Below are positions 1 to 64,000 of a stretch of 64,000 nucleotides of DNA, in pieces. Position 1 is the stretch's first letter, and each line of letters begins with the position of its first letter. The DNA comes from Bacteroidota bacterium (GTDB lineage: Bacteria; Bacteroidota; Bacteroidia; Chitinophagales; JADIYW01): NCBI GenBank assembly GCA_963169645.1, contig CAUJCO010000013.1, positions 324,142 to 388,141 on the forward strand, written 5' to 3'. The notes below the pieces were generated by a model that was not told the origin of the DNA, did not search any database, and was given only the letters and a program-made list of their open reading frames with translations. Position numbers and translations under genes: made by a program.

Positions 1-116
1 TTATGAACTACAATTTTATCTGTATTGAAATCTTGTGGCACATTCAATTTTTGCTTATTCGTTCCGCAAGATGCGAACAAGAACACAACAACCAATTGAA
101 GAATATTCATTTTCAT
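1..116 (-). CDS. Putative lipoprotein, 5' part only (runs off left edge)
   Basis: Reverse strand from 116: ATG AAA ATG AAT ATT CTT CAA ... = MKMNILQLVVVFLFASCGTNKQKLNVPQDFNTDKIVVH; signal peptide with LFASC lipobox; open to window edge; absent from the ORF track. Confidence 0.65.
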   Translation of the reverse strand, partial: MKMNILQLVVVFLFASCGTNKQKLNVPQDFNTDKIVVH

Positions 117-166
117 AATCCAGCTTTTATTAGGTTAGATTTAAAGTTTTGAAAGTATCTCAATAT

Positions 167-1507
167 TTATTGAACAATAAATTCTACTCTTCTATTTTTT
201 GCTTTATCTGATGGTGTTAAGTTTTTATTTAATGGAATACTTTCACCTTTTCCATCTGTACTTAATCGATTCGCATCAATACCAAATTCATTAATCAAAG
301 CACGTTTAACTGATTCTGCTCTTTTCTTTGACAAAGTCAAATTAGCAGCATCAGAACCATCACTATCTGTATGTCCTACAATTAAAATGTTTCCTTGAAT
401 AGATTTTATACTTTCAGCAATTTCTTTTAAAACTGCATAAGAATTTGGACGAATAACATCAGAATTGACATCAAAATAAATATTCTGAGTAATAAACTTT
501 TTCTTAGTATCTAATTCTGATTTTGCATTAACATTACCTGTAGCCAATTTAAAATTCGTTAGATACATTCTATTTTCTGCAACAAAATAGTTCTGTAAAT
601 GGAAGGATAAATAATATTGTAAATTATCTGCTAAAAGATCTATATTATCCATAACTTGTTCTTTATTCACCCAAACAGAAACTTTATTTTTATTACAGCT
701 CAAACTAATTCTTGCATAAAATTGTCCTAGTTCCGGTTGCCAAGTATAAAATATAAATTCATTTTGTGGACTCAATTCCTCATTGTTTATTTTTTTCTGA
801 TAATTACCTAAACCGGTTTTTGGCTTATGCGTTATAGGACTAAAAGTAACTTCACTTGTATTATCTAACCAAGGATCGCCCAAAGCCTCTGCTTGCGATT
901 GGTCCACAAATCGAACACCTAAACTTCCTGTGTTTTTATCTGGCGTGTGAACATCAAATTCTAAAGTGAAATTTTTTGGTAATGTCTTTAATCCTAACGG
1001 AAAAAATTGGCCACTTTTTACCTCCAACCAATTTGCACCGTTAATATTTACAATATCTACTTCATTGTCTATATCATAAGCACCCCAACGTTTTTTAGAA
1101 CCATCTTTAAAATCTTCAAAAAATATAATTTGATCACCTGCTATAAAATTAAAGTTTTTGTAGGCGGAATAATCTGTATTGCCTTTGTCATCAGTTTTGG
1201 TTTTGGCCGGATCATAAGCACTTATCTCATTTTTTGAATTTGAAGCAGTATATATATTTGTGTTCTTTTGTTGAGATGGAATATCTGTGTCATTATTTTT
1301 ATTCTTGTTTTTATTTTTTTTCCCATTTATTGCATTTGTAATTCCTTCTTCTATTTTATCGAAACCACTATCTATTGATTGATCTATTTTATCATTTAGG
1401 TGTTGTTCTCCTTTATCTTTTATTTTCTGACCGATATCAAAATTTTGGGCTAAAGAGGAAAATGAAAACATAATTACAATTCCTATAAAAATTAAGTTCT
1501 TTTTCAT
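167..1507 (-). CDS. OmpA-family outer membrane protein (C-terminal peptidoglycan-binding domain)
   Basis: C-terminus IYFDVNSDVIRPNS...LIVGHTDSDGSDAANLTLSKKRAESVKRAL...NRRVEFIVQ is a typical OmpA C-terminal domain; N-terminal signal peptide. Confidence 0.9.
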   Translation of the reverse strand: MKKNLIFIGIVIMFSFSSLAQNFDIGQKIKDKGEQHLNDKIDQSIDSGFDKIEEGITNAINGKKNKNKNKNNDTDIPSQQKNTNIYTASNSKNEISAYDPAKTKTDDKGNTDYSAYKNFNFIAGDQIIFFEDFKDGSKKRWGAYDIDNEVDIVNINGANWLEVKSGQFFPLGLKTLPKNFTLEFDVHTPDKNTGSLGVRFVDQSQAEALGDPWLDNTSEVTFSPITHKPKTGLGNYQKKINNEELSPQNEFIFYTWQPELGQFYARISLSCNKNKVSVWVNKEQVMDNIDLLADNLQYYLSFHLQNYFVAENRMYLTNFKLATGNVNAKSELDTKKKFITQNIYFDVNSDVIRPNSYAVLKEIAESIKSIQGNILIVGHTDSDGSDAANLTLSKKRAESVKRALINEFGIDANRLSTDGKGESIPLNKNLTPSDKAKNRRVEFIVQ

Positions 1508-2115
1508 ATCTAATTATTTTAAAAGTTTAGTACAAAATTCTTTTTAATATGAAAAATTATCTAGAGGGAAAAACTACATTTAAATAAATAGGGGTTTTCC
1601 CTAATTGAGGTAAAATATGTCACCTATTGAGGATAAGAAGCATTGAATGTTTATCAATTATTTTATTTATTTATTGATGTTCCGATACGGAATAAATGCT
1701 GAATTCAAGTGATAAATGCAATTTTGTTCAGAATAAGTTTATCGTTCGTATAAAAGTTTATAAGATGTAAACCTATTTCAGCCCTAGAGAATATATAGAG
1801 AAACCCAATTTGAGAACCTTAAAGTAAGTCAAGTTTGGCTAAAATTTAATACCATTATATTGTCCATATTGCTGATTTTAAGATTGACATTAAACAAGGA
1901 AAATCAGAAAAAAACCAATTTATAGAGTCTCAACATTATCATTAATAACCATCTATCTTTTATACATATAGCACTCATTCCAAGTAATTTGCTCACCAAT
2001 TTTAATAATAACATAACGAGAAAAATAAGCTATTTTTATATATCCAATTGACAATCAATGGTATATTAATTATTGAAAACGATTTCTTAAATTTTCAAAT
2101 TCTCGAAAAAAATCG

Positions 2116-2123
2116 TATTTTTG
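2116..2123 (+). promoter_or_regulatory. Candidate Bacteroidota -7 box TATTTTTG upstream of the DUF177-rpmF genes
   Basis: Exact TAnnTTTG match in intergenic DNA. Confidence 0.5.
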
Positions 2124-2157
2124 CAATCCTTTTAAAATCATTTATTCGTAAATAGGC

Positions 2158-2691
2158 ATGTCAGATTCATTAAAAGAATATCAAATACCACATGCCGGAT
2201 TAAAAAAGGAGGTTCATGAGTTTACTTATGAATTAACAGAAGCGTTCTTTTCCAATTTTGAGCAAGCACAAATTGAAAAATGTGCTATTCAAGTGCACCT
2301 CACTTTTGACAACAGACAAGAACCCTACCTAATAGAATTAGATTTAAATGGGACTATCTGGAGTGAATGTGACAAATGTACTGCTCCAATTCCAATTACC
2401 ATGCATGCATCTTATACTATATATGCAAAATATACGACCAATGATGCACTAAAAGAATTGGATAACGAAGAAATCGTTTATATTTCTAAAGATGACAACA
2501 CAATTGACATCTCTCAGTTCTTATACGATTTTATTCATCTGTCTATTCCGGTACATCGCATTTGCGACAATCCGGGAAATACAGCTTATTGCGATCAGGA
2601 GATATTGCAATTATTGGAAAACAACCATGAAGAAAAAGATACAGACCCGCGTTGGGCTGATTTAAATAAATTAAAAGATAAATTAAATTAA
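2158..2691 (+). CDS. DUF177 / YceD family protein
   Basis: CxxC pair (CDKCTAP) and position directly upstream of rpmF, the usual YceD-rpmF arrangement. Confidence 0.85.
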   Translation: MSDSLKEYQIPHAGLKKEVHEFTYELTEAFFSNFEQAQIEKCAIQVHLTFDNRQEPYLIELDLNGTIWSECDKCTAPIPITMHASYTIYAKYTTNDALKELDNEEIVYISKDDNTIDISQFLYDFIHLSIPVHRICDNPGNTAYCDQEILQLLENNHEEKDTDPRWADLNKLKDKLN

Positions 2692-2697
2692 AATACC

Positions 2698-2886
2698 ATG
2701 GCACATCCAAAGCGCAGACAATCAACAACAAGACGCGACAAAAGACGTACACACTACAAAATGGAAGCTCCTAACGTAGTTACTTGCAAAGTAACCGGAG
2801 AAAGCCACTTATCACACAGAGCGTACGTTTCCGGAAATGATTTATACTACAACGGAAAAGTATTAATCGAAGGATACGTAAAATAA
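2698..2886 (+). CDS. rpmF: 50S ribosomal protein L32
   Basis: [21 protein letters not shown]. Confidence 0.97.
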
Positions 2887-2965
2887 TTTTAAAATAATAG
2901 ATTAAAGAATTTAGAGTAAGCGTAAAATCTCAACGCTTAATTCTCCAATCTCAAATTTTACATAA

Positions 2966-3529
2966 ATGGCTTCTACTTCAGATATTCGCAACGGAATGTG
3001 TATCAACTTCAACTCTGACATTTATAAAGTAGTGGAGTTTTTACACGTAAAACCAGGAAAAGGTGCCGCCTTTGTTCGTACAAAATTAAAAAGCGTAACG
3101 AATGGTCGTGTATTAGAAAATACATTTCCGGCAGGTGCAAAATTAGACGAAGTTCGCGTAGAATTTCGCGAATACCAATATTTATATCCGGAAGGTGATG
3201 CGTTCACTTTCATGAACAATGAAACTTATGAGCAAATCACGGTGTCTGGAAACATTATCAACGCACCGGACTTTTTAGAGGAAGGCATGACTGTAAAAAT
3301 TGCCGTAAGAGCAGAAGATGAAATGCCACTAACATGCGAGTTGCCGGCAACTGTTACAGTAGAAGTAACATACGCAGAGCCCGGAATTAAAGGTGATACC
3401 GCAACAAACACACTTAGACCAAGTACAGTTTCTACAGGTGCCAAAGTAATGATTCCATTATTTGTAAATGTAGGTGACAAAATAAAAGTAAACACCGAAA
3501 CCGGTGCTTACATGGAACGTGTAAAATAA
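2966..3529 (+). CDS. efp: Elongation factor P
   Basis: MASTSDIRNGMCINFNSDIYKVVEFLHVKPGKGAAFVRTKLK, full length. Confidence 0.97.
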   Translation: MASTSDIRNGMCINFNSDIYKVVEFLHVKPGKGAAFVRTKLKSVTNGRVLENTFPAGAKLDEVRVEFREYQYLYPEGDAFTFMNNETYEQITVSGNIINAPDFLEEGMTVKIAVRAEDEMPLTCELPATVTVEVTYAEPGIKGDTATNTLRPSTVSTGAKVMIPLFVNVGDKIKVNTETGAYMERVK

Positions 3530-3548
3530 TCTATAAAAAATAACATTG

Positions 3549-3578
3549 AATGCTTCCTTTTAGGAAGCATTTTTTTTA
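3549..3578 (+). terminator. Rho-independent terminator after efp
   Basis: ATGCTTCCT-TTT-AGGAAGCAT followed by a T-run. Confidence 0.85.
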
Positions 3579-3625
3579 GTTGATAATATCCAATCATTGT
3601 ATTTTCAAATTTTCAAATAAAAAAC

Positions 3626-3633
3626 TATATTTG
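3626..3633 (+). promoter_or_regulatory. Candidate -7 box TATATTTG, 4 nt before the accB ATG
   Basis: Exact TAnnTTTG match. Confidence 0.45.
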
Positions 3634-3637
3634 ATAC

Positions 3638-4102
3638 ATGGATATTTCTCAAGTAAAAAAGCTCATCCAATTATTAAACGACCATAATTTAGGTGAACTT
3701 AAAATTAAAGACGGTGATTTTAAAATCACCATACGACATAGAGATTATGCTAAAAATGCATCTGTAAGTTCTGTTATTGCAGCACCGGCAACAACAACTG
3801 CACCGACACAAACTACAACCACTACAACCGAAAATAAAAAAGCGGATACCGTACCAACCGGAAATTTTCAAACCATTAAAGCACCGATGATTGGTACATT
3901 CTATCGTGCCGCCGGTGAAGGCAAAGAACCATTTGTAAAAGTGGGCGATAAAGTAAAAAAAGGCGATGTGCTATGCATCATCGAAGCAATGAAACTCTTT
4001 AATGAAATTCAAAGTGAAGTAGCCGGAAAGGTAATAAAAGTAATGGTTGACAACGCTCAAGCCGTAGAATACGACCAACCTTTATTTTTGATTGAACCTT
4101 AA
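3638..4102 (+). CDS. accB: Acetyl-CoA carboxylase biotin carboxyl carrier protein
   Basis: Biotinylation motif EAMKLFNEI; Ala/Pro/Thr-rich linker. Confidence 0.95.
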   Translation: MDISQVKKLIQLLNDHNLGELKIKDGDFKITIRHRDYAKNASVSSVIAAPATTTAPTQTTTTTTENKKADTVPTGNFQTIKAPMIGTFYRAAGEGKEPFVKVGDKVKKGDVLCIIEAMKLFNEIQSEVAGKVIKVMVDNAQAVEYDQPLFLIEP

Positions 4103-4159
4103 CTGCTTCTAAAACCTAATATAATCTCTCAAATGCTATAATTATAGCAGATTGTAGCG

Positions 4160-4167
4160 TATTTTTG
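4160..4167 (+). promoter_or_regulatory. Candidate -7 box TATTTTTG upstream of rpoN
   Basis: Exact TAnnTTTG match. Confidence 0.45.
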
Positions 4168-4202
4168 TACAGTACATTGTTCATCAAATACGCTTCAGTT
4201 TT

Positions 4203-5687
4203 ATGTTACATCAACGATTATCTCAAAAAATGCTCCAAAAGCTGTCACCGCAACAGATACAGCTAATGAAGTTATTGCAAGTTCCAACCGCCAACCTTGA
4301 ACAACGTATCAAAGAAGAATTAGAAATCAATCCGGCATTGGAAGAGAATATGTCTGATTTTGACCACGACAAAGAGAACTTAACAGAACCGGAACAAATT
4401 AGAGATGATGAAAATGAAGACTACGACAACGATAACAACGAAGATGATTTCTCAGATAGCTTAGATGTACAAGAATACACAAAAGATGAATTTGATTACG
4501 ATAGTGATAGCAGCGAGGATTACAGAGGAAAAGAAGAAAAAAAACAAACGCCTTTTGCCGTAGGCAAATCATTCCACGATTATTTAGATGAGCAATTAAG
4601 TTTATTAGATTTAGATAATCAAGAATGGCAAATTGCTGACCAATTAATCGGCAGCATTGATGATGATGGATATTTACGTCGTGATTTAGAGGCAATTGTA
4701 GATGACTTAGCATTTCAAAAAAACTTAACTACTACACAAGAAGAGGTAGAAGAAATACTGCGCACCATTCATCGTTTTGATCCGGCAGGCGTAGGTGCCA
4801 GAAATTTGCAAGAATGTTTGCAAATCCAATTAGAACGCAAAGAACAAAGTGTTGCCGTAAAAACAGCATTAGAGATTATCAATTCTCAGTTCGATGCATT
4901 TACCAAAAAACATTACGATAAGCTTATAAAAGCATTGAACATTAATGAAGAGCAATTAAAAAAAGCATTAGATGTTATTTTGCATTTGAATCCCAAACCG
5001 GGTGGTGCTAGCGAAGGCACAAATATGGTGAATCATCAAACCATCATTCCGGATTTTACAGTAGAAAATAATAATGGTGAATTGGAAGTGCTTCTTAATG
5101 GAAAAAATGCACCGGATTTACGCATCAGCGATTCATTTAAAGAGATGTTGACATCGTACGGAAAAGGTGCGATGAAAGATAAAAAACAAAAAGAAGCCGT
5201 AGTATTCATCAAACAGAAAATAGACTCGGCAAAATGGTTTATCGACGCCATAAAACAAAGACAACACACCTTGTTTGTTACCATGGAAGCCATCGTTGAT
5301 TTTCAGAAAGAATATTTTTTGAGTGGTGATGAAATGAAATTAAGACCGATGATTTTGAAAGATATTGCCGAAATCACCGGCTTAGATATTTCAACCGTTT
5401 CCCGTGTAGCGAACAGCAAATACTGCCAAACAGAATTTGGTGTATTCTCTCTAAAACATTTTTTTTCCGAAGGCTTACAAACCGAAGGCGGCGAAGAAGT
5501 TTCTACACGTGAAGTAAAAAAAATATTGGAAGAATTAATTGAAGCCGAAAATAAATCCAAACCATTGAGTGATGAATATATCACCGAGCAACTAAAGAAG
5601 AAAGGATACAATATTGCTCGCCGAACAGTAGCCAAATACAGAGAACAATTAAACATACCGGTTGCACGTTTAAGAAAAGAGTTATAA
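4203..5687 (+). CDS. rpoN: RNA polymerase sigma-54 factor
   Basis: N-terminal Q-rich region LSPQQIQLMKLLQVP; C-terminal RpoN box ARRTVAKYREQL. Confidence 0.97.
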   Translation: MLHQRLSQKMLQKLSPQQIQLMKLLQVPTANLEQRIKEELEINPALEENMSDFDHDKENLTEPEQIRDDENEDYDNDNNEDDFSDSLDVQEYTKDEFDYDSDSSEDYRGKEEKKQTPFAVGKSFHDYLDEQLSLLDLDNQEWQIADQLIGSIDDDGYLRRDLEAIVDDLAFQKNLTTTQEEVEEILRTIHRFDPAGVGARNLQECLQIQLERKEQSVAVKTALEIINSQFDAFTKKHYDKLIKALNINEEQLKKALDVILHLNPKPGGASEGTNMVNHQTIIPDFTVENNNGELEVLLNGKNAPDLRISDSFKEMLTSYGKGAMKDKKQKEAVVFIKQKIDSAKWFIDAIKQRQHTLFVTMEAIVDFQKEYFLSGDEMKLRPMILKDIAEITGLDISTVSRVANSKYCQTEFGVFSLKHFFSEGLQTEGGEEVSTREVKKILEELIEAENKSKPLSDEYITEQLKKKGYNIARRTVAKYREQLNIPVARLRKEL

Positions 5688-5710
5688 CAAAAAAAAGTTT
5701 AATACCTATC

Positions 5711-6322
5711 GTGATAAAAATTATTTCAAAAATTCTTTCCTATTTATTCCATCCATTAATCATCCCAACTTGGTATGTATTACTACTGCTCACCACCATT
5801 CCATTTTCATTTGCCGGTATGGGAAAACCCTTAGTTGTGGGCATTGTTTGGGTAAACACGTTCATGTTTCCGGCAGTTGCTATATTACTTTTTCGCAAAT
5901 TAGATTTTATCGACAGCTTTGAAATGCCGGATAAAAAGCACCGCATTTTACCACTAATTGCTACTATCATCTTTTATGTATGGGCTTTTATGGCAATCAA
6001 AAAAACCAACTATCCATTTTTAATGAATGTGTTTATGTTGGGTTCTGTCGCTTCCTTATTTCTTTCATTTTTTATAAATGTATTTCAAAAACTCAGCCTC
6101 CACATGGTGGGTATCAGTGGTGCCTTAACGGCAACAATGTTATTGGTATTTATTTCACCAACCGATTTTAGTTATATTTTTTTAGCGTTGATTGTTTTAT
6201 GTGGTGCTATTGCTTCTGCAAGGTTATACCTACAAGCACATACCATACGCGAAGTATACACCGGATTTATGGTGGGCTTATTCGGTCAGGTTTTAGGATT
6301 AATTTTAATTCATGTATTTTGA
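5711..6322 (+). CDS. Multi-pass membrane protein, possibly PAP2-like
   Basis: Several TM segments; C-terminal HTIREVYTGFMVG segment. Confidence 0.5.
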   Translation: MIKIISKILSYLFHPLIIPTWYVLLLLTTIPFSFAGMGKPLVVGIVWVNTFMFPAVAILLFRKLDFIDSFEMPDKKHRILPLIATIIFYVWAFMAIKKTNYPFLMNVFMLGSVASLFLSFFINVFQKLSLHMVGISGALTATMLLVFISPTDFSYIFLALIVLCGAIASARLYLQAHTIREVYTGFMVGLFGQVLGLILIHVF

Positions 6323-6365
6323 TATATTTTCTGTTTTTTAAATTCCATAAAACACCAACATTCAT

Positions 6366-7793
6366 TTGAGAAAATGGTTATTGATAGTATGTCTTTTCAC
6401 GTATAACTGGAGCTTGTCACAGTCAGAAAATACGTATCTGAAAATTCGGAACATCAGCATCAATGGAAATAAAAAAACAAAAGAACATGTCATCCACCGT
6501 GAAATGACCTTGCACGAAGGTGATGCATTTCCGGCACAGAAAATGGACTCTATTTTATTACAACAACGGCTTAATATTTTCAACTTAGGTTTGTTTAATG
6601 AAGTAACTGTCAATATCAAAAATTGGGAAGAAGATAGCTTAGATTTACACATTCAAGTTCATGAACGATGGATGATAATACCGGTTCCGATTGTTAAATT
6701 TGTAGATAGGAATATAACAGAGTGGTGGAAAAATTACAACCATAATTTCAAGCGTTTGCAATATGGCGCATTATTAAATTGGGGCAATTTCACCGGAAGA
6801 AATGATGTATTACAATTAGGAATAAGCTTCGGTTTTGCACAACGATTGGATGTTGGATATTCCATTCCATATTTCAATATTCGGAAAGAAAAAGTGGGCA
6901 TGTCCGTTGCATTTTCCATGTTGCGAACACGACGGATCGCTTATAATACAGTAGATGATAAGTTAGCTTTTATGTATTATGGCGGCTCATGGCAACAGAA
7001 AAAAATTGAACTATCTACACAAGTTTCATATAGAAATGCTATTCACAACATCCATTATTTTAATGCCAGCTATGGATACACTACTATCAGTGACTCTGTT
7101 AAACACATCAATCCGGAATATTTTTTAGACGGAAAACAAAAACAACATTATTTCAGAATTGGATATACTTTTGTTGCCGACCATAGAAATATACGTTCGT
7201 ATCCAACTCAAGGTTGGTATGTATCTACAAAATTTACAAATTACGGTTTAGGATTTATGAAAACCAGAATGACCTCCATTGGATTTCAATTTAGTAAATA
7301 CAACCAATGGAAAAAATATCCTCGTTTTTCTACTGCAACCATGATACAATGGAATTTTTCTTGGCCAAGAAAACAACCCTATAATTTGCAATATATCAAA
7401 TCACTCGGCTATGACGAAAACATTGTTCGTGGTTATGAATTAAATGTTTTAGATGGTCAACATTTTCTATTATTTAAAAATGAATATCGATTTAGAGTAT
7501 TTAGTTTTCAATTAAATAAAATGAAAAAATTAAAAAGTAAATCGGCTGCCATCTTAAAATCATCCTTAGCCTATTTGCCATTAAATTTATACATCACTGC
7601 TTATTTTGATGCAGGATATGTTTGGGATACTTATTTCACGGATAACAACAATCAATATAAAAACAAATGGCAATTTGGCTATGGTGTCGGGTTAAACTTT
7701 GTCACCTTTAATTCCAAATTATTGCGCATCGAATATAGCGTAAACAGATATTTAAAGAAAGGTGTATATTTACATTTCACTCAACCAATATAA
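6366..7793 (+). CDS. Outer membrane BamA/TamA-like protein (POTRA + surface antigen barrel)
   Basis: Signal peptide, POTRA-like ISINGNKKTKEHVIHREMTLHEGD, C-terminal beta-barrel. Confidence 0.75.
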   Translation: MRKWLLIVCLFTYNWSLSQSENTYLKIRNISINGNKKTKEHVIHREMTLHEGDAFPAQKMDSILLQQRLNIFNLGLFNEVTVNIKNWEEDSLDLHIQVHERWMIIPVPIVKFVDRNITEWWKNYNHNFKRLQYGALLNWGNFTGRNDVLQLGISFGFAQRLDVGYSIPYFNIRKEKVGMSVAFSMLRTRRIAYNTVDDKLAFMYYGGSWQQKKIELSTQVSYRNAIHNIHYFNASYGYTTISDSVKHINPEYFLDGKQKQHYFRIGYTFVADHRNIRSYPTQGWYVSTKFTNYGLGFMKTRMTSIGFQFSKYNQWKKYPRFSTATMIQWNFSWPRKQPYNLQYIKSLGYDENIVRGYELNVLDGQHFLLFKNEYRFRVFSFQLNKMKKLKSKSAAILKSSLAYLPLNLYITAYFDAGYVWDTYFTDNNNQYKNKWQFGYGVGLNFVTFNSKLLRIEYSVNRYLKKGVYLHFTQPI

Positions 7794-7847
7794 GTGTTTT
7801 ATATCAAAGTATATTGATTACGATAACAACCTAAATATTTTATTCCA

Positions 7848-8726
7848 ATGCATATCGGTATCTATAGTCGGGTTTTTAAAGAAGAACATACACCTTTTGT
7901 TTTAGAATTAATTACGCAACTTACTCAATACGATATTTCATTTTCTATCTATCAAAATTATTACAAAGCATTAAAGAATAAACTGCCAAAGAAAAAATAC
8001 AGCACATTTGCTACATCAGAAGATATTAAAAAAAATATCAACTTAATTATAACATTAGGTGGCGATGGCACTATCTTAGATACGTTACAATTAATAAAAG
8101 ACAGTGAGATTCCGGTTGCCGGAATTAATATGGGCCGACTCGGTTTTTTGGCGGATATTCACAAAGAAGAAATCAAAGAGTTAGTAACGTCCATAAACCA
8201 ACACACCTATACTATTGAAGACAGAACATTGATTTGCGTTGAAACCAACCAACCTGTTTTTGGAGAAATAAATTTTGGATTAAATGAATTTACTATTCAC
8301 AAAACAGACTCGTCTTCGATGATAGTCGTGCATGTTTATTTAAATGGTGAATTTCTAAATTCGTTTTGGGCAGATGGTTTAATTGTTGCTACACCAACCG
8401 GCTCCACAGCATATTCGTTGAGTTGTGGCGGTCCAATTGTTTTTCCAAGCTCTAACAATTTTGTCATTACACCGGTTGCACCGCACAACCTCAATGCTCG
8501 ACCAATTATTATACCGGACAATACTGTACTTTCGTTTGAAATAGAATGTCGTTCCAATACTTTTTTATGTTCTATTGATTCTCGCTTTGCCAACATCGAC
8601 AATACCATTCAAATTGCCGTTCGCAAGGCCAACTTCCATTTCAAATTATTGCGTATGCCGGAAAGTTCCTACTTAAGTACTTTGAGAGAAAAACTAAACT
8701 GGGGCGAAGACTCCAGAAATAGTTAG
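7848..8726 (+). CDS. nadK: NAD kinase
   Basis: LGGDGTILDT and GINMGRLGFLADI; TGSTAYSLSCGGPIV. Confidence 0.95.
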   Translation: MHIGIYSRVFKEEHTPFVLELITQLTQYDISFSIYQNYYKALKNKLPKKKYSTFATSEDIKKNINLIITLGGDGTILDTLQLIKDSEIPVAGINMGRLGFLADIHKEEIKELVTSINQHTYTIEDRTLICVETNQPVFGEINFGLNEFTIHKTDSSSMIVVHVYLNGEFLNSFWADGLIVATPTGSTAYSLSCGGPIVFPSSNNFVITPVAPHNLNARPIIIPDNTVLSFEIECRSNTFLCSIDSRFANIDNTIQIAVRKANFHFKLLRMPESSYLSTLREKLNWGEDSRNS

Positions 8727-8824
8727 TTTTCTACGTTCCTATTTTTCCATAACAAAAAATTATCGCATTCAAAAAAAATCGTACATTGTAAACCATATAT
8801 TCTTGTGTATAAACAATAGAAAAT

Positions 8825-10720
8825 ATGTGTGGAATCGCGGGTGCGTATCGTTTTAAAAATAAAATAGTGGAGCAACAATGGTTGCAACAAGCCGCACTAT
8901 CCATGCATAAACGCGGACCGGACAATCAAAATTTTGTTACCATAGGAAATGCCGCATTTGTGCATGCCCGACTTTCCATTATTGATACATCCACTGCAGC
9001 CCATCAACCGGTGTACGATGAATCAGGCAGATACGCTATTATTTTCAATGGAGAAATCTTCAATTATCAATCCATACGGAATGAACTAATACAAAAAAAT
9101 GTATCGTTCAAAACACAATCCGACACCGAAGTGTTGCTCTACGCATACATTCATTTTGGCGAACAATGTTTGCATAAACTCAACGGATTTTTTGCTTTTG
9201 CCATTTATGATAAACAAGAAGATACGCTATTTATTGCTGTCGATAGATTTGGGGTGAAACCGTTATATTTTTCGGCTAACGAAGATTTTTTATTTTTTGC
9301 ATCCGAGTTAAAAACAATTCTACAATTTCCTATTCAAAAAGAAATCAATTGGAGTGCTGTCAGTCTTTATTTTCAGATGAATTATATTCCGGGAAAAAAT
9401 TCCATCTTTCAAAATATTCAAAGGCTTGAACCGGGTCATCAAATCATCATTCATAAAAATAAAATCAACATAAAAAAATGGTATCATATTCCATACGAAG
9501 CTCAACTTGCAGAAAAAAATACCTTGAATTATGAAGAACAGAAAAAGAAATTAGTAGCACTCATGGATGATGCGGTGCGATTGCGATTAATTTCTGATGT
9601 GCCGTTAGGAGCATTCCTCAGTGGTGGCATCGATTCGTCCGTGGTAACAGCAATGGCAGCACGGCACACAAAAAACTTAAATACATTTTCAATTGGATTT
9701 GAAGGAAATGATTTTTTTGATGAAACACCGTATGCCAATTTAGTAGCCAAACATTTCAATACCAACCACACTGTTTTTAAATTAAAAAACGATGATTTAT
9801 TTGAAAGTTTGCACGAATTATTAGATTATACAGATGAACCATTTGCTGATTCATCAGCCTTATTGGTGAATATACTTTCAAAGTTTACACGACAACACGT
9901 AACGGTGGCACTTTCCGGTGATGCCGGCGACGAACTCTTTGCCGGATACAACAAACATTACGGCGAATGGCAATCCCGTAACGGTGGTTGGAAAGCTGCA
10001 TTCATTCATAATTTACAACCACTTTGGCAACAGCTACCCAAATCACGAAATGGAAAATGGAGTAATAAAATACGTCAATTAGAACGATTTGCATTGGGAA
10101 TGGATTTGTCGCCGAGTGAACGTTGGTGGCGTTGGTGTTGCATTAACGACATTCAATTTGTAGAAAAATTACTCGGTGAAAAGGTAGACGATGTTATGAT
10201 GGAAATTATTGCCACCAGACAACAATTTTCATCTTTAGTACAATATGATGGCACATTAAATGATGTCCTTTTAGCAGATGTAAATATGGTGTTGCCGTAT
10301 GATATGCTAACAAAAGTAGATAGAATGAGTATGCGCAATTCATTGGAAGTACGTACACCATTCTTAGATTACAGAATCGTAGAATTTGCATTTTCCTTAC
10401 CGGTTTCCAGCAAAATTGATGCATCTATGAAAAAGAAAATTGTTCAAGATGCCTTTAAAGATGTATTGCCGGCTGCATTATTTAACCGACCTAAAAAAGG
10501 ATTTGAAGTACCATTGCTACAATGGTTCAGAACCGATTTAAAAGATAAAATTTGCAATGATTGGTTGAGTGATGAATACATACAAGCACAAGGTATTTTT
10601 AATATAGAAACGATTCGAAGTATTAAACAGCAGTTGTTTTCTAATAATCCGGGTGATGTGCATGCACAAATTTGGGCATTGATTGTATTTCAAAATTTCT
10701 GGAGAAAATATATGCATTGA
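8825..10720 (+). CDS. asnB: Asparagine synthase (glutamine-hydrolysing)
   Basis: MCGIAGAY N-terminal nucleophile Cys; SGGIDSSVV PP-loop. Confidence 0.93.
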   Translation: MCGIAGAYRFKNKIVEQQWLQQAALSMHKRGPDNQNFVTIGNAAFVHARLSIIDTSTAAHQPVYDESGRYAIIFNGEIFNYQSIRNELIQKNVSFKTQSDTEVLLYAYIHFGEQCLHKLNGFFAFAIYDKQEDTLFIAVDRFGVKPLYFSANEDFLFFASELKTILQFPIQKEINWSAVSLYFQMNYIPGKNSIFQNIQRLEPGHQIIIHKNKINIKKWYHIPYEAQLAEKNTLNYEEQKKKLVALMDDAVRLRLISDVPLGAFLSGGIDSSVVTAMAARHTKNLNTFSIGFEGNDFFDETPYANLVAKHFNTNHTVFKLKNDDLFESLHELLDYTDEPFADSSALLVNILSKFTRQHVTVALSGDAGDELFAGYNKHYGEWQSRNGGWKAAFIHNLQPLWQQLPKSRNGKWSNKIRQLERFALGMDLSPSERWWRWCCINDIQFVEKLLGEKVDDVMMEIIATRQQFSSLVQYDGTLNDVLLADVNMVLPYDMLTKVDRMSMRNSLEVRTPFLDYRIVEFAFSLPVSSKIDASMKKKIVQDAFKDVLPAALFNRPKKGFEVPLLQWFRTDLKDKICNDWLSDEYIQAQGIFNIETIRSIKQQLFSNNPGDVHAQIWALIVFQNFWRKYMH

Positions 10721-10760
10721 TTTAAAAAAAAATGTTTCCAAAATGTAATTTTACTTAAAC

Positions 10761-11906
10761 ATGACAAAACCACTGCATATAGGAATAGTTGCCAATACAG
10801 CATTTAATATTTATAATTTCCGACTAAACCTCATCTTGGCACTAAAGCAAGCCGGCCACCATGTTTATGCCATTGCACCCAACGATAGTTATGTAGCATT
10901 ATTGCAACAACAAAATATTGAATGCGTTGAAATAAAAAACTTAGCTCGTAAAGGCACCAATCCGGTGAACGATTTAAGATTGATGTTGGAATTAAAAAAT
11001 ATCTATAAAAAATTGCAATTAGATGTGGTGTTGCAATACACCATCAAGCCCAATATTTACGGTACTTTAGCAGCAAAAACACTCGGTATAAAATCGGTGT
11101 GTACGGTTACCGGATTAGGCTACACTTTTTTAAACGATAGCTTTGCTAGCAAGGTTGCTCATCGTTTATATAAAATTGCATTTACCTATGCCAATAAAGT
11201 ACTTTTCCAAAACCAAGACGATATTGAAATCTTCATTCAACAAAAATTAGTTGATGCAAAAAAAGTACAAATAGTACCTGGCTCAGGCATTGACACCGAT
11301 AAATTCCATCCAAATTATTGCATCGGAAAGGAGCAGCAACATCTTATAAATCAAGATGAAAATAGGACACAATTTTTGATGATTGGAAGGCTATTAAAAG
11401 ATAAAGGTGTGTATGAATACATAGAAGCGGCAAAGCAGATTTTACAACAACATACAAATGTAGCATTTCATTTATTAGGTGATATTGATAAAGATAATCC
11501 TACAGCAATTGCAGCATCTGAATTAGAAAAATGGATCCAAGATAAAACTATTACGTATCATGGATATGCAAAAGATACCCGACCATATATCTGTCTGGCC
11601 GATTGTGTAGTACTACCATCTTACCGCGAGGGCATGCCGAGAGTGATTTTAGAAAGCATGGCGATGGCAAAAACCTGCATTACTACCAAGGCTCCGGGTT
11701 GTAAAGATGCTGTAATAGATGGTGAAAGTGGATTACTCTGCGAAGTAGCCAATGCAGAAAGTTTACGCACCAAAATGGAAGAATTTATATTACATAAAAA
11801 CGACTATAAAAAAACAATAGGTATAAATGCAAGAGTCAGAGCAGAAAATATATTCTCCCAAAAAATGGTGAATGAATGCTATCTGAAAATCCTGGAAATT
11901 TTATAA
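10761..11906 (+). CDS. Glycosyltransferase family 4
   Basis: GT-B fold signatures: VTGLGYTFLND, MIGRLLKDKGVYEYIEAAK, PSYREGMPRVILESMAM. Confidence 0.88.
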   Translation: MTKPLHIGIVANTAFNIYNFRLNLILALKQAGHHVYAIAPNDSYVALLQQQNIECVEIKNLARKGTNPVNDLRLMLELKNIYKKLQLDVVLQYTIKPNIYGTLAAKTLGIKSVCTVTGLGYTFLNDSFASKVAHRLYKIAFTYANKVLFQNQDDIEIFIQQKLVDAKKVQIVPGSGIDTDKFHPNYCIGKEQQHLINQDENRTQFLMIGRLLKDKGVYEYIEAAKQILQQHTNVAFHLLGDIDKDNPTAIAASELEKWIQDKTITYHGYAKDTRPYICLADCVVLPSYREGMPRVILESMAMAKTCITTKAPGCKDAVIDGESGLLCEVANAESLRTKMEEFILHKNDYKKTIGINARVRAENIFSQKMVNECYLKILEIL

Positions 11907-11936
11907 GCGATTTAACGTTTTTTAAATAAATGTTAT

Positions 11937-11944
11937 TAACTTTG
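11937..11944 (+). promoter_or_regulatory. Candidate -7 box TAACTTTG upstream of the WecA-like gene
   Basis: Exact TAnnTTTG match. Confidence 0.4.
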
Positions 11945-11957
11945 AGTATAGTATAAT

Positions 11958-13085
11958 ATGCATAGTGACTATATAAAACTGGCTTCCGCTTTATTGACTT
12001 CTTTCGTCTTAACTTACATGTTTATACCATCTATTATCAAGGTGGCAATGATAAAGCATCTATACGATTCACCCAACGCACGAAAGTCGCACCAAGGCGT
12101 TATTCCAACATTAGGTGGAATTGGAATTTTTGGTGGTTTCATGATTAGTTTATGTTTATTTGCCAAATTTCATCCTGCAAATGGGATGCGCTATATTTTG
12201 GCCGCTATGTGTTTCATTTTTATGTTGGGTGCTAAAGATGATATCGTTGAATTAGTTGCGAACAAAAAATTTATCGGACAAATCTTTGCGGCAAGTATCG
12301 TAGTTATTTTAGGAGATATACGATTAACCAGTCTTTATGGATTATTTGGAATTTCCTATATCAGTGATCCGGTGAGCATGGCATTTTCCATTGTTACAAT
12401 TATTTTTATCATCAATGCATTCAATATTATTGATGGTATCAACTTGCTTGCGGGAAGTATCAGTATTTTAATGGCATTTGCATTTGGTGCTTGGTTCTTC
12501 TATTATGGTTTTTTTGATTATGCAATTTTAGCAGTAGCTATGAGTGGTGCAGTTTTGGCATTTTTAAAATACAATTATACGCCGGCAAAAATTTTTATGG
12601 GCGATTCCGGAAGTTTATGTATCGGACTTTTAGCGGCAGTTTTAGCTATTCAATTTATAGAACAAAATGAAATTGTATTGCGAAGTGGAAATGCAGAAGA
12701 CATCCAAATTATTGCAGCACCAGCTATGGCTATAGCCGTTTTAATTATCCCAATTTTTGATACACTACGTGTTTTTACGCTTCGCATATTAAACAAAAAA
12801 TCACCGTTTATTGCAGATAGAAATCATATTCATCACCGCTTGATTGATTTAGGATTATCTCATGTAAAAGCAACGATTGTATTAATTGGTGTTAATTTCC
12901 TATTTATTGGACTAACATACTTTATACAACAATGGGGCAATTTCTATGCTATACTTACGGAATTAGGATTAGCTACATTATTATCTATTGTGTTGTTTTC
13001 TATTCCATTAAATAAGAAATCGAAAGGCGGTCTTAAAGCAGACTCATCTCTTCCTTTTCAAATGAAAGTTGATGCAGTAAATTAA
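11958..13085 (+). CDS. MraY/WecA-family undecaprenyl-phosphate sugar-1-phosphate transferase
   Basis: FNIIDGINLLAG, KIFMGDSGS, HHRLIDLGLSH motifs; multi-TM. Confidence 0.92.
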   Translation: MHSDYIKLASALLTSFVLTYMFIPSIIKVAMIKHLYDSPNARKSHQGVIPTLGGIGIFGGFMISLCLFAKFHPANGMRYILAAMCFIFMLGAKDDIVELVANKKFIGQIFAASIVVILGDIRLTSLYGLFGISYISDPVSMAFSIVTIIFIINAFNIIDGINLLAGSISILMAFAFGAWFFYYGFFDYAILAVAMSGAVLAFLKYNYTPAKIFMGDSGSLCIGLLAAVLAIQFIEQNEIVLRSGNAEDIQIIAAPAMAIAVLIIPIFDTLRVFTLRILNKKSPFIADRNHIHHRLIDLGLSHVKATIVLIGVNFLFIGLTYFIQQWGNFYAILTELGLATLLSIVLFSIPLNKKSKGGLKADSSLPFQMKVDAVN

Positions 13086-13096
13086 TTTTTACCTAT

Positions 13097-14146
13097 CTAA
13101 ATAAAATAAAACTCTAAATAACCTTTTAAGAAGGTTTCAAAATCATGTGCATTCTGCAATATCAATTTTGTTTTAATTGGCAAACAAAATAATTTAATAT
13201 CGTGGTCATCGAACCATTCTGCATATTCTTTTAATCGAATGGCATCTTTTTCGGTAGTCACCCAATGTTTGATATAAGGATAATTATTTTTTATGGTCAA
13301 TAAATCTTTGAGCTTAAAATAATGATGATCTTCAAACTCATAATGCACCAACTCGTTTACTTTTGGAGTGATGTATTGTTTAATAGAATCTGCATTTGCT
13401 ATTCCGGTTAGCAATACATAACTTTCCTCTTCCATCAAACCAAAGGTTAAACCTTGTGTGTACAATGGATAAGGCGCTCCATACGAGATGGTACTAAAAA
13501 ATACTTTTTGATTCTCTTTTACTTTTAATTTCTTTCTAATTTTAGTTGCCTCTTCTTCCGATAAATTTTCGGGACATTTCGTTACCACAATGATGTTTGC
13601 TCTTTCTTTTCCGGAAACAGGCTCTCGCAACGTGCCCATCGGCAAAATAAAATCGTTGTAATACGGATTATCATACGTTGTCAATAAAATATTGATATCC
13701 GGTCGCACACTTTGATGTTGAAACGCATCATCCAAAATAATAATTTCGGTGTCCGGTTCTTCATTCAACAATTTAGGAATCGCAATAACACGTTCCTCTC
13801 CTACACTCACTAATATATTGGGATACTTCAATTTTATCATCAGTGGTTCATCGCCTACATCTTCAACGGTATGATGTGTGGCTACTTCCAGAAATCCGGT
13901 GGTTTTGCGTTTGTAACCTCTACTTAAAACCGCAACATTATAAATAGGTTGGAGCAGCTCAATCAATAATTCGACAAATGGCGTCTTTCCGGTTCCGCCA
14001 ACCGACAAATTGCCGACAGAAATAACCGGAATATCAAAATGTGTAGAGCCAATAAACTGCGAACGATACAGCATGCTTCGAATCCACATAATAAAACCAT
14101 AAATGGCTGCAAACGGGGCAAATAATATGTAACGAATGTATTTCAA
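13097..14146 (-). CDS. lpxK: Tetraacyldisaccharide 4'-kinase
   Basis: PVISVGNLSVGGTGKTP Walker A; LSRGYKRKT; DDAFQHQSV. Confidence 0.95.
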   Translation of the reverse strand: MKYIRYILFAPFAAIYGFIMWIRSMLYRSQFIGSTHFDIPVISVGNLSVGGTGKTPFVELLIELLQPIYNVAVLSRGYKRKTTGFLEVATHHTVEDVGDEPLMIKLKYPNILVSVGEERVIAIPKLLNEEPDTEIIILDDAFQHQSVRPDINILLTTYDNPYYNDFILPMGTLREPVSGKERANIIVVTKCPENLSEEEATKIRKKLKVKENQKVFFSTISYGAPYPLYTQGLTFGLMEEESYVLLTGIANADSIKQYITPKVNELVHYEFEDHHYFKLKDLLTIKNNYPYIKHWVTTEKDAIRLKEYAEWFDDHDIKLFCLPIKTKLILQNAHDFETFLKGYLEFYFI

Positions 14147-14210
14147 AATCTTGTTTTAATCTAATTTTTATCAATTAAAGTATAAATTTATAGTTTTAAA
14201 TAATACCCAA

Positions 14211-15305
14211 ATGAAAATTGCAGAAATAATTCAAACAATAGAAGATTTTGCACCTTTAGCCTATCAAGAAAGTTATGACAATGCAGGTTTGCTAATTGGG
14301 AATAAAAATACGGAGTGTTCCGGTGTGTTGATTTGTTTAGATGCTCTGGAAGCCGTAATCGACGAAGCTATTGCTAAGAAATTCAATTTGGTTGTTGCAC
14401 ATCATCCGATAATTTTTTCAGGATTAAAAAAGATAACCGGAAAAAATTATATCGAGCGGGTTGTCATAAAAGCCATTAAACACGATATTGCCATTTATGC
14501 TTGCCACACCAATTTAGACAACGTACGTTTAGGCGTAAACAATAAAATAGCCGATACATTAGGATTAAAAAACAGAAAAATATTAGCCCCAAAAAACGGG
14601 CAATTGAAAAAACTATTCACCTATGTGCCGACAATACATAAAGAAAAATTATTGAATGCACTTTTTGCTGCCGGAGCCGGGAACATTAGCAATTACAGTG
14701 AATGTAGCTTTAGTACAGATGGCATTGGGACATTTAAGGGAAACGAGCAATCCAATCCGTATATAGGAAAAAAAATGGAAAGAAGCTACGAGCCGGAAAG
14801 CAAAATAGAGGTCATTTTTCCCAAAAACATAGAACAAAAAATACGTCGAACTTTACTGGAAAATCATCCATACGAAGAAGTAGCCTATGAAATTATTTCT
14901 TTGGATAATACCTATCAAGAGATAGGCTCGGGATTGTTAGGTGAGTTGGAAAAACCTGTTGCAGAAAAGGAATTTTTAAGTTTCCTAAAACAAAAAATGA
15001 AAACCCAATGCATACGCTATACGGCATTGCGAAAACGAAAAATTCGGCGCGTTGCTGTGTGCGGTGGCGCCGGAAGTTTCTTATTAGATGCTGCCATTGC
15101 ACAACAAGCGGATATTTTCATCACGGCCGACTTTAAATACCATCAATTCTTTGACGCTGACAATCAAATACTTATAGCTGATATTGGACATTATGAAAGC
15201 GAACAGTTTACTGCACAATTATTTAACAAAATTATATCGGAAAAATTTCCTACTTTTGCGGTTCAAATTTCGACAATTAACACAAATCCAATAAATTATA
15301 TATAA
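14211..15305 (+). CDS. Nif3-like dinuclear metal centre protein
   Basis: AHHPIIFSGLKKITG; ACHTNLD; GHYESEQFT. Confidence 0.92.
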   Translation: MKIAEIIQTIEDFAPLAYQESYDNAGLLIGNKNTECSGVLICLDALEAVIDEAIAKKFNLVVAHHPIIFSGLKKITGKNYIERVVIKAIKHDIAIYACHTNLDNVRLGVNNKIADTLGLKNRKILAPKNGQLKKLFTYVPTIHKEKLLNALFAAGAGNISNYSECSFSTDGIGTFKGNEQSNPYIGKKMERSYEPESKIEVIFPKNIEQKIRRTLLENHPYEEVAYEIISLDNTYQEIGSGLLGELEKPVAEKEFLSFLKQKMKTQCIRYTALRKRKIRRVAVCGGAGSFLLDAAIAQQADIFITADFKYHQFFDADNQILIADIGHYESEQFTAQLFNKIISEKFPTFAVQISTINTNPINYI

Positions 15306-16075
15306 TGGCTCGCAAAAAAGAATTAACTACCATTGCAGATAAATTAGAGCAATTAGATGAATTACAAGCAATTCATTCCAAAATTGACCAAATTCAAATC
15401 CTAAAAGGTGAGTTGCCAATTGAAGTTGCCGATTTAGAAGATGAAATTGCCGGTACAAAAAAACGTATCTCTAAAGTAAATGCTGAAATTACCGATGCTC
15501 AAGAAGAAACTGAGCACAGAAAAACGTTAATGAAAGAAGCACAAACTTTAATTACAAAGTACGACAAACAATTACACAACGTAAAAAATAATCGTGAGTT
15601 TGATGCGTTGAATAAAGAAATTGAATTGCAAAAATTAGAAATTCAATTAGCTGAAAAGAAAATTAAAGATGCTACCAATACTATCGACAATCACAAAAAA
15701 CAATTGGAAGAGGTTCAAAAAAGATTGGATAGCAAAGAAAAAGATTTAGAAATTAAGAAGAAAGAACTTCAAAACATCATTAAAGACACAGAAAAAGAAG
15801 AAGCTGAATTAGCAGCAAAAGCAGCAGAAGTAGAAGCAGATGTTGAAGAACGTTATTTATTAGCATTCAAACGTATTCGCAAATCATACAAAAATGGCTT
15901 AGCGGTAGTTCAGGTAAGTAGAGATGCTTGCGGTGGTTGCTTTGGGTTTATTCCTCCACAAACACAATCAGAAATTAGAACAAAAAAAATGATTACTACT
16001 TGCGAGCATTGCGGACGTATCATTTCCGGTGTAGATGATAGTGCAGTGGTTCTTTCTGAAGAAGAATTAGCATAA
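15305..16075 (+). CDS. Coiled-coil zinc-ribbon protein (C4-type, CT398-like)
   Basis: Long coiled coil; C-terminal CGGCFGFIPPQ...TCEHCGRII; start overlaps the upstream stop. Confidence 0.88.
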   Translation: MARKKELTTIADKLEQLDELQAIHSKIDQIQILKGELPIEVADLEDEIAGTKKRISKVNAEITDAQEETEHRKTLMKEAQTLITKYDKQLHNVKNNREFDALNKEIELQKLEIQLAEKKIKDATNTIDNHKKQLEEVQKRLDSKEKDLEIKKKELQNIIKDTEKEEAELAAKAAEVEADVEERYLLAFKRIRKSYKNGLAVVQVSRDACGGCFGFIPPQTQSEIRTKKMITTCEHCGRIISGVDDSAVVLSEEELA

Positions 16076-16092
16076 CAGATTTTCTTAAAAAT

Positions 16093-16124
16093 AAAAAGGT
16101 CAGCACAAGTGCTGACCTTTTTTT
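16093..16124 (+). terminator. Rho-independent terminator
   Basis: AAAGGTCAGCAC-AA-GTGCTGACCTTT plus T-run. Confidence 0.92.
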
Positions 16125-16194
16125 ATATAAAAAAACGAGAAAGTAGGCGAAACATTTAAGAGTGATAATGTTGTAGCATTGTATTGACTATTAA

Positions 16195-16316
16195 AAAAAT
16201 CTCATTTTGGTTTTCAATTTCTCATTTACATTTTAACTTCCCAAGACATCCGTATTTACTACTATTTTCAATTTATAAAAAATCTCATTTCTGTTTTAAA
16301 AATCTCATTTTGGAAT
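16195..16316. repeat. 122-bp direct repeat, copy 1
   Basis: 117/122 identical, no indels, to 17462-17583; contains 4 x TCTCATTT. Confidence 0.93.
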
Positions 16317-16421
16317 TTATATCCTTTTTTGGTGCATGATTCTATTTTAATAAATCTTAGATTCAACAGATAATAACAACTATGAGAGAAGGGCAATATT
16401 GTATTTAAAGCAAGGTAACTG

Positions 16422-16847
16422 TTACAAATGGCTGTTGTTTTCAACATATATCTTAAAGTTGTTCAATATCGCTTGCCAGCCATCTCGTTGCATATCTAGA
16501 GAATTTTCTTGTTCTGCTTCAAATATTATAACTACTTCTGTTTGATTGTTATCTGGATTGAAATCAACGATTGCTTGTCTGTTGTCTGACATTGTGTATA
16601 CGATTCTTTTGTTCTCGATAACCTCATCATAAACGGCTTCAAAGTCAAAACCAAAGCTACCATCTTTGGCTTCCATTCTCGCAACATACTTTCCGCCATT
16701 TCGCAAGTCGTTTGAAGCATACGGGCAATGCCAAGAATCTATGGCAAAATTCCAATTTGTAATATGTTCTGGTAGTGTATAAAACTCCCATACATTTTTA
16801 ATATCAGATAAAATAGTTGCCTTGATAGTGATTTTATTATTTGCCAT
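16422..16847 (-). CDS. SRPBCC / AHSA1-like protein
   Basis: VWEFYTLPEHITNWNFA...; GGKYVARMEAKDGSFGFDFEAVYDEV. Confidence 0.85.
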   Translation of the reverse strand: MANNKITIKATILSDIKNVWEFYTLPEHITNWNFAIDSWHCPYASNDLRNGGKYVARMEAKDGSFGFDFEAVYDEVIENKRIVYTMSDNRQAIVDFNPDNNQTEVVIIFEAEQENSLDMQRDGWQAILNNFKIYVENNSHL

Positions 16848-16859
16848 TTATTAAAATAT

Positions 16860-17252
16860 TTAGTTCAATCGTTCAAGTTTTCCTTTGCGTTTAATAATAT
16901 TCTTGTAGTCCCATTGAATCGCTCTCGATTTTTTAAGCCATCGAGTTAAATCAACAGAATTGACATCTGTTGATTTATTGAAGAATATTGAAGCATCTTT
17001 AAATTTCTTCCCTTTTACATTTAAATTTTCTTCATCAAAGTCTGCACCGCTCCAAAACATAAGTCTTATACCATTTTTCTGTTTACTGTAGCCAACCGTC
17101 GGATTACCTTTTAAAAACCATACTGGATGTGCATGCCATATTTTAGACTCAGCTTCTATCAATTCGTTGTTTATTATACTAGCTAAAAGATCACAAATAT
17201 CTTTTTCAATTTCTGGTTGTTGTTCGTTATAAAATTTAATATCCGAATTCAT
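16860..17252 (-). CDS. DUF1801-like protein
   Basis: AESKIWHAHPVWFLKGNPTVGYSKQKNGIRLMFWSG. Confidence 0.75.
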   Translation of the reverse strand: MNSDIKFYNEQQPEIEKDICDLLASIINNELIEAESKIWHAHPVWFLKGNPTVGYSKQKNGIRLMFWSGADFDEENLNVKGKKFKDASIFFNKSTDVNSVDLTRWLKKSRAIQWDYKNIIKRKGKLERLN

Positions 17253-17461
17253 TTTTATTAATAGTTTTGAGTATGTTATATTTTAACACAACCAATAATA
17301 GCTTGCTACCAAACAATATACCTATTGTTTTGCAATTTCTTATTGCAAAGCTACCAAAGTAAATATACTGAAACATTTCATATATAGCAACTACAATACT
17401 TTTGCCAGAATGAAGTTGTGTATTGAATAATCGTCCGAAAAAAGCACCTCACTCTTATAAT

Positions 17462-17583
17462 AAAAATCCCATTTTGGTTTTCAATTTCTCATTTGCATTT
17501 TGACTTCCCAAAACATCCGTATTTACTACTATTTTCAAATTATAAAAAATCTCATTTCTGTTTTAAAAATCTCATTTTGGAAT
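17462..17583. repeat. 122-bp direct repeat, copy 2
   Basis: See 16195-16316; ends 14 nt from the gldG stop codon. Confidence 0.93.
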
Positions 17584-17597
17584 ATGCGGTAAATCAA

Positions 17598-19295
17598 TTA
17601 TCTCGCATATTTGCGTTTACGTTGTATGGTATAAATTACACCAACAAGAGCAATCAACAACAAGGGCAATCCTACTGTTATAATTTGCCAAAAGGTTTTA
17701 TCTTCCAATACCTTTGCCTTATCTAATAAACGCATTTTTATTTCGCGATTACGGGCATCTATTAAATTATTATCGTCCAACAAATATTCTACACTATTCA
17801 ATAAAAAATCTTTATTCGCAAATAATTGTCGTGTATATTTATCATAACCCAATGCCAACGGTACTTGCTGTGCATCCAAATCATTAGCCGCCACATCGCC
17901 ATCTGCTACAACAATCATCTTGTTGAAATTACTCTTCGGTGTAAAAGTGAATTGTTGTGCCGATGCCATTTTTTGTAAGTCGTCCGTAAACTGATTTTTA
18001 TATAACGAATGGAAATTTCCTTGCAGCAATACCGCCAATGGAATATCGCGTAAATTAAACAAATACGGGTTTGGTTTTTGTTTCGCACCTTCTAAAAATA
18101 TTTGAAACGGTGTGGGTTGCAAACGGGAATAAGTAGAAGTTGTCAGCAAGATAGTTTTATATACATCCGGATTGGCTAAAGTATCTAATGAGCTGGCAAA
18201 TTTGAAGGCAACCGGATCTAAATTTTTTACAATAGGATGATTCTTTTTGTTGACTGCGATTGGGTAAAATGCCCACGGAAACAGCTTTGGTTGCGGATTG
18301 CCACCTACGCTTTCTATAATCGGAATTTGGTTGCAATATAAATCCAACGCTAAATTATGATTGATGCGTACGCCGTAACGGAAAAGTAAATCATCCAAAT
18401 TTAAATCACGCGGTATAGCCATTATACTTGGTGCTAATTTAAAACTATCCAAATCGCAGATAATATTATCCAACAACCATAATGTTCTGCCGCCTTGCAT
18501 TATATATTGATCAATCAAAAATTTCTCGGCATCACTAATTGCTGTCTGCGGTTTGGCAATTAATAAAATATCGATGTTGTTATTAATCAATCTATCTTTA
18601 TCTAATTCAACCTTATCCAATAAAAAATTTTGTTCCGATAACGCTTTCAAAAATTCTTGTAGCTGCTCAATTCCTAATTCGCCATGACCTTGTAAAAAGG
18701 CAATTTTTGCCGGATGTTCTTTCGTAATTTTATGAATACTGTTGATGAATTTATACTCCAAAAAATTGAGTGAATTATTGAGTGAGCCTTGTGCACCCAC
18801 TGAAAATTGATTTTCTAGAATTTGTACCGGAATTTCTCGTCCATTTGCTTTAATGATAGCACCGGGAAACACTAATTTTTCCGTAAAACCACTCTCCGAT
18901 TTTACTTCTAAATTCGTTGGCTTTAATCCTTTTTTTACTAATTCTAGTTGAAATTCTTCCCGCTTTTTTTGGTCTTTAATGCTGTTGATATCAAAAAAAT
19001 GAAACGTTACATTTCCTTTTGAATTGGTTCTAAATTCTTGCAATAATTCACGTGTTTCATTTTGTAATATTTTAATACCGGCCGGTAAATCTTTTCCCGT
19101 GAGGTACACTTCTACCTCTATGTTTTCTTCTAATCCATTCAATACTTTTTTGGTGGATGATGTCAGCGTATATCTTTTTTCTTCCGTCAAATCAAAACGA
19201 TGATACAAGAAATTTGAAAGTATATTTACAATCAATACCAACAGCAAACTAACTATGAGTGCTTTTATAGATTGTATGAGATAATGTTGTTTCAT
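17598..19295 (-). CDS. gldG: Gliding motility-associated ABC transporter substrate-binding protein GldG
   Basis: YHRFDLTEEKRYTLTSSTKKVL; C-terminal TM; adjacent to gldF/gldA. Confidence 0.92.
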   Translation of the reverse strand: MKQHYLIQSIKALIVSLLLVLIVNILSNFLYHRFDLTEEKRYTLTSSTKKVLNGLEENIEVEVYLTGKDLPAGIKILQNETRELLQEFRTNSKGNVTFHFFDINSIKDQKKREEFQLELVKKGLKPTNLEVKSESGFTEKLVFPGAIIKANGREIPVQILENQFSVGAQGSLNNSLNFLEYKFINSIHKITKEHPAKIAFLQGHGELGIEQLQEFLKALSEQNFLLDKVELDKDRLINNNIDILLIAKPQTAISDAEKFLIDQYIMQGGRTLWLLDNIICDLDSFKLAPSIMAIPRDLNLDDLLFRYGVRINHNLALDLYCNQIPIIESVGGNPQPKLFPWAFYPIAVNKKNHPIVKNLDPVAFKFASSLDTLANPDVYKTILLTTSTYSRLQPTPFQIFLEGAKQKPNPYLFNLRDIPLAVLLQGNFHSLYKNQFTDDLQKMASAQQFTFTPKSNFNKMIVVADGDVAANDLDAQQVPLALGYDKYTRQLFANKDFLLNSVEYLLDDNNLIDARNREIKMRLLDKAKVLEDKTFWQIITVGLPLLLIALVGVIYTIQRKRKYAR

Positions 19296-19339
19296 ATTGA
19301 TTCTATACGTTGAAAAGGCTTTTGTTTACTTGATTTTAT

Positions 19340-20068
19340 TTACCATTTTCTACTTTCTAAGGCGGTTCGTGTGCCGATAATAAACAATGCTATCACACTA
19401 AGAAAATAAACAATATCCCGTGTATCTACTACACCACGGCTGATGGAATCGTAGTGTGCATTTAATCCGATAGCTTGAATATAATAATCCAATTGACCTT
19501 GAAATATGGGCAAAGAGCTGATTCTGTAGAAAGCATCATACATTAAATAACATAAAAAAACGCCTACTAAAAATGCCACTATCTGGTTATTGGTAATAGC
19601 AGATGCAAATAAACCAATAGACACAAAAACAGCACCTAAAAAATACAACCCAATATAACTTCCGTACGTTGCACCACTGTCAATAGGTGCATCTTCTAAG
19701 CTTAATTTTTGGACACATATAAAATAAATGAACGTAGGCAAAAAAGTAAAAGTCCACAATATCAATGCGGCTATATATTTTCCCATTACAATTTGTAAAT
19801 CTGTGATGGGTTTGGTTGCTAAAAATTCTATCGTTCCATTTTGTTTTTCATCGGCAAAAGAACGCATCGTAATTGCCGGAATTAGAAAGATTAAAATCCA
19901 AGGTGCTAACGTAAAGAATGTATCCAGCGTAGCATAATTGGAATCCAAAATATTGCCTTGAAAAATGAATAAGTTTAACGACAATGTGATAAAAAAAACA
20001 GCCATGCTGACATACGCAATCAGCGAGGAAAAAAACAAATTGATTTCTTTTTTTAAAATGGCATTCAT
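19340..20068 (-). CDS. gldF: Gliding motility-associated ABC transporter permease GldF
   Basis: LIPAITMRSFADEKQNGTIEFLATKPI; multi-TM. Confidence 0.92.
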   Translation of the reverse strand: MNAILKKEINLFFSSLIAYVSMAVFFITLSLNLFIFQGNILDSNYATLDTFFTLAPWILIFLIPAITMRSFADEKQNGTIEFLATKPITDLQIVMGKYIAALILWTFTFLPTFIYFICVQKLSLEDAPIDSGATYGSYIGLYFLGAVFVSIGLFASAITNNQIVAFLVGVFLCYLMYDAFYRISSLPIFQGQLDYYIQAIGLNAHYDSISRGVVDTRDIVYFLSVIALFIIGTRTALESRKW

Positions 20069-20102
20069 GTTGGTTTTATTAAATGAGATTCCAATTACAA
20101 GG

Positions 20103-21023
20103 TTATTGTTTGCCGGTTAATTGATGGAAAACTTCTTCTAAACTTTTGCTCTCTTCTTTTAGTAATAATAACGGATTATTTTTCTGCACGGCAAACTCAA
20201 AAATTGCTTTACGAAGTAACTTGCTTTGCTTACCATGCAACACAAAATGTGTATCGGAAATTTTTTCGACAGCATGTATTTGTGGCATTTCCTTTAACGC
20301 ATCAACAGCAATGGCATTTTCAAATTCTACTTCAACCAAAGTTTCATTTGAAAGCATATTTTGTAAATTATCTGCTGTATCATTTGCAACAATTTTTCCT
20401 TTGTTGATGATAACCACTTTATCGCATACAGCTTGTACTTCTTGCATAATATGCGTAGAAAAAATAATTGTTTTTTCTTTTGCCAAATTCCGTATCAATT
20501 GACGAATATCGGCTAATTGATTGGGATCTAAACCGGATGTTGGCTCATCTAAAATCAACACTTCGGGTTCATGAATTAAAGCTTGTGCTAAGCCAACGCG
20601 TTGTTTGTAGCCTTTGGAAAGTTGACCAATTTTTTTGTGTTGCTCCACTTGCAAACCCACTAATTCAATGCTGTTTTTAATTTTTTGTTGACTGTTATTG
20701 GGCGTTTTCATTCCATTGATATGCCACGCAAATTCCAAGAATTCTTTGACATACATATCGTAATACAATGGATTATTTTCCGGCAAATAGCCGATTTTTT
20801 GCTTTACTGCAATGGGTTGATGAATAATGTCTAATCCACAAACAGAAGCCGTGCCTGCACTCGGCGGCAAATAACACGTCAACATTTTCATGGTAGTAGA
20901 TTTTCCGGCACCATTTGGACCTAAAAATCCGAGGATTTCGCCTTTATTTACGGAAAATGAAATACTGTCAACCGCTTTTTGGTTGCCATACGTTTTAGAT
21001 AAATTATGTACGGAAATAGACAT
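20103..21023 (-). CDS. gldA: Gliding motility-associated ABC transporter ATPase GldA
   Basis: Walker A GPNGAGKSTT; LSKGYKQRVGLAQAL; LILDEPTSGLDP. Confidence 0.92.
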   Translation of the reverse strand: MSISVHNLSKTYGNQKAVDSISFSVNKGEILGFLGPNGAGKSTTMKMLTCYLPPSAGTASVCGLDIIHQPIAVKQKIGYLPENNPLYYDMYVKEFLEFAWHINGMKTPNNSQQKIKNSIELVGLQVEQHKKIGQLSKGYKQRVGLAQALIHEPEVLILDEPTSGLDPNQLADIRQLIRNLAKEKTIIFSTHIMQEVQAVCDKVVIINKGKIVANDTADNLQNMLSNETLVEVEFENAIAVDALKEMPQIHAVEKISDTHFVLHGKQSKLLRKAIFEFAVQKNNPLLLLKEESKSLEEVFHQLTGKQ

Positions 21024-21121
21024 ATCTGGTTGGCAAAAATAAACAATTAAAATGCATTCCGATTCTTAAAATTATTAAATATAATACGTTTCAGAAAATC
21101 TGTTATCTTTACAACGTAAAC

Positions 21122-21655
21122 ATGATAAATCGTATAAAATATTCCATTATAGTAAGTATATTACTCATTGCTGTACTAAGTGCTTGCAGTGTAGGTAATA
21201 AAGTAATACCGGATCCATCTGGCAGTATTCCGGTTGATACGACCGGCTCTTTGGGTAATTTCACGATGATTGTAACCGGAGATACGGCTTTTAATATTAA
21301 TATTTTATCCGATTCGACATTAAACCAAATTAAAGACGACAGTTTAATTGTTATTGGTGCAGATGCCTTAACCAACACTAAAGTATTATTGTATTTCGGC
21401 ACACTCAGTTCTGAGCCAGGTACCTATTATACCGAAACAGCACCACCCGGCATCACATCGGCATTATTTTTAGCCAGAATAAAAATTAATGGCGTATTTA
21501 AATCGTATTTATTACAACACGGCACTATCAAAATAGAATCTAAAGATGTGGTAAATAAGATTATCAAAGGTAGATTTGATGTCAACAATGAAAATGCCGG
21601 AGCCGACTTGACACTTTATATGCGGGCGAATTTCTCGATTACATATAAAGAATAA
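21122..21655 (+). CDS. Hypothetical lipoprotein
   Basis: IAVLSACSVGNK lipobox. Confidence 0.6.
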   Translation: MINRIKYSIIVSILLIAVLSACSVGNKVIPDPSGSIPVDTTGSLGNFTMIVTGDTAFNINILSDSTLNQIKDDSLIVIGADALTNTKVLLYFGTLSSEPGTYYTETAPPGITSALFLARIKINGVFKSYLLQHGTIKIESKDVVNKIIKGRFDVNNENAGADLTLYMRANFSITYKE

Positions 21656-22837
21656 TTAATCAATTGCGTGTTGAATATTTTCCAATACAGCATCCCAAGT
21701 GTAGTATTTCCGGGCTAACGCTCTCGATTCATTGCGCATAGATTTCCAAACTTCTGGCTGCGTTAAAAGTGTATGCACTGCTTCGGCAAACGCTTTTGCA
21801 TCATCTTTAATAAAAATATGTTGTCCATCGATAGTCTTTAAGCCTTCCGCACCAATGGAAGTAGTAACACACGGAATACCACGATACAATGCATTCACCA
21901 CTTTCACTTTAATGCCACTACCAAAACGCAACGGTGTAATAAATACGTTGTTGCTTTTAAAAAACGGTTCTAAATCTTCTACAAATCCGGTTAAAATAAT
22001 CTGGTTATCATTTGCCGCCATTTCTTGCAAACGCTTGTCTGGATGCTTGCCTACAATATATAATTGTATATTTTGGTGTTGTGCTTTGAGGTGTTGCCAA
22101 ACTTCAGAATAAAACCAGCAAAGCCCGTCAATATTAGCTTCCCAGCTGAGCGTGCCCACGTATAACAACGACATGGTATTGGGATGAAATTCTAAATCTT
22201 GAAGTTGCAATTGGCTATCATCACCAAGATGATAGGTTTCTACAAATTTATTTCTATCAGCACCAATTTTCTCTAATTCATTTATATCATTGGGTGCCGC
22301 CAAAACAATGTTTGCTTTTTGGCAAATTTCCTGTTCATATTTTTTGATGCGATAAGCCTGATTTAACAAGGCTAATTTCTTGAGATAATTTTTCTCAATA
22401 GCTGCATAACGTTTCCAAATTAAATATTCGCAATTGTGTTCATGCAAGATAATTTTTCCTTGAAAGGAGTCCGGAATATATTGGAACATAACATAGTGAT
22501 CACAAAAAATCACATCGTATTGATGTATAATAGCTTGGATTTTTTCTTTAAAAGAACGGGATTTATTTCGATATAAATTTAACGGAATACCTTGCAAATT
22601 GGACAGTATCAAATTCTTTGCTGTCCGTGGGATATTTAATTCTTCTGCAACAAAATTATGTAGTTGAAATTTGGATTGAAAATCAGCAACATGTTCTACA
22701 TCTTCATTTTTTAAAAAACAGGCAACTGCTAACGTATATTTTTTCAATAAAAAATGAACCACCTTATTCGATTTGATAACACCTCCACTCACTGGTGGGT
22801 ACGGCAAGGTTGGTGTAAGAAATAAGATTTTTTTCAT
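21656..22837 (-). CDS. Glycosyltransferase family 4
   Basis: LFLTPTLPYPPVSGG; LLYVGTLSWEANIDGL; VFITPLRFGSGIKVKVVNAL. Confidence 0.88.
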   Translation of the reverse strand: MKKILFLTPTLPYPPVSGGVIKSNKVVHFLLKKYTLAVACFLKNEDVEHVADFQSKFQLHNFVAEELNIPRTAKNLILSNLQGIPLNLYRNKSRSFKEKIQAIIHQYDVIFCDHYVMFQYIPDSFQGKIILHEHNCEYLIWKRYAAIEKNYLKKLALLNQAYRIKKYEQEICQKANIVLAAPNDINELEKIGADRNKFVETYHLGDDSQLQLQDLEFHPNTMSLLYVGTLSWEANIDGLCWFYSEVWQHLKAQHQNIQLYIVGKHPDKRLQEMAANDNQIILTGFVEDLEPFFKSNNVFITPLRFGSGIKVKVVNALYRGIPCVTTSIGAEGLKTIDGQHIFIKDDAKAFAEAVHTLLTQPEVWKSMRNESRALARKYYTWDAVLENIQHAID

Positions 22838-22887
22838 TTTATATTTTTGAAATTAAATACCAATGTAGCACAATCTATTTAAAAAAA

Positions 22888-24762
22888 TTAATCATAAAAT
22901 TGCCACAACACACCCACTCTAAATGTTCTATCTAAATAGCCGTAATTAGGTGCAGTATATATTCCTTTTTGCTTAAACATTCCCTGATTTACATGTTCAA
23001 CACGGAAAAAGATATTGGTGAATTTTACTTGCAATCGAAAGAACAAATCCAAGATAGGATAAAATTTCAATCGCTCAGAATTTTGCTGATAAAACACTGC
23101 CAATGCCGGATTATAGGCATTGCCTGTAAAATTGGTATTATACATCAAATCAAAACCGAGTTGTGCGTTGAGTTTTCCGGAAATCCAACCACCTTTGTAG
23201 TACAAAGTTTGTTTCATTGCAAAAACAGGCAGTCGAATGATATCTTTATTAGAAATCCATTGTGCATACAAAGATGTTCCGGAATAAATATGTCTGGTAT
23301 TGAAATCTTTTCGCACTATTGCAACAAAGACATTCAACGGTTTTGTGTATTGTTGTGGTAAAGATGCGGTATCGTTATAAATATAATTTTGTAAGAAATA
23401 ATTTTGTGCCGTAATAAAAAAGAGTTGTTTTCTCCATGCAAAATCGAGCTGTGTTTTCAGCTGAAATGATTTTTTAAAATCATTGATATAAGCATAATGA
23501 TTGCCCAAATACGCTTGTTGTTTTCGAGTCGGTTCTGCCATCGATACATTTCCTGAAACAATGACTGAAATCGATTTTTTAAAATTTAGTTTTCCTAAGA
23601 AATCTACTTCAAAATCGCCCATATATTTGGGTGCTACATCTACGGTTGTTGCTAAAGTATAATTAAAAAATGCTGAATCGTTCTCATTATAAATTGTTGC
23701 TTTCGCTTTTAGATCATGGATAAGCTCATCGGTATAACGTTGTTTGTATCGAATAAAATCGTATTGCAAACCAACGGCAAACAAGAGTTGCTTCGGTGCG
23801 CTATCGTTCTGTGTATTTTTAAAATATACGGCATTCGATAATTTCCATGTTTTGGTATAATCATCCGTAGAATCTGTATCAAAAATAAGTCGTGGATAAT
23901 AGGCAGAGTCTGTTTCAAAATCTTTGTATCTAAATTTCCAATGTGAAAATTCAAAATCATGGGTGATGGCATACTTAGGTGCTATCACCACCTTGCGTTT
24001 CGTCGAATCATTAATTTGTACAGTTGATTTTTTTCCAAGATTTATTTGTTGATGAAAATTCAAATTGCGTTCGTTCCATTTATTTATGGCATCATCTAAA
24101 TATACTGCGACAAACTCTTTATTCTTTTTGTAAAAAGGATTAGTAAATGCGTCATCTTGTGCCCAACCACCATTTTCTTCATTTTTTATTCCATTATAAA
24201 TAAATGCAGCTTTCCATGCATATCGATTACTTTTACTCGTAAAAGAGTTTTGCAATGAAAACAAATTATGGACAGAAAGTTGGTGTGCACTTTTTCCTTT
24301 AAAACTATTGCGATGAAAATTAAAACCTATGTTGACGTTTGGTTTAATGTTGATGGCAAACTCAGCACCACCTACAATTTCTTCCTTTCCACCAAACACA
24401 AAATCCAATTGTGTGAAAGGTGTTTTCGTATTGAAATATTTTACGGTAGATGGCTGGATGTAATAAGTATCAAATGAAGTAAAGCCGTGTTTGAAACCAA
24501 TTGGATTATTATTGGTAAACATAACGGAATAATAAGCGGTACCATAGTTACCTAAATTATGATACGGAACAAGCTCTTTTTCTGTCGTATTGTATCGATG
24601 AAAATCAACCAGTAATGAATCGGGTTTGCGTGGTTTAGGATGAGCTAAGGTTACATACTTCGCATCAAAATATAATTTTGGATTGGGCTTGGTTATCTGC
24701 ACTTGACTAATGCCAAGCAACTGCATAAAAATAAATAGACAGAAAAACAGGTATTTCTTCAC
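22888..24762 (-). CDS. Putative porin / outer-membrane beta-barrel protein
   Basis: Signal peptide; alternating beta-strand pattern; C-terminal aromatic strand RTFRVGVLWQFYD. Confidence 0.7.
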   Translation of the reverse strand: MKKYLFFCLFIFMQLLGISQVQITKPNPKLYFDAKYVTLAHPKPRKPDSLLVDFHRYNTTEKELVPYHNLGNYGTAYYSVMFTNNNPIGFKHGFTSFDTYYIQPSTVKYFNTKTPFTQLDFVFGGKEEIVGGAEFAINIKPNVNIGFNFHRNSFKGKSAHQLSVHNLFSLQNSFTSKSNRYAWKAAFIYNGIKNEENGGWAQDDAFTNPFYKKNKEFVAVYLDDAINKWNERNLNFHQQINLGKKSTVQINDSTKRKVVIAPKYAITHDFEFSHWKFRYKDFETDSAYYPRLIFDTDSTDDYTKTWKLSNAVYFKNTQNDSAPKQLLFAVGLQYDFIRYKQRYTDELIHDLKAKATIYNENDSAFFNYTLATTVDVAPKYMGDFEVDFLGKLNFKKSISVIVSGNVSMAEPTRKQQAYLGNHYAYINDFKKSFQLKTQLDFAWRKQLFFITAQNYFLQNYIYNDTASLPQQYTKPLNVFVAIVRKDFNTRHIYSGTSLYAQWISNKDIIRLPVFAMKQTLYYKGGWISGKLNAQLGFDLMYNTNFTGNAYNPALAVFYQQNSERLKFYPILDLFFRLQVKFTNIFFRVEHVNQGMFKQKGIYTAPNYGYLDRTFRVGVLWQFYD

Positions 24763-24766
24763 GTAT

Positions 24767-24774
24767 CAAAAATA
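24767..24774 (-). promoter_or_regulatory. Candidate -7 box TATTTTTG, 4 nt before the GTG start of the porin
   Basis: Reverse strand TTATTTTTGATACGTG. Confidence 0.4.
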
Positions 24775-24833
24775 AGGATTTTATTGAGCTATACTATCTA
24801 TTTAAAAATAGAAACTATATCAAAAAAACATAA

Positions 24834-27155
24834 TTATTCTACGATTTGTAATTTGGCAAATCGCAACATTATTTTCTTATTTCCTACACCTTCAAAAAAG
24901 ATGTTTGCCATTTTATTTTCGCCTTTTCCTTCTACACTAATTACTTTCCCTTGATTAAATTTTTCATGAATAACCTGCATGCCGGCTTCAATATCTCTCA
25001 AATCGCTCGAAATGGTGGCGGATGACGGTGTTATCTTCGTTACCTTGGTAAGATGTTTTGGCGGCTCTATGCTTGGCTTAGGTGGTGGCATTGGTTGTTG
25101 GTATTTTTTACTTAAATACCATTTACTTTCTTTATCATCTTCAAAGAATGAATTTCGTTGTGGAGCTTGTGGTTTTTCTTTTTGCCCAAAGAATGTAATA
25201 TGCGAACCGTCAATTTCTTCAATAAATCGGCTTTGTTCGCCGTATTGTAATTGGCCAAATTTATATCTCGACAAGGCGTATGTCAACGTTAAAAAACGCT
25301 TGGCTCGAGTAACAGCTACGTAAAACAAACGTCTTTCTTCTTCTAACTCTTCGCGTGTATTGATAGACATGATGGACGGAAACAAATTTTCTTCCAAGCC
25401 AACCACAAACACACTGGAAAATTCCAAACCTTTAGCAGCATGAATAGTCATTAGTTTTACCTTCTCCCGATTGTCATCTTTTTTGTCATCCATATCTGTC
25501 AACAACGAAATTTGTTGCAAGTACGCTGCTAAATCATTTTCCGGTGGCACTTCATCTTCTTCATATTCCGGCTTTTCTGCAACCGTATATTCTTTGATAC
25601 CATTTAGCAACTCTTGAATATTTTCGAAACGAGAAATGCCTTCTACCGTTTTATCTTTATACAATTCTTGGATTAAACCGGTTTGCTTACCAATATACTC
25701 TGCAATTTCATACGCATTTTTTGTTTTCAGCATAATGCGAAAACTTTTAATCATCATACTAAAATCACGAATCGCTTGCTTTGCTCTACCTTGCAAATCC
25801 GGAATTACTTCGGGTTTTTCTACCATGTGCCAAAGCGGTAAATTGTGTTCGCCGGCAGCTACTATCAACCTATCTATACTGGTATTTCCAATGCCACGAA
25901 CCGGATAATTTATAATGCGTTTCAATGCTTCTTCATCGTTCGGGTTCACCACCACACGCAGGTATGCAATAAAATCTTTAATTTCCTTGCGTTGGTAAAA
26001 CGATAAGCCGCCATAAATTTTATACGGAATATTCAACCTACGCAAAGCCTCCTCAAATGAACGCGATTGTGCGTTGGTTCTATACAAAATGGCAAATTCA
26101 TTATGCGTCAGATGTTGACGCATTTTTTGGTCGAAAATAGCATCTGCAACAATGCGTGCTTCATCAGAATCGCTGACTGTTTTAAAAACTTTTATTTTTT
26201 CGCCACCTTTATTTTCTGTCCAAATTTCTTTGGCTAATTGTGTTTTATTTTGTTTGATGATTTCATTGGCTGCTTGTACAATATGTTCTGTCGAACGATA
26301 ATTTTGTTCCAGACGAAATACTTTCAAATCCGGATAATCTTTTTCAAAATGTAAAATATTTTCGATGGTAGCACCACGGAAAGCATAGATACTTTGGGCA
26401 TCATCACCCACCACACAAATATTTTCTTCGCGTGCAGCCAACAGCTTTACAATTTGATATTGAGCATCATTGGTATCTTGAAACTCATCAATCATAAAAT
26501 ATTGAAACCGACTTTGGAGCTTGTGTAACACTTCCGGAAATTTGGTTAACAACTCATGCATCTTCAACAATAAATCATCAAAATCCATGGCTCCTGCCTT
26601 AAAACATCTATCTTGATATTTGGCAAATAGTTCTTTTATTTTGGGACGGCCACTACTTTCATCATCCGAAACAAAGTCGATATTTTCTGCATATTTTTTA
26701 GCATCTAATAAAGCATTTTTAGCTGAAGAAATGCGATAAAAAACATTGGCTGCCTTATATAGTTTATCGTTTAATCCTTCTTCTTTAATAATGCTTTTCA
26801 ACAAACTTTTACAATCGTCCGGGTCGTAGATAGTAAAATTATTTGGATAGCCTAAACGGTGTGCTTCACCTCTTAAAATACGGGCAAAAACCGAGTGAAA
26901 AGTGCCCATGTATAGGTTGCGTGCTTCAGTTCCTACAATATGTGCAATACGTTCGCGCATCTCGGTAGATGCTTTATTGGTAAACGTTAATGCCATGATG
27001 CGAAAAGCATCAACATTGTTATGAATCATATAGGCAATACGATAAGTAAGCACTCGTGTTTTACCCGAACCCGGACCCGCAATAATCATCACCGGACCAC
27101 GCATTGTGGTTACGGCATTCTTCTGTACATCATTTAATTCGGATAATTCTCGCAT
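24834..27155 (-). CDS. pcrA: UvrD/PcrA-family DNA helicase
   Basis: IIAGPGSGKTRVLTYRIAYM; MIDEFQDTNDAQY; VGDDAQSIYAFRGA; LMTIHAAKGLEFSSVFVVGLEENLFP. Confidence 0.95.
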   Translation of the reverse strand: MRELSELNDVQKNAVTTMRGPVMIIAGPGSGKTRVLTYRIAYMIHNNVDAFRIMALTFTNKASTEMRERIAHIVGTEARNLYMGTFHSVFARILRGEAHRLGYPNNFTIYDPDDCKSLLKSIIKEEGLNDKLYKAANVFYRISSAKNALLDAKKYAENIDFVSDDESSGRPKIKELFAKYQDRCFKAGAMDFDDLLLKMHELLTKFPEVLHKLQSRFQYFMIDEFQDTNDAQYQIVKLLAAREENICVVGDDAQSIYAFRGATIENILHFEKDYPDLKVFRLEQNYRSTEHIVQAANEIIKQNKTQLAKEIWTENKGGEKIKVFKTVSDSDEARIVADAIFDQKMRQHLTHNEFAILYRTNAQSRSFEEALRRLNIPYKIYGGLSFYQRKEIKDFIAYLRVVVNPNDEEALKRIINYPVRGIGNTSIDRLIVAAGEHNLPLWHMVEKPEVIPDLQGRAKQAIRDFSMMIKSFRIMLKTKNAYEIAEYIGKQTGLIQELYKDKTVEGISRFENIQELLNGIKEYTVAEKPEYEEDEVPPENDLAAYLQQISLLTDMDDKKDDNREKVKLMTIHAAKGLEFSSVFVVGLEENLFPSIMSINTREELEEERRLFYVAVTRAKRFLTLTYALSRYKFGQLQYGEQSRFIEEIDGSHITFFGQKEKPQAPQRNSFFEDDKESKWYLSKKYQQPMPPPKPSIEPPKHLTKVTKITPSSATISSDLRDIEAGMQVIHEKFNQGKVISVEGKGENKMANIFFEGVGNKKIMLRFAKLQIVE

Positions 27156-27160
27156 AAGGA

Positions 27161-27168
27161 CAAAGATA
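27161..27168 (-). promoter_or_regulatory. Candidate -7 box TATCTTTG, 5 nt before the pcrA ATG
   Basis: Reverse strand TATCTTTGTCCTTATG. Confidence 0.45.
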
Positions 27169-27346
27169 ATTTTTTTCAGTCGACTCTCTTATTACGTTTC
27201 TATCATTTTGATATAATAAAATAAAATAGTCCATCCAAAATTTCTATTTTATTGATACTGATAGATTTAAAAATGTTCATAACAATTGTTTTCTGATTAA
27301 CGGCAGATTTTATTATAAAGATGTAATTTTAGAAATACAATTTTAG

Positions 27347-28636
27347 ATGAACCACAACTCATTGCATACTCAATTAGAAGCACGTGTCTTATTTGTAGAC
27401 ATGAATAGCTTTTTTGCAAGTTGTGAACAGCAAACCAATTATTGGCTACGAGGACGACCAATTGCAGTATGTGTATATACCGGTAAATATGGCTGTGTTA
27501 TCGCACCTTCTATAGAGGCAAAAAAACGTGGTATAAAATTAGGCATCCGACTTAACGAAGCGATGAAAATTTGTCCGGAATTAGTGCCTTTAGAAACCAA
27601 TCCGGACAAGTACAGAACATTTCATGCTCGCATTATGAAAATCCTGAAACGTTATTCCGATGATGTGATTCCAAGAAGCATTGACGAAGCGGTGGTAGAC
27701 TTAACAACCTATAAAAATATTTATCCGGATGTGGTAGAAGTAGCAAAAAAAATAAAGAAAGATATAACAGAAGAAGTCGGCGATTATTTGAAATGTTCCA
27801 TTGGAATAGCACCCAATGCTTTTTTGGCAAAATTAGCTTCCGACATACAAAAACCGGATGGACTTACCATTATCAATCCTGAAAATATTGACAGCGTTTT
27901 AAAAAAATTAGAGCTCACCGACTTACCCGGCATTGCAAAAGGCATGAAAGAGCGGTTACACAAAGCCGGCATCTACACACCCTACGATTTAAGACATTCC
28001 ACACCGCAAAAATTAAGAGCTGCATGCAAAAGCATTATCGGTATTCAATGGCATCAGCGTTTGCATTTCCAAGAAGTGGATATGCAGGCAACTGATGAAT
28101 ATAAAAATATGTCTGCAATGCGTATGATATCCAGAGAACAACGCAGAGATGTTCAAAACTTACATGATATATTAGTATTGCTGTGTGTAACCTTAGAAAA
28201 AAGGATGGTAAAAAAACAGCTGTTTTGCAAGCACGTACAATTTTTTTTATATCATGAAAATGCCGCTATTCCATATCAAGATGGATTTAGAACGGAACAA
28301 CCTATCCAAGACGGCATGGAATTGTATCATATTTTATTAGATAGGTTACATGCGTTTGAACAAAAAAACAATATCGCTGCTTCACTCATCAACAGTGAAG
28401 TAACTAGAATGGGCGTTGTTGTACAAGATTTTTTAAATCAAGATACTATTCAATTAAACTTATTTGACAATACACATATTAAAAAAGACAAACTTCGAAA
28501 AACAGTTTATGAAATAAAAGGAAAATATGGAAATAAAACTATTAAACGCGTATCGGAATTACACGACGAAGATACCGCCGAAGATGTGATTGGATTTGGG
28601 AGCGTGAAAGATGTAAACACGGGCGATTTTGGATAA
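27347..28636 (+). CDS. dinB: Y-family DNA polymerase IV
   Basis: LFVDMNSFFASCEQ; SIDEAVVDL; clamp-binding-like QLNLF. Confidence 0.93.
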   Translation: MNHNSLHTQLEARVLFVDMNSFFASCEQQTNYWLRGRPIAVCVYTGKYGCVIAPSIEAKKRGIKLGIRLNEAMKICPELVPLETNPDKYRTFHARIMKILKRYSDDVIPRSIDEAVVDLTTYKNIYPDVVEVAKKIKKDITEEVGDYLKCSIGIAPNAFLAKLASDIQKPDGLTIINPENIDSVLKKLELTDLPGIAKGMKERLHKAGIYTPYDLRHSTPQKLRAACKSIIGIQWHQRLHFQEVDMQATDEYKNMSAMRMISREQRRDVQNLHDILVLLCVTLEKRMVKKQLFCKHVQFFLYHENAAIPYQDGFRTEQPIQDGMELYHILLDRLHAFEQKNNIAASLINSEVTRMGVVVQDFLNQDTIQLNLFDNTHIKKDKLRKTVYEIKGKYGNKTIKRVSELHDEDTAEDVIGFGSVKDVNTGDFG

Positions 28637-28716
28637 TTTCACATTTCATGTATGCAACTATATTCAACTTTATATTATCTTTAGAAATATTCAATAATTA
28701 AAACAAAAAAAATATC

Positions 28717-29049
28717 ATGGGAAAATTTGTTATTAAAACACAGAAAGATGGACAATTCTATTTTAATTTATTAGCAGGAAATGGACAAAGCATTTTAAAA
28801 AGTGAAGCTTACACTACGAAACCAGCTTGCCTTAATGGTATCAATTCTGTAAAAACGAATGCATCAAACGATGATAGATTTGAACGCAAAGAATCAACAA
28901 ACGGAAAACCGTATTTTAATTTAAAGGCCGGAAACGGACAAGTAATTGGCACGAGTGAATTATACGAAAGTGTGGCAGCGCGTGAAAATGGTATTTCAAG
29001 TGTAAAAAACAATGCTCCGGAAGCAGCTGTGGATGACACTACCGTTTAA
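28717..29049 (+). CDS. YegP/DUF1508 protein (two tandem repeats)
   Basis: FVIKTQKDGQFYFNLLAGNGQSIL...GINSVK and FERKESTNGKPYFNLKAGNGQVIG...GISSVK. Confidence 0.92.
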   Translation: MGKFVIKTQKDGQFYFNLLAGNGQSILKSEAYTTKPACLNGINSVKTNASNDDRFERKESTNGKPYFNLKAGNGQVIGTSELYESVAARENGISSVKNNAPEAAVDDTTV

Positions 29050-29058
29050 ACAACTATA

Positions 29059-29631
29059 TCACAGCGATAGAAGATATTTTTCTATCGTTTCAGGATAATG
29101 CCGATGCTCTAACATCAAAACGTTTTTAGCAATATCGTTGGGTGTGTCATCGGCATTTATTTTTGTTGTTGCTTGAAACAAGATTCTACCTTTATCATAT
29201 TCTTTATTGCAAAGATGAATGGTAATTCCACTTTCACTTTCTTTATTTTTCCATACTGCTTCATGCACATGCATGCCATGCATACCTTTTCCGCCATATT
29301 TTGGTAATAATGCCGGATGAATATTCAAAATGCGATCTGGGTATGCATCCAATAAATATTCCGGAATCAACCATAAAAAACCGGCTAAAATTAATATATC
29401 GATTTTAAGTTGTGCTAATTTGGAAATAATATTATCAGAATTATAAAACGCATCTCTTGAAAAAATAAGATATGGAATTCCAAAATCATTCCCAATGGAT
29501 TGTGCTCCAGAGTTAACCTTATTACTCAACAAAAGTGCCACTTCTATTTCAGCATGCTTTTGGAAATAAGCACAAATGGCTCTTGCATTACTACCGGAAC
29601 CAGACAGAAATATGGCTATTTTTAGTTTCAT
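29059..29631 (-). CDS. purN: Phosphoribosylglycinamide formyltransferase
   Basis: [32 protein letters not shown]. Confidence 0.95.
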
Positions 29632-29700
29632 TTAAAGGTCAAAAAAACGAAAAAAAAGTGTAATTTCGTCAGTTCTATATTTTTTTTAGATAAGATAATC

Positions 29701-30813
29701 ATGAAAAAAGCAATAATTACAGGTATTACAGGACAAGATGGTGCATATTTAGCCGAACTTTTATTGAGTAAAGGATATGAAGTGCATGGCATTAAACGAA
29801 GAAGTTCTTTGTTTAACACGGATAGAATCGACCATTTATATCAAGATCCTCATGTGGACAATCGCAATTTTATTATGCATTACGGCGATTTATCGGATTC
29901 TACCAACTTAATTCGCATTATTCAACAAGTACAACCCGACGAAATATACAACTTAGGTGCAATGTCGCACGTGAAAGTTTCTTTTGATACACCGGAATAT
30001 ACTGCTAACGTAGATGCTGTTGGTTCGCTTCGTTTATTAGAAGCCATTCGCATTTTGAAATTGGAAAATAAAACAAAATTGTACCAAGCTTCTACTTCTG
30101 AATTATATGGAAAAGTACAAGAAATTCCACAATCAGAAAAAACACCCTTTTATCCACGATCGCCTTATGCAGTTGCCAAAATGTATGGCTATTGGATTAC
30201 GGTAAACTACCGCGAAGCGTATGGCATTTATGCGTGCAACGGAATTTTATTCAACCACGAATCACCATTGCGAGGTGAAACATTTGTTACCAGAAAAATT
30301 ACACGTGCTGTTTCTAAAATTGCTTTAGGTTTACAAGATAAATTATATTTAGGCAACCTAAACGCCAAACGAGATTGGGGACACGCCAAAGATTACGTAG
30401 AAGCGATGTATTTAATATTACAACAACCGGAACCGGAAGATTATGTAATTGCAACCGGCAAAACAACCGAAGTGCGTGAGTTTGTACGTATGGCATTTAA
30501 AGAAGTTGGAATCGAAATAGAATTTAAAGGAAGTGGCATTGATGAAAAAGGATATATTGTTGCTTGCAATAATCCGGCATATCAAGTAGAAGTTGGAACA
30601 GAAGTAGTTGCAGTAGATCCACAATATTTTAGACCAACAGAAGTTGATTTATTAATTGGCGATCCAACAAAATCAAAAACAAAATTAGGCTGGGAACCAA
30701 AACACGATTTAGCTTCTTTAGTAAAAGATATGATGGCATCAGATATTAAACTTTTCGAACGCGATAAATATTTATTAGAAGGCGGACATAAAATTTTTAA
30801 TTATCACGAATAA
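29701..30813 (+). CDS. gmd: GDP-mannose 4,6-dehydratase
   Basis: [41 protein letters not shown]. Confidence 0.96.
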
Positions 30814-30814
30814 A

Positions 30815-31123
30815 ATGCAAACTATAATTTCTGAAAATATAGATGCAATCAAAGAAATCTGCAAAAAACACCATGTAAAAGAAATGGCTGTATTCGGATC
30901 TGTAACGAAAGATTATTTTTCAGAAAATAGTGATATTGATGTATTGATAGATTTTCAAGAAGATATCAAATTAGAAGACTATTCAACCAACTATTTTTCT
31001 TTTGAAGAAAGTTTAAAGGCTCTTTTAAATAAAGAGATAGACTTGGTTTCCAAAAAATTTATAGAAAATCCTTACTTTCTAGAATCTATTACAAAGAATA
31101 AAGAAACCTTGTATGTTGCTTGA
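30815..31123 (+). CDS. mntA: MntA-like minimal nucleotidyltransferase (antitoxin)
   Basis: VFGSVTKDYFSENSDIDVLIDF (GSx10DxD); overlaps HEPN partner. Confidence 0.88.
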   Translation: MQTIISENIDAIKEICKKHHVKEMAVFGSVTKDYFSENSDIDVLIDFQEDIKLEDYSTNYFSFEESLKALLNKEIDLVSKKFIENPYFLESITKNKETLYVA

Positions 31124-31448
31124 AGAAGAAAAATTACTTAGTGATATTCTAACTTCAATTACTTCAATAAATGAATACATTAAAGAAAATCGTTCTTTTG
31201 ATTTCTTCTATAAAAACAAAGTAATCCGCAGAGCTGTAGAACGAGAATTAGAAATTATTGGCGAAGCAGTCAGAAATTTACAGAAAATAAATTCTACTAT
31301 TAACTTATTACATTCGAAACAAATTATTGCAGTAAGAAATAGAATTGCTCATGCTTATGATGGAATTGATTATATTACGATTTGGAGTATTGTAATTAAA
31401 CATTTACCAGCATTAAAAATAGAAATAGAAACTTTATTTAACCAATAA
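31113..31448 (+). CDS. hepT: HepT-like HEPN ribonuclease (toxin)
   Basis: [12 protein letters not shown] matches RX4HXY; DUF86-type size; 11-nt overlap with mntA. Confidence 0.88.
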
Positions 31449-31455
31449 AATAACT

Positions 31456-32409
31456 ATGCAAAAAGATTCCAAAATATATGTAGCAGGACACAACGGCATG
31501 GTCGGTTCTGCCATTGTTAGAAAATTAAAAGCCGAAGGTTTTACCAATATTCTTACAGCTTCTTCCAAAGAATTAAATCTTATTTCGCAAGCAGATACCA
31601 ATGCTTGGTTTGAAACCAATAAACCGGATTATGTTTTTGTAGCAGCTGCGAAAGTAGGCGGTATTCATGCTAACAACGTATATAGAGCCGATTTTTTATA
31701 CGAAAATTTAATGATAGAATGCAACACCATTCATGCTGCATTCCAACATCAGGTAAAAAAATTATTGTTTCTTGGTAGTACGTGTATTTATCCCAAAATG
31801 GCACCGCAACCACTGAACGAATCGTATTTATTAAGTGGCTATTTAGAAGAAACCAACGAACCGTATGCTATTGCAAAAATTGCCGGCATCAAACTTTGTG
31901 AAAGCTATAAACGACAATACGGTTGCAATTTTATTTCCGCTATGCCAACCAATTTGTATGGACCAAACGACAATTACAACCTCAACAATTCGCATGTTTT
32001 GCCGGCTTTGATTCGCAAATTTCACGAAGCAAAAATCAATAATGTTCCGGAAGTGGTCATGTGGGGTTCCGGCTCACCATTTAGAGAATTTTTACATGCC
32101 GATGATTTGGCAAGTGCATTATATTTTTTAATGCAAAACTACGATGGCGAAGAGTTTGTAAATTGTGGTAGCGGCGTTGAAATTACGATTAAAAATTTAG
32201 CACTTTTAATAAAAGAAATTGTCGGATACGAAGGCAATATTGTACACGACACTACTAAACCCGATGGCACACCTCGTAAATTAACAGACGTAAGCAAATT
32301 ACATAGCTTAGGTTGGAAACACACCATCAATTTACGCGAAGGTATTACCAAAGTATATAAAGATTTTGCTGAAAACTATGATGCAATTGTAAGCAAGTAT
32401 AAGGATTAG
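31456..32409 (+). CDS. fcl: GDP-L-fucose synthase
   Basis: [44 protein letters not shown]. Confidence 0.95.
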
Positions 32410-32452
32410 TATTGTAATCACAACATTAACTTCCATTTAATATTTATCTTAT

Positions 32453-32460
32453 TACTTTTG
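32453..32460 (+). promoter_or_regulatory. Candidate -7 box TACTTTTG upstream of aspS
   Basis: Exact TAnnTTTG match. Confidence 0.4.
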
Positions 32461-32464
32461 TAAA

Positions 32465-32531
32465 GTCATTCCCTTGAAAAAGGGAGTCTCAAAACAAAAA
32501 CAAAGGAGATTCCCACATACGTGAGAATGAC
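32465..32531. repeat. REP/MITE-like palindromic element in the aspS leader
   Basis: GTCATTC...GAATGAC ends; inner GGGAGTCTC/GAGATTCCC; two internal hairpins. Confidence 0.7.
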
Positions 32532-32562
32532 TGTTAATACTCACTACTTAATACTAAAAAAA

Positions 32563-34308
32563 ATGTACAGAAGTCACACTTGCGGCGAATTGAGAATTAC
32601 CGATGTAAATAAAAAAGTACAACTTTCCGGTTGGGTGCAAACCACTCGTAATTTTGGAGAATTATTGTTTGTGGACGTACGAGATAGATACGGCATTACG
32701 CAAGTAGTTTTTAATAATGAAACCAATAATTTATTGTTCGATAGAGCCAAACGAATTGGAAGAGAATTTGTAATTCAAATAGATGGAAAAGTAATTGAAC
32801 GCTCTAACAAAAATCCTAAAAACCCAACTGGTGATATAGAAATTGCAGCATCCGATTTACAGATTTTATCTGAAGCAAAAACACCACCTTTTACCATTGA
32901 AAATGACACCGACGGTGGCGATGATTTGCGTATGCAATATCGCTATTTAGATTTACGTAGAAATGAAGTGCAAGAAAAAATCATTTTCCGACATAAAGTA
33001 GGCCACGAAGTAAGAAGCTACATGAATGCCAGTGGATTCTTGGATATTGAAACGCCGTTCTTAATAAAATCAACACCGGAAGGTGCACGCGATTTCGTTG
33101 TACCGTCAAGAATGAATCCGGGACAATTTTACGCATTGCCACAATCGCCACAAACATTTAAACAATTATTGATGGTTTCCGGCTTTGATAAATATTATCA
33201 AATTACCCGTTGTTTTAGAGATGAAGATTTACGTGCCGACAGACAACCGGAGTTTACACAAATAGACTGTGAAATGGCATTCGTAGAGCAAGAAGATATT
33301 TTAAATATGTTTGAAGGCTTAATAAAACACGTTTTCAAAACAGTAAAAGGAATAGAACTCGGCGATTTTCCACGTATGCAATACGACGACGCCATGAAAA
33401 TATACGGAAGCGACAAACCGGATATTCGTTTCGGAATGCAGTTTGTAGAAATGAATGACATCGTAAAGGGAAAAGGCTTTGGCGTATTTGATAATGCAGA
33501 GTTAGTCATTGGTATCAATGCAGAAAACGCTGCTGAATATACGCGCAAACAATTAGATGAATTAACAGATTTTGTAAAACGACCACAAATAGGTGCTACC
33601 GGATTAATTTATTTGAGATACAATGCAGATGGCACATTAAAATCTTCTGTCGATAAATTTTACAATGAAGAAGAACTAAAAAAATGGGCAACGGCAGCCA
33701 ACATGAAACCGGGTGATTTATTGCTGGTGTTATGTGGTAACGTAGATAAAGTTCGCAAACAAATGAACGAGTTACGTTTGGAAATGGGCAACAAATTAGG
33801 CTTGAGAAGCAAAGACGATTTCAAACCATTATGGGTATTGGATTTTCCATTGTTGGAGTTTAATGAAGATGATAATCGCTGGTATGCTATGCACCATCCG
33901 TTTACTTCACCTAAAAAAGATGATATCGAATTTTTATATTCTGAGCCCGGAAAAGTACGTGCCGATGCTTACGACTTAGCCATCAATGGCGTGGAAGTTG
34001 GCGGCGGTTCTATCCGTATTTTCGACAAACAACTACAAGCAGAAATGTTTAAACGTTTAGGATTTACAGAAGAAGAAGCACAAAAGCAATTCGGTTTCTT
34101 AATGAATGCTTTTGAGTATGGTGCACCACCACACGGTGGTTTAGCATTTGGTTTTGATAGACTTTGTGCTGTGATGAATGGTGTAGATTCTATCCGAGAT
34201 TATATTGCATTCCCAAAAAATAATTCCGGCAGAGATGTAATGTTAGATTCTCCAAGTACCATTGATGAAAAACAAATGAAAGAGTTGAATATAAAGTCAA
34301 CTTTGTAA
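32563..34308 (+). CDS. aspS: Aspartyl-tRNA synthetase (start corrected from track 32521)
   Basis: [11 protein letters not shown]...; class II motifs [18 protein letters not shown] and GLAFGFDRL; the track GTG start lies inside the palindromic repeat. Confidence 0.96.
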
Positions 34309-34322
34309 TTAAATAAAATGGA

Positions 34323-34357
34323 GAGGAAAATATTGTCTACTATTTTCCTCTTTTTTT
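34323..34357 (+). terminator. Terminator after aspS (likely bidirectional)
   Basis: GAGGAAAATA-TTGTCTAC-TATTTTCCTC then T7. Confidence 0.85.
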
Positions 34358-35318
34358 ATACAACTCTTTCTCTTTTCCTATTTTTCATATAATCTTCAAT
34401 AGCTTTTCTGGTAGTTAGCCAATTTCTGCCTTCTTTGTAGGCATCTATTTTTCCTTGGCGTGCCAACAAACTAATATACTCTTGACCATAAGGAACTCTC
34501 GGCTCTTCTACTAAAGAAGAAATCTCTTTGTATTCATCATCTTCATCACAAGGTAAAGCTTGCAAGTAAATATTAAGCGAACGCTCTAAGGCTTGTGCCA
34601 TCAACAAAGCTAATTTTTGATAACTTCCATTGTTAGCTTGGTTTAGAGCTTCGTAATATTTTTTTCTATCATTTTTTAAAATAATTGCCGGTGGAAATCC
34701 TTTTCGCATTAATAATAAATTCATCGCCAAGCGAACCGTTCTGCCATTTCCATCAAAAAATGGATGAATCCAAACTAAACGATGATGAAATATGGTAGAT
34801 AAAACAATATCATTTAATCCCAATGGATTTTCATTTACAAAATCTATTAACTCATCTAAAAGTTGGGAAACTTTATTGGCATTTGGCGGAACAAAATTGG
34901 CACCAACAATACGCACACCGCCATTTCTAATTCTTCCGGCAAAATTATCTTCAATACTACGCAATACCAAACCATGCAATGATAATATATCTATGCTTCT
35001 AAGCGTATAGTTTTCATTCACAATCTCGTAGAGATATTCAATCGCTTTCTCGTGATTATGTACTTCAAAATGCTCACGCAACGATTTTCCTTTCACAGTG
35101 ATACCTTCTTGTAAAATCAGATGTGTTTCATTTAGAGATAGCGTATTTCCTTCAATACTATTTGAATTATACGTCCATTCTATCGTCAAATCTTTTCGTA
35201 TTCTATGGAGTGCCATTGATGGCAATGGCCTTGCACTCATAAGCAATGCATTTTTTTCATACAATCTATCAAATGTAGATTGCATCTCTGTAATATCACT
35301 TAAATCTATCTTCCACAT
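34356..35318 (-). CDS. Fic-family protein with N-terminal inhibitory motif and C-terminal HTH-like tail
   Basis: HPFFDGNGRTVR; SNSIEGN inhibitory helix; C-terminal EYISLLARQGKIDAYKEGRNWLTTRKAIEDYM. Confidence 0.92.
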   Translation of the reverse strand: MWKIDLSDITEMQSTFDRLYEKNALLMSARPLPSMALHRIRKDLTIEWTYNSNSIEGNTLSLNETHLILQEGITVKGKSLREHFEVHNHEKAIEYLYEIVNENYTLRSIDILSLHGLVLRSIEDNFAGRIRNGGVRIVGANFVPPNANKVSQLLDELIDFVNENPLGLNDIVLSTIFHHRLVWIHPFFDGNGRTVRLAMNLLLMRKGFPPAIILKNDRKKYYEALNQANNGSYQKLALLMAQALERSLNIYLQALPCDEDDEYKEISSLVEEPRVPYGQEYISLLARQGKIDAYKEGRNWLTTRKAIEDYMKNRKRERVV

Positions 35319-35325
35319 CTTACCA

Positions 35326-35333
35326 CAAAGATA
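35326..35333 (-). promoter_or_regulatory. Candidate -7 box TATCTTTG of fic
   Basis: Reverse strand TATCTTTGTGGTAAGATG. Confidence 0.5.
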
Positions 35334-35335
35334 CG

Positions 35336-35379
35336 ATTAATATCGGATATTATCAATATCTATATTATCCGATATTAAT
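35336..35379. promoter_or_regulatory. Operator-like perfect inverted repeat upstream of fic
   Basis: ATTAATATCGGATA (35336-35349) / TATCCGATATTAAT (35366-35379), 16-nt spacer. Confidence 0.75.
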
Positions 35380-35387
35380 TTTTACAT

Positions 35388-35420
35388 AAAAAAACCGAGG
35401 ATTGCAACCTCGGTTTTTTT
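35388..35420 (-). terminator. Terminator of the metalloprotease gene
   Basis: AAAAACCGAGG-ATTGCAA-CCTCGGTTTTT. Confidence 0.88.
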
Positions 35421-35434
35421 ATTCAAAGAAAAAA

Positions 35435-38050
35435 TTATTTTTTAAGTTCTAGTGATTTGTTAATTAGATATGCTAAATGAGAACGATGTGCTTGTGTAGA
35501 TAAATTACTACCATACGCTGTTTCCATCCATTTAAGAATTCTACTTAATTCACCAAATGCAGTGGCTTTACTTGTAAACGCATACGGTGATTTTTCTTGT
35601 ACTATGTTCAATAAACGGGTTACATATTCTGTTTGTAAGTTTTGGCGAATCGTTGAAACGCTTGCACCTAAATCTTGTATGAAAATACCGTTTGTTAAAT
35701 CGCGCAACATCAAATCCTCACCATATTTATTTCCATATAATTTTGAATCTGTTAAACGTTGCAACACAGATGAATTAAGCAAATGATCTAAAACACCTTT
35801 TTGAATTGTTATAATTCGCTCATGGATTTTTGGATCTTCAGTTTCTTTTCTAAAATCGTAACCACGACGCTGCATCTGCAAATAATTATATAATTCGTCC
35901 GGAGCTGCAAACGCTTCTTTAGAGAAAGCATATTTTACCAATGCTTGCATAGCAGCTTTTTGTTCTTTAAGTGGAATTGGTGTAAATGGTTTGGATGTTG
36001 AATTTTGAGTAGCAAAATTTCTATTTACATACACACCACCAATATATCTATCAATTACATTTAAGCTACGAGCATAATGACCTGTTAAGGTTAAATATGC
36101 TTTTCTTAATTCGTGATAAGAAGTATTTGATTTTCCGTATTTCTCTAATAATTTGGGTAATGCGTTGTTTACCATTTTAATATTTTCAACAGCATACGCT
36201 ATTGCATCATCTGACATATCGCTAATATTTCCTCTTGGGTCAATGCCTTTTCCTACGGAACGCATATCATCGGCATCATTTTTAAATTGGTATTCTTTTT
36301 TATTGGACTCCGATACTATTTTTTCCAATCCTTCTTTTTCTTCGTCCGCATTTTTAAACTGAGAATAGCCATATTGAATTGCCCATTTATCATATAAGCC
36401 GGGTTTGATATCAAAATATAAACCTTGTTTATTTTTATCGGGTGAGATATTTGGAATTGTATAATCCATAACGGATGCCGTTAACCCAACAGTTGCTCCT
36501 AAAACGGGATCTTGCATTTGCTCCATCGTATGTAACTGTGAACCCATAAAATTATGCATCAAGCCAAAAGTATGTCCAACTTCATGCAATACTAAATCAT
36601 ACAATGCTTGTTTAATAAACTCATCTTTATCAATATCAGAAAAATCAAATGCTGTCATTAAATCCTTACCTACAAGAACATTGTGGTGCATAGCTTCACC
36701 AAACGAACATTCCGAATTATGCAAAAGGTGCTCATCTTGGAAATTATCTAAACCAGCGATATCATATAATTTTTCGAGTGGCAATCTGTTGGTTAAATAA
36801 ACAAACTCCAACATAATATCTGCACCTAAAATTTCACCTGTTCGAGGATTAACAAAACTTGGCCCATAACCACCAAATGGCGGACGCGGTGAAGAAGTCC
36901 ATCTCAACACATTGTATCGGATATCATCCGCTTCCCATGTAGCATCATCCGGTTGCTCGTAGCACTCAACTGCATTTTTAAATCCAGCTTGTTCAAATGC
37001 TTCGTTCCAAGCTAAAACTGCATTTTTAATGATAGGTCTAAACTCTTTGGGTGTTGTATTTTCAATCCACCAAACAACCGGTTTTACCGGTTCTGATAAT
37101 TTTTCATCCGGATTTTTTTTCTCTAAATGCCAACGATGAATTAAATCTTTCCATGGTGTTGCACTTGCAGAAGTTTGGTCATTAATTTTTTCCATAAAAT
37201 AACCTACTCGCGGATCATCTGCTCTTGGTTTGTAATTATTTTGTGGAACTTCTATTAAGCTATGTTGCATTTTCACCGAAACAAAACGAGCATCCGTAAC
37301 TTCTTCGGTGCCATAATTTATCGGTGCCGGATTGTCAAAAACATATTCAACCGCTACATCTGTGTTGCTTGGGAAATTTTTTACGGCGATGTATTTTGAT
37401 TTTTTACTATTGAGCGTACCTAAAGTGAAAGCATCCGGTTTTTCACCCGGCATTTTGGATGGTTTAATTTGAGTAATACTTTCACCTAAAAACAAATTAT
37501 CTGCTTCAATTAAATAAGTTTTGCCAGTAGCAGCTACAATTTTTTCTGATAAGAAAATGGGCTTGTTTACGTTGGCATCTTTGGATTTGCTTAACGCATT
37601 ATTTTCATCAAAATAGTAATTGGTATTTTGCAGAACAAAATCAATTCTATCAAAATATTTTTCAATTTTAAAAATGGAATTATCTTTATATCCTCCACGA
37701 GCATATCCAGTGCTTAAATAACCATCTAACACATACGCGAAATAAATAAACTCTTTCCCTATTTTATCTGTACTAATTTCGATATAGGTTTTTCCATTGG
37801 TTGAATCCTGATAGATTGGAAACAAACCGGAAGTTTTTTTACATTTTTCGGTAACTTCTTTAATGGATTTGAATTGCGGTTTTGCGTCCTTTTTAGTCGT
37901 GTCTTTTACGGATGCTGCAGAAGAATCAGTCATCATTTGCACGGTCGACTTTTTGTCATCACGTTTTTTCTTGTCTTTCTTCGCAAATGCACTTACACAA
38001 ATTAGTGTACATGCTAATACGAATAAAGTACTGCGTTTAAATAATTTCAT
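35435..38050 (-). CDS. Zinc-dependent metalloprotease (DUF5117/DUF5118-like)
   Basis: HEVGHTFGLMHNF; signal peptide; MDYTIPNISP. Confidence 0.92.
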   Translation of the reverse strand: MKLFKRSTLFVLACTLICVSAFAKKDKKKRDDKKSTVQMMTDSSAASVKDTTKKDAKPQFKSIKEVTEKCKKTSGLFPIYQDSTNGKTYIEISTDKIGKEFIYFAYVLDGYLSTGYARGGYKDNSIFKIEKYFDRIDFVLQNTNYYFDENNALSKSKDANVNKPIFLSEKIVAATGKTYLIEADNLFLGESITQIKPSKMPGEKPDAFTLGTLNSKKSKYIAVKNFPSNTDVAVEYVFDNPAPINYGTEEVTDARFVSVKMQHSLIEVPQNNYKPRADDPRVGYFMEKINDQTSASATPWKDLIHRWHLEKKNPDEKLSEPVKPVVWWIENTTPKEFRPIIKNAVLAWNEAFEQAGFKNAVECYEQPDDATWEADDIRYNVLRWTSSPRPPFGGYGPSFVNPRTGEILGADIMLEFVYLTNRLPLEKLYDIAGLDNFQDEHLLHNSECSFGEAMHHNVLVGKDLMTAFDFSDIDKDEFIKQALYDLVLHEVGHTFGLMHNFMGSQLHTMEQMQDPVLGATVGLTASVMDYTIPNISPDKNKQGLYFDIKPGLYDKWAIQYGYSQFKNADEEKEGLEKIVSESNKKEYQFKNDADDMRSVGKGIDPRGNISDMSDDAIAYAVENIKMVNNALPKLLEKYGKSNTSYHELRKAYLTLTGHYARSLNVIDRYIGGVYVNRNFATQNSTSKPFTPIPLKEQKAAMQALVKYAFSKEAFAAPDELYNYLQMQRRGYDFRKETEDPKIHERIITIQKGVLDHLLNSSVLQRLTDSKLYGNKYGEDLMLRDLTNGIFIQDLGASVSTIRQNLQTEYVTRLLNIVQEKSPYAFTSKATAFGELSRILKWMETAYGSNLSTQAHRSHLAYLINKSLELKK

Positions 38051-38098
38051 TTGAACTTAAATTTGAGTCTAAAAATACCATTTTAAATAGTTTTCTAA

Positions 38099-38130
38099 TA
38101 AAAAAACCACTCTAATAAGTAGAGTGGCTT
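38099..38130 (-). terminator. Terminator of the metal-handling genes
   Basis: Reverse strand CCACTCTA-CTTAT-TAGAGTGG then T-run. Confidence 0.85.
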
Positions 38131-38151
38131 ACATAATTATTACAAACTTCC

Positions 38152-38478
38152 TTATTTTTTATATTGACAACATTGTGGCAATTTAGAATAAGCTGCATCG
38201 GTAGTTTTAATAGAGTCCGTATCGTATCCGGCATCTGCAATGCGTTGCTTAATAGAATCTAAGCTGATTTTGCTTGGAGCAAACACCACAGACATGATGT
38301 TACTCACTTCATTCCATTCTGCTTTTTTAACGCCGTTTACAAATGCTGCTTTTTCAATGCGTTCTTTACACATTTCGCAATTTCCGGACACTTTGAAAGA
38401 TGCCTTTGTTAATACGTCTTTTGCAAAACTACTTGAGCAAGCAAATAAAAGAGCAAAAGCCATTAATATATTTTTCAT
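38152..38478 (-). CDS. Secreted heavy-metal-associated (HMA) domain protein
   Basis: SFKVSGNCEMCKERIEKAAFVNGVKKAEWN; signal peptide; C-terminal QCCQYKK. Confidence 0.88.
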   Translation of the reverse strand: MKNILMAFALLFACSSSFAKDVLTKASFKVSGNCEMCKERIEKAAFVNGVKKAEWNEVSNIMSVVFAPSKISLDSIKQRIADAGYDTDSIKTTDAAYSKLPQCCQYKK

Positions 38479-38503
38479 TGTTATAATATTTAATTTTTAG
38501 AAA

Positions 38504-38827
38504 TTATTTTTTCGAATCTTTAGAGCAACAAGCATCCTTTTTTTCACCTACTGCACCTGTTGAAGTGGAATCACAATGTGCCTTATCCATCATTTTTCCA
38601 TCTTTTTTGCAGCAAGATTTTTCGTCGCCTGCTCCACATTTATCACAGCATTTATTATCTGCAGTACATTCGCCTTTGCAGTTATCACAGCATTTTTCTG
38701 TTTTGCAGCAACTTGTTTTTTCACACTTTTCGTCTTTGTGGCATTTCTTGTTATTACATGCCGTAAAACCGAATAATAATACAGCTATTACCATAATAAC
38801 TGCTACGATTGATGTTGTTTGTTTCAT
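38504..38827 (-). CDS. Cys-rich lipoprotein, metallothionein-like
   Basis: FGFTAC lipobox; 17 Cys in 107 aa with repeated CC and CxxC. Confidence 0.72.
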   Translation of the reverse strand: MKQTTSIVAVIMVIAVLLFGFTACNNKKCHKDEKCEKTSCCKTEKCCDNCKGECTADNKCCDKCGAGDEKSCCKKDGKMMDKAHCDSTSTGAVGEKKDACCSKDSKK

Positions 38828-38845
38828 TTTGTTTGTTTTAATATT

Positions 38846-41032
38846 TTAGTTAATAAAAATTCTAAATCCACCATAAACGGTTGCACCCATTGACGGAGCA
38901 TACACTTGGTATGTATCAAAAAGCGTGCTAAACGGTGTACCAATTATCAAATCTTTTTGTTTAAAGTTAGTGATATTCTCACATCCTAAAAACAATTCAG
39001 CCCGTTTAAAATATTTCATTATTTGTGCATTCAATAATACATATCTAGGTGAAAAGCGTTTGCCGGTATCCGACAAAAAACTATTAGGCAATCTTCGTTT
39101 CCCATTGATAGCTGTATTCACGTCAAATTGCCATTGTTTATTAGGAGTTCGATAGCTTAAGGCAACTAAACCTTTATTCATTGAAACCAACGGTTTTTGT
39201 AGTAATTGGCCATGATATGTTGCACGAACATCTTCTAAACGATAGGCCATTTTTATATCCAATCCTTTTAATGCTTCGAAATTAAACTCCAGCAACAAAC
39301 TATTGGAAAATGATTTTCCATCTAAGTTATAAATAGTAGCATTTCCATCTGCATTATCAATATCAACAATCGCTTGTTTTAAGAAGTCTGTTCTAAAAAA
39401 ATCTACGGAGAAACTACCTTCTCTATTAAATAGATTAAATTTCTGGGTTAGTGAAACGCCATAATTCCAAGCTACTTCTTTTGTAGGATTTTCTTTAAAA
39501 ATGATTTCACGGGAACTTGCCAATAAAGATTGATTCTCCGTAAGCACGTTTGGTGCTCTAAATCCGCTACCCACTGCAACACGTAATGTTGTTTTATCTG
39601 CCAAGGCAAATTTAGCATGAATACGAGGATTTATTTGAAAACCTGCACGGGAATGATAATCACCTCTTAAGCCGGAAACTAATGTGATTTTATTGCTCCA
39701 TTTAAACGTATATTCTGCAAAAAAGCCCGGAACGAAATCTTGATAATTCCTATCCAATGAATCTAATTCTTCTTTCAAATTATCATAAACAAAATTTACA
39801 CCACCAACCAATGTATGCATATCGCTGTTTTTCACTTGACTTTGAAATAGAATATTTCCGGTGAATGTTGCTTGTTTGGTATTGAATTGTTTTAATCCGT
39901 AATTAGATTTTTGTTGATGATAAACTCCGGAAAACTGTGTTCCCAAACTTTTATTTCCTTTGCCATCAAAAATAAATCCTGTTTTGGCAAATGCTTCTAC
40001 TCGTTTCGTGTTAATATTAATCGCATATAATGGCATGGATAAATGAGGCGTTGTTTGTCCGGCAATGCGGTTTTCACTCAATACTTTTACCATGTATTGT
40101 CCTTCCGTTTTATCATTCCGATAATTCCATCTATTCAGTAAATTATATTGTTTCATTACGGGCTGATCCAAGAAACCATCGTGATTCATATCTTGTTTTA
40201 ATGGTGTAAAAGCACCGTTTGCCATAAGCATAGTTCCCAATTTCTGATTGATTTTATGATTAATCAACAAGTTGGTTTCCAAACGTGCATTTTGATTTCC
40301 AAAAAAATCAACATATAATTTGGTCGAATCATTGAAGCTGGATTTAAACTCCACATTCATAGAGCCGGTAATTCCTTCATAACTGTTTTTTACGGATGGA
40401 ACTCCTTTAGAAACCGAAATGGATTTTATCCAAGGAGCCGGAATATTATCTAACCCAAACGTAGTTGTTAAACCGCGTAGAAATGGTACGCCTTCCAATA
40501 AATTCTGCACATACGTTCCATTTAAACCGAGTAATTTAATTTCTTTTGCACCGGTAACAGCATCGGAATAATTTACATCCACGGAAGCATTGGATTGAAA
40601 ACTTTCAGATAAGTTACAACACGCCGCTTTCTTTAACTCACCTGCTTCTATTTTTTCCGTTTTCATCGGGTCAATAGATGATATATAATTACTTTGACGG
40701 CGGCCTTGTATGCTTACTTCGTTTAAGAAGATTTCCGGTTGTAATTCTATTTTCAAAGGTTGTAAATCATTTACCAAGATAGTATCCGTTACATATCCGA
40801 CATAGCTTACCACAAGTTGTTTGGGTAGAACGCCACTTATTTCCAATTGTGCTATTCCATTTTCATCCGAAGTAGCACCAATCAATGTATCCATCCATTG
40901 TACATTCGCACCATATAATAAATCGCCGTTGCTTTTATCCGTGATGGTAATTTCTATTTGTTGTTGTTGGCTAAACCCAAACTGATATATACAAATTAGG
41001 TATAATAAGAGCCAATTTTTTACATGTTTCAT
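38846..41032 (-). CDS. TonB-dependent receptor, likely metal-related
   Basis: Signal peptide, CarboxypepD_reg-like N-terminus, plug domain with KKAACCNLSESFQSNASVDVNYSDAVTGAKEIKLLGL, barrel C-terminus. Confidence 0.9.
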   Translation of the reverse strand: MKHVKNWLLLYLICIYQFGFSQQQQIEITITDKSNGDLLYGANVQWMDTLIGATSDENGIAQLEISGVLPKQLVVSYVGYVTDTILVNDLQPLKIELQPEIFLNEVSIQGRRQSNYISSIDPMKTEKIEAGELKKAACCNLSESFQSNASVDVNYSDAVTGAKEIKLLGLNGTYVQNLLEGVPFLRGLTTTFGLDNIPAPWIKSISVSKGVPSVKNSYEGITGSMNVEFKSSFNDSTKLYVDFFGNQNARLETNLLINHKINQKLGTMLMANGAFTPLKQDMNHDGFLDQPVMKQYNLLNRWNYRNDKTEGQYMVKVLSENRIAGQTTPHLSMPLYAININTKRVEAFAKTGFIFDGKGNKSLGTQFSGVYHQQKSNYGLKQFNTKQATFTGNILFQSQVKNSDMHTLVGGVNFVYDNLKEELDSLDRNYQDFVPGFFAEYTFKWSNKITLVSGLRGDYHSRAGFQINPRIHAKFALADKTTLRVAVGSGFRAPNVLTENQSLLASSREIIFKENPTKEVAWNYGVSLTQKFNLFNREGSFSVDFFRTDFLKQAIVDIDNADGNATIYNLDGKSFSNSLLLEFNFEALKGLDIKMAYRLEDVRATYHGQLLQKPLVSMNKGLVALSYRTPNKQWQFDVNTAINGKRRLPNSFLSDTGKRFSPRYVLLNAQIMKYFKRAELFLGCENITNFKQKDLIIGTPFSTLFDTYQVYAPSMGATVYGGFRIFIN

Positions 41033-41082
41033 TATTATTTGTTAGTCGTGAATAAAATTGTTTTCTGAGAAACAACTCACTG

Positions 41083-41532
41083 CTAACAACGGAAAATTTG
41101 CAACTTCGTTGAAGTTGGCTGAAGAGACGTTTGAATGACGTAATAGTAAAGATTATCCGGTGGTGGTAATCCGGAAAAATAGTGTACTGTTATACTAGAA
41201 AAAAAGTGCGAATATGGATAATTGAAATCAAATTTTTGTATAAATTTTTCAATGTTTGATTTCAATTCTAATTGCTTAGCAACGAATCCTTCAATTGAGA
41301 GTTTGGAGAAAAATTGTTTGTGGCTACAACAATCTTTTTTCGTTTTTTTTGATTCTATTTTAGTACAGCACGAGGAAACCGGTGCTTCATTCTCACAAGT
41401 CGGCTTTATAAAAGCTTGAAAACTCTTCGTGTTAGACGTACTACAAATATGCTCGAACAAAGCAACACCATTAGCAGAAAAAAGGACGATTCCTGCTAAA
41501 AACAATGCTGATATGTTCCATTTAAACTTCAT
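41083..41532 (-). CDS. Small Cys-containing secreted protein (HYC_CC_PP-like)
   Basis: HIC...CCTKIESKKTKKDCCSHK...GLPPPDN; start moved to MKFKWNIS from track 41571. Confidence 0.65.
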   Translation of the reverse strand: MKFKWNISALFLAGIVLFSANGVALFEHICSTSNTKSFQAFIKPTCENEAPVSSCCTKIESKKTKKDCCSHKQFFSKLSIEGFVAKQLELKSNIEKFIQKFDFNYPYSHFFSSITVHYFSGLPPPDNLYYYVIQTSLQPTSTKLQIFRC

Positions 41533-41643
41533 AATACAATGCAATACAAAGCTAACAACATATAATGACAATTAAGTAGCTAAATTGTTTATACTTAGTT
41601 AAAAAATCTCAGGAATTTAGTATTGTATTAATATAAGATTTAT

Positions 41644-41651
41644 TAAGTTTG
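41644..41651 (+). promoter_or_regulatory. Candidate -7 box TAAGTTTG
   Basis: Exact TAnnTTTG; places the TSS downstream of the track start 41649 and supports the ATG at 41670. Confidence 0.4.
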
Positions 41652-41669
41652 GTAATACTTGGTAAAACT

Positions 41670-42497
41670 ATGAATCTAAAAGAAATCATACAGCAAATAA
41701 CTAAACCGAAAGAAGTTACTCAATCGCATGAGTTTATTAGTAAGTTTCCGAATAAAGTCGGTTCTTATGGTTATGATGCGTGGGGTTTTAATGTTAACGG
41801 CGTAAAACCTTTTGTTGGATTGGGTCGTTTTTTTTATGAAAACTATTTTCGGGTAGAAACACATGGTTTGGAAAATATTCCTAAAAGTGGTCGATGTTTA
41901 ATTATTGCCAACCACAGCGGGCAATTACCGATTGATGGTATGATGTTAGGTTATTCAATCGTAACGAACGAACATGCACCAAGAGCACCCAAAGGCATGT
42001 ACGAACGCTTTGTTCCGCAAGTACCTTTTATCGGAACTTTATTTTCGCAATGGGGTGGCACGGTTGGCGATCCGGAAAACTGTATCAAAATGCTGGAAAA
42101 CGAAGAAGCTGTTATTGTATTTCCCGAAGGAGCACGCGGCATTTCAAAGCCTTTCAGAAAACGATATCAATTAGAGCGTTTTGGGTTGGGTTTTATGTAT
42201 ATGGCAATACAAACTAAAACACCAATTATTCCGGTGGGCATGGTTGGTTTTGAAGAATCTATGATAAACTTTGGAAATATTGACAGTTTACAAAAGTTGA
42301 TGAAATTCCCTGCGGCACCGGCATTAATTCCTTTTGTTTTTCCATCCAAAGTAATCATGAACTTTGGAAAACCCATGTATTTTGACGGTGATATATCCAG
42401 AGAATATCAAGTACAAGAAAAAGTAAATGAAGTAAAATCTGAAATAAAAAGACTAATTGAAGTAGGAAAAAAACAACGCAAAGGTATTTTCAGCTAA
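41670..42497 (+). CDS. Lysophospholipid acyltransferase family protein
   Basis: IIANHSGQLPIDG; VFPEGARGISK. Confidence 0.85.
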   Translation: MNLKEIIQQITKPKEVTQSHEFISKFPNKVGSYGYDAWGFNVNGVKPFVGLGRFFYENYFRVETHGLENIPKSGRCLIIANHSGQLPIDGMMLGYSIVTNEHAPRAPKGMYERFVPQVPFIGTLFSQWGGTVGDPENCIKMLENEEAVIVFPEGARGISKPFRKRYQLERFGLGFMYMAIQTKTPIIPVGMVGFEESMINFGNIDSLQKLMKFPAAPALIPFVFPSKVIMNFGKPMYFDGDISREYQVQEKVNEVKSEIKRLIEVGKKQRKGIFS

Positions 42498-42509
42498 GCT
42501 GAAAATACC
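42483..42509. terminator. Perfect palindrome containing both convergent stop codons
   Basis: GGTATTTTCAGCT-A-AGCTGAAAATACC. Confidence 0.7.
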
Positions 42510-44956
42510 AGCGCATTTTTTACTTTATTTTTTTCCAATACCATATCCAACACATCTTCCATATTTTCTACAAAATGGAATTTCAACCCTTTAATAAATT
42601 CAGCTTGTACTTCTTCCACATCTTTTTCATTGTCTTTACACAAAATAATTTCTTTAATTCCGGCACGCTTAGCTGCTAATATTTTTTCTTTGATACCACC
42701 AACCGGCAATACTTTTCCGCGCAATGTTATTTCACCACTCAATGCAGTAAATGGTTTTATTCTTCGTTGGGTAAATAAAGAAGTTAAAGCAGAAAGAATG
42801 GCGATTCCGGCACTTGGTCCATCTTTAGGAATTGCACCTTCCGGAACATGGATATGTAAATTCCAATTTTCAAATGCTTCTTTTGGTATATTAAAATCAC
42901 TTGCTTTACTCTTCAAATAACTCAAGGCTGTATTAAACGATTCTTTCATTACATTACCTAAATTGCCGGTAATCGTTACATTCCCTTTTCCTTTGCTAAG
43001 AGAAGACTCTATAAACAAAATATCACCGCCAAAAGGTGTCCATGCCAAACCAATTGCTACACCACACGGGTTATTTTGGTGATACTTGTCGTGATTGTAT
43101 TTCGGTTTGCCTAATATTTTAGTGATATCATCCAAGCTAACAACAGTATTGTATGCTTCTTCAGTTGCTACGTGCTTCGCTATATTTCGCATTATTGAAG
43201 CAATTACTCTGTCTAATTCTCGAACACCACTTTCGTACGTATAATTATGAATTAGATGCTGAATAGCTTTATCATTCAATTTTATTTGATTGGCTTTTAA
43301 ACCATGTGCTTCGCGTTGTTTGGCAACCAAATGTTTCTTGGCAATTTCAGTTTTTTCTTCTAATGAATATCCACTTAGATAAATGATTTCCATTCTGTCG
43401 CGTAAAGCAGGTTGAATTTCATTTACACTATTTGCGGTAGCAATAAATAATACTTTAGATAAATCGTATTCCAACTCTAAATAATTGTCATAGAAAGTGG
43501 TGTTTTGTTCCGGATCTAAAACTTCTAATAATGCTGAAGACGGATCGACACGGTGATCTTTTCCTACTTTATCTATCTCATCTAAAATAAAAACGGGATT
43601 AGATGATTGTACTTTTTTCAAAGATTGGATAATTCTTCCGGGCATGGCACCAATATAAGTTTTGCGATGACCTCTAATTTCACTTTCATCGTGTAAGCCG
43701 CCTAATGCCATTCGCACATATTTTCTATCCAATGCTCTGGCAATACTTTTTCCTAAGGAAGTTTTACCAACGCCCGGAGGACCGATGAAACATAAAATAG
43801 GCGATTTCATATCACCTTTTAATTTCAATACTGCCAAATATTCTACTATTCTATCTTTAATTTTATCTAATCCAAAATGATCTTCATTCAAGATTTTTTG
43901 GGCATTTTTTAGGTCGAAATTATCTTGCGTGGTATCGTTCCAAGGAAGCTCCACCATTAAATCTAAATAATTTAATATCACAGAATACTCAGCCGCTGCC
44001 GGATTCATGCGTTTGATGCGTTCAATTTCTTTATCAAATGCTTTTGAGACAGCTTCACTCCATTTTTTAGTAGCCGCTTTTTCTTTCAATCGATTGAGTT
44101 CTTCTTGATACATATCACCGCCTAACTCTTCTTGTATGGCGCGCATTTGTTGATTCAAGAAATATTCGCGTTGTTGCTTATCTATATCCGTTTTTGTTTT
44201 GTTATGGATATTGGCTTTCAACTCTTGAAGTTGCAGTTCTTGGTGCAATATTTTCAATACTTGTTGAATGCGTTCTCGAACATCGTTGGTTTCTAGAATT
44301 TGTTGTTTTTGTGCCAAATCTACATTGAGATTAGACGTAATGAAGTACGCTAAATAGCGTATATTGGAAATATTATTTAAGATGATTTTAGCTTCATTCG
44401 GAATATTCGGAGACAGTTCAATAATTTTATTGGCCATATCTTTCATATTATCCATCATCGCTTTTTCTTGCTGTACATCTGCAAAATCAATATCTGATAA
44501 ATATTCAATTTCTGCTTCAATAACTGGCTCTGACATTATGTGTTGGTTTACCACAAAACGCTTTACACCTTGCAAAATCAACGTGTTACCACCATCCGGC
44601 ATAGATAGCATCTTGATTATTTTTGCAGTGGTGCCAATCTCATGTAAATCTTTTGGTTCCGGTTCTTCTATCTTCACATCGCGTTGGGCAATTACACCTA
44701 CATATTTGTTCGTTTTATAGGCTTTTTTTATGGCTTTTATAGATTTTTCTCTTCCTACAGAAATAGGAATTACTACACCCGGATAGAGCACATTGTTGCG
44801 TAAGGGTAAAATTGGTAATGACTTGGGTAAATTATCATGATTTGTAGTATCCTCTTCTTCAATAGATAATAATGGAACCATCTCTACATCATCTTCCAAT
44901 ATATGCTGCAATTCGATTTTCTGTATCATACGTAATGTTTTATTCAAATTCGACAA
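42494..44956 (-). CDS. lon: ATP-dependent protease Lon
   Basis: GPPGVGKTSLGKSIARAL; catalytic PKDGPSAGIA; start uncertain (TTG at 44956 or ATG at 44929). Confidence 0.96.
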   Translation of the reverse strand: MSNLNKTLRMIQKIELQHILEDDVEMVPLLSIEEEDTTNHDNLPKSLPILPLRNNVLYPGVVIPISVGREKSIKAIKKAYKTNKYVGVIAQRDVKIEEPEPKDLHEIGTTAKIIKMLSMPDGGNTLILQGVKRFVVNQHIMSEPVIEAEIEYLSDIDFADVQQEKAMMDNMKDMANKIIELSPNIPNEAKIILNNISNIRYLAYFITSNLNVDLAQKQQILETNDVRERIQQVLKILHQELQLQELKANIHNKTKTDIDKQQREYFLNQQMRAIQEELGGDMYQEELNRLKEKAATKKWSEAVSKAFDKEIERIKRMNPAAAEYSVILNYLDLMVELPWNDTTQDNFDLKNAQKILNEDHFGLDKIKDRIVEYLAVLKLKGDMKSPILCFIGPPGVGKTSLGKSIARALDRKYVRMALGGLHDESEIRGHRKTYIGAMPGRIIQSLKKVQSSNPVFILDEIDKVGKDHRVDPSSALLEVLDPEQNTTFYDNYLELEYDLSKVLFIATANSVNEIQPALRDRMEIIYLSGYSLEEKTEIAKKHLVAKQREAHGLKANQIKLNDKAIQHLIHNYTYESGVRELDRVIASIMRNIAKHVATEEAYNTVVSLDDITKILGKPKYNHDKYHQNNPCGVAIGLAWTPFGGDILFIESSLSKGKGNVTITGNLGNVMKESFNTALSYLKSKASDFNIPKEAFENWNLHIHVPEGAIPKDGPSAGIAILSALTSLFTQRRIKPFTALSGEITLRGKVLPVGGIKEKILAAKRAGIKEIILCKDNEKDVEEVQAEFIKGLKFHFVENMEDVLDMVLEKNKVKNALVFSA

Positions 44957-45245
44957 TATGTCATATACCTTAAACTGTGTAAGGTTTTAAATAAGAAGCA
45001 AGATGTGTGCCGAATCTATTTTAATAGAAAAGAATGGAAAAATTGGCAGACAAAAGTTGCGGAGACAAATTTAAATAAAAAAACTATGTGAAATATATCC
45101 ATACTTAACAGTAGCGTAGTATTACTAAGTTTATTGTATATTAACTCTGTGTCTATATGATTAATATTGCAATATTTCAATGGAATAATACTTTATCTAT
45201 TACAAACCAGAAATAAGAAAACTATTTGGTGGTTGTTTTATATAG

Positions 45246-45253
45246 TAAATTTG
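45246..45253 (+). promoter_or_regulatory. Candidate -7 box TAAATTTG, 4 nt before the ATG of the second fic gene
   Basis: Exact TAnnTTTG match. Confidence 0.45.
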
Positions 45254-45257
45254 TAAT

Positions 45258-46052
45258 ATGGGAAAACATTTAAAATTTATTTCTGTAGAATACCTTGAAA
45301 CCTATGCATCAAAATGCGATATAGATTGGTTAGCGGTATTTCATAAATTAAGAGCAAAATCGAATTTCAGCACCGAAGATTTTGAATACTATTTAATCGC
45401 TTCATCTTTATATTCAACTAAAATAGAGGGCAATACTTTGGATGCCAACAGTTTTTTCAGAAATAGAGACAACAAAAGTTTTCCAAAGAAAAACGAAGTA
45501 CAAGAAATTGAAGACTTGGTATTAGCTTACAAATTTGCTTCTGAAAACAACCTAGATAAAACCAATTTTCTAAAAATACATGGTATTCTATCTAAAACAC
45601 TATTATCGGCAAAATTACGTGGCAAAATTAGAAAAGAACAAGTAGGTGTACGTGATACTCAAACAATGAAACCAATTTATTTAGCAGTTGAACCACAATA
45701 TGTAAATGAAGAACTCAACAAACTATTTTCTGACATTACAGAATTAAAGAAACGCAACTTATCTTACAAAGAGGTTTTCTATTATGCATCTATGATTCAT
45801 TTATGGATAGCCAAAATACATCCATTTATGGACGGCAACGGACGATCGGCACGTTTATTGGAAAAATGGTTTTTAGCCTCAAAACTCGGAATATCTGCAT
45901 GGTCTATCAATTCAGAAAAATATTACTGGGATAACAGGCCTTTGTATTATCAAAACATTGCATTAGGGTACAATTATTACACGCTATATTGGAATAGATG
46001 TTTACCATTCTTATTGATGTTACCGGAAGCACTCAAAGTATCTATTGAGTAA
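45258..46052 (+). CDS. Fic-family protein
   Basis: HPFMDGNGRSAR; inhibitory motif STKIEGN. Confidence 0.92.
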   Translation: MGKHLKFISVEYLETYASKCDIDWLAVFHKLRAKSNFSTEDFEYYLIASSLYSTKIEGNTLDANSFFRNRDNKSFPKKNEVQEIEDLVLAYKFASENNLDKTNFLKIHGILSKTLLSAKLRGKIRKEQVGVRDTQTMKPIYLAVEPQYVNEELNKLFSDITELKKRNLSYKEVFYYASMIHLWIAKIHPFMDGNGRSARLLEKWFLASKLGISAWSINSEKYYWDNRPLYYQNIALGYNYYTLYWNRCLPFLLMLPEALKVSIE

Positions 46053-46502
46053 ACAAATAATACAAAAGAAATGAAGGATCAGCTCTCTTATGAATGGTAT
46101 TTCTTTTGTTATGATTGGTTTTTTAATATAAAAATGCTCAAATTTATTTATACCAGCTAATAAAAAAATGAGCAAGACTCGTTAAAGATCTACAATAAAG
46201 AAATCAAAGTAGATGTCAAAAAGGCAAAATGATGGAAGATTTCATGAAAAAAAATAGAAGGCATAATATACACGCTCTTTATAAGGTAATTATTGAACTT
46301 GGCGTACTATAGAAGTGTAGCTATATACTTATTATCCAAAGCAACTTTCAACTATTCCAATACAAATTCAAAACCTACTCTTCAAATTAACATTATAATT
46401 AAGAACAGACACTGGAGGTGGCGAGTAACAACACTACAGAAAGTGATATCGGATTTCTTAAAAAGTCTAATTTTTCTTCTTAAATTCAGCGGATTTTTTT
46501 TG

Positions 46503-46589
46503 CGGAGACGGCGAGATTCGAACTCGCGATACAGTTTCCCATATACACACTTTCCAGGCGTGCTCCTTCAACCACTCGGACACGTCTCC
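46503..46589 (-). tRNA. tRNA-Ser (anticodon GGA)
   Basis: Reverse strand GGAGACGTGTCCGAGTGGTTGAAGGAGCACGCCTGGAAAGTGTG...GTTCGAATCTCGCCGTCTCCG; 7-bp acceptor, long variable arm. Confidence 0.95.
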
Positions 46590-46676
46590 ATTATATATTT
46601 AAGTAGTAGGTTTAGAGTAGTAAGTAGCAAGATTTTATTCTTAATACTAAAAACTTACTCCTTGATACTAACAATA

Positions 46677-47825
46677 CTACACTTTTCCCGTTAATACACC
46701 TCTCGAGATAACGATACGTTGGACTTCTGAGGTGCCTTCGTATATCTGTGTAATTTTTGCATCTCGCATTAAACGCTCTACATGGTACTCTTTTACATAT
46801 CCGTAACCACCATGCACTTGCACTGCTTCTGTTGTTACTCGCATTGCCACTTCGGAAGCAAATAATTTAGCAGTAGCCGATGCAATTGCATAATCTTGAT
46901 GTGTATCTTTTAACCAAGCTGATTTGTATACCAACAATCTTGCTGCCTCAATTTGCGTTGCCATGTCTGCCAACTTAAATTGTATAATTTGATGATTGGC
47001 AATTTCTGTTCCAAAAGCTTTACGCACTTTTGCATACTCAACCGCTAATTCATACGCACCGGCAGCAATACCTAATGCTTGAGCGGCAATACCAATTCTT
47101 CCACCTTCTAAAGTTTTCATGGCAAACTTAAAACCAAATCCATCTTCTCCAATTCTATTTTCTTTCGGCACTTTCACATCTGTAAACAACAATGAATGTG
47201 TGTCTGAAGCACGAATACCTAACTTATCTTCTTTTGCACCAATTTCAAAACCCGGCATTCCTTTTTCTACTATCAACACATTAATACCACGGTGTCCTTT
47301 TTCAGGATGAGTTTGTGCAATTACTAAATATGTATCGGCTTTTCCACCATTGGTAATCCAATTTTTAGTACCATTTAATAAATAGTAATCTCCTTTATCT
47401 TCAGCTATTGTTTTTTGTGAAGTGGCATCACTTCCGGCTTCCGGCTCACTTAAGGCAAATGCACCTAATTTTTCACCTTTAGCCAAAGGAACTAAATATT
47501 TTTGTTTTTGTTCTTCTGTTCCATATGCTTCTAAACCCCAACAAACTAAGGAGTTATTAACGGACATCGCAACAGAACATGAAGCATCTAATTTAGAAAT
47601 TTCTTCCATGGCAATGCAATACGAAATGGCATCCATGCCTCCACCACCATATTTGGTATCCACCATCATACCCATAAATCCAAGTTCACCCATTTGTTTC
47701 AAAAACTCTGTCGGATGAATCATATCTCTATCTCTATCAATAACACCCGGCTTTAATACATTTTGAGTGAAATTTCTGGCCATTTCACGTATTTGCAGAT
47801 GCTCTTCCGTTAATTGAAAATTCAT
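46677..47825 (-). CDS. Acyl-CoA dehydrogenase
   Basis: FALSEPEAGSDA; QIYEGTSEVQRIVISR. Confidence 0.94.
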   Translation of the reverse strand: MNFQLTEEHLQIREMARNFTQNVLKPGVIDRDRDMIHPTEFLKQMGELGFMGMMVDTKYGGGGMDAISYCIAMEEISKLDASCSVAMSVNNSLVCWGLEAYGTEEQKQKYLVPLAKGEKLGAFALSEPEAGSDATSQKTIAEDKGDYYLLNGTKNWITNGGKADTYLVIAQTHPEKGHRGINVLIVEKGMPGFEIGAKEDKLGIRASDTHSLLFTDVKVPKENRIGEDGFGFKFAMKTLEGGRIGIAAQALGIAAGAYELAVEYAKVRKAFGTEIANHQIIQFKLADMATQIEAARLLVYKSAWLKDTHQDYAIASATAKLFASEVAMRVTTEAVQVHGGYGYVKEYHVERLMRDAKITQIYEGTSEVQRIVISRGVLTGKV

Positions 47826-47883
47826 TACTTAAAATTTGAGATTGCGAAAATACAATTTATTTACTAATTATGGAATTGACACT

Positions 47884-48342
47884 TTACAAATTGTGTTTTC
47901 TTTCTATTAATTTGGTAGTAGAATATCCAGCTAACAACGGTATTAACACTACTTGTTGCACAAATTCGCGACCTACAACTTCTTTCATTTTATAATCACC
48001 GCCTTTTACCAAAATATTGGGTTGTATCGTTTTAATAAGCAAAAAGGGTGTGTCTTCCGAAAATGAAATAATATAATCAACTTCTGATATTTCTGCCAGT
48101 TTTTGCATTCTGATTTCAAGTGATTCTATCGGACGTGTATTGCCTTTTAATCTTTGCACAGAAGCATCTTCATTAACGGCAACCAATAATATAGTGCCTA
48201 ATTTTTTAGCTTCTTTTAATAAATGAAGATGTCCTTCGTGTAATAAATCGAAGCAGCCATTTGTGAATACAATAGTATTGTTCTTTCTTTCTATTTTAGA
48301 TAGAAAATCAGCTATGTTTTGTACTATTTTAGGATGGTTCAT
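47884..48342 (-). CDS. rfaE2: RfaE2-like D-beta-D-heptose 1-phosphate adenylyltransferase
   Basis: TNGCFDLLHEGHLHLLKEAKKLG; LVKGGDYKMKEVVG. Confidence 0.9.
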   Translation of the reverse strand: MNHPKIVQNIADFLSKIERKNNTIVFTNGCFDLLHEGHLHLLKEAKKLGTILLVAVNEDASVQRLKGNTRPIESLEIRMQKLAEISEVDYIISFSEDTPFLLIKTIQPNILVKGGDYKMKEVVGREFVQQVVLIPLLAGYSTTKLIERKHNL

Positions 48343-49357
48343 GCATTAAAGAGGCGTCTTCTTTTTTATTAATTAAATTTAATAAAACCAACGACAACAT
48401 GCCGCCTAAAAGCACACCCAATGTTTGCACTACCCACGACAACATGCCAATTGCGATTGCAATACTTGGTTGAATTTGAAAACCAACAAGAATTGTTTGT
48501 ATGACTATAGGATAAATGCCGATTCCACCCGGTGTAAGCACTACAGCTAATGAACCAAAGAATAAACAAACTAACGCAGAAACCAATGGTAAATTACTTG
48601 TTTCCGGTAACGATTTATAGTTGACATAAAACATCGCTAAATACATCAACCACATCGCTATCGTTAATAAAATAAACTGTGGTTTTTCCTTTACATTTCT
48701 TACAGAAAAAATGGAAGCAAACAAGCTTTTTATTTTTGAAAAAACTAAATCTATTAATTTATCTACGCCATTTTTTCGGATGTAATAAATAGCAAATCCG
48801 CCCAAACCCACAATCAGTGCTACAGGAACAGCAAATTTTAAAAGTATAGTGAGTGTTCCACTTTGAATGCCGGCTGTTAATTTTTCAAACTCGGCATAAA
48901 TTGTATTAAAATTATCTTTTCCCAAAAAAAGTAAAATAGATAAAAACACGATACCTAAACAAATAACATCTATCAATCGCTCCGTAACCATAGTGCCTAG
49001 TGATTTTTCAACCGGCACTTTTTCATACTCTGCCAACATAGTACAACGAGTAACTTCGCCTAATCGCGGCACAAAAAGATTGAAGAAATACATTATCATC
49101 ACAGCAAAAAAAGTATTCCAATATTCCGGATTATAGCCTATTGGTCGCAACATTAATCGCCAACGTTGTGTGCGAACAAAGTTGGCGGCTAAACCTAATA
49201 TTGGTGCTAAGGAAATCCAGAAATAATTAGCTCTTTTGAAAGCACTAATGGTTTCCGTTTTATCGGATTCGGACATATTGTTCCAGAACCAAATAATCAA
49301 TCCGATGCCAAGTCCTAAAGAAAGTAGAATTTTAATAAGTGTTTTTGCGTTCTTCAT
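48329..49357 (-). CDS. Lysylphosphatidylglycerol synthase TM-region / UPF0104 flippase-like membrane protein
   Basis: RTQRWRLML; NLFVPRLGEVTRC; LTPGGIGIYP. Confidence 0.85.
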   Translation of the reverse strand: MKNAKTLIKILLSLGLGIGLIIWFWNNMSESDKTETISAFKRANYFWISLAPILGLAANFVRTQRWRLMLRPIGYNPEYWNTFFAVMIMYFFNLFVPRLGEVTRCTMLAEYEKVPVEKSLGTMVTERLIDVICLGIVFLSILLFLGKDNFNTIYAEFEKLTAGIQSGTLTILLKFAVPVALIVGLGGFAIYYIRKNGVDKLIDLVFSKIKSLFASIFSVRNVKEKPQFILLTIAMWLMYLAMFYVNYKSLPETSNLPLVSALVCLFFGSLAVVLTPGGIGIYPIVIQTILVGFQIQPSIAIAIGMLSWVVQTLGVLLGGMLSLVLLNLINKKEDASLMHEPS

Positions 49358-49373
49358 TGAAACGAAGATAACA

Positions 49374-49727
49374 CTATTGTTTTATTTGTTGGTTGCTTTC
49401 GTTTACGTAAACAGCTACCGGCGTGAAGTTTCTTGCTTCTTCTACTGTCATCATGCCGTAAGCAATAACGATAATTTTATCGCCCAACTGTACTTTGCGT
49501 GCAGCCGGTCCATTTAGGCAAATTTGACCGGAACCTCGTTCGCCTTTTATTACATACGTTTCAAATCGTTCACCATTATTGATGTTGACAATTTGAACTT
49601 TTTCGTTTGGAAGAATACCGGAAGCATCTAACAAATCTTCATCTATGGTAATGCTTCCCATATAATTCAAATTTGCTTCTGTTACGACAACGCGGTGTAA
49701 TTTAGCTCTAAAAACGTGTACAAACAT
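49374..49727 (-). CDS. panD: Aspartate 1-decarboxylase
   Basis: [21 protein letters not shown] (Gly-Ser self-cleavage site); NGAERK-like NGPAARKV. Confidence 0.96.
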
Positions 49728-49852
49728 ATTTTTATAAATTCAGGTACAAAGTTAGAGATAAATATGATATATCAAATTACGGAAGGATTAAGTATTCTTG
49801 GTAGGAATTTGATGTAAATTAAGCAATATATACAATTCGTTCGGCAACTTTC

Positions 49853-50704
49853 TTATTGCAAAATAACATTATCTATCAATCGAATTTCACCTACTTTGGC
49901 AGCTACTAATGCCACCATAGGAATGTTGGCTTTATATTTTGTTATTGGTTTTAATGTACTTCCATTTACAATAGTAAGATACTCGGTTAGTATTAAAGGG
50001 TTACTTGCCAATACTTGTAATTGGTCATCAAGCAATACGTTTAAAGGTTGCGTTTTATATGCTGCTTGGATAGCAAACAAACTTTTTGACAATTGCAATG
50101 CGGCAGAACGCTCCTCGGCACTTAAGCGCATATTACGGCTACTCATAGCCAACCCATCCGGTTCTCGTAAAGTAGTACAAATCTCCATTTGTACCGGCAA
50201 TTGGTAGTGTGTTATTAATTGTGTCAATACCATACATTGCTGATAATCTTTTTGCCCCAGAAACAAAAAATCCGGTTGAACAATATCCAACAAACGCTTT
50301 ACCACTTGCAGTACGCCTTCAAAGTGGCCTTTGCGGTGTGCGGCTTCCAACGTTTTCCCAATAAAACCCAATGGAACACTCGTTTTTTCTAATGTGCCAT
50401 TCGGGTAAATTTCCGCTACTGTTGGAACAAAAACAATATCACAGCCGGCGTGTAACAACATCTCTAAGTCTTTATCTAATTGTATGGGATACCTTTCAAA
50501 GTCTTTTTTATCGTTGAATTGGGTAGGATTTACAAAAATACTGGCAACTGTAATGGATGCTTTCTTTTTAGCTGCTTCTATCAAGGATAAATGCCCTTTG
50601 TGTAAGGCACCCATTGTAGGAACAAACCCAACGGTAGCATCATGCAAGTTATTGATTTCCAATAGATATTTTTGAATATCATGTACAGTGCTAAATACTT
50701 TCAT
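49853..50704 (-). CDS. panC: Pantoate--beta-alanine ligase (start at MKVFSTV)
   Basis: VGFVPTMGALHKGHLSLI; FLGQKDYQQ; SSRNMRLS. Confidence 0.96.
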   Translation of the reverse strand: MKVFSTVHDIQKYLLEINNLHDATVGFVPTMGALHKGHLSLIEAAKKKASITVASIFVNPTQFNDKKDFERYPIQLDKDLEMLLHAGCDIVFVPTVAEIYPNGTLEKTSVPLGFIGKTLEAAHRKGHFEGVLQVVKRLLDIVQPDFLFLGQKDYQQCMVLTQLITHYQLPVQMEICTTLREPDGLAMSSRNMRLSAEERSAALQLSKSLFAIQAAYKTQPLNVLLDDQLQVLASNPLILTEYLTIVNGSTLKPITKYKANIPMVALVAAKVGEIRLIDNVILQ

Positions 50705-50847
50705 ACGAACATTTTTTCGAGATTTAGATTGCATCACTTCAATAATACATTGAAAATGAAACAGTTTATCTGAAATACAAATTGCAAAGAATACTTAAAT
50801 TATGCGATTATACATTTACAAAAATCAATAATACCACTAAAAATTCG

Positions 50848-50855
50848 TACCTTTG
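50848..50855 (+). promoter_or_regulatory. Candidate -7 box TACCTTTG
   Basis: Exact TAnnTTTG match. Confidence 0.5.
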
Positions 50856-50903
50856 CAACTTATTTTAGTACAATATTAAGAATTTATAATAGATAAGCAG
50901 CGT

Positions 50904-51710
50904 ATGGAGAAAAAAAGATTGCTTTATGTTACCCAAGAAATGGATCCATATTTGGTATTGACAGAAGCCGGAAATATAGTTAAAAAATTAGCACCTTACA
51001 TAAACGACAACGGATTAGAAGTACGCGTATTAATGCCAAGATTTGGTATTATAAACGAACGCAGAAACCGATTACACGAAGTAGTACGCTTATCCGGTAT
51101 TAATATCATTATTGACAACGATGATTATCCATTAATTATTAAAGTAGCCTCTTTGCCGGGTGCCAGAATTCAGGTCTATTTTTTAGATAATGAAGAGTTT
51201 TTTAAACGCAAAACCGTTTTCAACGATGACGATGAAAAATTCTTTGACGACAATGCGGAGCGAATGGTGTTCTTCTGTAAAGCAACTTTAGAAACAGTGA
51301 AGAAATTTGGTTGGCATCCCAACATCATCCATTGCCATGGCTGGATGACAAGTTTAATTCCGGTTTATCTAAAAACGCAATATGCTAAAGATCCGGTATT
51401 TGCACATACTAAAACGGTATATAGTCTTTACGAAAAAACATTTAAAGAAAAACTACATAAGAATTTCTTGAAATTAGCGTTAATTGGTGATGAGATTAAA
51501 GATAAAGATGTAGCTGTTTTTAAAGACTTGAACAATGAGGCTTTAACTGCCGGTGGTGCACTGTACGCAGATGCCATTATTCAAGGTTCTGAAAACATAA
51601 AAGAGTTAGATGCACTAAAAAAACAAATTGGCAAAAAACCGTTTCTTCCTTATCAAGATTTAGATACGATACTACCTAAATACACTGAATTCTATCAATC
51701 ATTATTATAA
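50904..51710 (+). CDS. Glycogen/starch synthase-like protein, N-terminal (GT5) domain only
   Basis: LLYVTQEMDPYLVLTEAGNIVKKLAPYI; NIIHCHGWMTSLIPVYLK; no C-terminal GT-B domain. Confidence 0.85.
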   Translation: MEKKRLLYVTQEMDPYLVLTEAGNIVKKLAPYINDNGLEVRVLMPRFGIINERRNRLHEVVRLSGINIIIDNDDYPLIIKVASLPGARIQVYFLDNEEFFKRKTVFNDDDEKFFDDNAERMVFFCKATLETVKKFGWHPNIIHCHGWMTSLIPVYLKTQYAKDPVFAHTKTVYSLYEKTFKEKLHKNFLKLALIGDEIKDKDVAVFKDLNNEALTAGGALYADAIIQGSENIKELDALKKQIGKKPFLPYQDLDTILPKYTEFYQSLL

Positions 51711-51729
51711 AATTGCTCCGTACATTCCA

Positions 51730-53121
51730 ATGAAAAAAAGTTATCTATTCACACTCATCACCTTATTGGCATTCATTTCTTCCTGTAAAAAAGATACCAG
51801 TATCGGTGCTGATATATTACCGACGGATGATTTGTTGAATTTAAAGTTTTCTGATACTTTTACTTTAAATGTAAAGACATTGGAAGATACGTTTTTACGC
51901 ACCGATAAATTGGCTAAAAATTATTTAGGCGTTATTAATGATCCCGTATTTGGTTTACAAAAATCAAGTATAGTTTTTGAATTAGATAGGCCCAGCACCG
52001 TATTAGATGATACGTTAGGTCCTTTTACGTTAGATTCTGTTGTATTGTTATTAAAATACAATTCTATCTACGGCGACTCAACGGTAGCACAAAGTTTTGA
52101 GGTAAGCACTATCAACAATAAAATAGATGAAAATATTGCATATTACTCCAACAATAGTGCATTCCCGGCCGGTAGCTCAATTGGAACATTGAGCAGCTAC
52201 ACATTTCAGCCTTCAAATAAAGTAATTATGAGCAGAACCGACACGGTTGGAACAGCAAGTATTATGAGAATTCCTTTGAACGCATCTATTGGAACAACTA
52301 TCTTAAATTTAGGACAAAATACATTAAGAGATTCCACACTTTTTAAAAATGCATTTCCGGGATTACGCATTGAAAACGCATCCAATGCAGGAAAATGTAT
52401 GGCTGAGATGGACTTAGGTTCCGGAAATAGTTCCATGGTTATCTACTACAAAGATAAACACAACAATCAAAAAGAAATGCGATTATTCACTTCTATTTAT
52501 AGAGTAAAAAATGGAAGTTTAGTAGCTACTCCAAATGGCATTAACTTATTTAGCAACACGTTAAGTGCTGCAGTACAAAATGTAATCAATTCAGGTCAAG
52601 TTTCAGATTCTATAAATTATATTTTAGGACAAGGTGGTACTACTGTAAAAATTTCATTGCCTACTGTTTTAAATCAAGGAAATATTGCTGTAAACAAAGC
52701 AGAATTAGTAGTTACCCAAATAACACCTAACTCAATTAAAGAATTTGAAACACCCAACTTCATTTTATTATTAAAAAGAAATGCATCCGGTTATTTAGAT
52801 ATTTTAAATTCATCTGATGGAATTGGGTTAATAGATTCAACCGGAATAGATAATTTTGGAAACACCATATCTAGATATAAAATCAATATTTCAAAATATA
52901 TCCAAAATGTATCCAGAGGAATGGAAGCCAATACCGACTTATACATAGCAACTTATCGCTCCGGAGGAATTGATGGCACTGTAAACAGTTTAAATGCTAC
53001 TATTAATAGTAACACTATCAACTTTGGATACACACCATATCGTGTTACAATTGCCGGACCTAATTATGCTGACAGCCGATATAAAATGAAATTAAATTTG
53101 ACATATACAGTCATTGAATAA
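51730..53121 (+). CDS. DUF4270 lipoprotein
   Basis: FISSCKKDTSIGADILPTDDLLN. Confidence 0.88.
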   Translation: MKKSYLFTLITLLAFISSCKKDTSIGADILPTDDLLNLKFSDTFTLNVKTLEDTFLRTDKLAKNYLGVINDPVFGLQKSSIVFELDRPSTVLDDTLGPFTLDSVVLLLKYNSIYGDSTVAQSFEVSTINNKIDENIAYYSNNSAFPAGSSIGTLSSYTFQPSNKVIMSRTDTVGTASIMRIPLNASIGTTILNLGQNTLRDSTLFKNAFPGLRIENASNAGKCMAEMDLGSGNSSMVIYYKDKHNNQKEMRLFTSIYRVKNGSLVATPNGINLFSNTLSAAVQNVINSGQVSDSINYILGQGGTTVKISLPTVLNQGNIAVNKAELVVTQITPNSIKEFETPNFILLLKRNASGYLDILNSSDGIGLIDSTGIDNFGNTISRYKINISKYIQNVSRGMEANTDLYIATYRSGGIDGTVNSLNATINSNTINFGYTPYRVTIAGPNYADSRYKMKLNLTYTVIE

Positions 53122-53188
53122 ACCTTTTTCTTAGATTTTTCTTTATATTGGTGTATCGATATTAAAAACATACACAAACTAAATTTAT

Positions 53189-55036
53189 ATGTGCGGAATT
53201 GTAGGATATATTGGAAAACAACAAGCGTTTCCTATCATCATTAATGGATTAAAAAGATTAGAATACAGAGGTTATGATAGTGCCGGAATTGCATTATTAA
53301 GTGCTTCCAATCAACTAAATATTTACAAGAAAAAAGGAAAGGTTGTAAACCTTGAAGAGGCAGCAAACGGACAAGATATTTCGGGCAATATTGGCATTGG
53401 GCACACCCGTTGGGCAACACACGGCGAAGCAAACGATGTAAACGCACACCCGCATTTTAATGCCACCGAAGATTTAGCTGTCATTCATAATGGAATTATA
53501 GAAAATTACTATTCACTTAAAACTGAATTACAGGCACGTGGTTATGTTTTCCGCTCCGAAACAGACACAGAAGTTTTGGTGCATCTTATCGAAGAAATTC
53601 AGAAAAATGTAAACTGTCCATTAGAAGAAGCGGTACGCTTAGCACTAAATGAAGTAATTGGTGCGTATGCTATCGTAGTCATTTCTAAAAAAGATAAAAA
53701 CAAATTGATTGTTGCCAAATTAAGTTCACCTTTGGTAATAGGTTTTGGTACTAACGAATTGTTTGTTGCATCCGATGGCTCACCATTAATTGAACACACA
53801 AAAAAAGTATCCTATTTAGAAGATGGACAAATGGCCGTGTTAAATTTGGATGGAAAAGTAGAAGTAAAAACCATCAAAGATAATATCACACACGATCCGT
53901 ACATCAGCGAATTACAATTAAAATTAGAGCAAATAGAAAAAGGTGGTTTCAATCATTTTATGATGAAAGAAATACACGAACAACCTCAAGCTATAAAAAA
54001 CAGCATTAGAGGTCGAATTGACAGTCAACAATTTTGGGTAAATTTAGGTGGTGTGCGCGAACATGAAGCACGCTTTAAAAATGCACATCGTATTATCATA
54101 GTAGCTTGTGGCACATCTTGGCATTCGGCACTTATTGGTGAATATTTAATTGAAGATTTAGCACGCATTAATGTAGAAGTAGAATATGCATCGGAATTCC
54201 GTTACAGAAATCCGATTATTACAGAAAATGATGTAGTAATCGCCATATCACAATCCGGAGAAACTGCCGACACACGTGCTGCATTGGAATTAGCAAAATC
54301 AAAAGGAGCATTAACATACGGCATTTGCAATGTCGTTGGCTCCAGTATTTCCCGCATGACAGATGCCGGCTCGTACACACATGCCGGTCCGGAAATTGGT
54401 GTTGCTTCTACCAAAGCATTTTCAACGCAAGTCAGCATCTTAGCCTTAATGGCATTGCAATTAGCAGAAATAAAAGGCACGCTATCGCAATCCCAATTCA
54501 GCGAATACATCACCGAATTAGAAGCATTGCCTGCAAAAATAGAGAAGATTTTAAAAGCAGAATCCTATATACAAGAAATTGCAGAAACCTTCCAAAATGC
54601 CAGCAATTGCTTATACTTAGGTCGAGGTTTTAATTTTCCAGTTGCATTAGAAGGTGCGTTAAAACTAAAAGAAATTTCATACATACATGCAGAAGGTTAT
54701 CCTGCCGCAGAAATGAAACATGGACCTATTGCATTGATAGACGAAAACATGCCGGTTATTGTTTTAGCACCACACACACAACACTACGAAAAAGTAGTGT
54801 CCAATATTGAAGAAGTAAAAACACGAAAAGGACGTATTATCGCTGTTGTTACGGAAGGCGACGAAGAGATTAGTAAACTGGCAGAATATGTTATCCAAAT
54901 TCCGGGAACCGTAGAACCATTTACACCTATGCTTTCTGTAATTCCATTGCAAATTTTAGCGTATCAAATCGCAGTTTTAAGAGGTTGTGATGTTGACCAA
55001 CCAAGGAACTTAGCGAAATCAGTAACTGTAGAATGA
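53189..55036 (+). CDS. glmS: Glutamine--fructose-6-phosphate aminotransferase
   Basis: MCGIVGYIGKQQA; TRWATHGE; ISQSGETADT; QPRNLAKSVTVE C-terminus. Confidence 0.97.
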   Translation: MCGIVGYIGKQQAFPIIINGLKRLEYRGYDSAGIALLSASNQLNIYKKKGKVVNLEEAANGQDISGNIGIGHTRWATHGEANDVNAHPHFNATEDLAVIHNGIIENYYSLKTELQARGYVFRSETDTEVLVHLIEEIQKNVNCPLEEAVRLALNEVIGAYAIVVISKKDKNKLIVAKLSSPLVIGFGTNELFVASDGSPLIEHTKKVSYLEDGQMAVLNLDGKVEVKTIKDNITHDPYISELQLKLEQIEKGGFNHFMMKEIHEQPQAIKNSIRGRIDSQQFWVNLGGVREHEARFKNAHRIIIVACGTSWHSALIGEYLIEDLARINVEVEYASEFRYRNPIITENDVVIAISQSGETADTRAALELAKSKGALTYGICNVVGSSISRMTDAGSYTHAGPEIGVASTKAFSTQVSILALMALQLAEIKGTLSQSQFSEYITELEALPAKIEKILKAESYIQEIAETFQNASNCLYLGRGFNFPVALEGALKLKEISYIHAEGYPAAEMKHGPIALIDENMPVIVLAPHTQHYEKVVSNIEEVKTRKGRIIAVVTEGDEEISKLAEYVIQIPGTVEPFTPMLSVIPLQILAYQIAVLRGCDVDQPRNLAKSVTVE

Positions 55037-55509
55037 TAAGAAACATATTAACCCTCTTGTTTGTAATAACAAGTCAATTTTTATTCGCCCAATCCTATCC
55101 TTATTCCATTAATAAGAAAAAGTATCCTTTAGGCGATGATTTCGACAAGATTATGCCACAAAAAATTGGCGAATGGAAACGTTTCTCATTTCATGATTTT
55201 GTCATTGGCGGCGAAACAGGAACTGTTTACTATCGAAAAAATGACAAACAAGTTTTTGTTTCATTTGGAAAAGCTTATAGTCAAGAAAATTTACAATCTG
55301 CATGGATAAAAATGTATGATGATGTGATGGGAAAAAGCAAAACCAAATCAGCAAAAATAAGCACACATTCTTCCAAAAATATAAAATACATTTATCTACA
55401 ATCTACCTATAATCAGTATTTAGCATGGACAAGAAATTTATATTTTTTCAGCATCCAAACAAAACATAAATCCGATGCAGATGAGTTCATGAAAATTTTT
55501 CCTTATTAA
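55033..55509 (+). CDS. Hypothetical secreted protein
   Basis: Signal peptide; ATGA overlap with glmS stop. Confidence 0.6.
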   Translation: MIRNILTLLFVITSQFLFAQSYPYSINKKKYPLGDDFDKIMPQKIGEWKRFSFHDFVIGGETGTVYYRKNDKQVFVSFGKAYSQENLQSAWIKMYDDVMGKSKTKSAKISTHSSKNIKYIYLQSTYNQYLAWTRNLYFFSIQTKHKSDADEFMKIFPY

Positions 55510-55613
55510 TTATAATCCTTCGATAAATAAATCTCATTTAATTTTTCTTATTTTTAATCTATTCATAGAAATAAAGTAGCTTCTTTTTTTTAGGATGATT
55601 AAAAAATGAAATT

Positions 55614-57425
55614 ATGCAAACTAATACTTCCGTTTTTCTTGGCGATAAATTCTATAATCGCGAACACTTAAATTTTATTTTGTTTGATGTATTAAAAGCC
55701 GATAGCCTACAATCATTCGAATATTTTTCTGACCACGACAAAGCATCTATTGATATGTATTTAGATGCCAGCAATCAATTTGCACACGAATATCTATTTC
55801 CACATCTCGTTGAGATGGATAGAAAACAACCGGAATTAATTAACGGAAGAATCAACGTACATCCGATCCATAAAGAAATTATGCGGCAGAGTGGCGAAAA
55901 TGGTTGGATAAGTCTATTGGCATCTAACGAAGTTGGCGGTTCGCAAATGCCGAGTGTTTTTTCTAATGCAGCAAGTTTCATCTTAGGTGCTGCCAACTAT
56001 TCCGGCTGTGTTTTTGTTGGTTTAACGATGGGCGCAGCACATTTAATTGAAGCATTTGCCGACAAAGAATATCACTCCATTTATTTGCCAAAAATGTTTT
56101 CCGGCGAATGGCAAGGTACTATGGCATTAACCGAACCCGGCGCCGGAAGCTCACTTAGTGATGTAGTTTCTTCCGCAGAAAAACAAGCTGATGGAACGTA
56201 TAAAATTGTTGGACAAAAAATATTTATTTCTTGTGGCGATAGCGATGCCGTTGAAAACGTTATTCATCTACTTTTAGCACGTGTTAAAGGTGCACCCGCC
56301 GGAACTAAAGGTATTTCAATGTTTATAGTTCCACGAGAACGCATTAATGACGATGGCACTTTGACATCAAATGACGTTACACCGATTGGCGTTTATCATA
56401 AAATGGGCTACAAAGGTGCACCGATTGCACACTTAAGTTATGGCGAAAATAATGATTGCATTGGTTGGTTAGTGGGCGAAGAAAATAAAGGTCTTTCCTA
56501 TATGTTTCAGATGATGAATGAAGCAAGAATTTCCGTTGGTTTGCATGCTACTTCTATTTCTTCAGCAGCTTATTATGCCAGCTTAAAATATGCCAATGAG
56601 CGTTTACAAGGACGACATATTGCTGAAAAAAATCCGGAGAATCCTCAAGTTCCAATCATCACGCATGCCGATGTAAAACGCATGTTATTGTTTCAAAAAA
56701 CATTTGTGGAAGGTGCATTGTGCCTAGAATTACAATGCAGTTTTTATGCCGATATGATGCGTGTTTCTGACGGAGATGAAAAAGAAAAATATCATCTTTT
56801 ATTAGAATTATTAACGCCGGTGGCAAAATCTTATCCGGCAGAAACAAGCATAATTTCTACATCTACAGCCTTACAAATTTTTGGAGGATACGGTTTTACG
56901 AAAGATTTTATTGCAGAACAATATTTCAGAGAAACACGCATACATGCTATTCATGAAGGCACAACTGCTATTCACGGAATGGACTTATTAGGTAGAAAAG
57001 TGATGCTAAAAAATGGCAAAGCGGTCATGTTGTTAACACAAGAAGTTTTGCAAACTATCAATCTTGCCAAACAACATGAAAATACGAAAACACAAGCAAT
57101 TGCATTAGAAAAAAAATTAGGTCAGTTGCAAGAATTATCTATGCATTTAATTAGCGTTGCACAAAAAGAAGGTGTGGAAGCTTATTTAAGCGATGCTACT
57201 TTGTATTTGGAATTATTCGGTATCATTGTAATGGGTTGGCAATGGTTGAAAATGGGAAATGCTTGCAATGAAAATGCAACTATTAACCAACATTTTAAAG
57301 ATAGTAAATACTTAAGTTTGAATTATTTCTTTGAATATGAATTGCCAAAATCAGAAGGATTATTACAACGTTTAAAAAGCACAAAACGTGTTACAGTAAA
57401 TGTAGATAATCAATTAATAGATTAA
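55614..57425 (+). CDS. Acyl-CoA dehydrogenase (long form)
   Basis: MALTEPGAGSSLSDV; IHEGTTAIHGMDLLGRK. Confidence 0.92.
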   Translation: MQTNTSVFLGDKFYNREHLNFILFDVLKADSLQSFEYFSDHDKASIDMYLDASNQFAHEYLFPHLVEMDRKQPELINGRINVHPIHKEIMRQSGENGWISLLASNEVGGSQMPSVFSNAASFILGAANYSGCVFVGLTMGAAHLIEAFADKEYHSIYLPKMFSGEWQGTMALTEPGAGSSLSDVVSSAEKQADGTYKIVGQKIFISCGDSDAVENVIHLLLARVKGAPAGTKGISMFIVPRERINDDGTLTSNDVTPIGVYHKMGYKGAPIAHLSYGENNDCIGWLVGEENKGLSYMFQMMNEARISVGLHATSISSAAYYASLKYANERLQGRHIAEKNPENPQVPIITHADVKRMLLFQKTFVEGALCLELQCSFYADMMRVSDGDEKEKYHLLLELLTPVAKSYPAETSIISTSTALQIFGGYGFTKDFIAEQYFRETRIHAIHEGTTAIHGMDLLGRKVMLKNGKAVMLLTQEVLQTINLAKQHENTKTQAIALEKKLGQLQELSMHLISVAQKEGVEAYLSDATLYLELFGIIVMGWQWLKMGNACNENATINQHFKDSKYLSLNYFFEYELPKSEGLLQRLKSTKRVTVNVDNQLID

Positions 57426-57550
57426 AATGTCTAAATGTTGTTTCTTTTGATTGAATTCAGCATACATAAGATTCCTAATTTATAGTAATTAACTTCGTCT
57501 CATTCCTGAAAAATTTCATGGATTCTTCAGTTAAAAATATAATTTGAATT

Positions 57551-57916
57551 ATGACAACCATCCAACAAATTTCACTTTATGCAATGGCTTTTTTTTATGC
57601 AGGTGCCGGCATCAATCATTTCTTCAATCCTAAATTTTATTTAAGCATTATGCCTAAATTTTTTCCGGCACATAACCTATTTAATACAGTGAGTGGCATT
57701 GCAGAAATTGTTTTAGCTGTTGGTTTATTATTTACCTCTACTCGTCAAACTTCTGCCTATTTAATTATTGCTATGTTGATTTTATTTTTTGCCGTACATA
57801 TTCCACATTTATTTCAGCCACCAAAAATAGCACAAGGCAAGGAATGGTTTCTTTACGTTCGCGTACTCTTGCAATTTGTGCTTATTTACTGGGCTTGGAA
57901 AGTTGGCAATTATTAA
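57551..57916 (+). CDS. DoxX-like membrane protein
   Basis: Four TM segments; FYAGAGINHFFNPKFYLSIMPKFFPAH. Confidence 0.78.
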   Translation: MTTIQQISLYAMAFFYAGAGINHFFNPKFYLSIMPKFFPAHNLFNTVSGIAEIVLAVGLLFTSTRQTSAYLIIAMLILFFAVHIPHLFQPPKIAQGKEWFLYVRVLLQFVLIYWAWKVGNY

Positions 57917-58033
57917 AATGAAAAAAAACTAACGCTCAAACAGCCAATAAAAACTAATAGTTCAGCTGATGAAAAATGAAATGAGCATAAATGACAAAAT
58001 TGAGATTCCTTATTTTACTTTTATACTAATAAC

Positions 58034-58522
58034 CTATACCACAATCTTTTTCCTCAAAACATAATCATTCAACCAAAATTTGCCGTAAGCGATGTCCACT
58101 TTTTCATATAGTTCAAATCCTATTTTTTTATAAAAATACATAGCAGGATTTTTTCTATTAACATTCAATTCCAAAAACTGAAGTTTGTTTTTCTGTGCAA
58201 TTTTTACAACAGCATCTATCAATGCTTTACCAACACCTTTGCCTTGTGTATTGGGTTTTACATATAATTTTGGAATATACATACCACCATCTTCGCGAAT
58301 AAGATAACTAACAAAACCAAGCGTTTCATCATTATCAAAATAAAGTAGAAAAGTATGACCGTTTTGCATTTGCTCTAAAATAGCAGCTTGCGTGTACATA
58401 TTTTCATACATAAAATCAATCTGTTCTTGCGAGATAATCGTCTTATAAGTCGTATGCCAAGTTGCAGCAGCTACTTCCACAATTTTGGGTATATCATTCA
58501 CAAATGCAATCCTGATTTTCAT
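58034..58522 (-). CDS. GNAT-family N-acetyltransferase
   Basis: LYVKPNTQGKGVGKALIDAVVKIA; AMYFYKKIGFELYEK; start at MKIRIAF. Confidence 0.92.
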   Translation of the reverse strand: MKIRIAFVNDIPKIVEVAAATWHTTYKTIISQEQIDFMYENMYTQAAILEQMQNGHTFLLYFDNDETLGFVSYLIREDGGMYIPKLYVKPNTQGKGVGKALIDAVVKIAQKNKLQFLELNVNRKNPAMYFYKKIGFELYEKVDIAYGKFWLNDYVLRKKIVV

Positions 58523-58592
58523 CACGTAGCAAATGTACGATAGATTGTAGAAAATATAACGCTGAATTTCCACTTTTGTAGTTTAGAATATG

Positions 58593-58600
58593 TAATTTTG
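58593..58600 (+). promoter_or_regulatory. Candidate -7 box TAATTTTG of the thi operon
   Basis: Exact TAnnTTTG 4 nt before the riboswitch P1 strand. Confidence 0.5.
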
Positions 58601-58604
58601 AATT

Positions 58605-58681
58605 ACTCTGGGAGTGTCATTTACTTGACTGAGAAATATCCTTTGAACCTGATTTGGTTAGCACCAACGTAGGAAATGAGT
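58605..58681 (+). promoter_or_regulatory. TPP riboswitch (thi element)
   Basis: CTGAGA, CCTTTGAACCTGAT, GGTTAGCACCAACGTAGGAAATGAG; upstream of thiS/thiC. Confidence 0.95.
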
Positions 58682-58744
58682 GTACTCAATTTATTTGTCA
58701 TTCCTCAGAAGAAAATTATCTATTCTATTTTTTAATTACGAAGA

Positions 58745-58948
58745 ATGAACATTACCATTAATAATCAACCATATTCTTTTGACGAACAAACTTCATTAGA
58801 ACATGTAATCAACCAATTGAATTTAGAAGATACAAAAGGCATTGCTGTTGCCATTAATGAAACCATTGTTCCAAAAAATAAATGGAGCGAAACCATCTTA
58901 CAACACGATGATAAAATCATCATCATCGGTGCCGTTGCAGGTGGCTGA
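58745..58948 (+). CDS. thiS: Sulfur carrier protein ThiS
   Basis: Small ubiquitin-like fold protein ending in VAGG. Confidence 0.94.
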   Translation: MNITINNQPYSFDEQTSLEHVINQLNLEDTKGIAVAINETIVPKNKWSETILQHDDKIIIIGAVAGG

Positions 58949-58983
58949 TTTAATTAGATATTTAGATATTTGAAAACTAGATA

Positions 58984-59721
58984 ATGGACGAATTAAATAT
59001 GAACTCAAATGAGATAGACTTAAATGAAAATTTTGAGGTTATTTATTTTGCAAAGAGAAATATGGCAGGTGTTGCAATGCAACTAATTAATACCTCAATT
59101 GCAATTTTTAATCAATGTGATATTATAAAAGAATTGAGTTTCTTAACTGAAAGTATAAATAAAGATTTTAAAGAAATTGATATTAACAAGTTAGGTAGAA
59201 TAGCATTTCAAGAAACGATAGATAATGTAAGGATAGTTATGTGTTTTGAAAATTATATGAAGGCAGTTCTACTTAGTAAAGGATATATTGTTCATGAAAT
59301 CGATAGAAAACTTATAACATTGCAACCTATTTCTAATAAAATTAAAAATAAAGAACCAATTCTAATATCCGAATTTTTAAATTATGAGAGTTTTTATTCA
59401 GATGGAAATAAAATATGTAAAATTAAGGGTATTAGAAAAGAAACATTACAATTTTCAGTCTTATTAAATGAGAAATATCAGTCTATTATTTCTTTACCAC
59501 CAAGCTTGAAGATAATATTAAAAAAAAGAAATGAAAAGAGGAATCATTTACATTTTCAAAATAGTTTTAGATTTAATATTAGTAAACAAGTAATTAATGA
59601 ATTAATTGAAATTAAAGAATTTGTTGATAGTATGCCGAATGCTTCTGATACTATCATACTAGAAAATAATCTCACAATGAGACATCTAAAAAATGAAATT
59701 CATCGTAATATCATGACTTAA
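58984..59721 (+). CDS. Hypothetical protein, possible HEPN-like domain, between thiS and thiC
   Basis: FENYMKAVLLSKGYIVHEID and RNEKRNHLHF (RX5H); no thiamine-related motif. Confidence 0.45.
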   Translation: MDELNMNSNEIDLNENFEVIYFAKRNMAGVAMQLINTSIAIFNQCDIIKELSFLTESINKDFKEIDINKLGRIAFQETIDNVRIVMCFENYMKAVLLSKGYIVHEIDRKLITLQPISNKIKNKEPILISEFLNYESFYSDGNKICKIKGIRKETLQFSVLLNEKYQSIISLPPSLKIILKKRNEKRNHLHFQNSFRFNISKQVINELIEIKEFVDSMPNASDTIILENNLTMRHLKNEIHRNIMT

Positions 59722-59773
59722 AAAAACAAGAAGAAATTAAATACATTCTCAACTCTCATCTCAAAAAATCTAA

Positions 59774-61657
<1,884 letters not shown>

Positions 61658-61729
61658 TGGAAAATGAGATTTAAGACTCATAACCAGTATTGATTTTACC
61701 ATAAATAACTTTTAAATTTAGATGCTTAA

Positions 61730-62365
61730 ATGCTCGACAAAAATGAAATCTATTACTTACAAAATATCATTCAAGGAAATGCAATTGAAGGGCAAGGAGA
61801 TTTGGCAACAACAAGCAGAAACTACCTTTGCACAAGCTTTAGAGCAAGTAAAATGGCTGAAAGAAAATTCGAGTATTTCCAAAGAATTAAAGAAGAGCAG
61901 AAAAAAATCCTTATCCAATTAAGCAAAGAAAAAAACCTTTGGTTTTCTAAAAATAAATTACATTTTTTATCAGAAGGAGGAGAAGCAAAAGTTTATTTTG
62001 AAGATGTAGGAAAATATGTAACAAAATATAATGATGCAATTTACTATAATACTTGGTTAGATTTTTTAAATAGTATTTTATTACACAACATATTTTTCCC
62101 AAATACAAAATATACTTTATTAGGATTTGATATAATCGAAGAAATCCTCTATGCAGTATTATCTCAACCTTACATTTCTACCAATCAACTAACTGATTTA
62201 GGTTACGTAACTCAGACATTAGAAAGCGTTGGGTTCACTCATCTAAAAAGATTTGATTATTATCATCCTGAGTATAAAATTATTATTGAAGATTTACACG
62301 ATGAAAATGTACTTACAATAGATGAGCATTTATTCTTTATTGATACAGTCTTTTTATTACAATAA
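61730..62365 (+). CDS. Polyvalent-protein-kinase-like protein
   Basis: LSEGGEAKVYFEDVGKYVTKYNDAIYYNTWLDFLNSILLHN; IIIEDLHDENVLTIDEHLFFIDTVF. Confidence 0.68.
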   Translation: MLDKNEIYYLQNIIQGNAIEGQGDLATTSRNYLCTSFRASKMAERKFEYFQRIKEEQKKILIQLSKEKNLWFSKNKLHFLSEGGEAKVYFEDVGKYVTKYNDAIYYNTWLDFLNSILLHNIFFPNTKYTLLGFDIIEEILYAVLSQPYISTNQLTDLGYVTQTLESVGFTHLKRFDYYHPEYKIIIEDLHDENVLTIDEHLFFIDTVFLLQ

Positions 62366-62367
62366 CG

Positions 62368-62994
62368 ATGCAAGCAATCCTCTACACAGCACCAACAGAA
62401 ATTGAAAACGAAATAGAAATAATTTCTACATTAATGGATGTTGGTGTAGATTATCTTTATATCAGAAAACCGGAATTAGATGATTTTTCTTTGGTAGATT
62501 TTATGGAAAAACTTCCGGAAAAATATTGGAAACAATGTATTTCTACTTCGCTCATCATCACCAAAGAATTTGACTTAGGTGGTTATCATTTCACACGAGA
62601 AATCTTACAAAAAAACACAGCTTACAACAACAAAATTCTGGATTGGCTGCATGCAAACTATAAAATATCTTCTATTTCTGCACACCATATTGATGATATC
62701 AAAAAATACGATGATCAATTTAATCACATCATAGTATCACCTATATTCAAAAGTATTTCTAAAGAAAACCATCATAATAATTGGAATTTTGATGAATTAA
62801 GTTTAATTCTATCTCAATATAAATCCTCTAAAAAATTTGCAATCGGTGGAATAGAAGCGGATGTTCAGAAAATCAATATCGTAAAAAAATGTAACTTTGA
62901 TGGTATTGGCATTTTAGGTGCAATTTGGAACGAGCCACAAAATGCCATCGAACAATACAAAAAAATTGAACAACAGATTAATAATGCCAAATAA
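62368..62994 (+). CDS. thiE: Thiamine phosphate synthase / TenI-like
   Basis: YLYIRKPELDDFS; SAHHIDDIKKY; IIVSPIFKSISKENH; FAIGGIEADVQ...FDGIGILGAIW. Confidence 0.83.
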   Translation: MQAILYTAPTEIENEIEIISTLMDVGVDYLYIRKPELDDFSLVDFMEKLPEKYWKQCISTSLIITKEFDLGGYHFTREILQKNTAYNNKILDWLHANYKISSISAHHIDDIKKYDDQFNHIIVSPIFKSISKENHHNNWNFDELSLILSQYKSSKKFAIGGIEADVQKINIVKKCNFDGIGILGAIWNEPQNAIEQYKKIEQQINNAK

Positions 62995-63742
62995 AAACAG
63001 ACCATACGTTTTATCTATTGCAGGTTACGATGCCAGTGCCGGCGCCGGCGTGTTGGCAGATGTAAAAACGATGGAAAACATTGGCGTGTATGGATTGGCC
63101 GTAACCACTTGCATTACCTATCAGAACGATGATAAATTTGAAGGCATTCATTGGCTAAGCAAGAAGAAAATAAAAAACCAACTTTATCCAATTTTAGAAA
63201 AATATCAAATCGAATTTGTTAAGATTGGATTGATAGAAAATTTGGAACTTTTATCTGAACTAATACAATTCTTATTGACCTATAATCCAGGCATAAAAAT
63301 AATTTGGGATCCGATTTTACGCGCTTCCGCAGGCTTTGATTTTCACAAAAAAATGTCGAAAAAATTAGTTCATTCCATTTTACAGCAGATTTATTTTATT
63401 ACGCCAAATTGGAATGAAGTAGAATTATTATCTCAAGAGAAAGATGTCGTTGTAGGTGCTGAAAAATTAGCACAAAAATGCAATGTCTATTTAAAAGGTG
63501 GGCACAACATTGAAACGCCAGCAACCGATATGATTTGGATACAACAAAAATTAGACATCTTACATCCAACTGCAATTACAGAACTTAGCAAGCATGGCAC
63601 CGGATGTGTATTATCTTCGGCACTGGCAGCCTTTTTAGCACTCGGCAATACTACTCACAAAGCGTGTGAGCTGGCAAAAGCGTACACCTATCAATTTTTA
63701 GTTAGTAATAAAAACAACTTGGGTTATCATTCTATTGTTTGA
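62984..63742 (+). CDS. thiD: Hydroxymethylpyrimidine/phosphomethylpyrimidine kinase (start corrected)
   Basis: VLSIAGYDASAGAGVLADVKTMENIGVYG; KHGTGCVLSSALAAFLALG; in-frame ATG at 62984 overlaps the thiE end. Confidence 0.93.
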   Translation: MPNKNRPYVLSIAGYDASAGAGVLADVKTMENIGVYGLAVTTCITYQNDDKFEGIHWLSKKKIKNQLYPILEKYQIEFVKIGLIENLELLSELIQFLLTYNPGIKIIWDPILRASAGFDFHKKMSKKLVHSILQQIYFITPNWNEVELLSQEKDVVVGAEKLAQKCNVYLKGGHNIETPATDMIWIQQKLDILHPTAITELSKHGTGCVLSSALAAFLALGNTTHKACELAKAYTYQFLVSNKNNLGYHSIV

Positions 63743-64000
63743 TGCGCGTATCAAACAAAAATGGCTCAATTGCTTTTAATTTCACTTTCTTAAAATTGCG
63801 ATGTTGTGTATTGATAAGATAATTAAATTCATTCGGAATAATCACACTCGGTACTTGCAGAACCAAACTTTCTTGCCGATAAAACCAATCATCTCCTAAA
63901 TATCTACAAATATGTTCGTGGTCAAATTGTTGCCAATTTTTCGGCAAATCCGTTGGTTTTATTTTCTCTATTCGTTCTGTATTCGGAATTTCTATTACCA
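63732..64000 (-). CDS. RES-domain protein, C-terminal part (runs off right edge)
   Basis: Reverse strand from the edge reads VIEIPNTERIEKIKPTDLPKNWQQFDHEHICRYLGDDWFYRQESLVLQVPSVIIPNEFNYLINTQHRNFKKVKLKAIEPFLFDTRIKQ*; the track's 63947 start is an internal TTG. Confidence 0.87.
   Translation of the reverse strand, partial: VIEIPNTERIEKIKPTDLPKNWQQFDHEHICRYLGDDWFYRQESLVLQVPSVIIPNEFNYLINTQHRNFKKVKLKAIEPFLFDTRIKQ

Follow-up and report, generated by a model that had tools for sequence, protein, structure and literature searches.

Results

The fic gene and its surroundings

At positions 34356-35318 (minus strand) of the window, by which we mean the whole 64,000-nucleotide stretch of DNA analysed here, lies fic, which encodes a predicted class II Fic AMP-transferase of 320 residues (Pfam PF02661, E 2.9e-17) with a putative C-terminal helix-turn-helix (HTH) domain. 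The active-site motif HPFFDGNGRTVR occupies residues 185-196 and conforms to HxFx(D/E)GNGRxxR, and its catalytic residues are invariant among 26 orthologues. An inhibitory motif of the form (S/T)xxxE(G/N), here SNSIEGN, is found at about residues 52-58, N-terminal to the Fic core, and its E56, G57 and N58 are invariant in the same 26 proteins. The nearest solved structures are FICD/HYPE and FIC-1 of C. elegans (sequence E 6e-42, with the fold in agreement). By its intact motifs the protein would thus be a class II AMP-transferase, presumably active in AMPylation.

The neighbours of fic in the window are aspS and a met-zincin gene (they vary between species), and no ORF for a small antitoxin partner lies next to it. 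A phd-doc type II toxin-antitoxin operon was therefore rejected. Among the adjoining genes read in the window there is no T6SS gene. The large met-zincin metalloprotease (DUF5117/DUF4953; 35435-38050, minus strand) lies upstream of fic and is followed by a strong, terminator-like hairpin with a T run (inverted repeat I1; 35381-35427, minus strand), whose 20-nt arms are 90% complementary and 7 nt apart. The position of this hairpin, upstream of the fic promoter region, suggests that fic is a transcription unit of its own.

Several other genes in the window were recorded. A second, distant Fic gene (45258-46052, plus strand; 264 aa, PF02661 E 6.7e-15) has the motifs IHPFMDGNGRSARL and STKIEGN, lacks a C-terminal HTH and does not have the inverted repeat of the first fic gene (described below) upstream. 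Overlapping genes for an MNT nucleotidyltransferase (30815-31123) and a HepT-like (HEPN) protein (31113-31448), both on the plus strand, have the layout of an MntA-HepT toxin-antitoxin pair and are situated between GDP-mannose dehydratase-like and GDP-fucose synthase-like (nucleotide-sugar) genes. Finally, a minus-strand cluster at 38152-41571, encoding an HMA-like secreted protein, a small Cys-rich protein and a TonB-dependent-receptor-like protein, is possibly metal-related.

An inverted repeat over the fic promoter

Read along the fic coding strand (minus), the intergenic region runs ATTAATATCGGATA-ATATAGATATTGATAA-TATCCGATATTAAT-CG-TATCTTTG-TGGTAAG-ATG. An inverted repeat, ATTAATATCGGATA-N16-TATCCGATATTAAT, extends over 35336-35379, 17 nt upstream of fic, and consists of a fic-distal arm (ATTAATATCGGATA, 35366-35379) and a promoter-side arm (TATCCGATATTAAT, 35336-35349) of 14 bp each, perfectly complementary and separated by a 16-nt spacer (35350-35365). 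The 2-nt gap CG separates the proximal arm from a -7 promoter box of the Bacteroidota type, TAnnTTTG (TATCTTTG, 35333-35326), and the fic ATG (35318) follows after another 7 nt. A TTG within the spacer (35356-35354), 20 nt upstream of the -7 box, occupies a -33-like position. A preliminary description of this DNA had reported the perfect 14-bp repeat with its N16 spacer, the 2 nt that separate it from the -7 box, and the TTG; all of these were confirmed. Of 60 dinucleotide-shuffled versions of the 64-kb window, 8% also contained perfect arms of at least 14 bp with a spacer of 3-40 nt, so the repeat alone is only mildly surprising and is weak evidence; its conservation is what decides. The two-arm site occurs only once in the window's own 2.70-Mb genome.

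Conservation of the site among orthologues

A protein search yielded 80 orthologues (75-89% identity) from Flavobacterium, Pedobacter, Chitinophagales MAGs and Pseudarcicella, and in 80 of 80 the inverted repeat is found directly upstream of fic. The expectation that it would be kept upstream of orthologous genes was therefore borne out, as it was for every one of the 52 Flavobacterium fic genes whose 5' end is complete. Homologues at 57-68% identity likewise have the repeat. For a closer comparison of its parts, 83 upstream regions were used: the window, the 80 orthologues and two homologues at 60-64% identity.

In the distal arm, TATCGGATA is almost invariant across these 83 regions. The proximal arm has CGATA, a string that belonged to the search pattern, in all 83, and its inner end is degenerate; it is the outer part, CGATA(A/T)TA, that is mainly fixed. 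Each arm had been described as a near-palindrome; as the distal arm (TTAATATCGGATA) is nearly invariant and the proximal arm is not, the two intra-arm near-palindromes are unequally conserved. The spacer from TATCGGATA to TATCCGATA measures 16 nt in 69 regions, 15 in 13 and 17 in one. In all but two regions, anything from 4 to 8 nt lies between the proximal arm and the -7 box. A fixed distance between the arms, with a variable one to the -7 box, is expected of a site for a protein dimer and not of a part of the promoter. Outside the arms, information content declines towards background except in an A-rich stretch, a TT within the spacer (conservation 0.94/0.88) and the promoter.

The TAnnTTTG box is present in 81 of 81 upstream regions. 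A TTG at exactly the -33 offset occurs in 17 of the 81, against 0-2 at other offsets, and so looks to be a genuine element, though not one of every promoter. The start codon comes 3-8 nt past TAnnTTTG in 74 of the 81. Taking the transcript start from the promoter type, the fic mRNA is thus probably near-leaderless, with the inverted repeat outside the transcript.

The genes around fic differ from one locus to another (a ClC channel and uvrA in L014, an ABC transporter in L022, the metalloprotease and aspS in the window), and the repeat stays with fic while surrounding sequence and neighbours change across genera. It is present at a locus of opposite orientation (L095), and in one case (L151) its proximal arm is visibly degenerate. 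On this pattern of conservation, we take the inverted repeat to be a functional site, not a product of chance. In Pedobacter fastidiosus (L037), a second repeat, TAATATCGGATA...TATCCGATATT, lies about 60-110 bp upstream of fic, just above the usual one, and may be a tandem operator or a terminator that has grown from an operator.

The C-terminal domain

The preliminary description had noted an HTH-like C-terminus in the Fic protein, and profile and fold comparisons agree with it. The C-terminal 60 or so residues (about residues 259-320; 34359-34544, minus strand) matched HTH_17 in 25 of 26 orthologues, although the window protein itself scored 18.1 bits, below the Pfam cut-off of 27 and thus short of the curated profile's own standard. 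An excisionase model gave a weak match to the same domain. The AF2 model of the domain contains a helix-turn-helix, a two-stranded wing and a last helix (H17-20, H30-39, E44-47, E50-53, H55-64), which in the full protein corresponds to a predicted recognition helix at residues 279-287 and wing strands at 293-296 and 299-302. The best Foldseek hits to PDB folds were complexes of lambda Xis with DNA, at a probability of 0.99 but an E value of 0.05; a profile of the domain run against PDB sequences returned only weak, irrelevant matches. The stretch PYGQEYISLLARQGKIDAYKEGRNW is among the most conserved of the Fic protein across the 26 orthologues. The domain therefore looks like a winged HTH of the Xis/HTH_17 type in its modelled fold.

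Searches from the site to the gene

The strict site was looked for in 396 Bacteroidota genomes and turned up in 16, in seven of which it lies in non-coding DNA immediately 5' of this fic. Nearly all the remaining matches fall within longer ORFs, often in the gene for one conserved Flavobacterium protein; the match in L134, covered by an open frame of only 76 codons, may or may not be coding. Within Flavobacterium, fic is present in 53 of 200 genomes. The strict pattern adjoins it at 47 of the 53 loci and five more (L364-L368) have a slightly degenerate repeat; the last (L369, 1-1497) is a 5'-truncated fragment behind a transposase-like ORF. Other Flavobacterium matches were coding wherever examined, apart from extra copies in L360 and L361; three of them (G631, G457, G547), along with additional occurrences of the conserved coding motif, were called coding by sequence similarity only. 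With three matches classed in this way, none in the fic-less genomes among the 200 was recognised as intergenic. The site is thus linked near-exclusively to HTH-bearing fic genes.

The extra palindromic copies occur in genomes that also carry fic, and other targets are therefore possible. L360 has two copies about 650 bp apart (2219-2258 and 2869-2908), one at fic and one by a ClC gene without a clear promoter; no similarity to fic was found in the stretch between them. L361 has a lone intergenic copy (2370-2409) that follows an HxlR-like regulator gene, with an SDR/epimerase-like gene about 130 bp downstream; this copy is possibly a second target or a relic. A protein search of viral contigs found no Fic relatives, and the short inverted-repeat pattern gave many low-specificity matches there among the matches listed.

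Probable linked divergence of HTH and site

Fic homologues lacking the C-terminal domain offered a further comparison. The inverted repeat is absent upstream of the 27 compared (18 from Bacteroidota and nine plasmid-borne), and the nine plasmid-borne genes have no strong upstream repeat of any sequence. Phyla other than Bacteroidota were sampled via plasmid records only, and among these a homologue from Candidatus Chlorohelix (Chloroflexota; 43% identity) has a divergent HTH_17 domain (27.0 bits, at the Pfam cut-off) with a recognition helix different from that of the Bacteroidota proteins. Its gene is preceded, 18 nt before the ATG, by a different 17-bp inverted repeat, AGATAATTACTACGAAT-N16-ATTCGTGGTAATTATCT, and none of 100 shuffles of the upstream region scored as high as the native repeat. 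A different HTH with a different repeat indicates that the site changes with the HTH. The arm centres are 33 bp apart in Chlorohelix, and the same 33 bp separates the conserved TTAATATCG cores in Bacteroidota. These sequences provide evidence for a joint divergence of operator and HTH in which the arm spacing is retained.

In a phylogenetic tree, the HTH-bearing Fic proteins form one clade (support 90/92), in which Chlorohelix sits on a long branch. HTH and site were thus probably gained once and diverged jointly afterwards, as opposed to many separate gains; for the same reason, the association between them counts as one evolutionary event, the Chlorohelix divergence aside.

Discussion

The layout and conservation of this locus point to an enzyme that controls its own gene, in support of the autorepressed AMPylator suggested by the preliminary description. 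We infer that a Fic dimer contacts the repeat with its C-terminal HTHs and represses rather than activates its own near-leaderless promoter, a reading that we consider very likely and for which CccR serves as the precedent (PMC9755527). In this way a class II Fic AMP-transferase, encoded by a stand-alone gene on the chromosome, would set its own level. Two Fic protomers would occupy the two arms through their Xis/HTH_17-like winged HTHs; with the arm cores 33 bp, or about three helical turns, from centre to centre, the arms would lie on the same face of the helix. Once bound, the dimer would extend over the -33 element as far as the margin of the -7 box and keep RNA polymerase out. Repression would be the natural outcome of a dimer so placed, and fic, transcribed as a near-leaderless, monocistronic mRNA, would be under negative autoregulation. 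The state of the enzyme may, in addition, be coupled to operator occupancy.

Fic could alternatively bind the site as an activator, or the binding could serve above all to gate the enzyme's activity, with little effect on transcription. Such gating would resemble CbFic2 of Coxiella, whose C-terminal winged HTH binds DNA, dimerises and alters (de)AMPylation (PMC10628234). However, a proximal arm that abuts the -7 box, with the -33 region between the arms, is in the position of a repressor site, and CccR does repress (PMC9755527), which makes activation or gating very unlikely here. It is very unlikely that the repeat is the operator of a separately encoded transcription factor and that the Fic HTH serves some other role. 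Fic is, admittedly, a predicted binder, and the window protein matches HTH_17 below the threshold, but the site is found almost nowhere except at fic promoters, is present a single time in the window genome and was not identified between genes in fic-less Flavobacterium genomes (three matches called coding by similarity). Furthermore, a conserved neighbour encoding a regulator was not found in the loci read, and the site is missing from HTH-less homologues and different in the Chloroflexota homologue with its different HTH. Given this near-exclusivity and the absence from HTH-less homologues, we rejected the operator of an unrelated regulator.

The repeat might also work as RNA, in a terminator or attenuator hairpin, or be a chance feature or mobile-element relic, and the second copy in L360, which has no evident gene of its own, would suit a relic. 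Against this, the -7 box comes after the repeat, which should therefore be outside the fic mRNA, and a separate terminator is already present upstream. Nor do the two arms vary alike, the distal one being constant at positions where the proximal one changes, unlike the arms of a hairpin. The hairpin was rejected on the position of the repeat and the unequal variation of its arms, and with conservation across genera despite changing gene contexts, an RNA or relic origin is extremely improbable. We therefore favour autorepression by Fic.

The closest precedent for autorepression by Fic is CccR of Yersinia pseudotuberculosis, a Fic protein that carries an HTH at its C-terminus, represses its own promoter via AGATAATCAT-N26-ATGATAATCT and, as a T6SS effector, AMPylates FtsZ (PMC9755527). 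It is named as the self-repressing case in a 2026 review (PMC12894286). CccR and the present Fic are both class II proteins with an HTH in the same chain (predicted here), and both have a perfect, widely spaced inverted repeat in their own promoter. The two would also share a dimeric state, described for CccR in its paper and deduced for the present protein. The CccR operator measures 36 bp from centre to centre, against 33 bp for the present TTAATATCGGATA-N16 arrangement. Unlike CccR, the present Fic has a core nearest FICD/HYPE among solved structures, and its gene stands alone in Bacteroidota; its HTH appears Xis/HTH_17-like, CccR being compared from the description in its paper.

CbFic2 of Coxiella burnetii (PDB 8cil) similarly belongs to the class II Fic proteins and has a winged HTH at its C-terminus (predicted in our case), through which DNA promotes dimerisation and DNA binding is coupled to dimerisation and (de)AMPylation (PMC10628234). 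It differs in that the domain is of the DeoR type, in that random DNA and no cognate operator was used, and in its proposed role, the modification of host histone H3 (PMC10628234). FICD/HYPE and C. elegans FIC-1 have the closest solved Fic core, inhibitory IEGN helix included, but are eukaryotic and lack an HTH, and FICD has N-terminal TPRs. In phd-doc, a Fic-fold protein is likewise encoded by an operon under negative autoregulation, but there a separate antitoxin binds the DNA, whereas here the HTH is fused to Fic and there is no antitoxin gene.

In summary, autorepressed Fic-HTH enzymes are already known, from CccR, and searches of the open-access literature found no Bacteroidota case. What is new is a large FICD-like subfamily in Bacteroidota with an Xis-like HTH and a different operator and spacing, along with the evidence that HTH and operator have diverged jointly at a constant spacing. 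To our knowledge, most HTH-bearing Fic proteins are without a known DNA target. The work provides a defined, conserved candidate operator for this large FICD-resembling subfamily, in culturable species of Flavobacterium and Pedobacter. The dimer state of FICD switches AMPylation and deAMPylation, and the link between the dimer state of a Fic protein and gene control now becomes directly testable. It is tempting, although doubtful as a general rule, to view HTH-bearing Fic enzymes as a class of self-metering, one-component AMP-transferases: the operator, its arms at a fixed distance of about 33 bp, would read the dimer, and the oligomeric or AMPylation state of the enzyme would directly set its transcription. 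These findings suggest that CccR-like self-repression may be a wider theme, played out with different types of HTH.
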